Origin: Candidatus Accumulibacter sp. ACC003
Lineage (GTDB): Bacteria > Pseudomonadota > Gammaproteobacteria > Burkholderiales > Rhodocyclaceae
Assembly (NCBI RefSeq): GCF_907163085.1
Contig: NZ_CAJQTX010000001.1
Coordinates: 637,001 to 701,000, forward strand
Reading direction: 5' to 3'
Length of the DNA: 64,000 nucleotides
Below are positions 1-64,000 of this stretch, piece after piece. The stretch's first letter is position 1. Each line of letters opens with the position of its first letter. The notes under the pieces were generated by a model. That model was not told the DNA's origin and did not search any database. It saw only the letters and a program-made list of their open reading frames with translations. The position numbers and the translations under genes were made by a program.

Positions 1-1
1 T

Positions 2-1168
2 GACGTACGCCTGCTTCTCAAGCAGCTTGTTTTTGAAAGCGATTTGCAGCCGATGCCGCGCACGCTGGCGCTCGATCCGGGAATCGATGTGGCGGCCCTG
101 ACCGGCAAACCCGGTAGCGTCGAGGCCAGTGGCGAGTTGCACCTTGGCAGTACCGACGGCGTTCTCAAGCTGCACGCCGACCGTCTGGGTGTGACGCAGC
201 GTGACAATCAATGGATGCTCGTTTCCGGCGACGCCCAGTTGACACTCGGCCAGAAAGCGCTCGACGTCGTCGGCAAGTTCAAGGTCGACGCTGGCTACTG
301 GGAGTTGGCCAAGAGCGGTACGCCGAAGTTGTCGGAGGATGTGGTGATCGTCCGCAAGGGGGCGGGCAAGGCGACGGCGCCAGCGGCGGCTCGTTTGTTG
401 TCACTGGACATTGACGCCGACCTCGGGCGCCACTTCCGTTTCCGCGGCGCTGGCGTCGAAACCCGTCTGGCAGGCTCGCTCAAGATCGAGTCCGAAGGAA
501 CCGGGCTGCCGCGGGCGGTCGGTTCGATTCGTACCGTCGGCGGTCGTTTCGACGCCTACGGTCAGAAGCTGGCGATCGAGCGCGGGATTCTCAACTTCCA
601 GGGCTTGATCGACAATCCGGGCCTCAACATCCGGGCGATTCGTAGCAATCTGCCGGTCGAGGCCGGCGTCGAGGTCACCGGCACCGCCCGGCGGCCGATC
701 ATCAAGCTGGTTTCCGACCCCGTGGTTCCCGACGCCGAAAAACTTTCGTGGCTGGTTCTCGGGCACGCGTCCGACCATGAGGGGGGCGGCGGGTCGTCGG
801 TACTGCTGGCTGCCGCACAGACGCTGTTCGGCGGTCAGGACGGCGGCACGCTGAGCAAGCTGCAGCACAGTCTGGGAATCGACGAGTTCGGCGTCAGCAG
901 CGGCACGATCGACGGTTCCGGCCGCTCGCAGACCAGCAGCATTGCCAACACCGGTTCATTCGGTTCGAGCAATACGACGAGTGGGCAGATCGTCAGCGTC
1001 GGCAAACGCCTGTCGTCGGACGTGCTGATCAGCTACGACCAGTCGCTGACGACCGCCGAAAGCGTCGTCAAGCTGACCGTCTTCCTCAATCGCAATTTCT
1101 ACGTCGTCGGTCGCGCCGGCTCCGACAACGCGGTGGACTTCTTCTGGAAATACCGCTTCGGTCGCTAG
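2..1168 (+). CDS. tamB: Translocation and assembly module TamB, C-terminal part (partial)
   Basis: The reading frame is open through the left edge, so only the last ~388 residues are present. TamB is an inner-membrane-anchored, periplasm-spanning protein that works with the Omp85 protein TamA in outer-membrane protein and lipid transport. The visible part has the repetitive beta-rich character of the TamB C-terminal domain (DUF490): alternating hydrophobic strands, a GGRFDAYGQKLAIERG segment, an SDPVVPDAEKLSWLVLGH segment typical of the family, and a final aromatic ending (FFWKYRFGR). A TTG at 44 is an internal codon rather than a start. No downstream partner follows; the next gene is convergent. 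The family call rests on motif recognition; the upstream part and tamA lie outside the window. Confidence 0.88.
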   Translation, partial: DVRLLLKQLVFESDLQPMPRTLALDPGIDVAALTGKPGSVEASGELHLGSTDGVLKLHADRLGVTQRDNQWMLVSGDAQLTLGQKALDVVGKFKVDAGYWELAKSGTPKLSEDVVIVRKGAGKATAPAAARLLSLDIDADLGRHFRFRGAGVETRLAGSLKIESEGTGLPRAVGSIRTVGGRFDAYGQKLAIERGILNFQGLIDNPGLNIRAIRSNLPVEAGVEVTGTARRPIIKLVSDPVVPDAEKLSWLVLGHASDHEGGGGSSVLLAAAQTLFGGQDGGTLSKLQHSLGIDEFGVSSGTIDGSGRSQTSSIANTGSFGSSNTTSGQIVSVGKRLSSDVLISYDQSLTTAESVVKLTVFLNRNFYVVGRAGSDNAVDFFWKYRFGR

Positions 1169-1171
1169 TCT

Positions 1172-1330
1172 CGTGGTGCACGCTGTATGGAACATGCGCG
1201 GCGACGGAGGTGGCGACGCAGCGCGAGCGCTTTCCTGGCGCGACGCCTGGCCTGCGCCGCTTCAATCAGAGTGTGGAACTGGATTGCCGCGTCGGCTTTG
1301 CCTCCTCGCAATGACCGCGTCGGAGCGTGG
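1172..1330 (+). repeat. Dispersed intergenic repeat, copy 1
   Basis: This lies between tamB and the end of the tsaC gene. A 36-bp core at 1280-1315 (from tggattgccgcgtcgg to cctcgcaatgac) is found again at 24985-25020 with an identical core, and in inverted orientation at 25120-25155 with three differences. Similarity extends upstream: the 'tgcacgctgta' segment and the 'ctttcctggcgc...cgcctggc' segment also recur in the 24.9-25.3 kb patch. No credible coding sequence is present here. Confidence 0.8.
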
Positions 1331-1386
1331 TGCCGCGTGCTGCACGCTACGTACCGGCCGTGGTGGCGCCCGGCGCTCGCCAACAG

Positions 1387-2418
1387 TCAGATAGCGGCCT
1401 GGCCGGCGCCGCAGGCGGCGCGCTGCAGCCGATCGGCGACGGCCGACCAGGCTGCCGTCGTCGGTGTCTCTTCGACGACGATCAGTTCGGCTGCCGCTTG
1501 ATCGAGCTTGCGCAAGGCCGCGTAAAGAGCGCGCGCGTAGCCGCGCGGGTCGGCCGGCAGCCGGCAGGCGGCGTGCGGCGCGTCGATGCCAGCCGGCCAT
1601 GCACTGTGATGGAGGACGGCGCAGCGTTGACCGCTGCTGCGCAGGACGTCGACGACTTCGCCCAGGCGCGTCAGCGGCAGCAGGCGCAATGGCGTCGTCG
1701 GCGCATAGTGCGCGGCCAGCGAGCCGGGCACCCGCGGCGTCGCAGCGCTCGACAGTTGGCTGCCGATCTCCGGCAGGACGCCGATCACTGCAGCAATCTG
1801 CAGCGGCGTGACGTGTCCCGGGCGCAACAGCCGCGGCGGCCCAGCGGTGCCGCGCGTCAGATCGAGAATCGTCGACTCGATGCCGACCTGGCAGCGGCCG
1901 CCGTCGAGGATCAGCGGTACCGAATCGCCGAGTTCCTGGCGGACGTGCGCGGCGTCGGTCGGGCTGATTCGCCCGAAGCGGTTGGCCGACGGCGCGGCCA
2001 GCCCACTGAGGCCGCCGACGCCGCCGCCAGCGTCGGCATAAGCGCGCAGCAGGTCGAGCGCCAGCGGATGCGCCGGTACGCGCACACCGATCGTATCCTG
2101 GCCGCCGGTGACCGCGGTCGGCACCGCCGGCGCGCGTTTGAGGATCAGCGTCAGCGGGCCCGGCCAGAAGGCCTCGGCGAGTTCCCAGGCCAGCGGCGGA
2201 ATGTCCTGCGCCCAACGGTCGAGGCAGCCGGCGCCCGCCAGATGGACGATCAGCGGGTGATCGGCCGGCCGCCCCTTGGCGGCAAAGATCTTGCCGACGG
2301 CCAACGGGTTGGCGGCGTCGGCACCGAGGCCGTAGACCGTCTCGGTGGGAAAGGCGACGAGTTCGCCGGCTTGCAGCAGCGCGACAGCGCGCGCGATCTC
2401 GCGCTGTTTAGGACGCAT
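1387..2418 (-). CDS. tsaC: Threonylcarbamoyl-AMP synthase, Sua5 type
   Basis: The protein forms threonylcarbamoyl-AMP from threonine, bicarbonate and ATP, the first step of the t6A37 modification of ANN-decoding tRNAs. The YrdC domain occupies roughly the first 200 residues, with the near N-terminal FPTETVYGLGADA motif and the SANRFGRISPT motif. A second, C-terminal Sua5 domain follows, joined by a linker containing PGSLAAHYAPTTPLRLL. At 343 residues it fits the long Sua5 form better than the short TsaC form. The ATG at 2418 overlaps the purK stop by 11 bp, which makes translational coupling likely. A longer in-frame extension is possible but would run deep into purK. It is the last gene of the folD-purE-purK operon. 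Confidence 0.92.
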   Translation of the reverse strand: MRPKQREIARAVALLQAGELVAFPTETVYGLGADAANPLAVGKIFAAKGRPADHPLIVHLAGAGCLDRWAQDIPPLAWELAEAFWPGPLTLILKRAPAVPTAVTGGQDTIGVRVPAHPLALDLLRAYADAGGGVGGLSGLAAPSANRFGRISPTDAAHVRQELGDSVPLILDGGRCQVGIESTILDLTRGTAGPPRLLRPGHVTPLQIAAVIGVLPEIGSQLSSAATPRVPGSLAAHYAPTTPLRLLPLTRLGEVVDVLRSSGQRCAVLHHSAWPAGIDAPHAACRLPADPRGYARALYAALRKLDQAAAELIVVEETPTTAAWSAVADRLQRAACGAGQAAI

Positions 2419-3568
2419 CGACGATGCCGATCGCGGTACGCGCCGCCATCGCCAGCTCCCGGGCTCGTTGCGGGTCGGCGTTGACGACGGTGAAGTGGCC
2501 CATTTTGCGGCCGTGACGAGCGTGGTGCTTGCCATAGAGATGCAGTTTGAGGCCGGGGAAACGATAGAGCTGCGCCCAGTCCGGCTCGCGGTAGCGTTGG
2601 CCGCCGGGGCTGTCTTCGTACCACAGGTCGCCGAGCAGGTTGACCATCGCCGCCGCCGAGTGCGCGCGCGGGTCGCCAAGCGGCAGGCCGCACAGCGCCC
2701 GTACCTGTTGTTCGTACTGGCTGGTCAGGCAGGCGTCGAGCGTGTAGTGGCCACTGTTGTGCGGCCGCGGCGCCATCTCGTTGACCACCAGCTCGCCGCC
2801 GACGACGAAGAATTCGACGGCCAGCGTGCCGACGTAGGCGAGGCCATCGGCGATCGTCGCGGCCAGCTCGGCGGCTCGCTTGGCGAGTGCGTCAGAGGCG
2901 CTGGCGGGCACCAGTGAAACGTCGAGGATGCCCTTGCGGTGGCTGTTTTCGGCCACTGGAAAGCTCTCGGTGCGGCCGTTTTCGTCGCGCGCCAGGACCA
3001 CCGACAGCTCGCCGCCGAGTTCGAGCTTTTGTTCGAGGACGCAGGTCTCGCCCTTGAAGCGCTGGAAAGCGGCCAGCGCCTCGTCGGCATTGCCGACCAC
3101 TTCCTGGCCTTTGCCGTCGTAGCCGAAACGGGCGACTTTCAGGATCCCGGGGAAGAGCGCGGCCGACGCTTGGCGCAGCTCGTGTTCGTCGTGCACGGCG
3201 GCGAAATCGGCTATTGGCAGGCGGTGTTGGCGCAGGAAGTTCTTCTCGGCAATGCGATTCTGGCAGACGCTGACCGCCGCCGCCGAGGGCCGCACGAGAA
3301 CGAACTTGGCGAGATAGTCGAGGCTGCCGGCCGGGACGTTTTCGAACTCGGTGCTGATCGCCGTACAGCCGTTCGCCAGTTCGTCGAGTGCCGCATAGTC
3401 CTCGTAGCCGGCGACCAGATGACGGTCGGCGAGCAGTCCGGCGGGGCTATGCGGGTCGGGGTCGAGAACCCATACCAGGTAGCCCAGTTCATGGGCGGCG
3501 CTGACGAAGAAGCGGCCGAGCTGGCCACCACCGAGCATGCCGAGCGTTGCGGGAGGAAGGATCATCAT
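2408..3568 (-). CDS. purK: N5-carboxyaminoimidazole ribonucleotide synthase
   Basis: This is an ATP-grasp enzyme of de novo purine synthesis. It converts AIR, ATP and bicarbonate to N5-CAIR, which PurE then mutates to CAIR. The N-terminal fold carries the glycine-rich LGMLGGGQLGRFF motif. The ATP-grasp core shows TEFENVP and GYDGKGQ, and the C-terminal part has VNEMAPRPHNSGHYTLDA, all hallmarks of PurK. The 386-residue length is normal. It begins with two adjacent ATGs (MMILPP); either could be used. It lies 79 bp downstream of purE and overlaps tsaC. Confidence 0.97.
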   Translation of the reverse strand: MMILPPATLGMLGGGQLGRFFVSAAHELGYLVWVLDPDPHSPAGLLADRHLVAGYEDYAALDELANGCTAISTEFENVPAGSLDYLAKFVLVRPSAAAVSVCQNRIAEKNFLRQHRLPIADFAAVHDEHELRQASAALFPGILKVARFGYDGKGQEVVGNADEALAAFQRFKGETCVLEQKLELGGELSVVLARDENGRTESFPVAENSHRKGILDVSLVPASASDALAKRAAELAATIADGLAYVGTLAVEFFVVGGELVVNEMAPRPHNSGHYTLDACLTSQYEQQVRALCGLPLGDPRAHSAAAMVNLLGDLWYEDSPGGQRYREPDWAQLYRFPGLKLHLYGKHHARHGRKMGHFTVVNADPQRARELAMAARTAIGIVDAS

Positions 3569-3647
3569 CTTGATTTCACGTGCCGCGCCGCTGCCGGCGA
3601 GCGAGAATTCTGGCCGGGTGCAGCGCCGTTGTCCGGGCGGCGGCGGC

Positions 3648-4145
3648 TCACACTTCCGGCAGCTTCATGGCCAGCACCTTGTCGGCCTGCGCCTGGCGGA
3701 ACTTGCCGAGACGTTGGGCCAGCGTCGCGTCGCCGGTAGCCAGCATGGCGACGGCAAACAGCGCCGCGTTGGCGGCGCCCGCTTCGCCGATGGCAAAGGT
3801 GGCGACCGGGATTCCTTTCGGCATCTGGACGATCGACAGCAACGAATCTTGCCCCGACAGCGCCTTCGACTGCACCGGCACGCCGAGCACCGGCAGGGTC
3901 GTCTTGGCGGCCAGCATTCCCGGCAGATGGGCGGCGCCGCCGGCACCGGCGATGATCGCTTTGAGGCCGCGCTCGACGGCTGTCGCGGCGTATTCGAAGA
4001 GCAGGTCCGGCGTGCGGTGCGCCGAGACGACGCGCGCTTCGAAGGGAACGCCGAAGTCCTTGAGCATCACCGCCGCCGCCTGCATCGTCGGCCAGTCGGA
4101 ATCCGAGCCCATGACGACGCCGACCAGCGGTTCGAGGTCGGCCAT
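3648..4145 (-). CDS. purE: N5-carboxyaminoimidazole ribonucleotide mutase
   Basis: PurE class I catalyses the N5-CAIR to CAIR rearrangement in purine synthesis. Diagnostic motifs are GSDSDWPTM near the N terminus, VSAHRTPD in the middle and [13 protein letters not shown], which together form the nucleotide-binding and catalytic site. At 165 residues it is the standard bacterial length. Its ATG overlaps the folD stop by one base (TGATG), indicating translational coupling within the folD-purE-purK-tsaC operon. Confidence 0.98.
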
Positions 4146-4996
4146 CAGGCGACCTCTCTCTCGGCCGCTTCGAGGGTGTTGGCGAGCAGCATGGTGATGG
4201 TCATCGGCCCGACGCCGCCGGGGACCGGGGTGATCGCCGAGGCGACTTCGCTGACCGGGCCGAAGTCGACGTCGCCGCAGAGCTTGCCGTCGGGCAGGCG
4301 GTTGATGCCGACGTCGATGACGACGGCACCGGGTTTGACCATCTCGGCGGTGACGAAGCGGGCGCGGCCGAGCGCGGCGACCAGGATGTCGGCACGACGC
4401 GTGTGAAAGGGAAGGTCGCGGGTCTGCGAATGGCAGATGGTGACCGTCGCGCTGGCCTGCATCAGCAGCATCGCCATCGGCTTGCCGACGATGTTCGAGC
4501 GCCCGAGGATGACCGCCTCCTTGCCCTTCGGATCGATGCCGGCGTCGGCCAGGAACTGCATGACGCCGTAGGGCGTGCAGGGGATGAAACGCGGCTGCCC
4601 CTGCACCAGTGCGCCGACGTTTTCGGCGTGAAAGCCATCGACGTCTTTGGCCGGGGCGATGGCCTTGAGCACCGCGTCGCTGTCGAAGTGCTTCGGCAGC
4701 GGCAGTTGCACCAGGATGCCGTGGATTTTCGGGTCGGCATTGAGCTCGGCGATTTTTTCGAGCACCACCTGCGCTTCGACTTCGGGCGGGTAACTGATCT
4801 TCTCGGAGTGAAATCCAGCCTGCGCACAGGCATTGACCTTGTTGCGCACGTAGACCTGTGAAGCGGCGTCTTCACCGACCAGAATCACGGCCAGCCCGGG
4901 GCGCGTGCCGCGCGCTGCCAGCGCTTCGGCGCGCGTCTTGAAATCGGCGCGCAGCTTTTGTGCCAGCGCGTTGCCGTCGAGGATCTTTGCAGTCAT
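4145..4996 (-). CDS. folD: Methylenetetrahydrofolate dehydrogenase / cyclohydrolase
   Basis: This bifunctional enzyme interconverts 5,10-methylene-THF and 10-formyl-THF, supplying formyl groups for purine synthesis, which fits its place ahead of purE and purK. Visible motifs are the catalytic [13 protein letters not shown] region, VQLPLPKH, the NADP-binding [14 protein letters not shown], and [15 protein letters not shown] near the C terminus. The start at MTAKILDGN (4996) gives 283 residues, close to the usual length. The longer open frame upstream lacks family similarity. It is the first gene of its operon, divergent from aceE. Confidence 0.97.
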
Positions 4997-5536
4997 CTTG
5001 GATATTCCTGGATTGGCCAGTAGGAGATTGAAAAAAGGTAAAAAAGCGTCATGGCGCCAGCAAAACGCGGCGCGCGGCAATGCTCGGCGCGGCGTCCTGG
5101 TAGCGATCGCCGAAGGAGCAGAATTCTATCGCAAATCGACTGGAACCGGCTTGCGCTTCGGCCTGCGCTGCGTCTTCGCTGGCACCGCGAAGCAGGTGCT
5201 GGCGTGCGCGTCGACATCGTCGCTGGCGGTTGCCACAAATGCCCGGATGCCAACCGGCGACGCCGCTCGGCGGTGGTCGAAGCGCATTTTGTCGTCGCCG
5301 CGGATCAACTTCTTGCGCATATGACGGTCAATAGCTTCGACGAGCATGCTGGCGACCTGCCACGCGCTGGCCAGAAATTGCACGATACAAAAAGCTGTTT
5401 TACAATCCGGAACCAAATCAATTGCTGCGCTGCGGTACCACGACAGCCAGCAACGTACTACTCTGGCTGCTGCCGTCCACTTTGGGGCGCAGCACACAAC
5501 TTCACTTCACGATTCTGCAGACCAGGAGACAAGTTC
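4997..5536. other. Divergent intergenic region folD / aceE
   Basis: This 540-bp stretch between divergent folD and aceE has no convincing gene; the open frames crossing it are extensions of the neighbours or shadows. The right part contains the aceE promoter at 5378-5406 and a leader of about 125 nt. I did not find an equally clear folD promoter. Confidence 0.6.
5378..5406 (+). promoter_or_regulatory. Sigma-70 promoter of the pyruvate dehydrogenase operon
   Basis: TTGCAC (5378-5383) and TACAAT (5401-5406) are separated by exactly 17 bp, giving a strong match to the vegetative consensus. Transcription would start near 5413, leaving a leader of about 125 nt before the aceE ATG at 5537. Confidence 0.65.
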
Positions 5537-8230
5537 ATGGCAGCTCTGCCCGAAAACGCGCTGTCGGCCGCCAGCACCGATGCCGACCCGCAAGAAACCC
5601 AGGAATGGCAAGACGCACTGAGCGGTGTAATCGACAGGGAAGGCGCTGCGCGCGCTCACTACCTGATCGATGGCCTGATTTCACAGGCGCGTCAGGAGGG
5701 GATCGACATCCCCTATAGCGCGACCACCGAGTACATCAATACGATCCCGGTCGATCAGCAGCCCAAGTATCCCGGTAACGCCGATCTCGAAATCAGGATC
5801 CACAATTACATTCGCTGGAACGCCATGGCGATGGTCGTGCGGGCCAACCGGGACACCAACGTCGGTGGTCACATCGCTTCGTTCGCCTCGGCGGCGGCGC
5901 TCTACGACGTCGGCTTCTCGTGGTTCTGGCGCGCCCCCGGCGAGCAACACGGCGGCGATCTGATTTTTTTCCAGGGGCACTCAATACCGGGCATCTACGC
6001 CCGCGCACACCTGCTTGGGCGCCTGACCGACGACCAGATGGACAATTTCCGGCAGGAAGTCGATGGCAAGGGCATTTCGTCGTATCCGCATCCCTGGTTG
6101 ATGCCCGACTTCTGGCAGTTCCCGACGGTCTCGATGGGCCTTGGTCCGATCCAGGCGATCTATCAGGCGCGCTTCATGAAGTACCTGGACAGCCGCGGCT
6201 TCATCGACGCCGGCGACCGCAAGGTCTGGGCTTTCCTGGGCGATGGCGAAACCGACGAGGTCGAATCGCTGGGCGCCATCGGCATGGCCGCGCGCGAGAA
6301 GCTCGACAACCTGATCTTCGTCATCAACTGCAACCTGCAGCGTCTCGACGGTCCGGTACGGGGCAACGGCAAGATCATCCAGGAACTCGAAGGAACTTTC
6401 CGCGGCGCCGGCTGGAACGTCATCAAGCTGGTCTGGGGAACGCAATGGGACACGCTCCTGCTGCGCGACAAGAGCGGCATCCTCAAGCAGCGGATGATGG
6501 ACGCCGTCGACGGCGAGTACCAGACCTTCAAGGCCAAGGACGGCGCTTATGTCCGTGAGCACTTCTTCAACACCCCGGAACTCAAGGAACTGGTCGCCGA
6601 CTGGACCGACGAGCAGGTCTGGGCGTTGAACCGCGGTGGTCACGACATCTTCAAGATCTTCAGCGCCTACAAGGCGGCTGTCGAACACCAGGGCCAGCCG
6701 ACGCTGATCCTGGCCAAGACCATCAAGGGCTTCGGCATGGGCCAGGCTGGCGAGGCGATGAACATCTCGCACCAGCAGAAGAAGCTCGATTTGGAGGCGA
6801 TCAAGCGTTTCCGTGATCGCTTCAACCTGCCGGTTGCCGACGACCAGCTCAAGGAACTGCCTTACCTGAAGTTCGAGGAAGGCTCGCCCGAACTGACCTA
6901 CATGCGGCAGCGCCGCATGGACCTCGGTGGTTACCTGCCGCAACGCCGCCGCAGCGCGGCAGCGCTCGAAATTCCCGACCTGTCGGCCTTCGAGGCGCTG
7001 CTCAAGGCGTCGGGCGAGGGGCGTGAGGTGTCGACCACGATGTCCATCGTCCGCTTCCTGAACATCCTGCTCAAGGACAAGAAGATCGGCCGCCACGTCG
7101 TCCCGATTGTCCCCGATGAATCGCGCACTTTCGGCATGGAAGGCCTCTTCCGGCAGATCGGCATCTGGAATCAACAGGGTCAGAAGTACGTTCCCGAAGA
7201 CCATGACCAGCTGATGTTCTACAAGGAGTCGATCGACGGGCAGGTATTGCAGGAAGGGATCAACGAAGCCGGCGCGATGAGTGACTGGATCGCCGCGGCG
7301 ACCTCGTACTCGGTGCACGGCGTGCCGATGATCCCCTTCTACATCTGCTATTCGATGTTCGGATTCCAGCGCGTCATGGACCTTTGCTGGGCGGCTGGCG
7401 ACCAGCGCGCGCGTGGTTTCCTGATCGGCGGTACCGCTGGCCGGACGACGCTGAACGGCGAAGGCCTGCAGCACGAAGACGGTCATTCGCTGGTGCTCTC
7501 GGGACTGATTCCGAACTGCATCAGCTACGACCCAACCTTCTCCTTCGAAGTGGCGGTGGTCATGCGCGAAGGCATGCGCCGGATGTACCAGGAGCAGGAA
7601 GACGTCTTCTACTACGTCACCGTGATGAACGAGAACTACGAGCATCCGGAAATGCCGGCAGGCGCCGAGGCCGACATCCTCAAGGGCATGTATCTGCTGC
7701 GCCGCGGCGCCTCGTCGGACAGCAAGCCGGCGACGCCGCGCGTGCAGCTGCTCGGTTCGGGGACGATCTTTCGCGAAGTCATTGCCGCTGCCGAGCTGCT
7801 CAAGAACGACTGGGGCGTCGATGCCGACCTTTGGGGCTGCCCTGGTTTCGGCGGACTGGCTCGTGAAGGCAACGACGTGCAGCGCTGGAACATGCTCAAT
7901 CCGACCGAGAAACAGCGCCTGTCACACGTCGAGAAGTGCCTCGGCGAGACGCGTGGTCCGGTCATCGCCGCGACCGACTATGTGCGGCTGTACGCCGAGC
8001 AGATTCGCCCGTTCATCAACCGTCGCTACGTGACGCTGGGCACCGATGGCTTCGGCCGCTCGGACACGCGCGAAAAGCTGCGTCACTTCTTCGAAGTCGA
8101 TCGCCGCTGGGTCACCGTTGCCGCCTTGAAAGCACTCGCCGACGAGGGAACGATCGAGCGCGAGACGGTGGCCATGGCGATTGCCAGGTACGGAATCGAC
8201 GTGAACAAACCCAATCCGATGACGGTTTAA
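5537..8230 (+). CDS. aceE: Pyruvate dehydrogenase E1 component, homodimeric
   Basis: E1 decarboxylates pyruvate using thiamine diphosphate and transfers the acetyl group to the lipoyl arms of E2. The 897-residue protein is the single-chain (AceE) type. It has NVGGHIASFAS near residue 115, the ThDP/Mg-binding GDGETDEVESLG with the downstream NCNLQRLDGPVRGNGK, and the C-terminal transketolase-like half with TAGRTTLNGEGLQHEDGHS. The ATG at 5537 follows AGGAGA by about 8 nt, and the protein then matches family N termini. The longer frame from 5051 lacks support. AceF begins 12 bp downstream, and the three genes form one operon ending at the terminator at 11658. Confidence 0.98.
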   Translation: MAALPENALSAASTDADPQETQEWQDALSGVIDREGAARAHYLIDGLISQARQEGIDIPYSATTEYINTIPVDQQPKYPGNADLEIRIHNYIRWNAMAMVVRANRDTNVGGHIASFASAAALYDVGFSWFWRAPGEQHGGDLIFFQGHSIPGIYARAHLLGRLTDDQMDNFRQEVDGKGISSYPHPWLMPDFWQFPTVSMGLGPIQAIYQARFMKYLDSRGFIDAGDRKVWAFLGDGETDEVESLGAIGMAAREKLDNLIFVINCNLQRLDGPVRGNGKIIQELEGTFRGAGWNVIKLVWGTQWDTLLLRDKSGILKQRMMDAVDGEYQTFKAKDGAYVREHFFNTPELKELVADWTDEQVWALNRGGHDIFKIFSAYKAAVEHQGQPTLILAKTIKGFGMGQAGEAMNISHQQKKLDLEAIKRFRDRFNLPVADDQLKELPYLKFEEGSPELTYMRQRRMDLGGYLPQRRRSAAALEIPDLSAFEALLKASGEGREVSTTMSIVRFLNILLKDKKIGRHVVPIVPDESRTFGMEGLFRQIGIWNQQGQKYVPEDHDQLMFYKESIDGQVLQEGINEAGAMSDWIAAATSYSVHGVPMIPFYICYSMFGFQRVMDLCWAAGDQRARGFLIGGTAGRTTLNGEGLQHEDGHSLVLSGLIPNCISYDPTFSFEVAVVMREGMRRMYQEQEDVFYYVTVMNENYEHPEMPAGAEADILKGMYLLRRGASSDSKPATPRVQLLGSGTIFREVIAAAELLKNDWGVDADLWGCPGFGGLAREGNDVQRWNMLNPTEKQRLSHVEKCLGETRGPVIAATDYVRLYAEQIRPFINRRYVTLGTDGFGRSDTREKLRHFFEVDRRWVTVAALKALADEGTIERETVAMAIARYGIDVNKPNPMTV

Positions 8231-8242
8231 GGGAGACCTCTG

Positions 8243-9868
8243 ATGAGTCAAATGATCGAAGTAAAGGTCCCCGATATCGGTGATTACAGCGACGTGCCGG
8301 TGATCGACGTCTGCGTCAAGCCTGGCGATACGGTCAAGATCGACGATGCCCTGGTGACGCTGGAATCCGACAAGGCGACGATGGATGTGCCGTCGTCGGC
8401 GGCCGGCGTGGTCAAGGAGGTGCGCGTCAAGCTCGGCGACAAGATTTCGGAAGGCGCGGTGGTGGTGGTTCTCGAAGCGGCTGGTGAAAGTGCCGCCGCC
8501 GCACCGGTGGCAGCGCCTGCGAGCGCTCCTGCCGCTGCTCCGGCAGCCGCTCCCGCTGCTGCTCCCGCCGCCGCTGGTGGGGCGAGCGTCGAGGTCACCG
8601 TGCCCGATATCGGCGATTACAGCGATGTGCCGGTGATCGACATTTGCGTCAAGGTCGGTGATACGGTCAAGGTCGACGACGCGCTGGTGACGCTGGAGTC
8701 CGACAAGGCGACCATGGACGTGCCGTCATCGGCCGCCGGCGTCGTCAAGGAGATCAAGGTACAGCTCGGCGACAAGATCTCCGCCGGTGCCGTGGTCGTC
8801 GTTCTCGACAGCGGCGGTGGTGCGGCGACAGCTGTTCCTGCCAGCACCGCTCCGGCAAGTGCTCCCGCAAGCGCCCCGGCCGCGGCCGCCAGTGCCCCGT
8901 CGGCGGTAACCGTTGCGCCGCCGGCCGCGGGTCTGGCGCTCGGCGCCAGAACGCACGCCAGCCCCTCGGTGCGCCTGTTGGCGCGTGAACTCGGCGTCGA
9001 CCTCAGCAAGGTCACGGCGAGCGGACCGAAGTCCCGGATCCTCAAGGATGACGTTACGCGCTACGTCAAGGGCGTCATGAGCGCCGGTCCGGCAGCGGCC
9101 GCTGCGCCTTCGCTCGGCGGCGGTCTCGACCTGTTGCCCTGGCCAAAAGTCAACTTCGCCAAATTCGGCGCCGTCGAAGTCAAGCCGCTGTCGCGCATCC
9201 AGAAGATCTCGGCGCAGAACCTGGCGCGCAACTGGGTGATGATTCCGGCGGTCACCTATCACGAAGACGCCGACATCACCGATCTCGAAGCTTTCCGCGT
9301 GGCGATGAACAAGGAGAACGAGAAGTCGGCGCAGTTTGGTAACGTCAAGATCACCATGCTGGCCTTCCTGATCAAGGCCAGCGTCATGGCGCTCAAGAAA
9401 TTCCCGCAGTTCAACAGCTCGCTCGACGGCGACAACTTGATAATGAAGCAATATTTCAATATTGCTTTTGCCGCCGACACGCCGAACGGCCTGGTCGTAC
9501 CGGTGGTCAAGAACGCCGACCAGAAATCGGTGACACAGATCGTCGTCGAAAGCGGCGAGCTGGCCAGGAAGGCGCGCGACGGCAAGCTCGGCCCGGCCGA
9601 CATGTCGGGTGCCTGCTTCACCATCTCCAGCCTTGGCGGCATCGGCGGGACCTACTTCTCGCCGATCGTCAACGCGCCGGAGGTGGCTATCCTGGGGGTC
9701 AACAAGTCGGTCATGAAACCGATCTGGAACGGCCGCGAGTTTGCGCCACGGCTAATCCTGCCGATGTCGCTGAGCGCCGACCATCGGGTCATCGACGGCG
9801 CGCTGGCCACCCGCTTCAACGTTTATCTTGCGCAGTTGCTCGCCGACATGCGACGCGTGCTGCTTTGA
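8243..9868 (+). CDS. aceF: Pyruvate dehydrogenase E2, dihydrolipoyllysine acetyltransferase
   Basis: E2 forms the core of the complex and passes acetyl groups from lipoyllysine to CoA. Domains in order are: lipoyl domain 1 (about residues 1-80) and lipoyl domain 2 (about 115-195), each with the lipoylation motif ESDKATMDVPSSAAG; Ala/Pro-rich flexible linkers; a peripheral-subunit-binding domain (about 235-275, HASPSVRLLARELGVD); and the catalytic acyltransferase domain (about 315-541) with the active-site DHRVIDGA near residue 513. Two lipoyl domains and 541 residues are typical of betaproteobacterial AceF. The linkers are Ala-rich low-complexity sequence. Confidence 0.98.
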   Translation: MSQMIEVKVPDIGDYSDVPVIDVCVKPGDTVKIDDALVTLESDKATMDVPSSAAGVVKEVRVKLGDKISEGAVVVVLEAAGESAAAAPVAAPASAPAAAPAAAPAAAPAAAGGASVEVTVPDIGDYSDVPVIDICVKVGDTVKVDDALVTLESDKATMDVPSSAAGVVKEIKVQLGDKISAGAVVVVLDSGGGAATAVPASTAPASAPASAPAAAASAPSAVTVAPPAAGLALGARTHASPSVRLLARELGVDLSKVTASGPKSRILKDDVTRYVKGVMSAGPAAAAAPSLGGGLDLLPWPKVNFAKFGAVEVKPLSRIQKISAQNLARNWVMIPAVTYHEDADITDLEAFRVAMNKENEKSAQFGNVKITMLAFLIKASVMALKKFPQFNSSLDGDNLIMKQYFNIAFAADTPNGLVVPVVKNADQKSVTQIVVESGELARKARDGKLGPADMSGACFTISSLGGIGGTYFSPIVNAPEVAILGVNKSVMKPIWNGREFAPRLILPMSLSADHRVIDGALATRFNVYLAQLLADMRRVLL

Positions 9869-9881
9869 TCGGGAGAAGACC

Positions 9882-11633
9882 ATGAGCCAGATCATTGAAG
9901 CAAAAGTGCCCGACATCGGCGACTATCACGACGTGCCGGTAATCGATGTCTGCGTCGCCGTTGGCGATACCATCAAGGTCGACGACGCGCTGGTGACCCT
10001 CGAATCCGACAAGGCGACAATGGACGTTCCGAGCAGCGTTGCCGGCGTCGTCAAGGAAATCAAGGTCAAGCTGGGCGACAAGATCTCCGAAGGCGCGGTG
10101 GTCGTGCTGATCGAGACCGGTGATGCCGTGTCGGCCTCGGCCGCACCGGCGTCGGCGACAGCTGCGGCAGCGCCAGCGGCCAGTGCCGCTCCGCCACCGC
10201 AGGCCGCCGCGGCGATCAGCGGCAGCGCCGACCTGGAGTGCGAGATGCTCGTCCTCGGTGCCGGCCCGGGTGGCTATTCGGCCGCTTTCCGCAGCGCCGA
10301 CCTGGGCATGAAGACCGTTCTCGTCGAGCGCTACGCGACGCTCGGCGGCGTTTGCCTGAACGTTGGCTGCATTCCCTCGAAAGCCTTGCTACACATCTCC
10401 GGGGTGATGGAGGAGGCCGAGCACATGGCCGACTGTGGAGTTAGTTTTACCGCCCCGACCATCGACCTCGACAGGCTGCGCGCGCACAAGGACAAGGTCG
10501 TCGGCAAGCTGACCGGCGGACTGGCGGGAATGGCCAAGGGCCGCAAGGTCGAAGTCGTGCGCGGCGTCGGGCAGTTTCTCGACCCGAATCACGTCGAAGT
10601 GACTCTCGCCGACGGCACGAAAAAGGTCGTCAGGTTCGAGAAAGCGATCATCGCTGCCGGTTCGCAAGCCGTCGCCTTGCCGTTCATGCCCAAGGACGAT
10701 CCGCGGGTGGTCGACTCGACCGGTGCCCTCGAATTGCGACAGATTCCGACCAGCATGCTGGTCATTGGCGGCGGCATCATCGGCCTCGAAATGGCCAGCG
10801 TCTATTCGGCTCTCGGGTCGCGAATTACCGTCGTCGAACTGGGGGCGGTGCTGATGCCCGGTGCCGATCGCGACCTCGTCAAGGTCTGGGAGAAGAAGAA
10901 CTCGCACCGTTTCGATCGCATCCTGCTCAATACCGGCGTCGTCGCTTCCTCGGCCAGCAGCGCTGGCATCGAGGTGACCTACAGCACCGACGAGAAGGAG
11001 ACCTTCGACCTGGTGCTGGTCGCCGTCGGTCGCTCGCCGAACGGCCGCAAGCTGGCTGCCGAAAAGGCCGGCGTCGCGGTCAGTGACCGCGGCTTCATTC
11101 CGGTCGATACGCAGCAGCGCACCAACGTGCCGCACATCTTCGCCGTCGGCGACATCGTCGGGCAGCCGATGCTGGCGCACAAGGGCGTCCATGAAGCACA
11201 CGTCGCCGCCGAGGCCGCGAACGGCAGTAAACGCTGTTTCGACGCCCTGCAGATCCCGTCGGTGGCCTACACCGATCCGGAAATCGCCTGGGCTGGCAAG
11301 ACTGAGGAGCAGTGTCGCGCGGAAGGGATCAAGTTCGGCAAGAGCGTTTTCCCCTGGGCGGCATCGGGTCGGGCGCTGGCCAACGGTCGGGAGGAGGGCT
11401 TCACCAAGCTGATCTTCGACGAAGAAACACACCGCATCATCGGCGGCAGCATCGTCGGCACCGAAGCCGGCGATCTGATCGGCGAAATCTGCCTGGCGAT
11501 AGAGATGGGCTGCGACGCTGCCGACATCGCCCACACCATCCACCCGCACCCGACGCTGGGTGAGTCGGTGGGGATGGCCGCCGAAGTGTACGAGGGCGTG
11601 TGTACCGACTTGCCGGCGATGAAGAAGAAATAG
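9882..11633 (+). CDS. lpdA: Dihydrolipoyl dehydrogenase with N-terminal lipoyl domain (E3)
   Basis: E3 reoxidises dihydrolipoamide using FAD and NAD+. This copy is a fusion. Residues 1-80 form a lipoyl domain nearly identical in motif to those of AceF (ESDKATMDVPSS). An Ala-rich linker follows, then the flavoprotein: FAD-binding VLGAGPGGYSAAF, the redox-active disulfide in GGVCLNVGCIPSK, NAD-binding VIGGGIIGLEMASVY, and the C-terminal active-site HTIHPHPTLGES. The start at 9882 lies 13 bp after aceF with GGGAGAAG as the ribosome site; the track-style extension to 9828 would overlap aceF. Lipoyl-E3 fusions are known in Neisseria and many betaproteobacteria. Total length is 583 residues. Confidence 0.97.
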   Translation: MSQIIEAKVPDIGDYHDVPVIDVCVAVGDTIKVDDALVTLESDKATMDVPSSVAGVVKEIKVKLGDKISEGAVVVLIETGDAVSASAAPASATAAAAPAASAAPPPQAAAAISGSADLECEMLVLGAGPGGYSAAFRSADLGMKTVLVERYATLGGVCLNVGCIPSKALLHISGVMEEAEHMADCGVSFTAPTIDLDRLRAHKDKVVGKLTGGLAGMAKGRKVEVVRGVGQFLDPNHVEVTLADGTKKVVRFEKAIIAAGSQAVALPFMPKDDPRVVDSTGALELRQIPTSMLVIGGGIIGLEMASVYSALGSRITVVELGAVLMPGADRDLVKVWEKKNSHRFDRILLNTGVVASSASSAGIEVTYSTDEKETFDLVLVAVGRSPNGRKLAAEKAGVAVSDRGFIPVDTQQRTNVPHIFAVGDIVGQPMLAHKGVHEAHVAAEAANGSKRCFDALQIPSVAYTDPEIAWAGKTEEQCRAEGIKFGKSVFPWAASGRALANGREEGFTKLIFDEETHRIIGGSIVGTEAGDLIGEICLAIEMGCDAADIAHTIHPHPTLGESVGMAAEVYEGVCTDLPAMKKK

Positions 11634-11657
11634 CGGACTTCCCTCCGGTCGTACAAT

Positions 11658-11692
11658 GACGCCGTCGCACTGAAGTGTGGCGGCGTCTTTTC
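11658..11692 (+). terminator. Rho-independent terminator of the aceE-aceF-lpdA operon
   Basis: A 13-bp stem starting GACGCCG and closing CGGCGTC, with two G-T pairs and a TGAA loop, is followed by TTTT. It begins 25 nt after the lpdA stop. The element and the sequence before it resemble the terminator at 12768-12804. Confidence 0.8.
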
Positions 11693-11854
11693 GTGCGGGT
11701 CGCGAATTCCTTCGTGACAAAAACATTCACCACGAGCGGCCACGATGTTGGCTGCGGGTGGCCGAAACCCTGACGCGCGAAGCTGACGGCTTCCTGCCTG
11801 ACCGCGGCTGTCCAGGCGATCTCGGTCGACTGGCTCGCGCCGCAGCGCCCGACT

Positions 11855-12145
11855 CTACGGCGTGTCCTTGATGACCTCCGCCTGCTCGACGCACTGATAG
11901 TCGGTTGTGCATTTGGTCAGCGAGCAGACGCCGGCCGTCTTTATAGCCACCTGTTTGCGCTGTCTGCACAGTCCTTCGGCTCTGCTGCGAACGTCGGCGA
12001 TCGCCTTTTCGGAATTCTGATGATCGAAGGTTAGGTAGTTGGTGTCGTTACCATAGCCGACAAGCACATTATCGGCGCAACCGGAGAGTAGTAAGCCAAG
12101 CAGGCAGGCGGGAAGGGCAGCGAGGAGGGGGGGACGGATGGTCAT
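11855..12145 (-). CDS. Small hypothetical lipoprotein
   Basis: A 96-residue protein of unknown function. It has a classical lipoprotein signal: a short basic start (MTIRPP), a hydrophobic core, and the lipobox LLSGC at about residue 22, so lipid attachment at that Cys is expected. The mature part contains four more cysteines (LCRQRK, VCSLTKCTTDYQC), possibly two disulfides. The ATG at 12145 is preferred over a TTG one codon upstream; no strong Shine-Dalgarno is visible. It stands alone between the pdh operon and a transposon remnant. I do not recognise a family. Confidence 0.6.
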   Translation of the reverse strand: MTIRPPLLAALPACLLGLLLSGCADNVLVGYGNDTNYLTFDHQNSEKAIADVRSRAEGLCRQRKQVAIKTAGVCSLTKCTTDYQCVEQAEVIKDTP

Positions 12146-12215
12146 CAAGGGGGCTGTGGCGGGTCAAAAAAGTCGAAGCGACGGCCGAAAGTATCGCCGC
12201 CCTCGACGCTCGCGG

Positions 12216-12746
12216 TCAATCGAAGAATTTGTGCCAATCATCGGCAGCAGGCGCCGAGACGCGACCAGCATTGCTCTCGTTCCGAATGCGCTCGCTGGTG
12301 CAGCGCACGGAGTCGCAAGTCCTACCCTTTGCACACGCGCTGCGAGCTAGTGAATCGCGCATCGTGTCAGCGCGAATGTAACGGTCCGGCTGCGCGCTCA
12401 AACCTAAACAGCGGCAAACGATTGGCCGCGCGATTTCCCGGTTGTCACCGGCCAGCAGACCCGCGCGCGGATCAGCGTAACGCCAACTTGGGCGATCCGA
12501 GACATCGCGGCGGCGGATAGCCACGGGCAATTTGTCGAGGGCGCCGAAGGCAAAGGCCAACGCCAACGCATCTACCCGGCAATCCTCCTGTAATACATGG
12601 CGCTGCCATCCCTTGCCGACAATGGTGGTGGGTGGATCATGGTCGGGCGTCTGATGTAGCCATTGCAACGCTTGCACCAGTGGGCGTGCCGCCCAGTTGG
12701 CGTCGAACTGGATGACGGGCAGCAACGTCGCCAGAAAGCGCGTCAC
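12216..12746 (-). pseudogene. Remnant of a Tn3-family transposase
   Basis: The frame encodes about 176 residues resembling a middle part of Tn3-type TnpA. The segment FGALDKLPVAIRRRDVSDRP followed by SWRYADPRAGLLAG matches the family pattern in which an 'ALRRRDVFV...S.RYADPRA.LL' motif follows the 'LPV....F...' segment, also visible near the start of this frame. Full-length TnpA is close to 1000 residues, so this is a small decayed piece, and its last third no longer looks like transposase. No 38-bp Tn3 terminal repeat is visible nearby. The identification is by motif memory and would need a profile search. Confidence 0.6.
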
Positions 12747-12767
12747 GGTGCCTTTCCTACGGTCGTA

Positions 12768-12804
12768 ACAAAACGCCGCCGCACTGAGTGCGGCGGCGTT
12801 TTGT
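12768..12804 (-). terminator. Strong palindromic terminator after the PEP-CTERM gene
   Basis: A 17-bp perfect stem (ACAAAACGCCGCCGCAC) with a 3-nt TGA loop; the A-rich foot and T-rich tail make it usable on both strands. It lies about 50 bp past the stop of the minus-strand PEP-CTERM gene at 12855 and would also stop transcription entering from the transposase remnant. Confidence 0.75.
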
Positions 12805-12854
12805 TGCGTATGGTCAAACCTGCCGGCTTGGCAGGCGATGAGCCCGACAGGCGC

Positions 12855-13664
12855 CTAGTTGCAAGCCTGACGTTTGCGGCGCCCGGTGCCCAGCCCAGCC
12901 AAAGCAACGCCGAGCAGCGCCAGTGTGGCCGGTTCTGGCACATCATCATCGATAGGCACGTCGTTGATGGTCACACCAGCCACTGCAAATGCGGTGTCAT
13001 ATTGGGTGTCCAGCGCATTGGTGACACCGAACTGCAGCGAGTAGGTACCCGCCGTGGTAAAGGTGTAGTCCATCCCGACCCAGTCGGTATAGCCGCAACC
13101 ACCGCTATAGCATGTCCCTGAAGAACCGCCCAGAGGCGAGAAGGTCGGGCCGCCGGCAATGATCGGAGTAGTTGCCGGCGTCAGCATTACGCCAGCACCA
13201 AGGCCTGGCAAGCCAAAACCCGGAACTGTGTCGCCGCTCGGCGTAGTGCGCGCGGTGAATAGGTAGGAGTCGAATGTGCTTGTACCTTGAAACAGCCCGG
13301 CCCAAGCGTACTCGGTGTATTGCGCGCCGTCCGAAGTGATGAAGTTAAAGACGAACTTCAGTTTGTCGCCGCTAGCTACTGTAAAGGTTGGCGTCGATAC
13401 GGTGGTGCCGTTGGTCTCCTGTCCGGTCAAGGGGGGAACAGGCAAGTTACCGCCAGCGCTGGGCGAGCCCGCCGTCGACAGCCACACGTAAGAACTGAAG
13501 CCGGTCGGTACCGTTACGTCACCGTCCGTGGCAGAGAAGGTGCCGGCGTTGCCGTTGGTGGTCCAGCCAGTAGGAAGTGGTGCCGCGTTTGCCGCGCCGG
13601 CAGTCAGCGCCAAGCCAATCGCGGCGGAGGTCACACACCCGAGGACTCTTTGTTTTGAAGACAT
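12855..13664 (-). CDS. PEP-CTERM sorting-domain exported protein
   Basis: A 269-residue secreted protein. The N terminus is a signal peptide (MSSKQRVLGC, then a hydrophobic stretch ending AANAAP). The middle is low-charge, Gly/Ser/Thr-rich beta-type sequence. The C terminus is a complete PEP-CTERM tripartite signal: VPEPATLALLGVALAGLG followed by the basic tail GRRKRQ, recognised by exosortase (EpsH/XrtA), which cleaves and anchors or releases the protein. Such proteins contribute to exopolysaccharide-rich flocs. The ATG at 13664 has an excellent AAAGGAG 6 nt upstream. Expression is probably sigma-54 dependent (13719-13735). Exosortase and the PrsK/PrsR regulators are not in the window. Confidence 0.93.
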   Translation of the reverse strand: MSSKQRVLGCVTSAAIGLALTAGAANAAPLPTGWTTNGNAGTFSATDGDVTVPTGFSSYVWLSTAGSPSAGGNLPVPPLTGQETNGTTVSTPTFTVASGDKLKFVFNFITSDGAQYTEYAWAGLFQGTSTFDSYLFTARTTPSGDTVPGFGLPGLGAGVMLTPATTPIIAGGPTFSPLGGSSGTCYSGGCGYTDWVGMDYTFTTAGTYSLQFGVTNALDTQYDTAFAVAGVTINDVPIDDDVPEPATLALLGVALAGLGTGRRKRQACN

Positions 13665-13688
13665 TTATTTCTCCTTTGAATTTTGTTG

Positions 13689-13904
13689 CTAGAGCCGATT
13701 GGCCAGCAAACAATAAATAGCAATTCCCGTGCCAGGTATGTTGGTAGGCATTAAAGCAATGGCTTGGCTGCTATAAATCAGCAATACGGCGATCCACTGT
13801 AAAAAAATCCGACATGATTTACCATGGCATTCCGGCAATCGCTCACCCCGTTGGGCGGGTGTCGCGCCGCCCAGAAGCCGGCACACAGGCAGCCGGTAGA
13901 TCAT
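13689..13904 (-). CDS. Possible 71-residue protein with strong ribosome site
   Basis: An ATG at 13904 is preceded by AAGGAGGGAGCAAT, a near-ideal Shine-Dalgarno at good spacing, which is the main support. The product (MIYRLPVCRLLGG...) contains one hydrophobic segment (IFLQWIAVLLIY) but no recognisable domain. It lies directly upstream of the PEP-CTERM gene and spans that gene's sigma-54 promoter. It could instead be the truncated 5' end of a lost exported protein. Confidence 0.3.
   Translation of the reverse strand: MIYRLPVCRLLGGATPAQRGERLPECHGKSCRIFLQWIAVLLIYSSQAIALMPTNIPGTGIAIYCLLANRL
13719..13735 (-). promoter_or_regulatory. Sigma-54 (RpoN) promoter for the PEP-CTERM gene
   Basis: On the minus strand the sequence reads CTGGCACGGGAATTGCT, which fits the sigma-54 consensus (YTGGCACG-N4-TTGCW) at every conserved position, including GG at -24 and GC at -12 with correct spacing. 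The start site would be near 13708, leaving a leader of about 44 nt before the ATG at 13664. RpoN control of PEP-CTERM genes through the PrsK/PrsR system is established in floc-forming betaproteobacteria such as Zoogloea. Confidence 0.8.
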
Positions 13905-14044
13905 ATTGCTCCCTCCTTCGTGATCCGGGATTGTGGTTTTCGATTGCTCAAAAAACCTCCCGTCTTGATGATGGGCTCGGACGGCAAGAATGAGGCGCAG
14001 GCTCACCGCCGGCGATGCATCCAACAATGAAGAGAAACCGATAG

Positions 14045-14446
14045 CACTTCGGCATGCTGGCGCACATGGGTGTCGATGCCGAGAGCGGTCTGGTGCATAC
14101 GGTGGTGGGCACGGCGGCGAATGTCGGGGACGTGTCCCAAACCGAGCAGTTCCTGCTCGGCGACGAAAAGACCGTCTATCTGGATGCGGCCAAACTCCGT
14201 CACCCCGACTCCTGGCCTGCTACGCGCGTATTCAGCTTCACGTTGCTCAGCTTGCCGTCGCCTTGGCGTGTGAAGTGCCTGTTCAGCGGAATGTGCCGCG
14301 AAAGAAGGGGTCGCCCCAAGCGTCGTCTCAGCAGCCGTTTGAATTGGTCGGTGCAGACTAGCGCGGCCAGGGGTTCTCGGCGGCCTCAATCTGTCGTCGC
14401 CAAAGAGTGCGCGGCGAAGGCTTTTGGCATTGTGCACGGGCCGTGA
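14045..14446 (+). pseudogene. Remnant of an IS5-family transposase
   Basis: The frame starting at 14045 reads HFGMLAHMGVDAESGLVHTV followed by VGTAANVGDVSQ. This is the segment around the first catalytic Asp of IS5-group DDE transposases (typical pattern 'KMHIGVD..SGLVH.V..TAAN..DV.Q'). The similarity fades after about 45 residues (LGDEKTVYLDA), and the expected second and third catalytic regions are absent. No start codon, upstream transposase part or clear terminal inverted repeats are visible, so this is a decayed fragment. Confidence 0.7.
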
Positions 14447-14507
14447 ATCGACGTGAATGCTGAACGGAGAAGTGCGTCGCCTCTGCTTACGCTACGGCAC
14501 TGTCAGA

Positions 14508-14533
14508 CAGAAGGCCGCTTTCGCGGCCTTCTG
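14508..14533 (-). terminator. Hairpin terminator after pilY1
   Basis: A perfect 11-bp stem (CAGAAGGCCGC) closes over a 4-nt loop, 17 bp beyond the pilY1 stop on the minus strand. The T tract after it on the minus strand is weak (TGTCTGAC), so termination may be inefficient or Rho-assisted. Confidence 0.6.
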
Positions 14534-14549
14534 GTGTTGCGCGGGCGGG

Positions 14550-17500
14550 TTATTCGGTAACCAGTTCGCGCCAGGAAACGCGGCGTGTATCGAGCGGCGT
14601 CGGTGCGGTCGGAACCGGTGCGGTGATCGTATCCGGGGAGTCGGTCCTGATCAATTCCTTGATCGTGCCATCCTCGAGGCGGATCACGCTCGGCGCGGTG
14701 CTCAGGTAATCACCGAGTTTGCTGCCGATCAGCCCGTCGGTTCCTTCGACAGCGCCACCGGTCCGGTAGTCAAGGAAGTAGGCGAAGCTGACGCCGACCG
14801 GAACGCAGGCGCCGGTGGTCGGCGTATTGGTGTTGAACGCCAGCGTGCCGAGTTGCAGGCGCAGGTCGGTATTGACCCTTTCGCCGAGGACCGGGAAGTC
14901 GATGTACCAGCCGTCGTTGGTGTCGAAATCAACGGGCTTTTGTTCGCTGACCTTGACGATGGGATCACCCTCTGTACAGTAGGCATTGCCGGCGGGGCAG
15001 ACGCCGGCGATCAGCGTTTGCGCGACGAAGCTGCCGGGGACCGGGTCGACCTGCACCGGAACCAATGGCCTTGGGCTGCCATAGTCGTCGGTACCGGTGA
15101 GGCGGTCCTTGATCGCGTAGAGCGACTGCTGCTGAGCCGTTACCAGGTCGTCCGAACCGAGCAGTTGGCCGGTGCCGATAAACACCACCGAGTGGCTGCC
15201 GACCTTGCCGAGTTCGGGCTTGCTGGTGATCGGCTGCGCGACGCCGCTGGCATCGACGAGGTGTGCCAGCCGCTGTGCGTCGTAGACCGGCGGATCGACG
15301 GTGACGGGAACGTCGCCGTTGATGTCGAAGCGCCACAGGTTACCAAGCTGATCGCCGCCGTAAACGCGCTGCGTGGTGTTGTTGTTGTCGGGGAAGTTTG
15401 CCCAGCCGGCAATCCGCGCCAGTCCGCTTGGCGTCGTGGTGTCACCGACGCCGGTGCTGATGGTGCGAATGACGGCTCCGGAAGCGGCATTGAGGATGAA
15501 CAGCCGCCCTTCGCCGTCGCCTGGCGTGATGTTGTTGTAGCCCGAGGTGACGATCACCACCCAGGTGCCATCCTTGAGCTTGGTGATCACCGGGTTGCCG
15601 TAGGTGTAGCCGAGATTGTCGTCGGTAAACTCCCACAGTCCCTTGGGGGCAGCCGGATCGGTGACGTCAAGCGCGTAGTAGCCGCGGCCACCGTGGTTCA
15701 GGCCACCGACCAGGATGGTCTTCCAGACGGCCGAACTGCTCGCACAGTCGCTGACGCAGATGTCACCCGCGACGGGCGTGCCATCGACCAGGAACTGATG
15801 CCGGGTGGGGGCCGCGTAGTTCTTGTCGGCCAGCTTGTAGAGACTGGGCATCACGATCCTCGGCACATACGCCCACGCTTCCTCGCCGGTCGCCGCGTCG
15901 AGGGCGTGCAGCATGCCGTCGTTGGCGGCGACGTAGACCCTGGCGGCTCTGCTGTTGTTGGCGGTCTTGAAGGCGCCGTATTGCAAGTCAGCATAGTTCC
16001 AGGGTGAGCCCCGGACATAGACCGCTTCGGAGCCGGCGATGTCGCCCAGCAGATGCGCACGCTGGCGATAGTAGGAGCCAAGGTTTACCAGCGGACCTTC
16101 GTTGGTCTTGTCACCGCGCACGAAGTCGAGCAATGGTTCTTCATCGGCATTCGCTTGCGTATCGGCGGTCAGACAGATCGTCCCGATCTCGCAGAACTGC
16201 GACAGCGTCTTGATCGCCGGCAGCTCAAAGTAGGCCTTCTCGGCTGCGCTCAAGTTGCCCCACAGGAAAGGCTTGAGTTTGGTCGTCGGCGGGACGGTCG
16301 TCGAATCGTAGGTGTAGATCGTACGTGCCATGTGCGTGCCGCCCGAAACCTTGGCGTCGAGTAGTGCCTGTGCCGCCCAGACCGGCTCCGAAAGTTCGCC
16401 GGTACTTGCGTCGATGGTTCGCTTGACGACGTCACCCGACCACTCGCCGGCTTTGAACGAGACCTCGAAGACGCTGTTCTCGTTGCCGGCCACCAGGTTC
16501 GGGCTGGTCACCGTCACCGCGGCCAGCGCTCCGGCCTTGACGCCGACGTTGGACAGAGCGCCACTGATGCCGGTCGCCAGCGAAGCGGGGTCCGAAGCAC
16601 TGAAGTAGGTGCCCCGGCCATTGACGGCGGCGTGCCAGAGGTCGTCGATGTTGGTCTGCGAGTCGCTTTCTGGTTTCGGCCAGTTGCACTCGCCGAACTT
16701 TTGCCACGGACACAGTCCGGTGGCGGGGTCAGCAGTGACGCCCAGGTTGAGGCTGTTGAAATCACCGCTGCTGGCGGTGAGGTAGTCCGCCTGGTACTGC
16801 ATTAGTCCGGAAGCACCCAGGCCGAGCGTGTAGGTGTTCATGAATTGCCGCGGGTTCTTGGCGTCGTTCACGCAGACGTCGTTGTAAGTGGTGACGTTGC
16901 CGCTGACGACCGGACCGCCGGTGCAGCGATCCGGAAGCTGCAAGGGGTCGCGCAGGTCGGTCTTCCAGTAGTATTCCGCGACGTCAGCGAGCGTGTCGCT
17001 GGTCGGACCAAGGGCGACCACGGGGCACTTCGTCGTAACCCAGTTGTTGCCCTCGCTGGCGTCTGCTGCGGTGCACACGCCGACGTTGGTCGGGCCCGTC
17101 GTTAGCGTGTCGCACGTTGTGATCACACCGTCAAACGTTCCTTCCTGGCACTTGTCGACGCTGGCCACGAAGGACGTAACGGGCGGCGGGATGACGTTCT
17201 GGCAATAGGTGGTCACGCCCTTGACGTAACCGGCCGTGCACAAGGGGTCATCGGTCCACTCGGCGATGACCGGAACGGTTTTACATTTCAGCGTCTCGCT
17301 GGTCGCACAGGCGATATCGCCTGTCCAGTCAGCCCAGGGGTTTGGCCACGAGGTCTGACATTTCGTATTGGGCGCGTTGGGGTCGCATAAAGCCGTTGTG
17401 GTCCACGGCGTCCAGTCGGTCTGGCACTCTCTTGCCAGACTAACGCTGTAGTCGTTGGCTTGCGCGACTTCGCTGCAGGCGCCCGTGTTGGACCAGCCGC

Positions 17501-20500
17501 TCCAGGCCTCGTACTGGCACTTCTTGGTATCCGAGGCGGTGCACGAACTCGCATCGACCCAGGGGTTGGGCCACGTCAACTGGCATTCCCTGGCGGTGCC
17601 GACGGTGAAGATTGTCCCGGTCGATTGGGCCAGCGGGGTGCAGGAGGCGACGTTGGAGTAGCCTGTCCAGGGCGTATATTGGCAGTCCGTCGTGTCAGAC
17701 TTGGTGCACGAAGAGGTGTTGGCGAACGCTGTCCACACCGTCTGGCACTGCGTGTTTTGGTCGGGAACGCAATTGGGCACATTGGTGAAGGTGGTCCAGA
17801 GGGTCTGGCAGTTCTTTGCCGTCGTGACGCTGTAGGGCGAACTGGTCGATTGCGGCACGGCCGTACAGGCGCCCGTGTTGCTCCAGCCGGTCCAGTTGGT
17901 GTATTGGCACTGCGTCTGCGTCGCACCGGAATCCACGACGGAGCACGTCGAGTTGCTCGCGACGTTGGACCAGTTGCCGTAGTTCACTGCGCACTGCTTG
18001 GCCGTCGTTACCGTATAGGGTGAGGCAGTGGATTTACCCACGTCCTCACAGGTCGGGTCAATGGCGTAGTTGCTCCAGCCGCCGTACTGGCAGCCGACTT
18101 TTGTCGACACGATGCAGGTCGCCGTGGTGTCGGCCCAGGGCGTCCAGCTGCCCGTCGTGCATTGAGTGGCGACTCCAACCGTGTACGGCGACCCGCTGGA
18201 TTGCGCTTGCGGCGTGCACGAGTCGACATTGGAATAGCCGGTCCAAGCCGTGTACTGGCACTTCATGGTCGGCGAGGTCGTGCATGACGACGCGTCGACC
18301 CAGGGGTTCGGCCACGTCGTCTGGCACTCGACCGCTACGCCGACGGTGTAGTTGGTCGGTCCGGGGGACTGCGCGACCGCTGTGCAGGCGCCGGTGTTCA
18401 CCCACGACGGCGACGTGTACTGGCATTGCGAGTCGGTGGTGTAGATCTTGGGGTCGTATTCGCCGCCGGTACCCGTTTCACCGCCGTCCACTTTCGTGCA
18501 GCTTGAAACACTGTTCCAAATTGACGGCGCCAATGTCTGGCACTGGACCCGGTTGGCGCCGCTATTTACCGGCGAACACGTAGCGACATCGCTCCAGCCG
18601 GTCCAGGTCGTGCCGCCGTTGCTGGAGGTTTTTTTCTGAACCTGGATCAGCTTCTGCTGTAGCTGGTAGGTCTTGCTCTGGAGCTGCGCCGCCTGGCTTT
18701 GTAGCTGCGATGTGCTTTCCTTATCCTGCGTCTTGGTTCTCGTCTGCAGATTTGCCGTTCTCCCGCGCAGCGGGCCGCTCCTTTTTTGCAGGGTGGAGGT
18801 CTGTACCTGGAGCTGGCTCAGCGTCTGACTCTGTTGCTGAGTGAAGGTGCTGATCTGGAGTTGCGAGGTCCGGCTTTGCCACTGCGGATCCTGGCTCTGG
18901 AGCTGCGACGTCCGCGTCTGCATCTGCGTGAAGGTGCTGATCTCGAGCAGCGCTTTCTGGCTCTGTTCCTTCTCGGTTTTCTTCTGCCGCAGCGTCGGCA
19001 AGGTGGGCGTTTCGGTCTTGACGATCTGCGTCGTGGTCATCTGCAGTTGCGGGCTGCCGCCATCGAGCTGCGGGCGGACTTCGAGCCCCGGGCCGTCCTG
19101 ATCGCCGACGGCGGTGACGCCGTTCCATTTGAAACCGGCACCCTCGTTCCAGTAGCCGTCGGTCGACAGAATGGTGACGTTCTGTTGACAGTAATGCTGG
19201 ACCGGGTCGACGACCTTGACACCGTTGAAAGTCAGTTCGTTCAGCCGGCCGGCGTAGAGGCGCCCGGCGTTCGACAGGGCGACGCGCAGCGGCGTCAAGG
19301 CGCCATCCTTTGGATAGGCGGTAAACAGTTTGTCGTACCAGGCTTTCTTCTGGGCGGCGTTGAACGAGTCGATATTCTGGAAGTCGGTCGTCGTGTTGTT
19401 GTTGATGGTCATGTAGCCGACGCGGAAGCTGCTGCCAATCGGCTCGAAAGACAGGCTGGTGGCGGTCTTCATGGCCTGCATGCGGGTCCGGTAATACGCC
19501 CACCAGTTGGCGTAGTTGGTCATTTCCTCGCTATGCGTGCACTCGCTGGCGGCACAGTCGCTGCGGGTGACCGCCTTGGGGTAGGTGGTTGTCGTCGGGG
19601 TGATCACGGTCAGCAGGTTTTCACCGGGTGCGAGGTTGGTCGCCGGGCGGGCAAAACTGCTGGCCGCAATCGACATCGAACCACTCTTGATGATCACCGG
19701 AGCCAGGTCGGTAATACCGGGAGCGCTGATAAGGACCGTGCTGCCGGTGGCGACGGCGTTGTAGCCGACGATCGTGCAGTTGCCGGCCAGCCCGTAGGTG
19801 CAGGCATTGATACTGGCCTCGATGGCGCTGGCCAGCGTCGTCGGCGAGCTGCTCGCCGCGATGGCCGCTGACAGGATCTCCCTGGCGTCGACGGTGATGC
19901 TGCTGATCGACGTGCTGCTGCTGCCGCTGATGGCGATTATGCTGGCGCGTGGCGCCGGCATGCGCGGGAAATTGAACGGAATATTGGCAGGGGTGTCTGG
20001 CGGCGGCGGGCTGGGGTCGACCTCGGTCGCCTGGCACGCGCCATCGGCAGGGGTGGGGGCCACTGCATCGGCGGCGGTCTTGCACCAGCGCAGGTAGGCT
20101 GGGATGGGATAGTCGACGCTGGGCGCGCTGAGGGCCTTGCAGGTCTTCAGGCTCCTGTTGGTACAGTATTCGCCGGCGACGGTGGTGAAGTAGTACGCGT
20201 TGCCGACCAGGTTGTTGGTGCCGGTACTCTGCACGCCGTAGCCGTCGTCCTTGACCGCGGTCCATGTGATCTGGCTGGGGTATGTTGTGGTGTCTGGCGT
20301 GCCGTCGGCCTGAAAATACTTGGGTGGGGAATAGGTGACCGCCGGGTTGTAGGCGATGCCGTTGAAGCGCGGGTTGTGGGTCTGATTGAGCTGCGTGCTC
20401 AGCCCTGCCCAGTCCGGGAGGTAATCCCAGTCCATGCTGCCCGAGTCGTCGAGGACGAACAGGATGTTGGGCGATATTTCGACCGACGAGGCGCCGGAGA

Positions 20501-20603
20501 GCGGCGAAGCGGCGAGTTGCGTGGGGGCCGCGTGCCCGCCGCTGGCGACGAGGAGCAAGGCGAGCAGCGCGCTCGATCGGATCATGTGTGGGATGGCTTC
20601 CAT
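14550..20603 (-). CDS. pilY1: PilC/PilY1-type type IV pilus tip adhesin, giant form
   Basis: PilY1/PilC proteins sit at the pilus tip and control extension, retraction and adhesion, often through calcium. This 2017-residue protein has a signal peptide (about residues 1-26, ending GGHAAP) and a von Willebrand A-like region opening with the MIDAS motif DDSGSMDWDYLPDWAG (about residue 52). It ends with the conserved C-terminal beta-propeller (about 1500-2000), containing RVYVAANDGMLHALDAATGE, a VYGGDQLGNLWRFDINGD segment and PVAGDI. Between them is an unusual insertion: a Gln-rich coil (about 525-655) and a Trp/Cys-rich repeat array (about 660-1150). Usual family members are about 1000-1400 residues. 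ATG at 20603 follows GAGGAG. It is the last gene of the pilE-fimT-pilV-pilW-pilX operon. Confidence 0.93.
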   Translation of the reverse strand: MEAIPHMIRSSALLALLLVASGGHAAPTQLAASPLSGASSVEISPNILFVLDDSGSMDWDYLPDWAGLSTQLNQTHNPRFNGIAYNPAVTYSPPKYFQADGTPDTTTYPSQITWTAVKDDGYGVQSTGTNNLVGNAYYFTTVAGEYCTNRSLKTCKALSAPSVDYPIPAYLRWCKTAADAVAPTPADGACQATEVDPSPPPPDTPANIPFNFPRMPAPRASIIAISGSSSTSISSITVDAREILSAAIAASSSPTTLASAIEASINACTYGLAGNCTIVGYNAVATGSTVLISAPGITDLAPVIIKSGSMSIAASSFARPATNLAPGENLLTVITPTTTTYPKAVTRSDCAASECTHSEEMTNYANWWAYYRTRMQAMKTATSLSFEPIGSSFRVGYMTINNNTTTDFQNIDSFNAAQKKAWYDKLFTAYPKDGALTPLRVALSNAGRLYAGRLNELTFNGVKVVDPVQHYCQQNVTILSTDGYWNEGAGFKWNGVTAVGDQDGPGLEVRPQLDGGSPQLQMTTTQIVKTETPTLPTLRQKKTEKEQSQKALLEISTFTQMQTRTSQLQSQDPQWQSRTSQLQISTFTQQQSQTLSQLQVQTSTLQKRSGPLRGRTANLQTRTKTQDKESTSQLQSQAAQLQSKTYQLQQKLIQVQKKTSSNGGTTWTGWSDVATCSPVNSGANRVQCQTLAPSIWNSVSSCTKVDGGETGTGGEYDPKIYTTDSQCQYTSPSWVNTGACTAVAQSPGPTNYTVGVAVECQTTWPNPWVDASSCTTSPTMKCQYTAWTGYSNVDSCTPQAQSSGSPYTVGVATQCTTGSWTPWADTTATCIVSTKVGCQYGGWSNYAIDPTCEDVGKSTASPYTVTTAKQCAVNYGNWSNVASNSTCSVVDSGATQTQCQYTNWTGWSNTGACTAVPQSTSSPYSVTTAKNCQTLWTTFTNVPNCVPDQNTQCQTVWTAFANTSSCTKSDTTDCQYTPWTGYSNVASCTPLAQSTGTIFTVGTARECQLTWPNPWVDASSCTASDTKKCQYEAWSGWSNTGACSEVAQANDYSVSLARECQTDWTPWTTTALCDPNAPNTKCQTSWPNPWADWTGDIACATSETLKCKTVPVIAEWTDDPLCTAGYVKGVTTYCQNVIPPPVTSFVASVDKCQEGTFDGVITTCDTLTTGPTNVGVCTAADASEGNNWVTTKCPVVALGPTSDTLADVAEYYWKTDLRDPLQLPDRCTGGPVVSGNVTTYNDVCVNDAKNPRQFMNTYTLGLGASGLMQYQADYLTASSGDFNSLNLGVTADPATGLCPWQKFGECNWPKPESDSQTNIDDLWHAAVNGRGTYFSASDPASLATGISGALSNVGVKAGALAAVTVTSPNLVAGNENSVFEVSFKAGEWSGDVVKRTIDASTGELSEPVWAAQALLDAKVSGGTHMARTIYTYDSTTVPPTTKLKPFLWGNLSAAEKAYFELPAIKTLSQFCEIGTICLTADTQANADEEPLLDFVRGDKTNEGPLVNLGSYYRQRAHLLGDIAGSEAVYVRGSPWNYADLQYGAFKTANNSRAARVYVAANDGMLHALDAATGEEAWAYVPRIVMPSLYKLADKNYAAPTRHQFLVDGTPVAGDICVSDCASSSAVWKTILVGGLNHGGRGYYALDVTDPAAPKGLWEFTDDNLGYTYGNPVITKLKDGTWVVIVTSGYNNITPGDGEGRLFILNAASGAVIRTISTGVGDTTTPSGLARIAGWANFPDNNNTTQRVYGGDQLGNLWRFDINGDVPVTVDPPVYDAQRLAHLVDASGVAQPITSKPELGKVGSHSVVFIGTGQLLGSDDLVTAQQQSLYAIKDRLTGTDDYGSPRPLVPVQVDPVPGSFVAQTLIAGVCPAGNAYCTEGDPIVKVSEQKPVDFDTNDGWYIDFPVLGERVNTDLRLQLGTLAFNTNTPTTGACVPVGVSFAYFLDYRTGGAVEGTDGLIGSKLGDYLSTAPSVIRLEDGTIKELIRTDSPDTITAPVPTAPTPLDTRRVSWRELVTE
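17250..18625 (-). repeat. Internal Trp/Cys-rich coding repeats of pilY1
   Basis: About a dozen degenerate units of some 35-45 residues are encoded here. Each pairs a CQY/CQT motif with 'W-T-G-W/Y-S-N' and a following Cys, for example CQYTNWTGWSNTGACTAVPQ, CQYTAWTGYSNVDSCTP and CQTTWPNPWVDASSC. Spacer segments such as SPYTVTTAK and SPYTVGVA also recur. Cysteines occur in near-regular pairs. The repetition is clear at the protein level and partial at the DNA level. Confidence 0.85.
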
Positions 20604-20633
20604 GGCGAACTCCTCGTCAAATACTCTGGGGAC

Positions 20634-21281
20634 CTATAGCGCAACGATCGTCTGGATGTAGGCAACGGTGTTGCGTGGTCCGGCGATGCGCGTGGTGATC
20701 CGGTAATACACTTGGTTGTTGGTCAGCGGCTGGACGCCGCCAGCGCCAAGGCTGCCGCCGGTGTTGATGCCGGCGGGTTGCTTGGCGCAATTGGCGAGGT
20801 GCGGCGCGCCTCTTTGTTCACACAGGCGGTGAACGACGTAAGAGACGGTATTACCGGCGGGGTCGATTCCCAGGGTAACGGCCTGGGCGGCGAGCGTGGC
20901 GATCCAGAATGCGTCCCAGGACTGATTCGCCGCTGGGTCCTGCCTGAGAGCGACGTAGCCGTTGGCGTCGGTAATCCCCGGCGCGACGGCAACGGGATTA
21001 CTGTCCTGGTGCAGCGCGGTGTCACCGAGCACGTTATGGAGATCCAGCCAGTTGGTGAGGGTGACTTCGGTGCTTCGTTCGCCGGCGTGCACGGCCGACT
21101 GATGAAACGACAGGTTGCCGGCGACGAGGTTGGCGGTGTCGACCGAGCGCATCAGCGCGACCCCGGCCAGCGTCAGCGCGACCAGGATGATCAACGCGAC
21201 GAGCAGGACGACGCCGCCTTGCCTGGCGGGCGTGTCGCCGACGCCCGGTCGGCGGCGGTTGGGGGTTGGCCTCAGGTACAT
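20634..21281 (-). CDS. pilX: Type IV pilus minor pilin assembly protein PilX
   Basis: A 215-residue PilX-family protein. After a basic, Pro-rich leader it has the pilin-like transmembrane helix GGVVLLVALIILVALTLAGV (about residues 22-41) and then ALMRSVDTANLVAGNLSFHQ, the PilX N-terminal signature. PilX helps prime pilus assembly with PilV, PilW and the tip protein PilY1. ATG at 21281 overlaps the pilW 3' end by 10 bp. The soluble domain has a Cys pair (RLCEQRG, LANCAK). PilY1 starts 30 bp downstream. Confidence 0.88.
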   Translation of the reverse strand: MYLRPTPNRRRPGVGDTPARQGGVVLLVALIILVALTLAGVALMRSVDTANLVAGNLSFHQSAVHAGERSTEVTLTNWLDLHNVLGDTALHQDSNPVAVAPGITDANGYVALRQDPAANQSWDAFWIATLAAQAVTLGIDPAGNTVSYVVHRLCEQRGAPHLANCAKQPAGINTGGSLGAGGVQPLTNNQVYYRITTRIAGPRNTVAYIQTIVAL

Positions 21282-22342
21282 GCGGACATCCAGGGAAGAT
21301 TGCGGAGCGGGATGACGGTCTCGAAAACCTTGTAGCGGTAGTTCTGCCAGTTGGCCCGCGCGCTCAGGTCAATGTTGGGTGCGGCGTCGTCGCCACTGCC
21401 GGCCCAGGTCGGTGCCGCGGCGGTAAGCTGGCCGCGATCGACCTGGCTGTTGCGCGCCACGACGGCGATGCGCAGCGCCGACGTTCTCGCCCACAAGCAC
21501 GCCAGCGCCGCCTGGTTGGCATCGGCTGGCGTGGTCTGGTTCCAGCTGTCAACGCCGCTCGTCGCCGTCGAGGCGTGCCCATACTCGGCGCGCAAGCTAA
21601 CGATGTCGTTGGCGATCGGTACCCAGCTGGCGCTGCAGGTGCCATCGCCTGCCGTACAGTCGGCGCCACAATCGGCCAGGAGGTAGTTGCAGACGGTCAG
21701 GTTGCCGGCACGAACGGCGTAAGCGAGGATTCTCGGATTGCCGCCGAGGTTGAACAGTGTGCCACCGTCGACGGCACCACTCGCGGCGATCGCGATATTG
21801 GGTGCGGCGACGGCGGTAACCTGCGCCATCGCCAGCGCGCAACCGTTGAGCGGCGCCGCCGGTGCGGCGACGACCCACTGATTTGCCGAATAGTTGATCG
21901 CCGTGGACACGGCGATCAGTTCGCCGTTGACAGCGGTGACGACGTCGCCTTCGGGCGGCCCCTCGTTGTTGCCGAAGGTCACCAGCAGGGTATCGCTGTT
22001 GGCGTCGCCGGCTGGTACGTCGGCGTTGATCACCACCGGCGCCAGTTGCGTCAGGGTGCGGCTCGCTGGTGCCGGCAAGGTCAGCGGGCAGCCCATGGCA
22101 TTCAGTGCGTTGAAACCGTAGCCGCCCTGGCGGATGTCGCGCTGCAGCGCGTACAGCGCGATGGCGCCATTGCTCTGGGCGTCGCCGCTGCCGGTCGTCG
22201 TTCGCCGCTGCCCCTCGGCGACCGAAAAGACCTGCATCATGACGATCAGTCCGATCATGCCGATGACCATGGCGACCATGACTTCGACCAGCGTGAAGCC
22301 CTGGGGAACGATCCTTGCGGTGGCTAGCGAACGTTTTTTCAT
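21272..22342 (-). CDS. pilW: Type IV pilus minor pilin PilW
   Basis: A 356-residue minor pilin. It has a short basic leader, then the prepilin peptidase site and methylation motif QGFTLVEVMVAMVIGMIGLI, with G before F and the conserved Glu at +5. The downstream segment with ALQRDIRQGGYGFN is characteristic of PilW. The C-terminal globular part holds several Cys residues (CNYLLADCGADCTAGDGTC), probably disulfide-bonded. It starts 6 bp after the pilV stop and overlaps pilX. Confidence 0.92.
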   Translation of the reverse strand: MKKRSLATARIVPQGFTLVEVMVAMVIGMIGLIVMMQVFSVAEGQRRTTTGSGDAQSNGAIALYALQRDIRQGGYGFNALNAMGCPLTLPAPASRTLTQLAPVVINADVPAGDANSDTLLVTFGNNEGPPEGDVVTAVNGELIAVSTAINYSANQWVVAAPAAPLNGCALAMAQVTAVAAPNIAIAASGAVDGGTLFNLGGNPRILAYAVRAGNLTVCNYLLADCGADCTAGDGTCSASWVPIANDIVSLRAEYGHASTATSGVDSWNQTTPADANQAALACLWARTSALRIAVVARNSQVDRGQLTAAAPTWAGSGDDAAPNIDLSARANWQNYRYKVFETVIPLRNLPWMSACT

Positions 22343-22348
22343 GTCGGT

Positions 22349-22813
22349 CTACGGGTTGCGGACGATTTGCGAGACGACGGTATATTGGTGGCGTTCAGCC
22401 GCCGGCATTCCGGGGGTACGCCAGAAGAGCGTGACCGCGACCTGACCATCGCCGGGGACGAAGTCGACTGTCGGCAGCGTGGACACCACGTCGCCGTCGG
22501 CAGCGGCGACGCCGGGCAGCCCGTCGGTGCCGGCGACGTCGGCGAGCCAGGCGTTGTAGGCGTCGCCACCAGTCTTGAAGTTGGTCTCGAGGTCGCTCAG
22601 GTCACCGCCGCTGACCCACATCTGCCCGATCAGCCGGTTGGCGAGCAGCGTCGCGTCGGTGCGGTACCTGGCGTCGCCGGTGAGTTTGATCGAGACGGCT
22701 TGCAGGGCGACCAAGGACAGGATTCCCAGCGAGAAGACGAGGATCGCGATCAGCGCTTCGAGCAGCATGACGCCCGCTTGTCCCTGGATCGGTGTGGGTT
22801 GTTTGTTCATCAT
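22349..22813 (-). CDS. pilV: Type IV pilus modification / minor pilin PilV
   Basis: A 154-residue minor pilin. After the leader [14 protein letters not shown] comes the hydrophobic helix VMLLEALIAILVFSLGILSL with the +5 Glu, and then VALQAVSIKLTGDARYRT, matching PilV. The processing site reads GQAG-V rather than the canonical G-F. Start at 22813 overlaps the fimT stop as TGATG; the longer upstream frame is a shadow of fimT. The ATG is duplicated (ATGATG), so either could be the start. Confidence 0.9.
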   Translation of the reverse strand: MMNKQPTPIQGQAGVMLLEALIAILVFSLGILSLVALQAVSIKLTGDARYRTDATLLANRLIGQMWVSGGDLSDLETNFKTGGDAYNAWLADVAGTDGLPGVAAADGDVVSTLPTVDFVPGDGQVAVTLFWRTPGMPAAERHQYTVVSQIVRNP

Positions 22814-23397
22814 CAGCACGCCTGCGTGTCGCCATCGGGCAAGGCTGGATCGCACATGCGAATCTGGCCGCCGAGCGAAACCACGATGCGCAGGCAACGA
22901 ACCGGCCCACCGAGCGCGATACAGGTGGCGCCGGTGCTGCTGGTGACGTCGATGACGCCGTTGGGCGCCGCGGACAGGCGACCCAGGCCGGTGAAAAGGT
23001 ACTCGGACTGTCCCGCCGCCACAGTGGTCGTCGTCGTGCCGTCGCTGCCACTGTGGAGCTGGATGATGCGTGGGGCGACGGTGTCGGAGGGTGGCGTCGC
23101 ACACTTGTCGACGCCGGTGCTGGGGTCGTCGACGCTGACCACCCAGTTCGGACCGGCATTGGCCAGCGCGCAGGTGTCATCAATCGTCGTCACCAGCGAG
23201 AAGCGGACGCGGGCGTTGCGGCGCACGGCTTCGGCGCGTGCCAGTTGCAGGCCGTTGAGCACCGACTCGGCGGCGGTGCGCACCTTGATGTTGCGCAGCC
23301 AGTCGCGAAAAGTCGGTATGGCGAGGCTCATCAGGATGCCCAGGATGGCCATGCCGACGATCAGTTCGATCAGGCTGAAGCCGCGCAGTGCTTTCAA
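22813..23397 (-). CDS. fimT: Minor pseudopilin FimT / GspH-like
   Basis: A 194-residue pilin-like protein. The leader MKALR precedes the cleavage and methylation site [20 protein letters not shown], then [11 protein letters not shown], typical of the FimT/FimU/GspH group. A C-terminal Cys pair occurs (CLRIVVS...[13 protein letters not shown]). The start appears to be TTG at 23397, overlapping the pilE stop (TTGA); no alternative ATG lies close by in frame, so translation probably depends on coupling with pilE. Confidence 0.87.
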
Positions 23398-23834
23398 CAG
23401 CCACCTCCCTTGCTTGTAATCCAGCAGGTCGTCAGCGCATGTATCCAGCCTGACGGCGCCGGGCTCGCAATCGTGCTGGTCCTTCCGTTAGCTTGGTCTA
23501 CCGCGTAGGTGAAGCCGGCCATTGAACTCTTGCCGGTGGCGGTCAGGGTATACACCTCGGCATCACCGACTGCTGCCGGGCACGCGGCGGTGAAATTGAA
23601 GTAGGTGCCGCTATTGTCGGTGGCGCAAGCCGGCGCAGCGAGAAAGGTATGCTGATCCTGAAAGAACTGCTCCATCCGCACGCGCGCCGCAGCCAGACCC
23701 GACGTTGCATGCGTGATTCGTGAGCGGATCAGGTAATCGGAATAGGCGGGAACGGCGATCGCCGTCAGGATGCCGATGATGATCACGACGATCATGATTT
23801 CGATCAGGGTGAAGCCACTCTGGTATTTTTTCAC
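23394..23834 (-). CDS. pilE: Type IV pilin PilE
   Basis: A 146-residue type IV prepilin. A GTG start at 23834 follows GAGGAG by 6 nt. The leader MKKYQS precedes the cleavage motif [20 protein letters not shown], then [14 protein letters not shown], the classical class IVa sequence with the +5 Glu. The C-terminal disulfide loop is visible ([16 protein letters not shown]) with a later Cys pair. In this gene order it most resembles the PilE minor pilin of the pilV-W-X-Y1-E operon rather than the major PilA subunit. It opens the operon downstream of a good promoter. Confidence 0.92.
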
Positions 23835-23886
23835 GGTGCTCCTCGGCAGCAGGGTGGCCGGCGAACGCGCACCGGCGAATGGTGCA

Positions 23887-23915
23887 ATCATAGTCGAGCG
23901 TCGCGGCGACACCAA
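23887..23915 (-). promoter_or_regulatory. Promoter of the pilE-fimT-pilVWX-pilY1 operon
   Basis: On the minus strand TTGGTG (23915-23910) and TATGAT (23892-23887) are 17 bp apart. A start near 23880 would give a 46-nt leader before the GTG at 23834. No sigma-54 site of the kind that drives pilA in Pseudomonas is seen here. Confidence 0.55.
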
Positions 23916-24026
23916 TGCCGGGCGATATACGGCGCTTTGTGCCGGACGAGTGGCGCGGCAGGCGCTGCCGACGACGGTAGAATCCAGCTTCCGCCGGCTT
24001 CGGCACCTTCCTTGCAGGCCGCAGGC

Positions 24027-24890
24027 GTGGTGACATTGTTCTTCTCGGACGCTCGCCTCAAGGACGCATGCTTGTCGCCGCTGGCGGCTGCGCTGCTGGC
24101 ATCGTTGGTGCTGCATCTGCTGCTGCTGGTGGCTCTGCAGTTCGCCGCCGGGTCTGCTGCGGGCGAGCGGCTGGCCGGGTCGGCCTTGCAGGCGACGCTG
24201 AACGCGTCTGTTGGCGGCGAGGCGCCCGGCGAGAGCGCTGCGCAGACTGCGCTGCCGAGCGCGCTGCCCGGCGACGAGGGCGACGCCGTCGAAGCGGCCG
24301 CGGCCGCGCCGGCTGCTCTTGATGGTGTCGAGGATTTGGGGCAGCGGCAGCTGGCGACGTCGCTGCCACTCGACGAGTCGGCACCGCTGCCGTTGGCGTC
24401 GCCGAGCGAATCGCCGACCGAGTCGCAGGCAGAGTCGCTTACCGACTCGCCGCTGGGCCAGTGGTATTTCCCGCGTTCGCAGCTGACGCGTGCAGCGGAA
24501 TTGCGCGACGAGCCGCCGATCGTTACGCCGCCGAACGAGGCGCCGGCAAGTGGCAAGCTGGTGTTACGCGTACTCTTGGGTGCCGGCGGTGCGGTAGACC
24601 GAATCGAAGTCAGCCGCAGCAGCCTGCCGCCGGCCTACGATGCGGCGGTCGTCAGCGCCTTTACCGGTCTACGCTTTCGTCCCGGCGAGATTGACGGCAT
24701 GCCGGTGCGCAGCGAAGCGCGTTTCGAGATCGCCTTCGACGCCGACGAGATCGGCAGCAGCCACGCCGCCGGCCGAAGCGCGACCGCTGGCCGGCGAGCG
24801 CCGCTCGGCGTTCCGCCCGAGACTGGCGCGGCGGCCAGGAAGGTCGTCGAAGGTGCCAGGCCCGCTGCGCGTTTACCGGCCACGCGCTAG
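24027..24890 (+). CDS. TonB-like energy transducer / C-terminal TonB domain protein
   Basis: A protein of about 287 residues with one N-terminal transmembrane helix ([20 protein letters not shown]), a long Ala/Ser/Pro/Glu-rich periplasmic linker, and a C-terminal region resembling the TonB domain ([20 protein letters not shown] ... [21 protein letters not shown]). TonB proteins couple the ExbBD proton channel to outer-membrane receptors. No exbB or exbD is adjacent. The start is uncertain: two consecutive GTG codons at 24027/24030 precede [11 protein letters not shown]; an upstream TTG at 23937 would run into the pil promoter region. It diverges from pilE. Confidence 0.65.
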
Positions 24891-24895
24891 GGTAG

Positions 24896-25305
24896 CGTTG
24901 CACGCTGTATCGACCATACGAGGCTGCGCAAGCGATTTTCTGACGATGCGCCTGGCTCGCGCGCGTCAAATCAGAGGGTGGAGCTGGATTGCCGCGTCGG
25001 CTTTGCCTCCTCGCAATGACGGTGTGGGTACGCTGCCGGCCTTGTCGCGCGTCCACAGCGGGTCGGATTAGGGGGCTGGTTTCGGGCGCTTTCCTGGCGC
25101 TGCGCCTGGCCCGTGCCGCGTCATTGCGAGGAGGCGGAGCCGACGTGGCAATCCAGAGTTCTGCTCCTGGCGTTGGTACGGTGTCGGTGCGCTGGTTTTC
25201 TTTCGCGAGCGCAGCTTGTCAATGACGGTGTGGGTGCGGTGCGGGCTTTGTCGCGCGTCCGGGGCTGGCTTCGGGCGCTTGCAAGTTTGTTGCGTTGCTG
25301 GCTAC
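24896..25305. repeat. Dispersed-repeat patch, copies 2 and 3
   Basis: This 410-bp non-coding stretch contains one direct copy (24985-25020) and one inverted copy (25120-25155) of the 36-bp core at 1280-1315. Flanking segments are repeated too: 'caatgacggtgtgggt' occurs at about 25013 and 25220, and 'ttgtcgcgcgtcc' at about 25043 and 25249. The two cores form an imperfect inverted pair about 100 bp apart. No protein is credible here. Confidence 0.75.
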
Positions 25306-26229
25306 TCAGGACTGCAGCTCGCGGGGGAGCGCGAAGGTGACGTTCTCGGGGGTGCCGTCGAGCTCGGCGAGCTTGCTGCGGTCGCCGCCCGAGAGGTGAT
25401 CGACGACATTCTGGACCAGCACCTCGGGTGCCGAGGCGCCAGCGGTGACACCAACACGCTCGGCGCCGGCGAGCCACGCCGGGTCGATCTGTTCGGCGTG
25501 GTCGACCAGGTAGGCGCGGTTGCCGCGCAGTTCGGCGACTTCGCGCAGGCGATTCGAGTTGGAACTCGACTTGCTGCCGACGACGATGACGACTTCACTC
25601 ACCATCGTCAGGGCCTTGACGGCGTCCTGACGGTTCTGCGTCGCGTAGCAGATGTCGTCCTTGCGTGGCCCGCTGATCTTGGGAAAGCGTTCTTTCAGCG
25701 CGGCGATGACCTGCGCCGCGTCGTCTACCGACAGCGTCGTCTGCGTTACGTAGGCCAGCTCGGCAGGCGTCCGGACGTGCAACTGCTGGACGTCGGCGGC
25801 GGTTTCGACGAGATACATGCCGTCGGCGCTCTGACCCATCGTTCCCTCGACCTCGGGATGTCCCTTGTGGCCGATCATGACGATCTCGCGGCCCTCCTTG
25901 CGCATCCGCGCGACTTCCAGGTGCACCTTGGTGACCAGCGGACAGGTGGCGTCGAAGACCTTCAGTCCGCGCGCGTCGGCTTCGTCGCGAACCGCTCGCG
26001 AAACGCCGTGGGCGCTGAAAATGACCGTATTGCCGGTGGGCACGTCGGCGAGTTCGTCGATGAAGATGGCGCCCTTGCTGCGCAGGTCGTCGCAGACGAA
26101 CTGGTTGTGCACGACTTCGTGGCGGACGTAGATCGGTGCGCCGTACTTTTCGAGCGCGCGTTCGACGATGGCGATCGCGCGGTCTACCCCGGCGCAGAAG
26201 CCGCGCGGGTTGGCGAGGATGATTTGCAT
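25306..26229 (-). CDS. ispH: 4-hydroxy-3-methylbut-2-enyl diphosphate reductase
   Basis: IspH (LytB) is the last enzyme of the MEP isoprenoid pathway, reducing HMBPP to IPP and DMAPP with a [4Fe-4S] cluster. The three cluster cysteines are visible in [12 protein letters not shown] (about residue 12), [11 protein letters not shown] (about 96) and [11 protein letters not shown] (about 197). The proton-donor region GTMGQ and the HEVVHNQFV motif are also present. Start at ATG 26229 ([11 protein letters not shown]) gives 307 residues; a GTG four codons upstream is less likely. It is the last gene of the ribF-ileS-lspA-fkpB-ispH group. Confidence 0.98.
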
Positions 26230-26237
26230 GCTGGGCC

Positions 26238-26699
26238 TCACATGATGGCGATGATTTCGACCTCGAAACGGATCGACTTGCCGGCCAGTGGATGGTTGAA
26301 GTCGAAGAGCGCGCTGGTCTCGCCGAGTTCGCGCAGGAAGCCGGCAAAGGCGCCGACGCCGTTGGGCGCGCTGAACTCGATCAGCGAGTTTACCTTGAGC
26401 TCGACGTCGGCCGGCAGGGCGCTGCGCGCGATACGTTCGAACAGACGCGGGTTGTGCGGGCCGAAGGCGTCGTCGGCGGCCAGTTCGAAGACCTGCCGCT
26501 GACCGGCCGACAGGCCGAGCAGGCAGCGTTCGAGGGTATCGGAAAGCTGGCCGCTACCCATCTGCAGCGTCGCCGGCGACAGGTCGAAGGTGCTGACGTA
26601 CTCGCCGTCGGCCGCTTGCAGGTCGGACAGGCGGTAGTGCAGCGTCAGGAAGCTGTCGCCGCCGACCCGCGGGGAATTGTCGGGAACAGGGCTGTTCAT
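26238..26699 (-). CDS. fkpB: FKBP-type peptidyl-prolyl isomerase, SlpA/FkpB type
   Basis: A 153-residue cytoplasmic prolyl isomerase of the SlyD/FkpB family. It has the N-terminal FKBP strand ([19 protein letters not shown]), an inserted-flap region ([20 protein letters not shown]) and the C-terminal [18 protein letters not shown], which closes the FKBP fold. Its placement between lspA and ispH is conserved in proteobacteria. It overlaps the lspA 3' end by 4 bp and ends 8 bp before ispH. Confidence 0.95.
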
Positions 26700-27226
26700 G
26701 AGCGCTCACCGTGGCCGGGCCGGGCGGCGCCCTTGCCATGGTGTCCGGCGGCAAACTGGTCCCAGACCATCAGTACGGCGCCGACGCTGATTGCCGCGTC
26801 GGCGACGTTGAACGCCGGCCAGTAGAAGCCGCCGGCGTGCCATTGCACGAAGTCGATCACCGCGCCGAAGCGCAGCCGGTCGATGACGTTGCCGATGGCG
26901 CCGCCGAGGATCATCGTCAGCGCCAGCGACAGCCGGAATTCACCACTGTGGCGCGGCAGGATGCTGACGATCCACGCCGAGATGACCAGCGCCAGGACCG
27001 TGAAGAACCAGCGCTGCCAACCGCTGGCGTCGGACAGGAAGCTGAACGCGGCGCCAGCGTTGAAGGTCAGCACCCAGTTGAAGAAAGGCGCGACGTAGAT
27101 CGAATCGCCGGGTTGCAGCCAGGCGAGGACCAGCCATTTGCTGAGCTGGTCGACGATGACGATGATCCCGGCGAGCCACAGCCAGCGGTCGATATTACGC
27201 GAAGGCACGGATTTCCCCCTGACCAT
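26696..27226 (-). CDS. lspA: Lipoprotein signal peptidase (signal peptidase II)
   Basis: An aspartic membrane protease that cleaves prolipoprotein signal peptides. Four transmembrane helices are visible. The catalytic Asp residues lie in [20 protein letters not shown] and [11 protein letters not shown], and the family motif [11 protein letters not shown] is present. The 176-residue length is normal. ATG at 27226 overlaps the ileS 3' end by 32 bp. The C-terminal tail is basic and Gly/His-rich. Confidence 0.97.
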
Positions 27227-30023
27227 GCAGGTTGCTGACGCAGCGGCCGCAGAGGCCCGGGCGTTCGCTGTCGCTGCCGACGTCGGCGCGGACGTGCCAG
27301 CAGCGCTGGCACTTGGCCAGCGCCAGCGGGGCGCAGAGCAGTTGCTCGTTGGCGTCGTCGATGACCGTCGCCTGCGAGCAGATCAGGACGAAGCGCAGGT
27401 CGTCGCCGAGCGACGCCAGCAGCCGGTATTTTTCGCCGCTGCAGTGCAGGCGTACCTCGGCTTGTAGCGACGAGCCGATCTTGCCGGCGATGCGCAGCTC
27501 TTCGAGGGCGCGCATGACGTCGCCGCGGTAGCCGCGGATCTTGGTCCATTTGTCGAGCAGCTCGGCTTCGTCGACGGGCGCCGGCAGCGTTTTCCAGGTT
27601 TGCAGCAGCACCGATTGCTCGGCGTCGCCGGTCTGCAGCCGCCAGATTTCGTCGGCGGTGAACGACAGGATGGGCGCCATCAGTTTGACGAAGGACTGCA
27701 GGATGTGCCACAGCGCGCTCTGCGCCGAACGGCGCGCCGGAGAGTTCGCGGCGGTGGTGTACAGACGGTCCTTGAGGATGTCGAGGTAGAAGCCGCCAAG
27801 GTCTTCGGAACAGAAGGTCTGCAGCGACTGGACGACGCGGTGGAACTCGAACTTGCTGTAATCGAGTTCGCATTGCGCTTGCAATTGACGCGTCATGGCC
27901 AGCGCGTAGCGGTCGATTTCCAGCCACTGGTCGACGTCCAGTAGGTCCCGCGTGGCGTCGAAATCGGAAGTGTTGGCGAGCAGGAAACGCAGCGTGTTGC
28001 GGATCCGCCGGTAGGACTCGACGACGCGCTTGAGGATTTCGTCGGAGATCGACAGTTCGCCCGAGTAATCGGTGGCGGCCACCCACAGGCGCAGGACTTC
28101 GGCGCCCAGCGTGTCGGCGATCTTCTGCGGCGCGATGACGTTGCCCCTGGACTTGGACATCTTCAGGCCCTTGCCGTCGACCACGAAGCCGTGCGTCAAC
28201 AGCGCGCGGTAGGGCGCCCGGCCGTCCATCGCACAGCCGATCAGCAGCGAACTCTGGAACCAGCCGCGATGCTGGTCGGAACCTTCGAGGTAAAGGTCGG
28301 CGGGGTAGGCGAGTTGTTCCCGATGCGAGCCGCGCAGGACGCTGGAGTGCGTCGCGCCGGAGTCGAACCAAACGTCGAGGGTGTCGCTCATTTTGCGATA
28401 CTGGTCGGCTTCGGCGCCAAGCAGTTCGCTGGCGTCGAGGGCAAACCACGCCTCGATGCCGGCCTTTTCGACGCGCAGCGCGACGGCTTCGACGAGCTCC
28501 GCGGTGCGCGGGTGCAGCGTACCGGTCTCGCGATGCAGGAAGAAGGGGATTGGCACGCCCCAGTTGCGCTGCCTGGAAACGCACCAGTCGGGGCGTGTCC
28601 TGATCATCGCTTCGAGGCGCGCGCGACCCCAGCTCGGGAAGAACTGCGTTTCGTCGACGGCGCGTTCGGCGCACCAGCGCAGGCTCGCTTCCTCGTCGCT
28701 GGGCGGCGTCGGTGAGTCGTCGGGCGGCGCCGCACGCTGTTCCATGCCGATGAACCACTGCGTCGTGGCGCGAAAAATGATCGGCGTCTTGTGCCGCCAG
28801 CAATGCGGGTAGCTGTGCTCGATTTTCTCGGCGCGCAGCAGGTGGCCGCCCGCCTCGAGTTCCTGCAGAACCAGCGCGTTGGCGTCCCAGACGATCGTGC
28901 CGGCGAGTTCGCCGACGCTCAGCGGCGGCGTGTTGGCGAGGAAGCGGCCGTCGTCACCGACCGGGTTATTGACCGGCAGGCCGTAGACCTTGCCGACCAG
29001 GTAGTCGTCGGTGCCGTGTGCCGGCGCGGTGTGCACCAGCCCGGTACCGGCCTCGGTGGTGACGTGGCGGCCGCAGATGATGGCCACGTCGCGCGGCTGG
29101 AAGGGATGGCGCAGCAGCACGTGTTCGAGCGCCTTGCCCTTGGCCGAACCGAGCACCGTACCGCTCAAGCCATAGCGTTGCAGGCAGGCGTCGGCGAGTT
29201 CGGCGACCAGGATCAGGGCGCCTTTCGGGGTGTCGATCAGCTGGTATTCGAATTCCGGGTGGGCGCTGACCGCTTCGTTGGCCGGCAAGGTCCACGGGGT
29301 GGTCGTCCAGATCACGGCAAAAGCCGGCCCACGCAGGTGCGTCAGGCCGAAAGCTCTGGCCACCTTGTCGGCGTGATTGGCGTGTACTTCGAAAGCGACG
29401 TCGATCGCTGCCGAGCTCTTGTCTTCGTACTCGACCTCGGCCTCGGCCAGCGCCGAGCGACAATCGAGACACCAGTTGACCGGCTTGAGACCCTGATAGA
29501 GGTAGCCTTTTTCGAGGATCGCGGCGAGCGCGCGGATTTCGTCGGCTTCGGTCTTGAAGTCCAGCGTCAGGTAGGGATTGTTCCATTCGCCGAGAATCCC
29601 GAGGCGGATGAAGTCTTTCTTCTGACGTTCGATCTGTTCGCCGGCGAAAGCCCGACACAGCTCGCGGACGCGGTCGCCTGGCACGTGCTTGCCGTGCAGC
29701 TTTTCGATCTGATGCTCGATCGGCAGGCCGTGGCAGTCCCAGCCCGGGACGTAGGGGGCGTCGAAGCCGGCCAGCGTCTTGGCGCGAACGATGATGTCCT
29801 TGAGAATCTTGTTGACCGCGTGGCCAATGTGGATGTCACCGTTGGCGTAGGGTGGCCCGTCGTGGAGAACGTAGCGCGGCCGTCCCTTGGCCGCCTCGCG
29901 GATCCGTTCGTACAGTTTTGTTTCCTGCCAGGCGGCAACCCACTGCGGTTCGCGCCGCGCCAGGTCGCCACGCATCGGGAACGGCGTGTCGGTGAGGTTG
30001 AGGGTTTTCTTGTAGTCGGCCAT
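27195..30023 (-). CDS. ileS: Isoleucyl-tRNA synthetase
   Basis: A class Ia aminoacyl-tRNA synthetase of 942 residues, the usual length for the eubacterial form. Signatures are the HIGH motif in [13 protein letters not shown] (about residue 60), the KMSKS motif in [10 protein letters not shown], the editing-domain [10 protein letters not shown], and a C-terminal zinc site with Cys pairs (CQRCWH and CGRCVSN). Start at ATG 30023 ([11 protein letters not shown]) lies 8 bp after the ribF stop; four additional codons upstream overlap ribF and are unlikely. The order ribF-ileS-lspA is strongly conserved. Confidence 0.98.
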
Positions 30024-30031
30024 AACGGTTC

Positions 30032-30955
30032 TCACAACTTGAAGTAGGCTTGTGCGGCTTCGACGTCGCTGGCGATCTGCGCCTTCAGGGCGTTGAAGTC
30101 GGCAAATTTCATTTCGTCGCGCAGCTTGTGCAGGAAACGGACATTGAGGTGCGCACCGTAGATGTCGGCGCAGAAATCGAAGAGGTGAACTTCGAGCAGC
30201 GGTCGCTTCACCTGGTTTGCCGTCGGCCGGTAGCCGAGGTTGGCAGCGCCGCGGTGCGGTCCGCCGGGCAGCCCCATGACCTCGACCGCGAAGACGCCTT
30301 GCAGCGGTGGTGGTTCGTGCTTGATGCGGATATTGGCGGTGGCAAAGCCGAGCTGCCGGCCGAGCTTCTCGCCGTGTACCACCCGCCCATCGATCGAGTA
30401 GGGGCGGCCGAGCAGGCGCGCGGCGTGTTGCAGCCGGCCGCCGTGCAGTGCGTCGCGCACCGCCGAGCTGGAAGCGCGTTCGCCGGCGAGGGTGACGCTG
30501 TCCATTGCTTCGACCTGAAAGCCGAGGCGCTCGCCGCTGTCGCGCAGCAGTGCGAAATCACCGCGGCGCCCGGCGCCGAAACGAAAATCGTCGCCGACGA
30601 TCAGCTGTCGGACGCGCAACGTGTCAAGCAGCACGCGCTGGATGAATTCCTCGGCGCTCAAGGCGGCAAAGTGGGCGTTGAAGCGGCAGACGTGCACGCT
30701 ATCGACGCCGTCGTCGGCCAGCAGTTCGAGTTTCTCGCGCAGCGTGGACAAGCGTGGCGGCGCCGAGTCCGGCGCAAAGAACTCGCGCGGATGCGGCTCG
30801 AAGGTGAGCACTGCCGCCGGCAGGCCGGCTTGCGCCGCCGCAGCCGTTAGGCGGGCGAGCAGCGCGCGATGGCCAAGGTGTACGCCATCGAAGTTGCCTA
30901 TGGTCAGTACGGTGGCACTGGGCACTGCCTGTGAGAAACCGCGATAGACGAGCAT
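30032..30955 (-). CDS. ribF: Bifunctional riboflavin kinase / FMN adenylyltransferase
   Basis: RibF converts riboflavin to FMN and FAD. The N-terminal nucleotidyltransferase domain shows [14 protein letters not shown] (about residue 20) and [14 protein letters not shown]. The C-terminal kinase domain shows [20 protein letters not shown] followed by GFATANI. The ATG at 30955 (MLVYRGFSQ) gives 307 residues, the normal size; the upstream extension is not conserved-looking. It is the first gene of the operon, with a TATAAT element 31 bp upstream. Confidence 0.97.
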
Positions 30956-31354
30956 CAGGCGCGAGAGGGGGCGAAAAAACGTGCAATTATAACTACTTTC
31001 GTGCGCCGCCAACGGCTATCGACGCGGCTTGGCCAGTCCGCCGGGGCAACCTGGCGGCCGTCGTCGAAGCCCGGCGGCCGAACTGGCCAGCGCTGATCGC
31101 CAACGGTCGATTGGCGAGGCGGCGAGTCGGTGAGCGACGATTGGCGGTAAGATGCGACGCTGCCGACGCCGAGCACTGCCGCTCGATCGGGCCGCTACGG
31201 CAGCGTGGCGGCGGCGCCCGGCGTCGTCGCCGAGCGGCGCGATCAGCAGCCGGCGCAACACGCTGACGCCAGCCAGCGCCTTGCCGCGCCTTGTCGCGTT
31301 CTCGCGCCTTACAGCATTTCCCCGCGTTTTCCATTTTCCCGGTGCGCCGTATTG
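30956..31354. other. Divergent intergenic region ribF / ccoI
   Basis: About 400 bp without a credible gene. Close to ribF there is a TATAAT on the minus strand (30986-30991). I saw no FNR-type box and no convincing promoter for the plus-strand ccoI gene in the remainder. Confidence 0.5.
30986..30991 (-). promoter_or_regulatory. -10 element upstream of ribF
   Basis: A perfect TATAAT on the minus strand, predicting a start near 30980 and a leader of about 25 nt. The matching -35 is weak (TTGGCG at 15-bp spacing). Confidence 0.5.
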
Positions 31355-33823
31355 ATGAAGCAGCTTGATTGTTACCATTGCGGCCAGGCAGTGCCGGCCG
31401 GCGTGGAGCTTGCCGTAAGCATCGATGGTGAGCCGCGCGGCATGTGCTGTGGTGGCTGTCAGGCGGTTGCGCAGGCGATCGTCGATAACGGCCTGGCCGA
31501 CTACTACCGTAACCGTGACGCCTTGCCCGATTCGCCGCGCGAGGCGCTGCCGGCGATCATCGACGGCCTGCAGCTGTACGATCATGCCGACTTCCAGAAG
31601 AGCTTCGTGCGGACCATAGCCGCCGGCGACGGCGGCGGCGAAGGCCAGCGTGAGGCGTCGCTGATTCTCGAGGGGATCAGCTGTTCGGCGTGTATCTGGC
31701 TCAATGAGCAGCATCTTTCGCGGCTGGCCGGCGTCGTCGCCGTCGATATCAATTACGCGACGCGGCGCGCCCGGGTGCGTTGGGACGAGCAGCAAATCAA
31801 GCTTTCCGGGATCCTGGCCGCGATCGCCGCGATCGGCTATCGCGCGCATCCCTACGACCCGGCGAAGAGCGAGGAGCTCGCCGGCAGCGAGCGGCGGCGC
31901 GCGCTGTGGCGGGTATTTGTCGCCGGTTTCGGCATGATGCAGGTGATGATGTACGCGCTGCCGCTGTATCTGGCGGGCGACGGCGAGATGACGCCGGAGG
32001 TGGCGCAGTTGCTGCGCTGGGCGAGCCTGGTACTGACCGTGCCGGTGGTCTTCTTTTCGGCCGCGCCGTTCTTTCGCAACTCCTGGCGTGATCTGCGATT
32101 GCGCCGCGTCGGCATGGACGTGCCGGTGGCGCTGGGCGTCGGTGCGGCCTTCGCGGCCAGCGTCTGGGCGACGCTGAGCGGCCGCGGCGAGGTTTACTTT
32201 GATTCGGTCACGATGTTCGTCTTCTTTCTGTTGAGCGGGCGTTTTCTCGAAATGAGCGCACGCCAGCGCGCGCTTGGCGTTACCGAGGCCCTGGCCAAAC
32301 TGATCCCGGCGCTGGCGGCACGGATGCCCGGCTACCCCGAGAGCCGCGCGCTCGAGCATGTGCCGGTCGCCGACCTGCAAGCCGGCGACGTCCTTGTCGT
32401 GCGGCCGGGAGAGACGATTCCGGCGGACGGGCAGGTGCTCGAAGGCGAAAGCAGCAGCAACGAGGCGCTGCTCACCGGCGAGAGCGCGCCAGTCGGCAAG
32501 GGCCCGGGAGCGAGCGTCACCGGCGGCGCCGAGAATATCGAGAGCCCGCTGCTGGTCAAGGTGCAGCACGTTGGCGAAGCGACGCGGCTGTCGGCGATCG
32601 TCCGCCTGATGGAGCGTGCGGCGGCCGAGAAGCCGCAGATCGTCGAACTCGCCGACCGCATCGCCAGCCGCTTCATCGTCACCCTGCTGTTCCTGGCGGT
32701 GGCGGTAGCGCTGTTCTGGCTGTACGTCGATCCGGCGCGGGCGCTGTGGGTCACCGTTTCGGTGCTGGTCGTCACCTGTCCGTGTGCTCTGTCGCTGGCG
32801 ACGCCGGTGGCGCTGACCGTCGCCAGCGGGGCGATGGCCAGGGCCGGCCTGCTGGTGACGCGCAGTCACGCCATCGAGACGCTGGCGCGGGCTACGCACA
32901 TTGTTTTCGACAAGACCGGTACGCTGACCACCGGCCGCATGCGCTTGCTCGAAGTGCTGCCGCTGGGCGAGCTCGGCCGCGAGCAGAGCCTGGCGCTGGC
33001 GGCCGCTCTGGAGCAGGCGTCGGAGCATCCGATCGGTGCCGCGCTACGCGACGCCGTCGCCGGCCAGGGTCTGCCGCTGGTCGAGGCGCTGATCAACGAG
33101 CCGGGGCGCGGCCTGAGCGCCCGCCATGCGGGGTCGAGCGTGCGCCTCGGACGGCCGGACTACGTTCTCGCTTTGCACGGCCAGCCGCTGCCGCTGGCGG
33201 CGCAGGCGCTGCTCGATGGCGGTGACACGGTCATCGCGCTCGGCGACGAGCACGGCTGGATCGCGCTGCTGCGGATTGGCGACGATCTGCGGCCGGAAGC
33301 GGCGGCGATGGTCGCCGCCCTGGCCGCCGCCGGGCTGCGGCTTTCTCTGCTCAGTGGCGATGCGGCGCCGGCCGTCCAGCGCGTCGCGGATGCCCTGGCC
33401 ATCGACCAGGTGGTGGCGGCGGCGTCGCCGCAGGCCAAGCACGACTACGTGCGCCAGCTGCAGGCCGACGGCGCCGTCGTGGCGATGGTCGGTGACGGCG
33501 TGAACGACGCGCCGGTGCTGGCGCAGGCGCAGGTTTCGGTGGCCATGGGCGGCGGTTCGCAGCTGGCGCGCACGCAGGCCGACCTGATTCTGCTCTCCGA
33601 GAACCTCGACCACCTGCGCCGCGGCGTCCTCCTGGCCCGCGCCACGCTGCGCGTCATCCGGCAGAATCTACTATGGTCTTTCGTCTATAACCTGGTGGCG
33701 CTGCCGCTGGCGATCAGCGGCCTGGTGACGCCGTGGATGGCCGGGATCGGCATGTCGGGGAGTTCCTTGCTGGTCGTCCTGAATTCCTTGCGGCTGCAGA
33801 AAACGCCGAAGGTCAGGCGCTGA
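31355..33823 (+). CDS. ccoI: Copper-transporting P1B-ATPase CcoI/FixI for cbb3 oxidase assembly
   Basis: CcoI exports copper across the inner membrane for insertion into the CcoN subunit. The 822-residue protein starts with a Cys-rich domain (CYHCGQAV and CCGGCQAVAQ), followed by a heavy-metal-associated domain with GISCSACIWLNEQ. The ATPase core carries TGES, the intramembrane metal site TCPCALSLATP, the phosphorylation site DKTGTLTTG, the SEHPIG motif and GDGVNDAPVLAQA. ATG at 31355 (MKQLDCYHCG) is preferred to the earlier in-frame starts, whose sequence is not conserved-looking. The ccoS gene overlaps its stop codon. Confidence 0.95.
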   Translation: MKQLDCYHCGQAVPAGVELAVSIDGEPRGMCCGGCQAVAQAIVDNGLADYYRNRDALPDSPREALPAIIDGLQLYDHADFQKSFVRTIAAGDGGGEGQREASLILEGISCSACIWLNEQHLSRLAGVVAVDINYATRRARVRWDEQQIKLSGILAAIAAIGYRAHPYDPAKSEELAGSERRRALWRVFVAGFGMMQVMMYALPLYLAGDGEMTPEVAQLLRWASLVLTVPVVFFSAAPFFRNSWRDLRLRRVGMDVPVALGVGAAFAASVWATLSGRGEVYFDSVTMFVFFLLSGRFLEMSARQRALGVTEALAKLIPALAARMPGYPESRALEHVPVADLQAGDVLVVRPGETIPADGQVLEGESSSNEALLTGESAPVGKGPGASVTGGAENIESPLLVKVQHVGEATRLSAIVRLMERAAAEKPQIVELADRIASRFIVTLLFLAVAVALFWLYVDPARALWVTVSVLVVTCPCALSLATPVALTVASGAMARAGLLVTRSHAIETLARATHIVFDKTGTLTTGRMRLLEVLPLGELGREQSLALAAALEQASEHPIGAALRDAVAGQGLPLVEALINEPGRGLSARHAGSSVRLGRPDYVLALHGQPLPLAAQALLDGGDTVIALGDEHGWIALLRIGDDLRPEAAAMVAALAAAGLRLSLLSGDAAPAVQRVADALAIDQVVAAASPQAKHDYVRQLQADGAVVAMVGDGVNDAPVLAQAQVSVAMGGGSQLARTQADLILLSENLDHLRRGVLLARATLRVIRQNLLWSFVYNLVALPLAISGLVTPWMAGIGMSGSSLLVVLNSLRLQKTPKVRR

Positions 33824-34041
33824 TGGAAACGCTCTACCTGCTGATTCCGATTTCGGTGGTGTTGGTCTTCCTGATCGGCCTGGCCTTCTGGTGGTCGCTG
33901 CGCAGTGGCCAGTTCGACGACCTCGAAGGGCCGGCGTATCGCATCCTCATGGATGACGACAGCCCGCCAGCGCCGCCGTCGGCCACTTTTCCCGATCTTC
34001 CCGAGACGCCGCCCGACGACCGCGAGCGCGGGCCGGGCTGA
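33823..34041 (+). CDS. ccoS: cbb3-type oxidase assembly protein CcoS
   Basis: A 72-residue protein with a single N-terminal transmembrane helix (LYLLIPISVVLVFLIGLAFW) and the conserved WSLRSGQFDDLEGPAYRIL, the CcoS signature. It is needed for cofactor insertion into the cbb3 oxidase. Its ATG overlaps the ccoI TGA by one base (TGATG). The C-terminal tail is Pro/Asp-rich. Confidence 0.93.
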   Translation: METLYLLIPISVVLVFLIGLAFWWSLRSGQFDDLEGPAYRILMDDDSPPAPPSATFPDLPETPPDDRERGPG

Positions 34042-34073
34042 AGGCCGATGGCGTTGGCCGATGTGCGCCACAT

Positions 34074-34115
34074 TTGATGCAGGTCAACCCGCGTCGCTGC
34101 GGCGCTGTTGATAAT
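34074..34115 (+). promoter_or_regulatory. FNR/Anr-type class II promoter upstream of a short transcription unit
   Basis: TTGATGCAGGTCAA (34074-34087) differs from the FNR consensus (TTGAT-N4-ATCAA) at one position. Exactly 22 bp later is GATAAT (34110-34115), a good -10, so the box would be centred at -41.5 relative to a start near 34122, which is ideal class II geometry. A strong terminator lies at 34191-34217, before ccoN. Confidence 0.75.
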
Positions 34116-34121
34116 TGCGTC

Positions 34122-34217
34122 ATTGGCGGCCCTAGTGCAACGGCATTGTGCGTTGCGGGTGGTTTGGGGGCTTCTTCTCGGTTGGGGTTCGGGTGCGTTT
34201 CGGCGCACCCTTTTTTT
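34122..34217 (+). ncRNA. Candidate FNR-dependent small RNA (about 96 nt)
   Basis: This span runs from the predicted start after the FNR box and GATAAT element to the end of the T tract of the terminator at 34191-34217. It has no open frame with a ribosome site. It contains a pyrimidine/G-rich middle (GGGGGCTTCTTCTCGGTTGG) and ends in a hairpin with seven T residues, the usual 3' end of Hfq-binding sRNAs. FNR-induced sRNAs of similar size are known (FnrS in enterics, AniS in Neisseria). An alternative is a leader/attenuator of the downstream ccoNOQP operon. Confidence 0.45.
34191..34217 (+). terminator. Rho-independent terminator between ccoS and ccoN
   Basis: A 7-bp GC-rich stem (GGGTGCG/CGCACCC) with a 6-nt loop is followed directly by seven T residues. 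It separates ccoI-ccoS and the short FNR-driven unit from ccoNOQP. Confidence 0.8.
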
Positions 34218-34251
34218 GTGTATAAGCATTCAATTATGCATGTGGGGGCTT

Positions 34252-34265
34252 TTGATGTCTGTCAA
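34252..34265 (+). promoter_or_regulatory. FNR/Anr-type box upstream of ccoN
   Basis: TTGATGTCTGTCAA has one mismatch to the FNR consensus. TAGAAT at 34283-34288 could be the -10, but the gap from the box is 17 bp rather than the ideal 22. The ccoN ATG at 34369 lies about 70-75 nt beyond the presumed start. The leader has two small hairpins, the second (CGGC-GAGA-GCCG) followed by TTTTTT at 34343-34348. Confidence 0.65.
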
Positions 34266-34368
34266 GCGGGCTCCCGACGCGTTAGAATAGCGGCCGCGTA
34301 GAGGACCCTGTCCGCAGGGGTATCGAGGACGGCGAGAGCCGGTTTTTTGTCATAAACGAGGTGAGTCC

Positions 34369-35796
34369 ATGTCGGAAACTCCGTCAACATATAACTACAA
34401 GGTGGTCCGGCAGTTTGCCGTGATGGCCGTCGTCTGGGGCATTGTCGGGATGCTCGTCGGCGTGATCATTGCCGCCCAGTTGGTCTGGCCCGAGCTGAAT
34501 ATGGGCTTCCTGCATTTTGGCCGCCTGCGCCCGCTGCATACCAATGCGGTCATCTTTGCGTTCGGCGGTAGTGCCCTTTTTTCCACCTCGTATTACGTGG
34601 TGCAGCGCACCTGCCATACGCGAATTTTCTCGGACGGACTGGCCGCTTTCACTTTCTGGGGCTGGCAAGCGGTGATCGTCCTGGCGGCCATCACGCTGCC
34701 CCTGGGGATGACGCAGGGCAAGGAGTACGCCGAGCTCGAATGGCCGATCGATATCCTGATCGCGGTCGTCTGGGTGGCCTACGCAGTGGTGTTTTTCGGC
34801 ACTATCGCCAAACGCAAGGTCACCCACATCTACGTCGCCAACTGGTTCTACGGCGGCTTCATTCTCGCCGTGGCGCTCCTGCATATTGTCAACAGCGCCG
34901 CGATCCCGGTTTCGCTGACCAAGTCGTACTCGGCCTACGCGGGCGTGCAGGATGCGATGGTGCAGTGGTGGTATGGCCACAACGCGGTTGGCTTCTTCCT
35001 GACCGCCGGCTTCCTCGGCATGATGTATTACTTCGTTCCCAAGCAGGCCGGCCGGCCGGTGTATTCGTACCGGCTGTCGGTGGTGCACTTCTGGGCGCTG
35101 ATCTTTACCTACATGTGGGCGGGTCCGCACCACCTGCATTACACGGCGCTACCAGACTGGACGCAGTCGGTCGGCATGGTGTTCTCGCTGATCCTCCTGG
35201 CACCTTCCTGGGGCGGCATGATCAACGGCGTGATGACGCTCTCGGGGGCGTGGCACAAGCTGCGCGACGATCCAATCCTGAAGTTCCTGATCACCTCGCT
35301 TTCCTTCTACGGGATGTCGACCTTCGAAGGGCCGATGATGGCCATCAAGACGGTCAATGCGTTGTCGCACTACACCGACTGGACGATCGGGCACGTGCAC
35401 TCCGGGGCGCTGGGCTGGGTGGCGATGATCTCGATCGGCTCGATCTACTACCTGATTCCGCGCCTGTATGGCAAAGCGGAGATGTTCAGCGTCAAGCTGA
35501 TCACCGTGCACTTCTGGGTGGCAACGATCGGCGTCGTGCTGTACATCGCTTCGATGTGGATCGCCGGTGTCATGCAGGGCCTGATGTGGCGGGCGACCAA
35601 CGCCGACGGTACCCTGACCTACAGCTTCGTTGAATCGGTCAAGGCTTCGTATCCGTTCTGGGCGATCCGTTTCGTCGGTGGCGTTCTCTTCCTTTCCGGC
35701 ATGCTGATCATGGCCTACAACATGGTCAAGACGATCGTCGGTGGGCGAACTGTGGACGATGCGCTGGTTCTGCTGCCAGCCGCTCACCACGCCTGA
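34369..35796 (+). CDS. ccoN: Cytochrome c oxidase cbb3-type, catalytic subunit I
   Basis: CcoN is the haem-copper catalytic subunit of the high-affinity cbb3 oxidase. The 475-residue protein has about 12 transmembrane helices with the metal-binding His residues in [59 protein letters not shown] and [14 protein letters not shown]. Start at ATG 34369 follows GAGGTGAG. It heads ccoN-ccoO-ccoQ-ccoP and is probably induced at low oxygen through the FNR box at 34252. Confidence 0.98.
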
Positions 35797-35808
35797 GAGA
35801 GGAATGAA

Positions 35809-36423
35809 ATGAAACTTACGCATGACGCAATTGAACGTAACGTCTGGCTGATGGTGGTGCTGACCGTGCTGGTGGTCAGCGTCGGTGGCCTGGTCGAAAT
35901 CGTACCGCTGTACTTTCAGAAATCGACGACCGAGCCAGTGGCGGGGCTGAAGCCCTACGCGCCACTGCGCTTGACCGGCCGCGATGTCTATATCCGCGAG
36001 GGTTGCTTCCTCTGTCACTCGCAAATGATTCGTCCGTTCCGCGCTGAAACGGAGCGCTATGGGCACTATTCGGTCGCTGGCGAGTTTGTCTACGATCATC
36101 CGTTCCAGTGGGGCTCCAAGCGCACCGGTCCGGATCTGGCGCGGGTCGGCGGGCGCTATTCAGACGAATGGCATCGCGCGCACCTGATCAATCCGCGTGA
36201 CGTCGTTCCCGAGTCCAACATGCCTGCGTTCGCTTTCCTCGAGCGCGCGCCTGCCGATGCCGAGTTGATTGAGACCAAGATGCGCGCGCTGCGCAAGGTG
36301 GGGGTTCCCTATACAGATGAGGAAATCGCCGGTGCCAAAGCGCAGCTTGAAGGCAAGACCGAACTAGACGCGCTCATTGCCTACCTGCAGGGAATGGGCC
36401 TCGAACTGAAGAACGCGAAGTAA
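35809..36423 (+). CDS. ccoO: Cytochrome c oxidase cbb3-type, monohaem subunit II
   Basis: CcoO is a membrane-anchored c-type cytochrome that passes electrons to CcoN. After an N-terminal transmembrane helix ([20 protein letters not shown]) it has the haem-binding motif in [18 protein letters not shown], followed by [20 protein letters not shown] and the Met-ligand region [10 protein letters not shown]. The 204-residue length is standard. It lies 12 bp after ccoN; ccoQ follows after 4 bp. Confidence 0.98.
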
Positions 36424-36427
36424 TCTC

Positions 36428-36622
36428 ATGGATATCAACGATATTCGCGCCATCGTTACAGTTGTTTCGCTGCTGACGTTCCTGGGAGTGGTGTGGTGGG
36501 CGTACGGCGTGAAAAGTAACAAGAAGCGCTTCGATGAGGCGGCCATGCTGCCGTTCACCGATGAAGAGGCCGATCGCTTCGAACTCGGCCTCGATCGCAA
36601 CGGACAAAGGAAAGCATCATGA
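36428..36622 (+). CDS. ccoQ: cbb3 oxidase small subunit CcoQ
   Basis: A 64-residue protein with one transmembrane helix (IVTVVSLLTFLGVVWWAYG) and a soluble C-terminal part with the family-like LPFTDEEADR segment. CcoQ stabilises the oxidase and affects CcoP assembly. It overlaps the start of ccoP by 4 bp (ATGA). Confidence 0.93.
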   Translation: MDINDIRAIVTVVSLLTFLGVVWWAYGVKSNKKRFDEAAMLPFTDEEADRFELGLDRNGQRKAS

Positions 36623-37527
36623 ACGATTTTGTGAATCAGTTTTGGAACTGGTACGTCATTTTGCTGGTGCTGGTCAGCATCATCGCGTGCGGCGTACTGC
36701 TCTGGTCGCAAAGCACCTCGCCGGTCGCCGGACAGGCCGATACCACTGGTCACGTCTGGGACGAGACGCTCGAGGAATACAACAACCCGCTGCCGAAATG
36801 GTGGATGTGGCTGTTCCACTTCACAGTCATCTTCTCGCTGGTGTACGCGGTTCTCTATCCGACACTCGGCAGCTTCCAGGGCGTCCTCGGGTGGTCGTCC
36901 GGCGGGCAGTACGCGAAGGAAGTGGCCAAAGCCGACGCCGAGACCAAGCCGCTCTACGACAAGTACCTGGCGATGGATCTGCCGACTCTGGCGGCCGACA
37001 AGGAAGGCGTCGAAACGGGTAAGCGTTTGTACCTGACCTACTGCATGCAGTGTCATGGCGCCGACGCACATGGCTCGAAGGGCTTTCCGAACCTCGCCGA
37101 CGACGACTGGCAGTGGGGTGGCCAACCGGCCGAGATTGTCGAGACGATCAGCAACGGGCGGATGGCCGTGATGCCTGCACACGCTCAACTCGGTGCCGAA
37201 ACGATCAAGGATCTCGCCAACTACGTGCGCTCGCTGTCGGGCTTGCCGGCCGACTCCTTGCGTGCGGCCAAGGGCAAGGAGGCTTTCGAGACCGTCGGCT
37301 GCTCGGGCTGTCACGGGCCCGACGCACACGGCATGACGGCCATGGGCGCCCCGAATCTGACCGACAAGACCTGGCTCTACGGCGGTTCCGAAGCGACGAT
37401 CATCGAGACGATTACGAAAGGTCGCAACAACCAGATGCCGGCCTGGCAGGAGTTTCTCGGTGAAGCCAAGGTGCACGCGCTGGCTGCCTACGTGCTCAGT
37501 CTGGGTAAGGCCGGCGGCAACAAGTAG
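36619..37527 (+). CDS. ccoP: Cytochrome c oxidase cbb3-type, dihaem subunit III
   Basis: CcoP accepts electrons from soluble cytochrome c and the bc1 complex. The 302-residue protein has the FixP N-terminal domain with two membrane segments separated by HVWDETLEEYNNPLPKWWM, and two c-type haem sites, YCMQCHGADAHGSKGFPNL (about residue 140) and GCSGCHGPDAHGMTAMGAP (about 230). A strong terminator follows at 37548. Confidence 0.98.
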   Translation: MNDFVNQFWNWYVILLVLVSIIACGVLLWSQSTSPVAGQADTTGHVWDETLEEYNNPLPKWWMWLFHFTVIFSLVYAVLYPTLGSFQGVLGWSSGGQYAKEVAKADAETKPLYDKYLAMDLPTLAADKEGVETGKRLYLTYCMQCHGADAHGSKGFPNLADDDWQWGGQPAEIVETISNGRMAVMPAHAQLGAETIKDLANYVRSLSGLPADSLRAAKGKEAFETVGCSGCHGPDAHGMTAMGAPNLTDKTWLYGGSEATIIETITKGRNNQMPAWQEFLGEAKVHALAAYVLSLGKAGGNK

Positions 37528-37547
37528 TCGTCTCGTCAGAGGCTGGA

Positions 37548-37573
37548 AGAGCGGCCTTGGCCGCTCTTTTTTT
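37548..37573 (+). terminator. Terminator of the ccoNOQP operon
   Basis: A 9-bp perfect stem (AGAGCGGCC/GGCCGCTCT) with a TT loop, followed by a run of T residues, 20 bp after the ccoP stop. Confidence 0.92.
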
Positions 37574-37674
37574 GCGCGCCCTGGAATAGTCGTATGCAGG
37601 GCGCGTCGGTGACAACCAGTCTATGGATCGAGGGTGCTCAATCGGTCATAATGCCGTGCTTTCAGGAGACAACA

Positions 37675-38505
37675 ATGAATACACCAACTCTCGTCGCAGC
37701 TAGCGTGCGCGGCCGCACGATCGGCGTCGTCGCCGTTGCCGTTGCCGCCAGCGCTCTTCTTGCTGGCTGCGCGCCCGATACCGCCGTGATGGGTAGCGGC
37801 ACCGACGTCACCGCCAGCTACCAGGCGGGCATGACGAAGAGCGGTTTCCTGTCCGATTACGCACGCCTGAAGCCGACGTCCTGGGGGCAGGGGGTCGAGT
37901 GCTGGCGGGCGGATGGTCTCAACGCCGCCAGCTACGACAAGGTGCTGGTTTCGCGCATTGTCGTTTCTCTGGCGCCGCCGACTGATCAAAGCAAGTCGCA
38001 AACGATCGATCCGAACGACCTGACAACGCTCACCGACTACTTCCACGGTACGCTGGTCAAGGCGCTGAAGCCGCAAATGCAGGTGGTCGACAAGGCCGGT
38101 CAGGGGGTGGTGGTGATGCGCATCGCGCTGACCAACCTGGTACCGACGACGGTCAGCGACAGCCTCGCCGGCACGCTGATTCCCTACGCCTTCATCGCCG
38201 AAGCCGGCTCGGGCGTGGCCACCGGCCGACCAGCGGGTTCGACGCCGTACATGGGCGAAACGGGTATGGAAATGCAGTTTCGCGATGGTGCATCGGGCGT
38301 CGTCCTCGGCGAGTGCCGGGACACCGAGATCGGCCGCAAGTACGCGGCAGATACAAATTCCGGCGCCACCGACGCGGCGCAGACCTGGGCCAGCGGCTAC
38401 CTGAGCTCGTTCCAGCAGTGGACCTACGCCAAGGACGCTTTCGACAAGTGGTCATTGCTCGTTGCGCAGCGTCTTGCGCAGCTGCGTGGGGTCAATCCAC
38501 AATAA
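37675..38505 (+). CDS. DUF3313-type lipoprotein
   Basis: A 276-residue predicted lipoprotein. The signal peptide has a basic start, a hydrophobic core (GVVAVAVAASALLAGC) and the lipobox LLAGC. The mature region begins with FLSDYARLKPTSW, typical of DUF3313 proteins, and contains YDKVLVSRIVV and later WSLLVAQRLAQLRG. Function is unknown; the family is found mainly in proteobacterial envelopes. ATG at 37675 follows AGGAGA. It has a terminator before it and sits alone between ccoP and ccoG, so a link with cbb3 assembly is not shown. Confidence 0.8.
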   Translation: MNTPTLVAASVRGRTIGVVAVAVAASALLAGCAPDTAVMGSGTDVTASYQAGMTKSGFLSDYARLKPTSWGQGVECWRADGLNAASYDKVLVSRIVVSLAPPTDQSKSQTIDPNDLTTLTDYFHGTLVKALKPQMQVVDKAGQGVVVMRIALTNLVPTTVSDSLAGTLIPYAFIAEAGSGVATGRPAGSTPYMGETGMEMQFRDGASGVVLGECRDTEIGRKYAADTNSGATDAAQTWASGYLSSFQQWTYAKDAFDKWSLLVAQRLAQLRGVNPQ

Positions 38506-38689
38506 CACCAGCGCTGGCGCGGCAGTGCGCGCTGTGCCGCCAGCACCTCGACTCGCCGCCCGTCGTTGCTCGTAGTGGCTTGGCGATCCTGGCGAGATTG
38601 CCGGCGTCGAGGCGGGCATAATCGAAGCGGCGCGGTCGGCCTGCATCGACCGCGCGCAGACGTTCCAGGCGCCACACCAGGCGAGCTTG

Positions 38690-38703
38690 CTGATGCACAT
38701 CAA
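38690..38703 (+). promoter_or_regulatory. FNR/Anr-type box upstream of ccoG
   Basis: CTGATGCACATCAA has one mismatch to the FNR consensus. A TAATAT at 38725-38730 begins 21 bp later, close to class II spacing, giving a start near 38737 and a short leader to the ccoG ATG at 38772. Confidence 0.65.
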
Positions 38704-38771
38704 AGGCGTCTGCAGCGAAGTCTGTAATATTAGAGTTTGGTGTAATTCTGAAATAGATCGGAGTTCAGATC

Positions 38772-40211
38772 ATGAATGAGGCGGCCAGCACAAAGGCCAA
38801 GGCCATTCCCATCAACATCGACGGTTTGTACGAGAAGCACAAGACCGTCCATGCGCGCACCATCACCGGTTTCTTCAACAGTTGGCGCTGGGCAATGGTT
38901 TTCTTTACGCAGGCCCTGTTCTACGGCCTGTGCTGGTTTCAATGGAACGGCCGCCAGGCGGTTCTTTTTCACATCGCCGAACGCAAGTTCTACATTTTCG
39001 GGATGGTTTTCTGGCCGCAGGACGTGATCTATCTGGCGATTCTGCTGGTGATCTCTGCTTACGGACTGTTTCTGGTGACAGCCGTCGGTGGCCGCCTGTT
39101 TTGCGGCTACGCGTGTCCACAGACCGTCTACACCGAGATCCTGATGTGGATCGAACGCAAAATCGAGGGCGAGCGGCCGGCGCGAATCAAGCTCGACGCG
39201 CAAGCGATGAATCCGCGCAAGTTCCGGCTCAAGTTGCTCAAGCATTCGCTGTGGCTGCTGGTCGCCCTCTGGACGGGGATCACCTTTGTCGGTTACTTCA
39301 CGCCGATCAAGGAATTGCTCGGCGAAATGGCGTCTTTCCGGATCGGCCCATGGGAGGCCTTCTGGGTATTCTTTTACGCGTTCTTCCTGTACATGATGGC
39401 CGGCTTCCTCCGTGAACAGGTCTGCAAGTACATGTGCCCGTACGCACGCTTCCAGGGCGTGATGTTCGACCCCGATACGCTGATCATCAGCTACGACCCC
39501 GAGCGTGGCGAGCCGCGTGGTCTGCGCAAGAAGAAAGCCACTGCCGAAGCGGCGCCGCTCGGCGATTGTGTTGACTGCAGCATCTGTGTGCAGGTCTGCC
39601 CGACCGGTATCGATATCCGCAATGGCTTGCAGCTCGAATGTATCGCCTGTGCGGCGTGCATCGACGCCTGCGATCAGGTGATGGACAAAGTCGGTTCGCC
39701 ACGCGGGCTGATTCGCTACTCGACCGAGAACGCTCTCGCCAAACACTACAAGCCGCGCGAGATCCTGGCCCATTTGCTGCGCTTCAGAACGCTGCTGTAC
39801 ACCGGCATCCTGCTGGCCATCATCGTGGCGGCGGCGTGGAGCCTGGGCAATCGGGTGCCGCTCAAGCTCGACGTCCTGCGTGACCGCTCCAGCCTGTCGC
39901 GCGAGGCCGACGACGGTCGCATCGAGAATGTTTTCAACCTGCACATCTCGAATACCGACGAGGCCGAGCATCGCTATTCGATCAGCGTCAGCGGCCTCGA
40001 CGGTATCGAGATCGTCGGCCAGCGCGTGCTGGAAATCCCCGCTGCGTCGTCGGAGACCGTTACCCTGGCGGCGCGCGTCGAGCCAGGCGTCGGCAAAAAA
40101 GGCTCGCAGCAGATCTTCTTTGAAGTTCGTTCCGAGGATCGGGGGCAGGAGCAGGGTCAGGAGCGCGAGCAGATCTCGGTTCGCGAGAAAGCGAGCTTTT
40201 TCCTACCATGA
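38772..40211 (+). CDS. ccoG: cbb3 oxidase accessory ferredoxin-like protein CcoG (RdxA/FixG)
   Basis: A 479-residue membrane iron-sulfur protein that reduces Cu(II) for cbb3 assembly. It has several transmembrane helices in the first 220 residues with the conserved GRLFCGYACPQTVYTEI motif and CKYMCPYARFQ. Two [4Fe-4S] sites follow (CSICVQVCPTGID and CIACAACIDACDQVMD). The C-terminal periplasmic domain is Ig-like. ATG at 38772 follows GGAG by about 9 nt. CcoH overlaps its end by 4 bp. Confidence 0.96.
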   Translation: MNEAASTKAKAIPINIDGLYEKHKTVHARTITGFFNSWRWAMVFFTQALFYGLCWFQWNGRQAVLFHIAERKFYIFGMVFWPQDVIYLAILLVISAYGLFLVTAVGGRLFCGYACPQTVYTEILMWIERKIEGERPARIKLDAQAMNPRKFRLKLLKHSLWLLVALWTGITFVGYFTPIKELLGEMASFRIGPWEAFWVFFYAFFLYMMAGFLREQVCKYMCPYARFQGVMFDPDTLIISYDPERGEPRGLRKKKATAEAAPLGDCVDCSICVQVCPTGIDIRNGLQLECIACAACIDACDQVMDKVGSPRGLIRYSTENALAKHYKPREILAHLLRFRTLLYTGILLAIIVAAAWSLGNRVPLKLDVLRDRSSLSREADDGRIENVFNLHISNTDEAEHRYSISVSGLDGIEIVGQRVLEIPAASSETVTLAARVEPGVGKKGSQQIFFEVRSEDRGQEQGQEREQISVREKASFFLP

Positions 40212-40756
40212 ACGACTATTCGAAACGTCGCAGCGATAGCGGGCCCTGGTATCGCGAGCCGTGGCCCTGGCTGGTGATGCTCGGCCCCGCGGTGGTCGTC
40301 GTCGCTGGTCTTTTCACGGCCTATCTGGCGGTGGTCACCAACGACGGGCTGGTCGAGGATGATTACTACAAACAGGGACTGGCGATCAATCAGCGGACGG
40401 CGCGCGACCAGCACGCCGCCGACTTGGGAATCGTCGCCGACCTGGTTCTCGGTGGCGCCGGCGATCGGATAAGGGTGTTGCTGCGAGCGCATCCGGGGAC
40501 ACGCCTGCCCGAGGCGCTGGCGCTGCGAATTACCCACCCGACGCGCACCGGCTCCGATCAGAGCATCACTTTGCGCGCCGAGGGTGGCGGCGTCTATATG
40601 GGTACGCTGCTGCCCTTGCATGGCCGCTGGCGGATCGCCCTTGAGGACCCGCAGCAGGAATGGCTCCTGGCAGGTGACTGGGAGATCGAGAAGCAGCCGG
40701 CGCTGAGCCTGACGGCGTCTGCCGCGCAACGCAGTTCAGGCAACAACGAAAGGTAA
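40208..40756 (+). CDS. ccoH: cbb3 oxidase assembly protein CcoH (FixH)
   Basis: A 182-residue membrane protein with one N-terminal helix preceded by the conserved WYREPWPWLVMLGP and followed by LVEDDYYKQGLAINQ, the FixH signature. The C-terminal periplasmic domain is beta-rich. CcoH associates with CcoP/CcoN during assembly. It overlaps ccoG by 4 bp (ATGA). Confidence 0.93.
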   Translation: MNDYSKRRSDSGPWYREPWPWLVMLGPAVVVVAGLFTAYLAVVTNDGLVEDDYYKQGLAINQRTARDQHAADLGIVADLVLGGAGDRIRVLLRAHPGTRLPEALALRITHPTRTGSDQSITLRAEGGGVYMGTLLPLHGRWRIALEDPQQEWLLAGDWEIEKQPALSLTASAAQRSSGNNER

Positions 40757-40759
40757 GTG

Positions 40760-40903
40760 ATGGCTTGGGATCTGCTGTTTTCGACCGACTACGGTTTGTT
40801 CAGTGTCGTTGTGATTGTCGTCATCCTGGGGATGTCGGTGGGGTTTCCGTATTTTTTCAACAAGAAGATGCGTGAAGAGGCGGCCAGACGCGGGCAGCAA
40901 TAA
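40760..40903 (+). CDS. DUF3149-type small membrane protein
   Basis: A 47-residue protein starting MAWDLLFSTDYGLFSVVVIV, with a single hydrophobic helix and then a basic tail (FFNKKMREEAARRGQQ). The pattern matches the DUF3149 family of tiny proteins found near cbb3 genes in betaproteobacteria. It begins 3 bp after the ccoH stop, with GGTAAG as a weak ribosome site, and is probably in the same transcript. Function is unknown; a role as a small oxidase-associated peptide is only a suggestion. Confidence 0.75.
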   Translation: MAWDLLFSTDYGLFSVVVIVVILGMSVGFPYFFNKKMREEAARRGQQ

Positions 40904-40928
40904 ACGTCGTCGCCGCGACATCCGCTGG

Positions 40929-41468
40929 CTAGCGCGGCACGGCTTGCAGGGTGTCCTCGTGCAGCAGGAAGCAGCCCGCCCGGCGGTCGCTGAAGTAGGC
41001 GTGCAGGCAGACACTGACGCTCTGGAAAGCGATCTCTGGCCACGGTACCGCCGCTTCGCTGAAGAGTGCCGTTTCCAGCGTTTCGAGGCCGGCAGAGAAG
41101 TCGGTGTCGAGCAGTCGTGCGCGGTAGAAGAGATGTACCTGATTGATGTGGGGAATGTTGACCAGCGAAAAGAGTGGGCCGAGTTCGACACGGGCGCAGG
41201 CTTCCTCGAGGGTTTCGCGCGCGGCCGCCTCGGCAGTGCTTTCACCGTTTTCCATGAAGCCGGCGGGCAGCGTCCAGAAGCCACGGCGCGGCGCAATCGA
41301 GCGTCTGCAGAGCAGGATCTGATCGTCCCACGCGGCGATGCACCCGACCACCACCTTGGGGTTCTGGTAGTGAATCGTCGCGCACTGCCGACAGACGTGA
41401 CGTGGCAGGTTGTCGCCGTCGGGAATCGACACGCTGACTTCGCCACCGCATTGACTGCAGAAGTTCAT
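40929..41468 (-). CDS. NUDIX hydrolase with N-terminal zinc ribbon
   Basis: A 179-residue hydrolase. The N terminus has two Cys pairs (CSQCGG and CRQCA) forming a zinc ribbon. The Nudix box follows, GFMENGESTAEAAARETLEE, with all catalytic positions (G, E, R-E-x-x-E-E). Proteins of this type are annotated as ADP-ribose pyrophosphatase or NADH pyrophosphatase-like, but the substrate cannot be told from sequence. It is convergent with the cco cluster, stopping 25 bp from the DUF3149 gene. Confidence 0.9.
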   Translation of the reverse strand: MNFCSQCGGEVSVSIPDGDNLPRHVCRQCATIHYQNPKVVVGCIAAWDDQILLCRRSIAPRRGFWTLPAGFMENGESTAEAAARETLEEACARVELGPLFSLVNIPHINQVHLFYRARLLDTDFSAGLETLETALFSEAAVPWPEIAFQSVSVCLHAYFSDRRAGCFLLHEDTLQAVPR

Positions 41469-41637
41469 TCCCGGTAATTCCTGTCTTGGCTGGTGGACGA
41501 CGCGACAAGTTTAGGCGATTTCGCTCAAGGGACATACCACCATGATGGTCTTTTCTCCCGCCTGCTCTGCGGCAAGCGTTGCTGGTCACCTACCTGGGCA
41601 GCAGGGCGCGGGCTACGCCGGCCGGGTTTGACGCCGC

Positions 41638-41895
41638 TCAGCCGCCGCTCAGTGCTTGCACGATGATCAGTTCGCCGTCGCTACGCAGTGGCTGCGAGAG
41701 TTCGTGTAGCGGCTCGCCGTCGAAGAAGAAGCGGACGTGCGGCCGCATTTGCTGCTGTTCGTCGATCATCCGGAAGCGAATCCCCGGATAGCGGCGATCG
41801 AGGTCGGCGAGGACGGCGGCCAGCGTCGCGCCGCTGGCTGCAACGTCGGAACGCTCGGTGTACGAGCGCAGTGCGCTCGGGATCAGCACTTTCAT
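41638..41895 (-). CDS. MoaD/ThiS-family sulfur-carrier-like protein
   Basis: An 85-residue beta-grasp protein that ends in Gly-Gly (QALSGG), the feature used for adenylation and thiocarboxylation in MoaD and ThiS. The body (MKVLIPSALRSY ... GATLAAVLADLDRRYPGIRF ... LSQPLRSDGELIIVQA) fits the family. There is no moaE, thiF or thiG neighbour. It starts 9 bp after the stop of the BNR-propeller gene, so the two are probably co-transcribed. The cellular role is unknown. Confidence 0.85.
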   Translation of the reverse strand: MKVLIPSALRSYTERSDVAASGATLAAVLADLDRRYPGIRFRMIDEQQQMRPHVRFFFDGEPLHELSQPLRSDGELIIVQALSGG

Positions 41896-41904
41896 GGGCC
41901 GGCG

Positions 41905-43194
41905 CTACGGGGCTTTGGCCGCTGCTATCGCGGCGCTCGCTGCCGTCGCTGCGCTGGCCGTGCTGGCGGCGCCGTCGACCTCGAGCAGCTCGCTCACCGT
42001 GGCCGCTGCAGCGACTTCGAGCGCGTAGATTTCCGGCAGGTGGCGGGCGATGCATTGCCAGTGCTGGCCCTCGTCGCGGCTCATCCAGAGTTCGCCGCTG
42101 CTGGTACCGAAGTACAGGCCCAGCGGCTGCAGGCGGTCGGCGGTCATCGCCTGCCGTTTGACCGTCCACCACGCCTGGCTGCTTGGCAGGCCGGCGTCGA
42201 GACGCTGCCAGCTGTTGCCGCCGTCGCGCGTCGCGTAAACCGCCGGCATGCCAGCCGGGCTGGTGCGCGGCCACACCGAGGTGCCATCCATCGGAAACAC
42301 CCAAGCGCGGTCGGCGTCGCGCGGATCGACGACCATCGGGAAGCCGACGGCGCCGACCGCTGGCGGCATGTTCTTGCCGATGTCCAGCCATTGCTCCGAC
42401 GGCCGGTCGAGGCGGTAAATGCCGCAGTGGTTCTGCTGATAGAGGCGATCCGGATTGCTCGGGCAGAGGCGGACGCAGTGCGGATCGTGGAAAGTCGGAT
42501 TGGCGCGATCGAAGCCTTCGACGACCGCCAACTGTTCGAGCAAGGGCTTGAAGGTCTCGCCGCCATCGACACTTTCGTGCACGCCACCGCTCGACATCGC
42601 CAGGTACAGATGCCGGCCATCGCGCGGGTCGACAATGATCGAATGCAGCTTCGCTCCGTCGGGTGTGCCATCCTGCGCGCTGCCCATCCATTGTCGGTAT
42701 TGCGGGTCGTCGTTAAGGCACGAAAACGGCGCCCAGGTGATGCCGCCGTCGGTGGAACGGAACAGCCCCTGCGGCGACGTTCCGGCATACCAGACGTCGG
42801 TTTCGTCGGCGTGTCCCGGCGTCAGCCAGAAGGTGTGATCGACGCTGCGCCCCGGCAGACCGTCGCTGGCCGCCGATTGCGCGAAGGCGGGTGGGCGCGC
42901 GGCTTCGCGCCAGTTGCGCCCGAGGTCGGTCGAGCGGAAGATGGTTGGGCCGAGGTGGCCGGTCTTCGCCGCGGCGAGGAGCGTGCGGCCGTCGCGCGGG
43001 TCGAGAACCAGATGGCTGATGATGTGCCCGAGAAAGTGCGGACCGTCGACGCGCCAGCTGTCGCGTGCCGCGTCGCCGTGATAGATCCAGGCGCCCTTGC
43101 GGGTGGCGACCAGCAGCACGACGTGGCGCGTCTCCGCCGCATCGACCGCTCGATCCTGCGCTTGCACGACGCTTTCTTCCTTGTCTTGTGCCAT
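41905..43194 (-). CDS. BNR/Asp-box repeat beta-propeller protein (sialidase-like fold)
   Basis: A 429-residue protein with repeated Asp-box motifs, including FRSTDLGRNWREA, FRSTDGGITWAPF, HESVDGGETFKPL, YATRDGGNSWQRL and WMSRDEGQHWQCI, each ending a propeller blade. Such proteins are often auto-annotated as exo-alpha-sialidase, but the catalytic Arg/Tyr/Glu set of true sialidases cannot be verified here. No signal peptide is visible, so it is probably cytoplasmic. It precedes the MoaD/ThiS-like gene by 9 bp. Confidence 0.8.
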   Translation of the reverse strand: MAQDKEESVVQAQDRAVDAAETRHVVLLVATRKGAWIYHGDAARDSWRVDGPHFLGHIISHLVLDPRDGRTLLAAAKTGHLGPTIFRSTDLGRNWREAARPPAFAQSAASDGLPGRSVDHTFWLTPGHADETDVWYAGTSPQGLFRSTDGGITWAPFSCLNDDPQYRQWMGSAQDGTPDGAKLHSIIVDPRDGRHLYLAMSSGGVHESVDGGETFKPLLEQLAVVEGFDRANPTFHDPHCVRLCPSNPDRLYQQNHCGIYRLDRPSEQWLDIGKNMPPAVGAVGFPMVVDPRDADRAWVFPMDGTSVWPRTSPAGMPAVYATRDGGNSWQRLDAGLPSSQAWWTVKRQAMTADRLQPLGLYFGTSSGELWMSRDEGQHWQCIARHLPEIYALEVAAAATVSELLEVDGAASTASAATAASAAIAAAKAP

Positions 43195-43230
43195 CGATCG
43201 CTCCTTCCAGAAAGTTCAGGCATTGATTGC

Positions 43231-43599
43231 TCAGCGCGTTGGCTGTTGCGCCTCGGCCTCGGCGACGCTTTCCCGAATCGGCCGTATCGGTCGTACTTCG
43301 ATGCTGCCGACCCGCGCCGGCGGAATCCCGGCGGCGACCTGGATCGCTTCGTTGAGATCCCGGGCTTCGATCATGTAGAAGCCGGCGAGTTGCTCCTTGG
43401 TCTCGGCGAAAGGACCGTCGGTGACCGCCAGTTTACCGTTGCGAACGCGCACCGTGGTCGCGCTGTGCACCGACTGCAGGGCCTCGGAAGCGAGGCACTG
43501 GCCGCTCTGCCGGATCGCCCGGTCGTAGGCGACGCATTCGCGGTCGGGCAATTCATCGAGGCGATTCTCGTCGAGATAGACCAGGCACAGGTATTTCAT
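43231..43599 (-). CDS. YciI/DGPF-domain protein (second copy)
   Basis: A 122-residue YCII-related protein with the diagnostic segment VTDGPFAETKEQLAGFYMIE and the start MKYLCLVYLDE. The family has a ferredoxin-like dimeric alpha-beta fold; enzymatic roles are mostly unknown. DGPF proteins are the hallmark partner of ECF42-type sigma factors, one of which is encoded upstream at 44876-46201. It lies 26 bp after the VOC gene and is likely in the same transcript. Confidence 0.92.
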   Translation of the reverse strand: MKYLCLVYLDENRLDELPDRECVAYDRAIRQSGQCLASEALQSVHSATTVRVRNGKLAVTDGPFAETKEQLAGFYMIEARDLNEAIQVAAGIPPARVGSIEVRPIRPIRESVAEAEAQQPTR

Positions 43600-43625
43600 C
43601 GTCGTCTCCCTTTGCTGTTTCGCGG

Positions 43626-44024
43626 TCAGCAGGCGCCGCCTGCTTGCGGCCCAGTTGGCATCGAATGCAGGCCGAAGGTATTGCCTTCGGTATCGACCGC
43701 GAGGACGATGAAGCCGTACTCGTTGATCGACATCTTTTCCTGCTCGATGCGGCCACCCGCTTCGATGACGCGCGCGGCTTCTAGCGCACAGTCATCGCAG
43801 GCGAAGTAGATCAGGACACTGTTGCCGCCGGAGGCAACGCCGTCGATCCTGACCAGCGAGCCGGTCGCGCCATACTGCTCCTTCTGCATCGGGAAGGCCC
43901 ACATTTCGCCTACCGGCGCGTTCAGTTTTTCGAGCGTCAGCTGCAGCACCGTTTCGTAGAATTTCTTCGCGCGCGGCATGTCCTGCACGTAAATTTCAAA
44001 CCAGCGGACGGGGTTGTGAGTCAT
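43626..44024 (-). CDS. VOC-family (glyoxalase/bleomycin-resistance fold) protein
   Basis: A 132-residue protein with paired beta-alpha-beta-beta-beta modules: VRWFEIYVQDMPRAKKFYET starts the first, and VLIYFACDDCALEAARVIEA followed by FIVLAVDTEGNTFGLHS forms the second. It resembles the PhnB/YdeN-like VOC proteins commonly encoded next to DGPF proteins. The metal ligands and substrate cannot be assigned. It lies between the two YciI-type genes on the same strand. Confidence 0.9.
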   Translation of the reverse strand: MTHNPVRWFEIYVQDMPRAKKFYETVLQLTLEKLNAPVGEMWAFPMQKEQYGATGSLVRIDGVASGGNSVLIYFACDDCALEAARVIEAGGRIEQEKMSINEYGFIVLAVDTEGNTFGLHSMPTGPQAGGAC

Positions 44025-44216
44025 TTTCGTTCTCCTTGGGGAATGAGTTGTTGATCAAGAGGTCACTGCTGGCACGGCGCAATGCCCGCCAGGCGAGCAA
44101 CTTGCTGCGGCTGCGATCCGCTACGGTCAATGTCGTACGCCTGCTGCAGGGCAGCGACGGCCAGACTGATCATCTGCAGCAAGGTGCTGAGCGGCCCTCG
44201 AAGTGACGGCGACCGT

Positions 44217-44633
44217 TTACCCCGCGCCGCCGACGCCGATCTCGCGGAAGCGATCGATTGCCTCGCCGGGGGTGAAGTCTTCCAGTTCGAAGAACTGGCG
44301 CACTTCGATCTCGGCGTCCTGACCTTCGCCCGCCGGATTGGGGAAGCGCATGCTCCACTCGATGGCTTCTTCCTTCGACCTGACCTGGATGATTGTGTAG
44401 CCGGCGATCAGTTCCCTGGTTTCGGCGAAGGGTCCATCGACGAAGCTGCGCCGCTCGCCGGCGTAGCGGATTCGCCAGCCCTGGCTGCTCGCCTGCAGCC
44501 CCGAGCCATCGACCAGGACGCCGGCTTGCGCCAGTTCCTCGTGGTACTTCGCCATCGCCGCCAGCAGCGGTTCTTCGGGCATGACGCCGGCTTCGCTGCC
44601 GGCAGTCGCTTTGACAATGATCATGTAGCGCAT
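44217..44633 (-). CDS. YciI/DGPF-domain protein (first copy)
   Basis: A 138-residue YCII-related protein opening MRYMIIVKATAGSEAG and carrying SFVDGPFAETRELIAGYTII, the DGPF signature that names the family. It differs in length and sequence from the copy at 43231. It is the first DGPF gene after the ECF sigma gene, and a TGTCGA-type promoter lies upstream (44771-44798), so it is a good candidate target of that sigma factor. Confidence 0.93.
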   Translation of the reverse strand: MRYMIIVKATAGSEAGVMPEEPLLAAMAKYHEELAQAGVLVDGSGLQASSQGWRIRYAGERRSFVDGPFAETRELIAGYTIIQVRSKEEAIEWSMRFPNPAGEGQDAEIEVRQFFELEDFTPGEAIDRFREIGVGGAG

Positions 44634-44770
44634 CTGATGACTCCTGTGGGTGGCTGCCTGGAGCAGGGGAAGGGCGCTGCGCAGGCGGTGTCATTGCTGG
44701 TCCGCCTGGCGATCCGGAAATGCGCCTCGCCAATGACGTTCGGACAGTCAAAAGGCTGTTCCTGATCACT

Positions 44771-44798
44771 GGTCGATCGGCAGGGCCGTGAATCGACA
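44771..44798 (-). promoter_or_regulatory. Candidate ECF42-type promoter for the YciI/VOC genes
   Basis: On the minus strand TGTCGA (44798-44793) is followed after 17 bp by CGACC (44775-44771), with an overlapping CGATC at 13 bp. As I recall, the ECF42 group recognises TGTCGA at -35 and CGA(T)C at -10. The distance to the YciI ATG at 44633 would be about 130 nt. Confidence 0.45.
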
Positions 44799-44875
44799 CG
44801 CTGGCGAGTTTTTTTCACTGGGCAGCGTCGCCGTGGTCGGGTGCCAAAAACATACCGCCGGACGCCGCCGTTGAC

Positions 44876-46201
44876 TCATTGGCCCAATTCGCTCAATCGC
44901 CGCTCCAGGAAGCGCCGTTCGGGCGCCTGGCTGCTCAGGCTCAGCGCTCGCTGGTAGGCGGCGCACGCGTCATCGCGTCGGCCGAGTCGGCGGCAGAGGT
45001 CGGCGCGGGCGGCGTGTGCGAGTCGATAGGCGGCGAGTTCGCCGCGCGCCAGGATCGCGTCGATCAGCGTCAGGCCGGCTGCTGGACCATCGCGCATGGC
45101 CACCGCGACGGCGCGATTCAATTCGAAGACCGGCGAGGGTTCGACCCGCAGCAGCACGTCGTACAGCCCGACGATCTCGTGCCAGTCGGTCTCGCTGGTG
45201 CTCGGCGCTTCGGCCAGCAGCGCCGCGATCGCCGCCTGCAGCGCGTACGAACCGAAGCGGCGCGAGCGCAGCGCGTGCTCGACCAGCGCGGCGCCCTCGA
45301 CGATCTGCTCGCGCTTCCAGAGCGAGCGATCCTGGTCGTCGAGCAGAACCAGATCGCCCGTCGACGAAGTGCGCGCCGCGCGCCGTGACTCGTGCAGGAG
45401 CATCAAGGCCAGCAAGCCCTCGACTTCCGGTTCCGGCAACAGCTCGCGCAGCAGGCGAGCCAGACGGATCGCTTCGCCCGAGAGGTCGTGGCGCGTCAGC
45501 GCCGCCCCCGACGACGCCGAGTAGCCCTCGTTGAACACCAGGTAAATCACCCGCAGGACGCTGTCAAGCCGGTCGGGCAGGTCACCTGGCGACGGTTCCT
45601 GGTAGGGGATCCGGGCATCGCGGATCTTGGCCTTGGCGCGGACGATGCGCTGCGCCAGAGTCGGCGCTGGCGTCAGAAACGCGTGCGCGATTTCTTCGGT
45701 GGTCAGGCCGCAGACCTCGCGCAAGGTCAGCGCCACCTGCGCGTCGGGCGACAGCGCCGGATGGCAACAGGTGAAGATCAGGCGCAGCCGGTCGTCCTCG
45801 AGGTGCTGATCGTCAACGCTCGTCGCTGCATCGGCGATCGCCGCCAGCCGCTGGTCGGCCGCCTCCAGATCGCCGAGCGGCTCGAAGCGCGAGTTCCGAC
45901 GCAGCGCGTCGATGGCCTTGAAGCGACCGGTGGACACCAGCCAGGCGCGCGGATTGAGCGGTACGCCAGCACGCGGCCACTGCTCCATTGCTGCTCTGAA
46001 AGCATCCTGTAGGGCCTCTTCGGCGAGGTCGAAATCGCCGAGCAAACGGATCAGTGTGGTCAGCACCCGGCGCGACTCGGCACGGAAGATGATGTCGATC
46101 AGCTGGCGTGTAGCCGCCGGCCTGCCGTCGATTGCTTCACGCAACGGCTCGGTCGGCGTGTTGCCGGGCAGCACTGCGTCGGCGGGTGGGCGGATCAACA
46201 T
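44876..46201 (-). CDS. ECF42-like RNA polymerase sigma factor with C-terminal extension
   Basis: A 441-residue protein. Sigma region 2 is at the N terminus (LTTLIRLLGDFDLAEEALQD followed by WLVSTGRFKAIDALRR). Region 4 follows (LTLREVCGLTTEEIAHAFLT ... RIVRAKAKIRDARI). A long TPR-like C-terminal domain comes next, with FNEGYSASSG, LLALMLLHESRRAAR and the final ADLCRRLGRRDDACAAYQRA. This architecture defines the ECF42 group, which lacks an anti-sigma factor and is linked to DGPF/YciI genes, as here. The ATG at 46201 (MLIRPPADAV) is chosen because the longer frame would overlap the gcr gene. Confidence 0.92.
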   Translation of the reverse strand: MLIRPPADAVLPGNTPTEPLREAIDGRPAATRQLIDIIFRAESRRVLTTLIRLLGDFDLAEEALQDAFRAAMEQWPRAGVPLNPRAWLVSTGRFKAIDALRRNSRFEPLGDLEAADQRLAAIADAATSVDDQHLEDDRLRLIFTCCHPALSPDAQVALTLREVCGLTTEEIAHAFLTPAPTLAQRIVRAKAKIRDARIPYQEPSPGDLPDRLDSVLRVIYLVFNEGYSASSGAALTRHDLSGEAIRLARLLRELLPEPEVEGLLALMLLHESRRAARTSSTGDLVLLDDQDRSLWKREQIVEGAALVEHALRSRRFGSYALQAAIAALLAEAPSTSETDWHEIVGLYDVLLRVEPSPVFELNRAVAVAMRDGPAAGLTLIDAILARGELAAYRLAHAARADLCRRLGRRDDACAAYQRALSLSSQAPERRFLERRLSELGQ

Positions 46202-46337
46202 CGTCGCCGCGCACGATGCGTCGTTCGGCACAACACGCAGCTTGCCGGGTCGGCATCGCCGGCAGAAAGCGACGATCGGCGCCAAGCGGCTCGGTTCAAC
46301 GCCATCGCGAACGCTGCTCGGGATGGCGTCTGGCACA

Positions 46338-48329
46338 TTAGCTGACGCTCTTCCGGGGCGGCAGGAAGAAATCCATGGGCCTGCGCAGCAAGTGCTCAAG
46401 GATTGATCGGCCCAGCGTTCGCCACTGCGGGTCGGAAACCTGTCGGGAGCGCAGCGCGACGTCGAGGGCGAGCACGAAACTGACGCCCAGATTGACCAGG
46501 CCGATCAGCGTCACGCCGACTGCCGCCCAGACGAAAGCCCACACGTGCGTCGAGAAATCAAGGCCGACCGCGGCGATGCCGACGAAAGCCGACGAGAAGG
46601 CGACGTGACGAATGTCGATCGGCAGCCCGAGCAGCAGGCCGAATAGCGTCGTGCCGCCGAGCAGGACGCCGAACAGGAAGTTGCCGGCGAGCGCCCCGAG
46701 GTTGTCGCCGACGTAGGTGGCAAAATGGCGTCGACGCGATTCACCAAACACGCGCTTGGGCCACTCGAGTTGCAGGATGCGTTCGGGAATCCGGTTGTAC
46801 GCCGCGAAGTTGTCGTAGTAGCCACTGATCAGCCCGGAGATGAACAGGCAGACGCCGGCAATCGCTGCGTAGAAAATCGCGCCGCCGTGGACCGGACTTT
46901 GCGCCGCCAGCAGATAAAGTGATTCCTCGACACTGGCGAAGGGCTTACCGCTGATTTTGAAGAGGCTCCAGGCGATCAGCGCCGAGAATGGGATGGCGAC
47001 GCAGACGTTGCCGACGATGGCGACGATCTGGCTGCGACACGTGCGCGCGATGAGGTCGGTCATCGCCTCGATATTGCGCAGCTTGCCGCCGGCTTCTTCG
47101 ATGCTGGCGGCGATGGTATTGGCGGTCATTGCCGGCTGTTTGGTCGACACCGTGCCGTGCACCATGTGGATCAGGCAGAAACCCAGGCCATAGTTGAGGC
47201 AGAAGAGGATCGCCCCGGTCAGCGGCGGCAGCTGCGTTTCGACCAGCGCCAGCTTGAGGCAGGCCATGAAGGCAATCACGCAACCGCCAATCATCGCCGA
47301 ACGCGCCATCGACCAGTACTCGGCAGGCGTATCGGTGATGTAGTGGTCGCCATGGTGACTGGCGTTGTCGGTTACCCGCAGGGCGATCAGCTCGGTGTTC
47401 TGGCGCCAATGTCGGCGCAGGTTGTCGCGCAGGCATTCGTCGCAAATCAGCTGCACCGACAGCGTGACGATCGGCGGGTAGGCGGCAACACCGCTGGCGT
47501 CGCTGCGCACCCCGGCGAGAATGTCCAGCAGTTGCTCGCACCGGCGCAGCAGTTGTCGCAGTCGCTGCAGGCCATACGTCAGGCGGATGCTGGTGCCGTC
47601 CCTGGCGGCGGTCTTGCGAACGCGTTCGATGACTCCCTGGCACTGGTCCAGGAGGACGCGTAGTTGCCGGTCGTCGCTGTCGTCGGCAGGTGGCTTGCCC
47701 CAGTCCTTCGGTGTCGCCTCGATGTAGGCGGTCATTTCGATGCTCTGGGCGACGAAGGGCGACTCGTAGGTCTCGAGCGACGGTTCCAGACGCAGCAGTT
47801 CGGGATCGACGCCGCAGGCGGCGATCCAGTATGAGAGCACGCGCAGCGAGCGCAGGATCTCGGCGGCGGCCGGCGGCATCGTTTCTCTGGCCGGAGTCTC
47901 GTCAAAACGCATGGCCGCGACCAGTTCCAGCCAGGCGTCGTCGCCGATGCCGCGGACCCAGTGGCGGTCGCTCTCGTGATCGAACATCCTGCGCAGCACT
48001 GTCCGCAGCAGGCCGCGATCAAGCACTTCGGGCAGCAGCTTGTGGCCGATGCAGCGCAGGATTTCGCTGACGAAACCGCTATTCGGCAGGATGCCGGTGA
48101 CGGTGTACAACTCGATGTGGCGGTGCGTCTGGGCGAGCCGGGTGATCGCTTCGCGCAAGGCGCCGCGCAGCTCGGCGCGGCTGCGCAGGATCTCGCTGAG
48201 CGCGCTCATCTGCAGCCGAGCCGCGTCGATATCGTGCGCGTCTGCCGGCCTGATCTCGTCGATCAGTTGCGTCAGCAAGTGCGTCGCATGGGCTTCCGGG
48301 TCGGCGAATTGGTTGAGTAGTTGTTCCAT
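46338..48329 (-). CDS. gcr: Gcr-type membrane 'site-specific recombinase'
   Basis: A 663-residue protein of the family annotated as site-specific recombinase (SpecificRecomb, after gonococcal Gcr). The N-terminal half (about 330 residues) is soluble and alpha-helical. The C-terminal half has several long transmembrane helices (for example AMIGGCVIAFMACLKLALVE, VAIPFSALIAWSLFKISG, and LLGGTTLFGLLLGLPIDI). There is no tyrosine- or serine-recombinase catalytic motif, so the recombinase name is doubtful and a membrane function is more likely. It precedes the ECF gene on the same strand with 136 bp between. Confidence 0.85.
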   Translation of the reverse strand: MEQLLNQFADPEAHATHLLTQLIDEIRPADAHDIDAARLQMSALSEILRSRAELRGALREAITRLAQTHRHIELYTVTGILPNSGFVSEILRCIGHKLLPEVLDRGLLRTVLRRMFDHESDRHWVRGIGDDAWLELVAAMRFDETPARETMPPAAAEILRSLRVLSYWIAACGVDPELLRLEPSLETYESPFVAQSIEMTAYIEATPKDWGKPPADDSDDRQLRVLLDQCQGVIERVRKTAARDGTSIRLTYGLQRLRQLLRRCEQLLDILAGVRSDASGVAAYPPIVTLSVQLICDECLRDNLRRHWRQNTELIALRVTDNASHHGDHYITDTPAEYWSMARSAMIGGCVIAFMACLKLALVETQLPPLTGAILFCLNYGLGFCLIHMVHGTVSTKQPAMTANTIAASIEEAGGKLRNIEAMTDLIARTCRSQIVAIVGNVCVAIPFSALIAWSLFKISGKPFASVEESLYLLAAQSPVHGGAIFYAAIAGVCLFISGLISGYYDNFAAYNRIPERILQLEWPKRVFGESRRRHFATYVGDNLGALAGNFLFGVLLGGTTLFGLLLGLPIDIRHVAFSSAFVGIAAVGLDFSTHVWAFVWAAVGVTLIGLVNLGVSFVLALDVALRSRQVSDPQWRTLGRSILEHLLRRPMDFFLPPRKSVS

Positions 48330-48444
48330 TTCCCTGGCGCTAATCCTGGCTGAATTCTTGCGGCATCAAGGCTGCAACGGCGCTGGCGACGGAGCAGGGC
48401 AGCGGCGAATTGACGGCCGGGGTCGTGCCGCCCCGGTGTCGTCG

Positions 48445-48473
48445 TTTACAATCGCGGCATACTAGCAAATATT
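48445..48473 (+). promoter_or_regulatory. Possible promoter of yaaA
   Basis: TTTACA (48445-48450) and AATATT (48468-48473) are separated by 17 bp in the 177-bp divergent gap between gcr and yaaA. The start would lie about 25 nt before the ATG at 48507. Confidence 0.4.
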
Positions 48474-48506
48474 CGTGCCGGGAATCGTCCCGGCTGGAGG
48501 TCACCG

Positions 48507-49274
48507 ATGATCATCGTTCTTTCACCCGCCAAAGCGCTCGATTACCAGACGCCGCAGACGCTTCACGAGCATTCGCAACCCCTTTTCATCGCGGAGTCGC
48601 AGATTTTGATCGATCGTCTGCGCGAGTTGTCGCCGGCCGAACTCGCCAGTCTGATGAAAATCAGTGACGCCTTGGCGGTGCTCAATGTCAGTCGTTATGC
48701 CGAGTGGACGCAGCCGTTCACGCTGGATAATGCGCGGCAGGCGATTCTCGCCTTTGCTGGCGACGTCTACGCCGGACTCGAGGCCACGACGCTGTCGGTG
48801 GCCGATCGCCACTTCGCGCAACAGCACTTGCGCGTCCTCTCGGGTCTTTACGGCGTCCTGCGTCCGCTCGACCTGATGCAGCCGTATCGCCTCGAAATGG
48901 GCAGCCGCCTGAGCAATCCGCGTGGCAAGGATCTTTACGCGTTCTGGGGCGACCGCATCAGCGATGCGCTCAACGACGCGGTTCGTGAAGCCGCGGCGCC
49001 GGTGCTGCTCAATCTGGCTTCCGAGGAGTACTTCAAGGCGGTCCGGCCGAAGAACCTGACGGTGCCGGTCATTCAGCCCGTTTTCCAGGATTGGGGCAAC
49101 GGCAAGTTTCGCGTCGTCAGCTTCTTCGCCAAGCGCGCGCGTGGGCTGATGGCGCGCTTTGCGATCATCAATGGCCTGCTCGAACCCGCCGGCCTGAAGG
49201 ACTTCACGGTCGCCGGCTACGCCTACGCGGCCGACGCCTCGAGCGACAGCGTCTGGGTCTTCCGGCGCCGCTAG
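48507..49274 (+). CDS. yaaA: Peroxide stress protein YaaA
   Basis: A 255-residue YaaA/DUF328 protein, which in E. coli lowers intracellular free iron during peroxide stress. Family motifs are [16 protein letters not shown] at the start, [20 protein letters not shown] in the middle (about residues 113-132) and the C-terminal [18 protein letters not shown] at 48507 follows GGAGG. It is a single-gene unit. Confidence 0.97.
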
Positions 49275-49326
49275 GAGTTCGCCGCCGGCCAGGGCTGCGG
49301 CGGCCTTCGGCACGCTGTCGCGCCGC

Positions 49327-49758
49327 TCAGCGGGCGGCGATCAGCGCGCTGGCGGCGGCGCTGCCGATGATCAGGCAAGGCGGCGGTGGCCGGCGCTGGC
49401 CGGCGAGTCTGAGCAGCTGCCGATCACGCGTGATCAGCAGGTCGGCGCGACAGCGTGCGCCGAGGATCAGGAACTTCTGGTCGTCGGCGTCGCGACAGCG
49501 TGGCAGCCGGTAGTCCTCGGGACCGGCGGCTTCGCAGCGCTCGAGGAAGCCGAGGTAGCTGTCGATCAGCGCCTGCTGAGCGCCGGCGTCAAGCATGAAC
49601 TGCGGGTATGCGGCGACGCGCTGCAGTTCGTCGAGGCAAGGCTGATCGCTGAAGCACAGCAGCGTGCCGTCGGCGATCGCCCGGCGCAGCGCCAGCGTCT
49701 GCGGGTCGGCAAAGTGCAGCAGGTCGATGACGACGTTGGTGTCGAGAACCGCGCGCAT
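49327..49758 (-). CDS. PIN-domain protein, putative toxin-type RNase
   Basis: A 143-residue PIN domain. Acidic active-site residues are in MRAVLDTNVVIDLL (about residue 5), DELQRVAAY (about 44), CRDADDQKFL (about 103) and LLITRDRQLL (about 122). It resembles the 'toxin component, PIN family' group (TIGR00305-like), members of which often lack an adjacent antitoxin; none is seen here. Start at ATG 49758 is 4 bp after the stop of the FAD oxidoreductase gene. Confidence 0.85.
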   Translation of the reverse strand: MRAVLDTNVVIDLLHFADPQTLALRRAIADGTLLCFSDQPCLDELQRVAAYPQFMLDAGAQQALIDSYLGFLERCEAAGPEDYRLPRCRDADDQKFLILGARCRADLLITRDRQLLRLAGQRRPPPPCLIIGSAAASALIAAR

Positions 49759-49762
49759 GCCT

Positions 49763-50896
49763 TCAGCCGACGTGCAGTTCGGCAAGCGCCCGTTCGGCGA
49801 TCGCCAGGCATGCCGTCAGCCCCGGCGATTCGATGCCGAACAGGTTGACCAGGCCGGCAATGCCGTGTTGCGCCGGACCCTGGATCAGGAAATCGCCGGC
49901 GGCCTCGCCGCGACCGGCAATCTTCGGCCGGACGCCAGCGTAAGCAGGCGTCAGCGCGTTCGCCGGCAAGGCCGGCCAGTAGCGACGAATCTCGGCGTAG
50001 AAAGCGTCGGCGCGCGCCGCGTAGACGCGGTAATCGAAGTCGCCGATGGCGTTCTCGGCTGGCGGCTTCGGCAACCACTCGACGTCGGGACCGAAGCGCG
50101 CCTGGCCGCCGAGGTCGAGCGTCAGATGGACGCCGAGGCCGCCGGCTTCCGGCAGCGGATAGAGCAGCCGCGCAAAGGGTGCGCGACCGGCGAGCGCGTA
50201 GTAGCTGCCCTTGGCGTGGAAGCTGGCCGGGATCTGCGCTCCTGGGAAACCATTCAGCGTGGCGGCGACCTGCGGTGCCCACAGGCCGGCGGCGTTGATC
50301 ACCATCGTCGTCCGGAAGCGCAGGCTTTCGGCACCGCCGCTCTCGAGCACCATGCCGGTGGCGTCGATCGAGCCGGCGCGCAGCGGACTGCGCAGCGCCA
50401 GCGTCGCGCCGTCGCGCTCGGCGTCGCCGAGCAGCGCGAGCATCAGCCCGTGACTATCGATGATGCCCGTCGATGGCGACAGCAGCGCGGCGGTGCACGC
50501 CAGTTCGGGTTCGAGCGCGCACGCTTCGGCGGCGCTCAGAAGCTGCAGATCGTCGACGCCGTTGGCCTCGCCCTGCCGTTGCAGCGCGGCGAGTTGCCCC
50601 TCCTGCGCCGACGTCGTGGCGACGATCAGCTTGCCGCAGCGGCGGTGCGCGACGGCGTGCGTGGCGCAGAACTCGTAGAGCTGTCGTCGGCCGGCAACGC
50701 ACAGGCCAGCCTTGAGCGAGCCGCTCGGGTAGTACAGCCCGGCGTGGATGACCTCGCTATTGCGGGCGCTGGTCTCGGTTCCGAAGGCCGCGTGCCGTTC
50801 GAGAATCACCGTCTCGATGCCGCGCTGTGCCAGCGCGCGTGCGCAAGCCAGTCCGACTACGCCAGCGCCGATCACCACCGCTGCGATGCTTTCCAT
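49763..50896 (-). CDS. FAD-dependent oxidoreductase, L-2-hydroxyglutarate oxidase-like
   Basis: A 377-residue DAO-family flavoprotein. The N-terminal dinucleotide-binding motif is [20 protein letters not shown], and the following [20 protein letters not shown] with [11 protein letters not shown] is the pattern of the LhgO/YgaF group. The C-terminal part has [20 protein letters not shown] and a final [20 protein letters not shown]. The likely reaction is oxidation of a 2-hydroxy acid with electrons passed to quinone; the substrate is inferred. The PIN-domain gene follows after 4 bp. Confidence 0.9.
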
Positions 50897-51065
50897 TACT
50901 CACTCTCCTGCGGGCGATTGCGCATTGTAAGCACCCAAGCACCGTAAGCACGGTCTGAGGAGCGTGCTCGGTCGGTTTGCGGTGCCGTGCGACGGTTGCG
51001 CAGGCCTTCGCGCGTATGGCCGTTGCCGGTTCGTCAGCCCGCCGCTCAACGGGCGTATCGGCGCC

Positions 51066-52631
51066 TCACGAATCGAGCTTCGCCGGCAGGCGCGAGAGCT
51101 GTAGGGATTGCGGGAAATGATCACGACTGGCATCGTTGGCGGTGTCGCGAGCCGTGCTGAGCGTTTGCATCGATCCCGGTGGTGGCTTGGCCGGCAGGCG
51201 GACCTGTACGCAGCTACCTTTGCCGTCTGCGCAGCTGCTGATGACGATTGAACCGTGGTGACCGCCAACGATCTCGCGAGCGATCGGCAAACCCAGGCCG
51301 CTGCCGGCAGCCATGGCATCGGGCAAGCGGTGAAAGCGCTCGAAAACGCGTTCGCGCTCATCCTCCGGAATGCCTGGGCCGTTGTCGCTGACGTCAATTT
51401 CGACCAGGTCACCGACGCGTTCGCAGCGCAAGGTGACCAGCCCCCCGGTGGGCGTGTACTTGAGGGCGTTGTCGACCAGATTGGCGAGCAGTTCCCGGAG
51501 CAGCGTTGGATCGCCGATGATCGTCGAAACACCTCGCTGTATGCCAAAGTCGATCTTCTTCTCGTCGGCGATGCGTAACCACTCTTCGAGCATTTCATCG
51601 ATCAGTTTCGCCAGATCAACAGAAGACGCATTGGCCATCAGGCGCTGGCCGGCTTCGGCGCGGGCCAGCGCCAGTAACTGGTTGGCCAGTCGAGTGACGC
51701 GCTTTACGGACTTGCGCAGCTGCTTGCTGACGGCCTGGTCGGTCTGCTCGCCATTTAACAACTCGATCTGGACCTGCAGACCGGCGAGCGGGGTACGCAA
51801 TTGATGCGCAGCGTCCTGCAGAAACTTTCTTTGCGCGGCGTTGGCTTCATGCAAACGCGCCAGAAGTGCATTCAGCGCGCGCACCACCTCGCGAATTTCG
51901 AGTGGCACCTGGCGCAGATCGATCGGTGCCAGATCTTGGCCGGAACGTTCGGCCAGCTGTGCTTCCAGGTCATACAGCGACGCCAGGCCGGAGGTTATTC
52001 CGTAGTTTGCGACAGCGGCGACAGCCGCGAGCACGAGCAGTACGGCCAGGCCAAAACCGAACAACAGATCGCCAATCGCGGCACGGCGCTTACCCAGTGT
52101 TTCAGCGACCGTTACGTATACGCCGTGCTGGTCTACCACCGGGTGGAAGCGGACGCCGCGTATGGCTTCGCCACGGAAGTCTCCGTCAAAGAAGGAAAAT
52201 ATCGGCTCGACGGTGTTCGGGCGCTGGTCGCGAGCCTCGAAGGGGGGCGGCGGCACGCCCGATAAACCTTCTGGTGGCGGCAGGTCGGCGTGGCCGGCGA
52301 CGATTCGGCCTGATTCATCGCGAACCCGGAAGTAGATGTGGTCTACGGTGTCGGTGCGCAGCAGTTCTTCGGCCTCGGCGGTCAGGCCGATCGTGATTTT
52401 GCCATTTTCGACCCGTGCACGATTGGCGATGCCGCTCGCGAGGTTCGCCAAACTCTGATCGTAGGCGGCACTGACGACCTTTTCGGCGGCTTGATAGCCG
52501 AACACTCCGCCTGCCAATAGCGCCACCAGAATGGGGACTGCCAGCGCTCGCAGCAGACTGCGCCGGAGGCTGCTGCCTGTTTCTGTCTCGGTGCTGCGGG
52601 CGCCAGCTCTGGCGGCGCTAGTCGCCGGCAT
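51066..52631 (-). CDS. Sensor histidine kinase, TctE-like
   Basis: A 521-residue membrane sensor kinase. An N-terminal helix (LLRALAVPILVALLAGGVFG), a periplasmic sensor domain (about residues 50-190), a second helix and a HAMP-like region are followed by the phospho-acceptor motif FLQDAAHQLRTPLAGLQVQI. The ATPase domain has LVDNALKYTPTGG (N box), DNGPGIPEDER (G1) and GSGLGLPIAREI (G2). The start at ATG 52631 overlaps the response-regulator gene by 14 bp. The pair is divergent from an acetate-type symporter operon, which is a likely target. Confidence 0.93.
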   Translation of the reverse strand: MPATSAARAGARSTETETGSSLRRSLLRALAVPILVALLAGGVFGYQAAEKVVSAAYDQSLANLASGIANRARVENGKITIGLTAEAEELLRTDTVDHIYFRVRDESGRIVAGHADLPPPEGLSGVPPPPFEARDQRPNTVEPIFSFFDGDFRGEAIRGVRFHPVVDQHGVYVTVAETLGKRRAAIGDLLFGFGLAVLLVLAAVAAVANYGITSGLASLYDLEAQLAERSGQDLAPIDLRQVPLEIREVVRALNALLARLHEANAAQRKFLQDAAHQLRTPLAGLQVQIELLNGEQTDQAVSKQLRKSVKRVTRLANQLLALARAEAGQRLMANASSVDLAKLIDEMLEEWLRIADEKKIDFGIQRGVSTIIGDPTLLRELLANLVDNALKYTPTGGLVTLRCERVGDLVEIDVSDNGPGIPEDERERVFERFHRLPDAMAAGSGLGLPIAREIVGGHHGSIVISSCADGKGSCVQVRLPAKPPPGSMQTLSTARDTANDASRDHFPQSLQLSRLPAKLDS

Positions 52632-53301
52632 CGGGCGTTGTCTTGCCGGCGATCTTGCGGGTGTTTTCCAGACGATAGCCGAAGCCGCGGACCGTGCGGA
52701 TGTTGAGACCCGCAACTTCCAGCCGCCGCCGCAGACGGTACACATACACTTCCAGCGCATTGACGCTGCTGTCGGCTTGCAGGCGTTCCTTGGCCACCGT
52801 GTGTCCGTCGGCCTCGGCCAGGGCGCTGAGTAGATCCCATTCCCGGCTGGACAGGATCAAGGGTTGCTCGGCCAGTGAAGCGTGGCGACCGGCGATGTCC
52901 ATCGACAGCGGACCGAAATCGATGCGCCGGGCCATGGCATTGGCGCCCCGACGAGTGGTCGCGCGCATGCGCGCGGTCAATTCAGCGAGTTCGAAGGGCT
53001 TTGACAGGTAGTCGTCGGCGCCCAGGTCGAGGCCGTAGATTCGATCATCGAGGGTGTCGCGTGCGGTAATCATGATCACCGGCAGCGATTGGCGGCGTTC
53101 GCGGATTCGTCTGACGATTTCGTAGCCGCCGAGCCCCGGGAGGCCGACGTCGACCAGGACGAAATCGAACTTCTGCTCCTGCAACAAGCGATCCGCCGCC
53201 ATGCCGTCAGATTCCACGAGCACGCTATCGCCTTGCCCGGCCAGGAAAGTGGCGATGCCGTCAGAGAGCTCCCTATCGTCTTCTATCAACAGGACATGCA
53301 T
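52618..53301 (-). CDS. OmpR/PhoB-family response regulator, TctD-like
   Basis: A 227-residue regulator. The receiver domain has the acidic pair in MHVLLIEDDRELSDG, the phosphorylated Asp in FVLVDVGLPGLGGYEIVRRI, and the conserved Lys in DDYLSKPFELAEL. The C-terminal winged-helix domain (about residues 130-225) has LSSREWDLLSALAEADGHTV and the VNALEVYVYRLRRRLEVAGL recognition region. ATG at 53301 (MHVLLIEDD) is the natural start. It precedes and overlaps its kinase gene. Confidence 0.95.
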   Translation of the reverse strand: MHVLLIEDDRELSDGIATFLAGQGDSVLVESDGMAADRLLQEQKFDFVLVDVGLPGLGGYEIVRRIRERRQSLPVIMITARDTLDDRIYGLDLGADDYLSKPFELAELTARMRATTRRGANAMARRIDFGPLSMDIAGRHASLAEQPLILSSREWDLLSALAEADGHTVAKERLQADSSVNALEVYVYRLRRRLEVAGLNIRTVRGFGYRLENTRKIAGKTTPDAGD

Positions 53302-53651
53302 GAAACACCTCGATTGCCAACGCAAAAAGACAGAAGCGGATTGTGGCAGAAAGACGCGCCGCTTTGTTCTTGGCCGTGCCGCGGCGGCGATGGTGCCCGG
53401 CTGGCGCGGCAAACAACATGCGTGGGCAATCTGAGTCGGCGGCCTTGCCTGCGCGGCCGTTTCCGGATAGCCGTCTGAAGATGCCTGGCCGCCGTAAGGC
53501 GTTCTTCAGAATTCAGACAGATTCATGTAAGTCACTGTTATTAATAAATAAATGCTTTGTTTTGTAAGCGCGGCGTAAGTTCGTCAGCCTACCTTGGCGT
53601 CGGCAGTTGCCCTGAATGATTCGACAAACCGTCCCTTTGCGAGGAGGCAAG
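53302..53651. promoter_or_regulatory. Divergent control region: two-component system / symporter operon
   Basis: A 350-bp gap containing four copies of GTAAG (53494, 53527, 53564 and 53575). The last two are 11 bp apart, the helical spacing expected for tandem OmpR-family half-sites. An AT-rich tract (TTATTAATAAATAAATGCTTTG) lies between the second and third copies. GAGGAGGCAAG just before 53652 is the ribosome site of the DUF485 gene. No gene is seen in the gap. Confidence 0.45.
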
Positions 53652-53969
53652 ATGAAAGAAGACGATCTGGTTGCGCGTATCGCCGCCAACCCCAAGTACA
53701 AAAAACTGGTGAGCACGCGCTCGACCTACAGCATCACCATGACCATCCTGATCATGGTCATCTACTACGGCTACATCCTGCTGATTGCTTTTGACAAGGA
53801 GTTTCTGGCGCAGAAGCTCGGCGCCGGCATGGTGACCTCGATCGGTATTCCACTGGGCGTTGGCGTGATCATTCTGACGGTCCTCATCACCAACATCTAC
53901 GTTCGTCGCGCGAATAGCGAATTTGACACGCTGACCAACGAACTGATCAACGAGGCGTCGCAGAAATGA
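53652..53969 (+). CDS. DUF485/YjcH-type membrane protein
   Basis: A 105-residue protein with two transmembrane helices ([19 protein letters not shown] and [20 protein letters not shown]) and the N-terminal pattern [20 protein letters not shown], typical of DUF485 proteins that precede acetate permease ActP. It probably acts as a small partner of the symporter. The ATG at 53652 has GAGGAGG upstream. It overlaps actP by 4 bp (ATGA). Confidence 0.93.
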
Positions 53970-55654
53970 TGAACATACTGACACGCAATAGCCTGTGCTT
54001 CCTGGTCAGCATGCTGGCCGCAGCTTCGGTCCTCGCCGCAGGCGCCGATCTTGGGCAAACGACCCAGCAGGAAACCAACTGGGTCGCCATCTCGATGTTC
54101 GCCGGATTCGTCTTGATCACCCTGTTCATTACCAAGTGGGCAGCCAACAAGACCAAGACCGCCGCCGACTTCTACACTGCCGGTGGCGGCATCACCGGCT
54201 TCCAGAACGGTTTGGCAATCGCCGGCGACTACATGTCCGCGGCGTCCTTCCTGGGTATTTCCGGCCTGGTGTTCGCCAACGGCTTCGACGGCCTGATCTT
54301 TTCGATCGGTTGGCTGGTGGGCTGGCCGGTGCTCACCTTCCTGATGGCCGAGCGCTTGCGCAACCTCGGCCGCTTTACCTTTGCCGATGTCGTTTCCTAC
54401 CGCTTCGCGCAAACACCGACGCGTGTCTTCGCGGCATCTGGCACGTTGGTCGTCGTCGCCTTCTACATGATCGCCCAGATGGTCGGTGCCGGGCAGCTGA
54501 TCAAGGTGCTGTTCGGCCTCGAGTATCACTACGCGGTGATGATCGTCGGCGTGCTGATGATGTGCTACGTGTTGTTCGGTGGCATGACGGCAACCACCTG
54601 GGTGCAGATCATCAAGGCGATCCTGCTGCTCTGCGGTGCCAGCTTCATGGCCCTGGCGGTGCTCTGGCAGTTCCACTTCAATCCCGAGCTATTGTTTGCC
54701 AAGGCCGTCGAAATCCACAGCAAGCACGACGCGATCATGGCGCCGGGAGCGCTGATCAAGGATCCGATCTCGGCGATCTCGGTTGGCATGACGCTGATGT
54801 TCGGTACGGCCGGTCTGCCGCATATCCTGATGCGCTTCTTTACCGTGCCGAGCGCCAAGGAAGCACGCAAGTCGGTCGGTTGGGCGACCACCTGGATCGG
54901 TTACTTCTACATCCTGACCTTCATCATCGGCTTCGGCGCCGTCGTCCTGCTGACGCAGGATCCCGGCCTGTACTACGTCGATGGCGAACTGGCCAAGGGT
55001 CTGAAGGGCGGTGGCAACATGGCCGCTATCCACCTGGCGAACGCGGTCGGCGGTAACGTCTTCCTCGGCTTCATCTCAGCTGTTGCTTTCGCCACCATTC
55101 TGGCCGTGGTATCGGGCCTGACGTTGTCGGGTGCCTCGGCGGTTTCGCACGATCTTTACGCCACGGTGTTCAAGAAAGGGCACAGCGATTCGGCCCACGA
55201 ATTGCGGGTGTCCAAGATCACCACCATCTGCCTGGGAATCGTCGCCGTTATCCTCGGCATCGCTTTTGAGAAGCAGAACGTTGCCTACATGGTGATGCTG
55301 GCTTTCGCCATCGCCTGTTCGGCCAACTTCCCGGTCCTTTTCATGTCGGTTCTGTGGAAAGATTGCACGACCAAGGGTGCGGTTGCCGGTGGCGTCGTTG
55401 GCTTGATCAGTTCGGTTGGCTTGACCATCGTCTCCGCTTCGGTGTGGGAAGCGGTGATCGGCAATCCAAAGGGTTCAGCGTTGTTCCCGTATTCCTCGCC
55501 GGGCCTGTTCTCGATGAGCGCTGCTTTCCTGACCATCTACCTGGTTTCGAAGATGGATAACAGCAAGCAGGCGCAGCTCGAACGCTCACTCTACCCGGCT
55601 CAGAAGGTTCGCTCCGAAACCGGCGTCGGTGCCGCGGGAGCATCGGGTCACTGA
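53966..55654 (+). CDS. actP: Sodium:solute symporter, acetate permease ActP-like
   Basis: A 562-residue transporter of the SSS family with about 13 transmembrane helices. An N-terminal hydrophobic stretch is followed by [20 protein letters not shown] and [16 protein letters not shown], signature sequences of ActP-type acetate/cation symporters. Gene order (DUF485 then ActP) matches yjcH-actP. Adjacent divergent two-component genes suggest carboxylate-responsive regulation. High-affinity acetate uptake would suit an activated-sludge organism, but the exact substrate is inferred. Confidence 0.93.
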
Positions 55655-55685
55655 GCAGGAGAGCTCTGCCGCGCTCAACGGCAAG

Positions 55686-55716
55686 ACGGCCCGAGGTTTC
55701 TCGGGCCGTTTTTTTT
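55686..55716 (+). terminator. Terminator of the symporter operon
   Basis: A 10-bp perfect stem (ACGGCCCGAG/CTCGGGCCGT) with a 4-nt loop, followed by seven or eight T residues, 31 bp after the actP-like stop. Confidence 0.92.
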
Positions 55717-55781
55717 GCTCTCGCCGTTCTCGGGATGACGGACGCTGCCAGACCCGCGCGAGCGGCGGACTTAACACCAGG

Positions 55782-57869
55782 CTACGCGCCGACAGCCGCG
55801 CCCGCGGTTGGATAGGCGCTGGGGTAGGGCTTCAGCAACTCGGCTTCCTGCTTGCTCAGCTCCAGCAGCAGGATGCGCGCGATCTCGGCAATCTCCTCAG
55901 GGGTCTTGCGCAAGCGTTCAGGCAGCTGATCGGCGGCAATGACCGTCGGAAAGACGGCATCGTAAACCACCAGGTTGCACTGTTCCGTCGGGTCGGCCTC
56001 AAGCTGGTACAGTTCCCATTGATCAGGCACCGGCTCGGCGCTCCAGGGATCGCAAAAGCGCACCAGCTTCCACGGACCCGAGCGCAAGGCGCGCACGTGG
56101 CAGGGCTGCATCACCGGCCCCGGATTGAGCTCGGGCAGGTAGGGATGATGCGCGAGCTTGCCGGGCTCACTGCGCAGGCGTCGCACGGTTTCACAAAAAA
56201 CCTCGAACTGCTGCCAACTGTTGTTGTTGTGCGGGTCGTCGTCGCGCGGCAGCGGCTCGGTGATCATGTCGTCGGTGACGAACAGCACGCCGAGTCGCTC
56301 ACGGCCGTCGGGGCCGATCACCGGGCCCGAGCCGCCGCCAGCGATAATCGGCGTGAGGTCTGCTCCCGGCAGTGGCGCCGTCGGATGCGTCATCGACAAC
56401 TGCCGCCGAATGGCGTCGCGCCGATCGGCGTCGCAGCCGGCGAGTCCGAGCAGCGTCGGCAACAGGTCGATATGACTGCTCTGCGCGCTCACCACCAGCG
56501 GCGTGTCGCCGCCGTTCAGCCTGGCGCTGCTGAACAGCACCGGCACATGCAGCGCCTCCTGGTACGCGGCGTGCCACTTCTCGAGCATCATCGAGTGCGC
56601 GGCGCCGTACTCGCCGTGGTCGGAGGCGAAGACGACGATGGTGTTGTCGCGCAGACCGGAGTCGTCGAGCGCCTCCAAGACCTTCAGGATGTGGCGGTCG
56701 ACCATCGAGATCATGTAAGCGTAGTACTGCAGGAAGCCGACGGCGGCGCCATCCGGGTCGTCCTGGATCTGGAGCGGCACGGCGACCTGCAGGGTCGCCG
56801 CGACCGCCGCTTCGAGCACCGCCGCCGGCTTGGCATCGTCGCCGAGCGCGCCCTGGGCGGCGGCCAGGCCGAACTTTGCAGCGAGCCCCAGACCGAGCTT
56901 GTAGGCGTAGTCGTACTGGGCGCGCGGCTTGTTGTTGGCGAGCAGATCTTCGTCCTGGCTGGGGCTGGCGCTGGCGCAGTGCTGCGGCAGCCCGGTGGGG
57001 TTGAGCGGGATGCGGAAAGTCCCGTGCTGCGGCGTGCAACTCGTGACACCCTGCCTCGGAATGGGCACCGACTTGCCCGGGCCAAAGGACTCCCGGAGAC
57101 TCTCGAGCGGGCCGGCATCGGGGTCCTGGCCAGCGCCGAGTTGCCGTGGCAGCGTCGGGTAGGCAGCGATGTCATGCGGGTTCGTGAAGGAACAGACGGC
57201 GAAGAATGGCGCTGTCGGCGGTAGCTGATCGCTGCTCTCCGGATTGAGCTTGCCTTGCGTCGATACCGCCCGGTCGTAGGGAACGCCGAGGCCACGCGCG
57301 CGCAGAAAAGTACAGGCCAGCTCGGCGAACTGATAATCGCGAAAGCTCCCCAGATTGTTGATCAGAGCGCCGTGCGGTTCCGGCCAGCTGAGTTCCCAAT
57401 CCTGAAAGCCGAAACCCTCGAGCGTGTGTTCGGGTGGGTTGCTGACGTGCCACTTGCCGAAGTAGTGGGTCGAATAGCCGAGATGGCGGAACCAGTCGCC
57501 GATGGTCGGCATGCCGTCGGCCTTGAGCCACGGAAAAGCCTGCGCCTCGCCGCTCTTGAACAGGCCGTCGGTCTGCGTCACGCCGCTCCGCGGCCCGTAT
57601 TGACCGGTCATGATGCTGGCCCGACTCGGGATACACGCCGATTCGGCGATGGTGTGATCGGTCAACACCACCGCGTGCTCGCGCAGCTTGCAGAAACCGG
57701 GAAAGTGCTTGGCGTAGGGGTTGTCATCGATGTTGCCGACGAAGGACAGGATGTCCTTGATCGGATCGACGAAGCCGGCAGAACCGTAGCCGAGGCGCGG
57801 GTAGCGCAGCTGGTCCACCATGATCATCAGGAAATTCGGAGCTTGTTCGTCGCTGACTGGTGTTGACAT
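55782..57869 (-). CDS. Sulfatase (arylsulfatase-type, Cys sulfatase)
   Basis: A 695-residue alkaline-phosphatase-superfamily enzyme. The metal-binding Asp is near the N terminus (NFLMIMVDQLRYPRLG), the formylglycine precursor is in ESACIPSRASIMTG (C-x-P-S-R, about residue 80), and further metal ligands are in FASDHGEYGAAHSMMLEKWH. The length exceeds the usual 450-550 because of an insertion around residues 225-360. No signal peptide is visible. Sulfatase-maturing enzyme is not in the window. It is convergent with the symporter operon. Confidence 0.88.
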   Translation of the reverse strand: MSTPVSDEQAPNFLMIMVDQLRYPRLGYGSAGFVDPIKDILSFVGNIDDNPYAKHFPGFCKLREHAVVLTDHTIAESACIPSRASIMTGQYGPRSGVTQTDGLFKSGEAQAFPWLKADGMPTIGDWFRHLGYSTHYFGKWHVSNPPEHTLEGFGFQDWELSWPEPHGALINNLGSFRDYQFAELACTFLRARGLGVPYDRAVSTQGKLNPESSDQLPPTAPFFAVCSFTNPHDIAAYPTLPRQLGAGQDPDAGPLESLRESFGPGKSVPIPRQGVTSCTPQHGTFRIPLNPTGLPQHCASASPSQDEDLLANNKPRAQYDYAYKLGLGLAAKFGLAAAQGALGDDAKPAAVLEAAVAATLQVAVPLQIQDDPDGAAVGFLQYYAYMISMVDRHILKVLEALDDSGLRDNTIVVFASDHGEYGAAHSMMLEKWHAAYQEALHVPVLFSSARLNGGDTPLVVSAQSSHIDLLPTLLGLAGCDADRRDAIRRQLSMTHPTAPLPGADLTPIIAGGGSGPVIGPDGRERLGVLFVTDDMITEPLPRDDDPHNNNSWQQFEVFCETVRRLRSEPGKLAHHPYLPELNPGPVMQPCHVRALRSGPWKLVRFCDPWSAEPVPDQWELYQLEADPTEQCNLVVYDAVFPTVIAADQLPERLRKTPEEIAEIARILLLELSKQEAELLKPYPSAYPTAGAAVGA

Positions 57870-58131
57870 GGGATCTCCTTTTGGAAGTCACGTGCTCTGC
57901 CGTCCATGGACCGCAGATGAACAGCCGATCCATACGTCCAATGGAAACAGGGAACTCCAAGGACGCGCCCAGAGAGTATAGGGAGCCCCCGCCAACGCTG
58001 TCAAACGCCGACTTGGCCGCGGCAAGGCCTGGAAAGAAGCGACTGAAGGCCGGTTTTTCAGCGCGGGCCGGCTTTCCCCGCGAGGTTCCGAAGGACCGTT
58101 TGGCCAGGCAGGGCCGACGAAATTCATCAGG
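57870..58131. other. Intergenic region upstream of the sulfatase gene
   Basis: Together with the hairpin at 58132-58175 this makes a 338-bp gap between two minus-strand genes. It must carry the sulfatase promoter, but I could not pick a convincing -35/-10 pair. No gene is seen. Confidence 0.4.
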
Positions 58132-58175
58132 CGAAAAGACACCGTTCGGCCCGATTCGCAGGGCCGAACGGTGTC
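58132..58175 (-). terminator. Terminator of the alcohol dehydrogenase-like gene
   Basis: A perfect 15-bp stem (GACACCGTTCGGCCC) with an 8-nt loop at 58138-58175; on the minus strand it is followed by TTTTCGC. It lies 32 bp after the stop of the reductase gene at 58208. Confidence 0.8.
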
Positions 58176-58207
58176 ACATTCACATCCGAAACCCGCTGCG
58201 ATCGATT

Positions 58208-59218
58208 TCAGAACGATTGAACGACGATCTTGCCTTTTGCCTGACCGGTTTCGATGAGCGCGTGCGCGGCGCGAATGTTGGCGGCGTTGATCGGGCTGAG
58301 AACCTTGTCGAGCGTCGTGCGAATTCGCCCGGCGTCGATTTCATCTGCCACGTAGCTCAGCAAGTTGTGCTGCTCGATCATGTCCGGCGTGTGGTGGATG
58401 GCGCGCGCGAACATGAACTCCCAATGCAGGCTAGCCGCCTTCATTTTCATGCCAGCCATCGGCATCGGCAGATCGGTGTCATCGATCGTGACGATCCCAC
58501 CCTGCGGCCGGATCAGTTCAACCGCGCTTTCCCAGTGGCGCATGTCATTGAAGATGGCGATGTGATCGACGTGTTGAAAGCCGAGCGCCCGTACCTGTTC
58601 AACGATCGCTTGGCGGTGATTGACGACATGATCGGCGCCAAGCTCGGTGACCCAGCTTGCCGTCTCCGGGCGAGACGCCGTGGCAATGACTACCAGCTCG
58701 GCGGCCTTGGCCAGTTGAATGCCGATCGAGCCAACACCACCACCGGCGCCGATGATGAGCACCGACTGCCCCTTGTCGGCGCCATCGCGAGCAATTCCGA
58801 GACGGTCAAAGAAAGCCTCGTAGGCGGTGATCGTGGTCAGCGGCAGCGCTGCGGCTTCGGCAAAACCGAGGCTCTTTGGCTTACGTCCGACAATCCGCTC
58901 GTCAACCAGCTGGAATTCCGCGTTCGAACCCGAGCGGGTAATATCTCCGGCGTAATAGACTTCATCGCCGGGTTTGAACAGTGTGACCTCCGGGCCGACC
59001 GCCTCGACAATCCCGCTGGCATCCCAGCCAAGGACCCGGGGAGGGTCTTCTACCTTGTCCGAGGGGCGGCGAACCTTGGTATCGACCGGGTTGATCGACA
59101 CCGCCTTGACCGCGACCAGAAGATCGCGACCCGCTGCCGTAGGCTTGGGCAGCTCGACGTCGAGAAATGCATTGACGTCGTCGACGGGAAGATAATGCGT
59201 AAGAGCGACAGCTTTCAT
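58208..59218 (-). CDS. Zinc-type alcohol dehydrogenase-like / NADPH:quinone reductase family protein
   Basis: A 336-residue medium-chain reductase. It has the GroES-like N-terminal domain (VKAVSINPVDTKVRRPSDKV) and the Rossmann motif VLIIGAGGGVGSIGIQLAKA, followed by ELGADHVVNHRQ. The zinc-ligand cysteines of true zinc alcohol dehydrogenases are lacking, so it fits the quinone-reductase-like 'zinc-binding dehydrogenase' group. ATG at 59218 (MKAVALTHYLP) is preferred over an upstream extension. It is 28 bp after the ABM gene and probably co-transcribed, under the divergent LysR regulator. Confidence 0.9.
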   Translation of the reverse strand: MKAVALTHYLPVDDVNAFLDVELPKPTAAGRDLLVAVKAVSINPVDTKVRRPSDKVEDPPRVLGWDASGIVEAVGPEVTLFKPGDEVYYAGDITRSGSNAEFQLVDERIVGRKPKSLGFAEAAALPLTTITAYEAFFDRLGIARDGADKGQSVLIIGAGGGVGSIGIQLAKAAELVVIATASRPETASWVTELGADHVVNHRQAIVEQVRALGFQHVDHIAIFNDMRHWESAVELIRPQGGIVTIDDTDLPMPMAGMKMKAASLHWEFMFARAIHHTPDMIEQHNLLSYVADEIDAGRIRTTLDKVLSPINAANIRAAHALIETGQAKGKIVVQSF

Positions 59219-59246
59219 TGTTGAATCTCCTGGTCTCGATGCGGGC

Positions 59247-59537
59247 TTAGCCAATGTGGGTCATTTCGTTGAGCGTGAATTCGGCAATGGCGCCGTCCGT
59301 AGCTTTCATAAAGGCCGCGATGTGCGGGGCATTCATGTGCGTCTGCCACAGTTCGCGCGACTGCCAGTTCTCAAAGAACGTGAAATGCGCCGGATTGTCA
59401 TTGTCGCGGTGCAAGTCATAGGCGACGCAGCCTTCTTCAGCGCGCGTGATCGGGATCAGCTTCAGCAGCTCTACCTTGACCAGATCAATCTGATCGGCGT
59501 TGGCGTGGATGTTTGCGACGATCGTCAGTTTGCTCAT
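59247..59537 (-). CDS. Antibiotic biosynthesis monooxygenase (ABM) domain protein
   Basis: A 96-residue ABM-fold protein (MSKLTIVANIHANADQIDLV ... FTFFENWQSRELWQTHMNAP). The family includes the YgiN-type quinol monooxygenases; the pairing with a quinone reductase-like gene suggests quinone or electrophile metabolism, which is inference. ATG at 59537 follows AGGAGCAACAG. It is transcribed divergently from the LysR gene across a 98-bp gap. Confidence 0.88.
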   Translation of the reverse strand: MSKLTIVANIHANADQIDLVKVELLKLIPITRAEEGCVAYDLHRDNDNPAHFTFFENWQSRELWQTHMNAPHIAAFMKATDGAIAEFTLNEMTHIG

Positions 59538-59577
59538 TTCTGTTGCTCCTTGATTGGCGGTGCGAGCAATATAACTG

Positions 59578-59619
59578 TTTGCCAAAGCCGGATAAACAGG
59601 CAAAATGCGAAAATATAAT
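59578..59619. promoter_or_regulatory. LysR operator and LysR promoter region
   Basis: The divergent gap holds an inverted repeat, TTTGCC at 59578-59583 and GGCAAA at 59599-59604, separated by 15 bp, a plausible LysR-type binding site. TATAAT at 59614-59619 on the plus strand would serve the LysR gene, with its start about 15 nt before the GTG at 59636. Confidence 0.5.
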
Positions 59620-59635
59620 CCGGAACTTCCGTACA

Positions 59636-60547
59636 GTGTTACTCAACAACATCGCCCTGTTCCTGCTGATCGTCGAGAAAGGCGGCCTGGGCGCGGCAGG
59701 TCGCGAAGCCGGGCTTTCGTCGACGACGGTATCCGAGCGGCTGGCTGCGCTTGAGGCGCATTTTGGTGTCACCCTCTTGAACCGCACGACCCGCGCGCTC
59801 AGCCTGACCGAAGAGGGGCGGACGCTGGTCGACGGTGCCAAAGTCGTCCTGGGCGAGATCGACGACCTTGAAACGCGCGTCCGCCTGGGTGCCAAAGCGC
59901 TGTCGGGTCCGATCCGGATCAGCGCCCCAAGTGATATCGGGCGGAGCCTTGTTTCTGCCGAGATTGGCCGCTTCCTGGCCGAACACCCGGCGATCTCCGT
60001 CGAGCTTCTGCTGTCGGACGGCTATGTCGATATAGTGGGCGAGGGCTTCGATATCGCTTTGCGTTTCGGGCCGGTCATCGACAGTTCATTGCGCGTCCGA
60101 AGCCTTGGCCGGAAACGGCGCGTGCTTTGTGCCGCGCCCAGCTATCTGGTAAAGCACGGCCGCCCGAAGAAACCCGTCGATCTCAAGCGTCACAATTGTC
60201 TTGTCATGCGCTTTGGCGGGCATCTGGACAATGTCTGGCGCTTTGGCCCAAACAGCATGCAACAGATCGTCACTGTGCGCGGCGACCGGGTGGCCAATGA
60301 CGGGGCGCTGGTGCGGCAGTGGTGTCTTGCCGGTCACGGGATCATTCTCAAGTCGGAACTGGACGTCGGGCCGGATATCAGGGCTGGCAATCTGCTTGAG
60401 CTTCTGGCCGACTACGCGCCGCCCCCGACGCCGCTGCAACTGTTGTTTCCGCCCGGTCGAGCGCAGCCAAGGCGGGTGCGCGCGCTCGCCGACCAACTGG
60501 CCTCGACGCTGCAAAGTCTTGAACCATCCGCAGAGAACGCCAGCTAA
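59636..60547 (+). CDS. LysR-family transcriptional regulator
   Basis: A 303-residue LysR regulator. The N-terminal helix-turn-helix is clear (FLLIVEKGGLGAAGREAGLS followed by STTVSERLAALEAHFGVTLL, then NRTTRALSLTEEG). The substrate-binding domain (about residues 90-290) has GPIRISAPSDIGRSLV and GFDIALRFGPVIDSSLRVRS. A GTG at 59636 just before LLNNIALFLLIVE is the likely start; the frame upstream runs into the divergent ABM gene. It probably controls the ABM and reductase genes. Confidence 0.9.
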   Translation: MLLNNIALFLLIVEKGGLGAAGREAGLSSTTVSERLAALEAHFGVTLLNRTTRALSLTEEGRTLVDGAKVVLGEIDDLETRVRLGAKALSGPIRISAPSDIGRSLVSAEIGRFLAEHPAISVELLLSDGYVDIVGEGFDIALRFGPVIDSSLRVRSLGRKRRVLCAAPSYLVKHGRPKKPVDLKRHNCLVMRFGGHLDNVWRFGPNSMQQIVTVRGDRVANDGALVRQWCLAGHGIILKSELDVGPDIRAGNLLELLADYAPPPTPLQLLFPPGRAQPRRVRALADQLASTLQSLEPSAENAS

Positions 60548-60936
60548 GGGTCATGACATGTTGAGATACCCCAGATCATGAAAGTCATGACCGTTTCCCT
60601 CTCACTTGCAGTGCGCATTCCGGCTTGCACGCCGGAATCGCTCGCCGGGCAGGGAGCATGCTCCCTGAATTCCCCGCCTCACCCCTGGCCCTTCTCCCGC
60701 AAGAGGAGACGGGAGTTTCGTGAGCCGCCTCCGCGACTTTCACAGTAAGGCGCTTGCCGGAAAACGATGTGCCAGATGGCGCCGGATTTTCGGTCGGGTG
60801 GTCGTCAAGGGACGACAACTGTTACGTCCGGCCCTAATCCAGACTCCTCGGCCCAAGCTTTTCGAGGTTGAAACGATGGCCGAGTCCCATGCTGCAACCG
60901 GAAGAGTGATCCCGGCGGCAACGTGGGATGAAGGCC
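60548..60936. repeat. Palindrome-rich intergenic region with dispersed-type repeats
   Basis: About 390 bp between the LysR gene and the mobile-element genes. It contains an inverted repeat TTCCGGC/GCCGGAA (about 60616-60635), a palindrome GGGAGCATGCTCCC (about 60653-60666), and a segment of the 'cacccctggcccttctcccgc' type that is common as a dispersed repeat in proteobacterial genomes. A possible mobile-element end lies at about 60814. No gene is credible. Confidence 0.55.
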
Positions 60937-61137
60937 CTACCGAGGCGGCAGCAGCGGCAACCGCCAAGGCTCTTCGGGGTCGTACAGATTCATCTGCCGC
61001 TGGTGGTAGCGGCGTAGCTGTACGGCATAGCGGCTTTCGCAAGCGACGGCGAGTTGGTGAAGGAAGTGGCTGAGCGCGGCCACGCTTTCATCGGAGAGGC
61101 CGTCGGGGAATAGCGGCTCGGCAGAGCGGCGCTTCAT
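60937..61137 (-). CDS. Small protein of the transposition module
   Basis: A 66-residue protein (MKRRSAEPLFPDGLSDESVA ... QLRRYHQRQMNLYDPEEPWR) with no recognised domain. It starts at ATG 61137, overlapping the ATPase stop by 4 bp (ATGA), so it is translationally coupled to the ATPase. It contains a predicted helical middle (VAALSHFLHQLAVACESRYA). A role as accessory factor is suggested only by position. Confidence 0.65.
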   Translation of the reverse strand: MKRRSAEPLFPDGLSDESVAALSHFLHQLAVACESRYAVQLRRYHQRQMNLYDPEEPWRLPLLPPR

Positions 61138-61928
61138 CGCAATTCCTCGATCGCCAACTGCAACAGATCGTCCGGCAAATGATTCAAACCACGCGGCACC
61201 GCCAGGCGCATCGCCGTGCGCAGAATTCGCCCGGCATGCCGCGGCAAGCCCTTGCTCGCTTGGCGCAAGATCTCCAGGCCTGAATCGCTGAGCAGCGTAC
61301 TGGTACAACCGGCACTCTTCAGGCTGTGCTGGATCAGCAGCGCGAAGCGCTCGCGTTCGAGCACCGGCTTGAGCTGCACGCGCACCTGAATCCGCCCCGC
61401 CAGCGCCGCATAAGGCGCCCGCTCCAGCGTTTGCGCCAGTGTTGGATGACCGATCAACCAGACCGCCATCACATCGCGCGTATCGAAGGCGAAGTTGAGG
61501 AAGGCCGGCAAATCCCGAAAGAACTCCGGCGGCAGATTCTGCGCCTCATCGATGATCCACACCGGCATCAGCTGACGGCTATCGACCAACTGCAGAATCC
61601 GCTCCTTCAGATCGCGCCACAGCTGCGCCCGCCGATACCCCGGCTCGACACCCAGCGCCCGTGCCAGACCGCGATAGATATCCAGCCGACCAAAGTCCGT
61701 CTCCGCCTGATAGATCACCTGATAACGATGCGGATTCAGGCCACGGGTCAATTGGCGCAAGGCCGCCGTCTTGCCCACCCCGGGTTCGCCGGTGATCAGG
61801 CCGACCCCGGGCGAGTGCAACAACCAGGCAAAGCGCTCGGCCAACTGTCCCAGCGTACCGTCATCCCACAGCTCGGCCGCTTGCTTGCCCAGCGGCGGAT
61901 GCCGCAAACCAAAGTGTTGAAGGTCCAC
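61134..61928 (-). CDS. AAA ATPase, TniB/ExeA-like transposition protein
   Basis: A 264-residue AAA+ ATPase. Walker A is GEPGVGKTAAL (about residue 48) and Walker B is WIIDEAQNLPPEFFRDL. The N terminus (MDLQHFGLRHPPLGKQAAEL) resembles the ExeA/TniB start pattern, where the protein acts as target-selecting regulator of a transposase. The start is GTG at 61928, one base after the transposase stop. Residues after Walker B (DVMAVWLIGHPTLAQTLERA) match sensor regions of this group. Confidence 0.88.
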   Translation of the reverse strand: MDLQHFGLRHPPLGKQAAELWDDGTLGQLAERFAWLLHSPGVGLITGEPGVGKTAALRQLTRGLNPHRYQVIYQAETDFGRLDIYRGLARALGVEPGYRRAQLWRDLKERILQLVDSRQLMPVWIIDEAQNLPPEFFRDLPAFLNFAFDTRDVMAVWLIGHPTLAQTLERAPYAALAGRIQVRVQLKPVLERERFALLIQHSLKSAGCTSTLLSDSGLEILRQASKGLPRHAGRILRTAMRLAVPRGLNHLPDDLLQLAIEELR

Positions 61929-61929
61929 C

Positions 61930-63258
61930 TCACTCTCCTTCGGGGTCGTAGTACTGCTGATAGATCTGCTCGATCAGATTCGGGCCGCTCGTCCCTTTCT
62001 GGGGTTGGCTAGCGTCCGCCGGGTCAGGCGAGCGTCGTTGGCGCGTGGCATTGGCCAGCGCATCGAGTGGCGTCGCCGCACCGATCGATTCCCCTTGCTC
62101 GTCCTCGACGCCGATCACCGTCTCGGTATGCGGATCGACCACCAGAGACACCGTTTTACCCGACAGTTCAAAGGGCACCTCGAAGCGTTGTCCCTGATAC
62201 GATACCGTGCCATCTTTGCGAACCAGTCGCGTGACGCGATGCTGGAACAGGGCATCGAGGCTTGCCGCCAACGGCCCCAACGGACGAATCCTGGACAGGT
62301 CCTGCTGGTAACGCGCCAACGGCGTCATGCCGGCGAGACCGGCGTGCGGGCTGCGGTGATAGACCTGTTCAAGCCACGCCCAGAGGCGGGCATTGAGATC
62401 GTCCAGGCTGGCGATATGGCGCTCATCGAGTTCGCTGAGAAACTGATCGCGGCAGCGGCGGTGCCAGCGCTCCAACTTCCCTTTGCCCTCGGGCGCGTAC
62501 GGCCGGCAGTGAATCAGATGGATGCCCAGCCGGGCGCAGATCCCTTGCAGCGTCTCGGCGCGGTAGGCGGCGCCGTTATCGACCACCAGCTTGAGCGGAA
62601 TGCCGCGCTTGAGCACCGCCTGCTTGAGCACGCCCTCGATGTCCAGGGCGGTTTCTCCGGGGCAGAAGGCGCTGTGCGTGAGTAGCCGGGAGGCGTCGTC
62701 GAAGAGCGACACGAGATAACTCTTGGCGAGTTTGCCGTCGATCGGCACGCGTGGGCCGTGCATCACGTCGCCATACCAGATCGCCCCCGCTGTCGCGGCG
62801 ACGAAGCTGCGTTTCTCCTCGGGCAGGCTGGCCGAGCCGGTGATCCGTGACAGGCCGTGCTGCTGCAGCAGACGGTGAATGGTCGACCGGGCCAGGCGGC
62901 CACGGGCGACGGTGCCGGTGGCTTCGAGCAATTGTCGAATCTGGCACAGCGAGCGCCGCGGGTTGTCGCGCTTGGCGGCGAGAATGGCCGCCTGGGTGGC
63001 GGCCGGGAGCTTCGACTGCCCGCGGTCGGCGCGTGGCTTGGGCGTCAGGCCGTCAAGCTGGCGGAGGCGCCAGGCGTAGTACCACGCCTGAATCGTCTTC
63101 TCGCTCAGATAGCGCCGACGGCTGCCGGGGATGGCGTACTCGCGGCTAGCCAGCTCCCGGAGAATCTGTTGCAGTTCGCCACGTTCCAGCCGCTCGCGGC
63201 TGATCAGGGGACCGAGGACGGACAGGCGAAACAGGGCTTTCGGATCAATCGGGTTCAT
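61930..63258 (-). CDS. DDE integrase-type transposase
   Basis: A 442-residue transposase with an N-terminal helix-turn-helix region (RRRYLSEKTIQAWYYAWRLR), a second HTH-like part (STIHRLLQQHGLSRI), and the rve-type catalytic core. Candidate acidic residues are D in IWYGDVMHGPRV, D in LKLVVDNGAAYRAE and E in PEGKGKLERWHRRC. A Mu-type C-terminal beta domain follows (VTRLVRKDGTVSYQGQRFEV). The ATG at 63258 follows AGGAG by about 6 nt; the extension upstream is not supported. It lies just ahead of its ATPase partner. Confidence 0.92.
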   Translation of the reverse strand: MNPIDPKALFRLSVLGPLISRERLERGELQQILRELASREYAIPGSRRRYLSEKTIQAWYYAWRLRQLDGLTPKPRADRGQSKLPAATQAAILAAKRDNPRRSLCQIRQLLEATGTVARGRLARSTIHRLLQQHGLSRITGSASLPEEKRSFVAATAGAIWYGDVMHGPRVPIDGKLAKSYLVSLFDDASRLLTHSAFCPGETALDIEGVLKQAVLKRGIPLKLVVDNGAAYRAETLQGICARLGIHLIHCRPYAPEGKGKLERWHRRCRDQFLSELDERHIASLDDLNARLWAWLEQVYHRSPHAGLAGMTPLARYQQDLSRIRPLGPLAASLDALFQHRVTRLVRKDGTVSYQGQRFEVPFELSGKTVSLVVDPHTETVIGVEDEQGESIGAATPLDALANATRQRRSPDPADASQPQKGTSGPNLIEQIYQQYYDPEGE

Positions 63259-63387
63259 AACCACTCCTGGTGATAAATCGGAGCGGTGATCAAACCAGAA
63301 CGGCCGTTCTAATGACAGGAGCAAACTGTGTGGGGTCCCCGCCCGGGCGGGGCCCGCACTGTCCGCCACTCGTTCAGGATCAGGAGA

Positions 63388-63921
63388 TCATGGGACGCTG
63401 ATCTGCCGATCAAGCCAGGTCATGGCCTGTGCCAGGCCGATCGATTCGAACACCCGGCGCCAGAAAGCGCTGCCGTCGACCGTCCGCCCGAGGTCGGCAA
63501 AGCGAGCACGCAGGTGAAACTCGAACAGCAGGCGGCGCTCCTGGAGCCAGGCCCACCAGCGACCGGCGGTGCGCCGCTCGGGCGCCGCGCCGGGTGCGCC
63601 GGGGCGATCGGGCGCACCGCTCAGCCGCTGTGCCAGGACCGCTTGCTGCACTGACCAGTCATACCAGCGGCGCGGCGCGATGCACGCCGGCAGACGCGAA
63701 CACGTCCGCCGACATCCAGCGCAACAGTAGCGGCAGATCGGCACCGGATTGAGTGAGTCCTGCCCGGCTCGCCGGTCGGCCTTGCGCTCGTAGTGCCCGT
63801 GCTGCCAGAGAATCTTCAGGCCGCAATGCGGGCAGCACGGCGGGCGATACGCTTCGGGGGTTTGCTTGATGGCCTCAAGATGCTGCTCGATCGTCTCGAT
63901 GCCGGCTACAATTCGCTGCAT
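63388..63921 (-). CDS. Zinc-ribbon protein of the transposition module
   Basis: A 177-residue protein with Cys-rich N-terminal ribbon motifs (CCPHCGLKILWQHGHY and CRYCCAGCRRTC), resembling the DUF6431-type or insertion-sequence-like zinc ribbons that accompany integrase-type transposases. The rest is Arg/Trp-rich without a known domain. It is the first gene of the module, ending 129 bp before the transposase start. It may help DNA or end recognition, comparable in position only to TniQ-like proteins. Confidence 0.65.
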   Translation of the reverse strand: MQRIVAGIETIEQHLEAIKQTPEAYRPPCCPHCGLKILWQHGHYERKADRRAGQDSLNPVPICRYCCAGCRRTCSRLPACIAPRRWYDWSVQQAVLAQRLSGAPDRPGAPGAAPERRTAGRWWAWLQERRLLFEFHLRARFADLGRTVDGSAFWRRVFESIGLAQAMTWLDRQISVP

Positions 63922-64000
63922 GGGCTGGGCGCTTTGCTGTGTGGTTTGTCTTGATAACTTCCCACGATAGCAGAGTTGTCCCGGCCCTTCTTTCGTTCAC

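Follow-up and report, generated by a model that had tools for sequence, protein, structure and literature searches.

A candidate FNR-controlled small RNA between ccoS and ccoN in Accumulibacter and other Rhodocyclaceae, with sodB as a predicted target

Based on the analysis of the ccoS-ccoN interval and of its counterparts in related genomes, it was concluded that this interval very probably holds a small RNA gene that ends at its own intrinsic terminator and is driven by FNR from its own class II promoter, and that a seed in this RNA would pair with target mRNAs, among which sodB was the best supported in the RNA-bearing relatives. The reading of the interval as an FNR-dependent small RNA, as proposed in the first-pass annotation, was thus supported by the sequence comparisons. 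The window, i.e. the whole stretch of 64,000 nucleotides that was analysed, was taken from the 5.39-Mb genome, in 13 contigs, of a wastewater bacterium, and the interval separates two of its clusters of respiratory genes.

We proposed the following sequence of events. At low oxygen, FNR would bind the -41.5 box and switch on synthesis of the RNA. The segment 5'-UUUCUCUGUUGGGGUU-3', located just before the terminator, would then pair with target mRNAs, and Hfq at the U-tail would probably aid this pairing. By pairing with the ribosome-binding site of sodB (iron superoxide dismutase), the seed would block translation. As a result, sodB would be shut off when the superoxide defence is unneeded and iron is better used elsewhere.

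Promoter, terminator and predicted RNA

The FNR box, the GATAAT hexamer exactly 22 bp downstream and the T7 terminator named in the first-pass annotation were all found in place (Table 1). Its frame of an approximately 96-nt transcript was recovered as well, since a box centred at -41.5 puts the start at 34122 and leaves 96 nt up to 34217.

Table 1. Features of the ccoS-ccoN region, in window positions.
Feature	Position	Strand	Remark
ccoS	33823..34041	+	upstream neighbour
FNR-type box (box 1), TTGATGCAGGTCAA	34074..34087	+	centre at -41.5 of the predicted start, the class II position
-10 element, GATAAT	34110..34115	+	exactly 22 nt after box 1
Predicted small RNA	34122..34217	+	96 nt; start placed from the box spacing
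Seed-like segment, TTCTCGGTTGGGGTT (consensus TTCTCTGTTGGGGTT)	34175..34189	+	conserved
Intrinsic terminator, GGGTGCG-TTTCGG-CGCACCC + T7 (GGGTGCGTTTCGGCGCACCC + T7)	34191..34217	+	
Second FNR-type box (box 2), TTGATGTCTGTCAA	34252..34265	+	3' of the terminator
ccoN	34369..35796	+	downstream neighbour

The strict pattern TTGA[CT]N4[GA]TCAA was matched twice in the 64-kb window, both times in the ccoS-ccoN intergenic region. When one mismatch to TTGATN4ATCAA was allowed, five matches were recorded in the window, a number that none of 100 shuffles reached (shuffle mean 0.55). A box followed by a loose -10 at class II spacing occurred twice in the window and not once in 200 mononucleotide shuffles. 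One of these two matches was the box at 34074 (+), and the other was box 2 read on the minus strand, with a much poorer hexamer.

The genome from which the window was taken encodes Hfq (104 bits) and one close FNR-like protein (44% identity) with the N-terminal cysteine cluster CSNCNLRELC. The related regulators Dnr, Nnr and ANR bind the same kind of box, and other members of the FNR-like regulator family could also use it as their binding site.

A terminator search in 701 bases found two terminators against a shuffle mean of 1.1. The terminator by itself was therefore near chance, and its significance came from its conservation. The stem GGGTGCG/CGCACCC was nearly invariant across 28 aligned modules, and this conservation of sequence exceeds what termination needs. 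The fold of 98 nt had an energy of -38.7 kcal/mol (z -2.1). In the predicted folds, the loop UGUU and the UU after GGGG were mostly unpaired and a weak CUC/GGG hairpin was formed.

The claim that the transcript contains no ORF held inside the predicted 96-nt RNA, where ATG or GTG frames of at least five codons were absent. Two open frames (34074-34301 and 34108-34290) cross the predicted RNA, both beginning before +1 and passing through the terminator.

Conservation in the Rhodocyclaceae

A 331-base query was matched in 29 of 61 relatives, all of them within the family. In the alignment of these 29 loci, one of which lies near a contig end and has unlike upstream sequence (L013) and another stops soon past the terminator (L014), box 1, the -10 element, UUUCUCUGUUGGGGUU and the terminator were kept. 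Box 2 was present in most, and the stretch from the -10 element to the segment was variable.

Further, a covariance model was built from 28 of the 3' modules (UUUCUCUGUUGGGGUU and terminator). At E<=0.1 the model was matched in 249 of 297 family genomes and in 62 of 68 genera. Strong matches (E ~3e-9 or better), as counted from the match table, covered 231 genomes of 54 genera, and weak ones (E 1.7e-5 to 0.09) were recorded in 18 family genomes. All 40 strong loci L031-L070, in which some genomes of the 29 aligned loci are repeated, had the box upstream and ccoN downstream, and none of the 19 weak loci L071-L089 had an upstream box or a cco gene. Among 300 genomes of the order, the sole matches above 50 bits that fell outside the family were those of G483 and G502. 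The module surroundings in these two (L061 and L062) were nearly equal to those of the family loci L032 and L054, so the contigs may be misbinned; a transfer of the cco region would be another possible source of these matches. Weak model matches in other families (35.6 bits at most) were rejected as homologues, because the loci examined carried neither box nor ccoN.

Exact-pattern matches (at least 119 loci) included Azoarcus, Thauera, Zoogloea, Dechloromonas, Azonexus, Aromatoleum, Denitromonas and Uliginosibacterium. Cultured species with the unit include Aromatoleum toluolicum (L151), Azonexus fungiphilus (L139) and Thauera phenolivorans (L121). Among the 119 pattern loci listed, L173 and L167, the latter labelled 'Deltaproteobacteria', were discarded as chance matches lacking a terminator. 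Every one of the 120 distinct loci whose upstream sequence was long enough had the FNR box; the set for this count comprised 121 distinct loci, with L013 as the broken one, and L118, L143, L144 and L167 failed the terminator pattern.

In a survey of the whole unit, 185 loci were given and 180 modules were recognised, the exceptions being L012, L108, L117, L144 and L180. A box was absent from the nearest 150 nt in four of the 180, namely L162 and L185 at contig ends, L171 with a box ~200 nt upstream and L143 with a box before an OmpW-like ORF. The gap between the box and the -10 element in 149 distinct units was 22 nt in 96, 21 nt in 52 and 23 nt in one, under a scoring that gave a small bonus to 21 and 22. 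The 149 distinct predicted RNAs were 65-131 nt long, mostly 65-117 nt. A small protein was rejected as their product: 120 of them had no closed ATG or GTG frame of at least five codons, 29 had one, and the 5' half was unconserved.

Positions in this 5' half were mostly less than 60% identical, with a maximum of 68%. The conserved parts thus appear to be the promoter and the last ~45 nt only. A lack of conservation in relatives, which the first-pass annotation had named as a refutation, was not observed: the box, the -10 element, the segment and the terminator were kept in most sampled family genomes, with the refinement that the 5' half of the 96 nt varied.

At L143, a locus of a single MAG, an FNR-type box (482-495) is followed by an ORF at 540-1241, which we take to encode an OmpW-like protein and which stops shortly ahead of the seed-terminator module; the whole arrangement spans 482-1290. 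An outer-membrane protein gene under FNR control could here have the RNA as its 3' UTR.

The window carries G in place of T (U in RNA) at 34180 of the seed-like segment, where nearly all other loci keep T. Of the 40 loci found by the model, which are its best scorers, 39 kept the stretch CTCTGTTGGGGTT without change, as did 21 of the 29 loci found by DNA similarity; the window's own locus was an exception in both sets. One C and UGGGGU were fixed by the pattern of the unit survey, so identity there arose by construction; the remaining UCUCUGUUGGGGUU positions were 97-100% identical in the 59 RNAs outside the exact scan.

Predicted targets

The sodB gene was the first target tried, and it was chosen because FnrS acts on sodB. 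The first look covered 20 loci from -80 to +45, and the full test was performed from -45 to +9 on 97 loci, one of which was dropped as its start was not found. Pairing was regarded as significant when at most 10 of 200 shuffled leaders paired as well. The mean duplex energy was -15.8 in 53 RNA-bearing genomes outside the window's genus and -16.2 in 22 genomes of that genus, a label that includes G003 and G009 (no match to the 331-base query) and G022 (broken locus). Genomes without the RNA gave -12.8 (11 family members) and -11.9 (10 from other families).

The pairing was stronger in the 75 RNA-bearing genomes than in the 11 family members without the RNA (Mann-Whitney p=7e-4; a second Mann-Whitney p was 6e-4), in tests that treat species as independent and that count the weak-match genomes G101 as RNA-bearing and G031 as without the RNA. 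Significant pairing was recorded in 48 of the 75, 0 of the 11 and 2 of the 10 genomes, respectively. The motif AACCC was present in 30 of 75 RNA-bearing sodB leaders vs 1 of 21 without the RNA. Shuffles of the whole seed reached the observed mean in 1 of 300 cases for the 53 genomes, 1 of 300 for the own genus and 13 of 300 for the 21 that lack the RNA; with shuffling confined to the 3' part, the corresponding values were 2, 11 and 116 of 300. The best cases were L256 of the window's genus, with 15 contiguous pairs across the ribosome-binding site, and L327, with 16 pairs.

Target prediction, which the first-pass annotation had proposed for Hfq targets, gave an excess of sodB complementarity across the RNA-bearing genomes, but not in the window's own genome, in which sodB pairing was at chance and 196 of 500 shuffled leaders did as well. 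The coincidence of the seed G at 34180 with the lack of significant sodB pairing in this genome may be due to joint decay or to a shifted target set.

Other start regions of RNA-bearing loci were assayed against the seed in the same manner of counting (significant/total). No excess complementarity was observed for the ccoN start region, with a mean of -8.9 and 0/92 significant. The means were -11.5 for ccoP (1/56), -9.8 for ccoG (2/30) and -9.5 for ccoI (1/42). Higher values were obtained for ccoO (-14.2, 12/63) and fnr (-14.1, 1/6).

Peroxiredoxin and iscU, each sampled as 30 loci from longer lists of places, were tried and rejected. For peroxiredoxin, with one of 28 loci dropped (start not found), 7 of 24 RNA-bearing leaders were significant at a mean of -14.1, vs 2 of 3 at -13.6 without the RNA; AACCC was present in 9 of 24 and 1 of 3, respectively. 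For iscU, with 4 of 30 loci dropped and the weak-match genome G029 counted as without the RNA, 4 of 19 were significant (mean -12.1) vs 0 of 7 (mean -10.7).

A search of 61 genomes for perfect 12-mer target sites gave 27 matches, of which 22 were at the module itself (that of G035 presumably so) and five elsewhere. The reversed control pattern gave nine matches against these five, thus target sites were no commoner than the control. Single-genome pattern matches picked by eye (20 of more than 100 listed places) included ErpA-, DUF2249-, YceI- and FMN-reductase-like genes. Pairing of the seed with ribosome-binding sites at -20.6 to -22.3 kcal/mol was observed in single genomes at L369, L377 and L385, whose genes we take, from our own reading of the sequences, to be DUF2249-, NADPH-dependent FMN reductase- and YceI-like, respectively.

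It is a real possibility, to which we assign somewhat less than an even chance, that the RNA exists under FNR control but acts on targets other than sodB, whose signal would then reflect the base composition or the ribosome-binding-site style of these species. The weak pairing with sodB in the window's own genome would fit this, as would the UUCUCU half of the seed, which resembles an anti-Shine-Dalgarno sequence and should pair to some extent with any ribosome-binding site. The fairly good pairing of ccoO and of fnr (n=6), the AACCC motif in peroxiredoxin leaders and the single-genome matches, which suggest DUF2249-, YceI- and FMN reductase-like genes, point the same way. In RNA-bearing loci, however, just 1 of 289 start regions of cco genes and fnr held AACCC. 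Moreover, neither iscU nor peroxiredoxin separated the genomes with the RNA from those without it, whereas sodB did.

Relation to ccoN and to known small RNAs

Among the 119 pattern loci listed, 14 kept the box and an upstream ccoI but lacked ccoN in the 900 nt that follow. One of them (L192) ends soon after the module, and 13 remained. The next gene was ndk in five, rrf2-fnr in six, a ferredoxin-like gene in one and a convergent sigma-factor gene in one. The ferredoxin-like gene (L121) was followed by an aldehyde:ferredoxin-oxidoreductase-like gene, both named from our own reading of the translations, and the convergent sigma-factor gene (L170) had its end ~0.8 kb beyond the module. In four of the six rrf2 cases ccoN was located 1.8-2.4 kb downstream, and in two the sequence stops earlier.

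Because the unit was kept in 13 loci with another next gene, it was regarded as a gene of its own rather than as a ccoN leader. The claim that the first promoter is otherwise unexplained was strengthened by these loci.

Genes resembling rrf2 and fnr were observed directly downstream of the small RNA in L118, L174, L183, L188, L201 and L208, followed by a hemerythrin-like gene in L183, L188, L201 and L208 and by ccoN in L118, L174, L188 and L208. This neighbourhood appears to be a local oxygen-sensing cluster.

The second box, which had been proposed to drive ccoN separately, was indeed present 3' of the terminator and probably does so. The hexamer TAGAAT (34283-34288) starts 17 nt past box 2; at the 22-nt position the window has TAGCGG, where many relatives have TAGCAT. 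In the ccoN leader after box 2 (34290-34368), two small hairpin-like elements conserved in the genus were observed (approximately GTGCCC..GGGCAT and CGGTGAAAACCGG).

It is very improbable that the interval is a 5' leader of ccoN with a conditional terminator, i.e. an attenuator from which the box 1 transcript enters ccoN upon relief. The unit does stand directly before ccoN in most loci, including all 40 strong ones, but a cis leader should always precede ccoN in the same orientation, and in the 13 loci above the next gene was another or a convergent one; an attenuator was rejected on these synteny breaks. In addition, a strict FNR box was located between the terminator and ccoN, within 250 nt 3' of the terminator, in 38 of the 40 strong loci, the ccoN start region had no excess seed complementarity, and a partial search of two folds revealed no competing antiterminator helix. 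It would be just as surprising if the interval were only the terminator and 3' UTR of ccoI-ccoS, with the box serving another purpose: the linkage of the unit to ccoI/ccoS persists where ccoN is not next and a 3'-UTR form seems to occur at L143, yet a bare terminator explains neither the nearly invariant segment and stem sequence nor a box and -10 element at nearly fixed spacing in 149 units.

The small RNA gene was further compared with known systems. FnrS is short and has an intrinsic terminator, and the FnrS family is present in Rfam. The Rfam covariance models gave no match in the whole window at the curated threshold. At E<=10 over 33950-34400 only SorY was returned, and at E<=0.5 six loci (five with the unit and the sodB locus L256) showed no family membership; the candidate RNA thus did not match the model of the FnrS sequence family. 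SorY (RF02651), the sole sub-threshold match, scored 15.5 bits in the window and 28.9 in L061 against a gathering score of 111, and was put down to chance, with the terminator behind the score.

At the level of sequence, the candidate has the layout of an FnrS/AniS-type RNA, namely an FNR box at -41.5 with a -10 element at class II spacing and a short RNA that ends at an intrinsic terminator and has no conserved ORF. According to PMC3032703, the fnrS gene of E. coli likewise has an FNR class II promoter centred at -41.5, a site that the candidate shares with FnrS of E. coli and other enterobacteria. PMC10993149 includes sodB, the predicted target here, among the FnrS targets. The layout of AniS, the gonococcal FnrS of Neisseria, also matched, with an FNR consensus at -41.5, a length of 108 nt, an intrinsic terminator and anaerobic induction (PMC3032703). 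As described there, gonococcal fnrS adjoins bacterioferritin genes and NGO0797, whereas the candidate lies between ccoS and ccoN. It is therefore proposed that the candidate would work like FnrS and AniS and, as far as tested, falls outside their sequence families.

The S17/bdhR1 RNA, conserved in several betaproteobacteria including Aromatoleum, is similar in having a short conserved segment followed by a terminator and many predicted ribosome-binding-site targets (PMC11722255). By the same description, S17 of Bordetella is flanked by a glycosyltransferase gene and coq7, and processing yields its short form; unlike it, the candidate has a dedicated FNR-type promoter and belongs to the cco locus.

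A limited literature search, which covered few subscription journals, returned no report of a ccoS-ccoN RNA and no small RNA described for the oxygen switch of the Rhodocyclaceae among the matches listed.

We consider it an even bet that this is an uncatalogued FNR-driven small RNA of most Rhodocyclaceae, which arose independently of FnrS and AniS and converged on sodB, with up to 15-16 contiguous bases over the Shine-Dalgarno sequence, and that genomes lacking the RNA tend to lack the sodB pairing site. As part of this reading, the unit would be modular, composed of an FNR promoter and a seed-terminator with a freely changing middle, which once took in an OmpW-like ORF.

Members of the Rhodocyclaceae (Accumulibacter, Thauera, Azoarcus, Dechloromonas, Zoogloea) denitrify, remove phosphorus and degrade pollutants under shifting oxygen. 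In culturable genera, the candidate would offer a defined gene and seed together with a target that can be tested. To our knowledge, it would be the third apparently separate case of an FNR-induced small RNA. If so, it may be asked whether RNA silencing of aerobic defence belongs to the FNR response in general and has been invented repeatedly.
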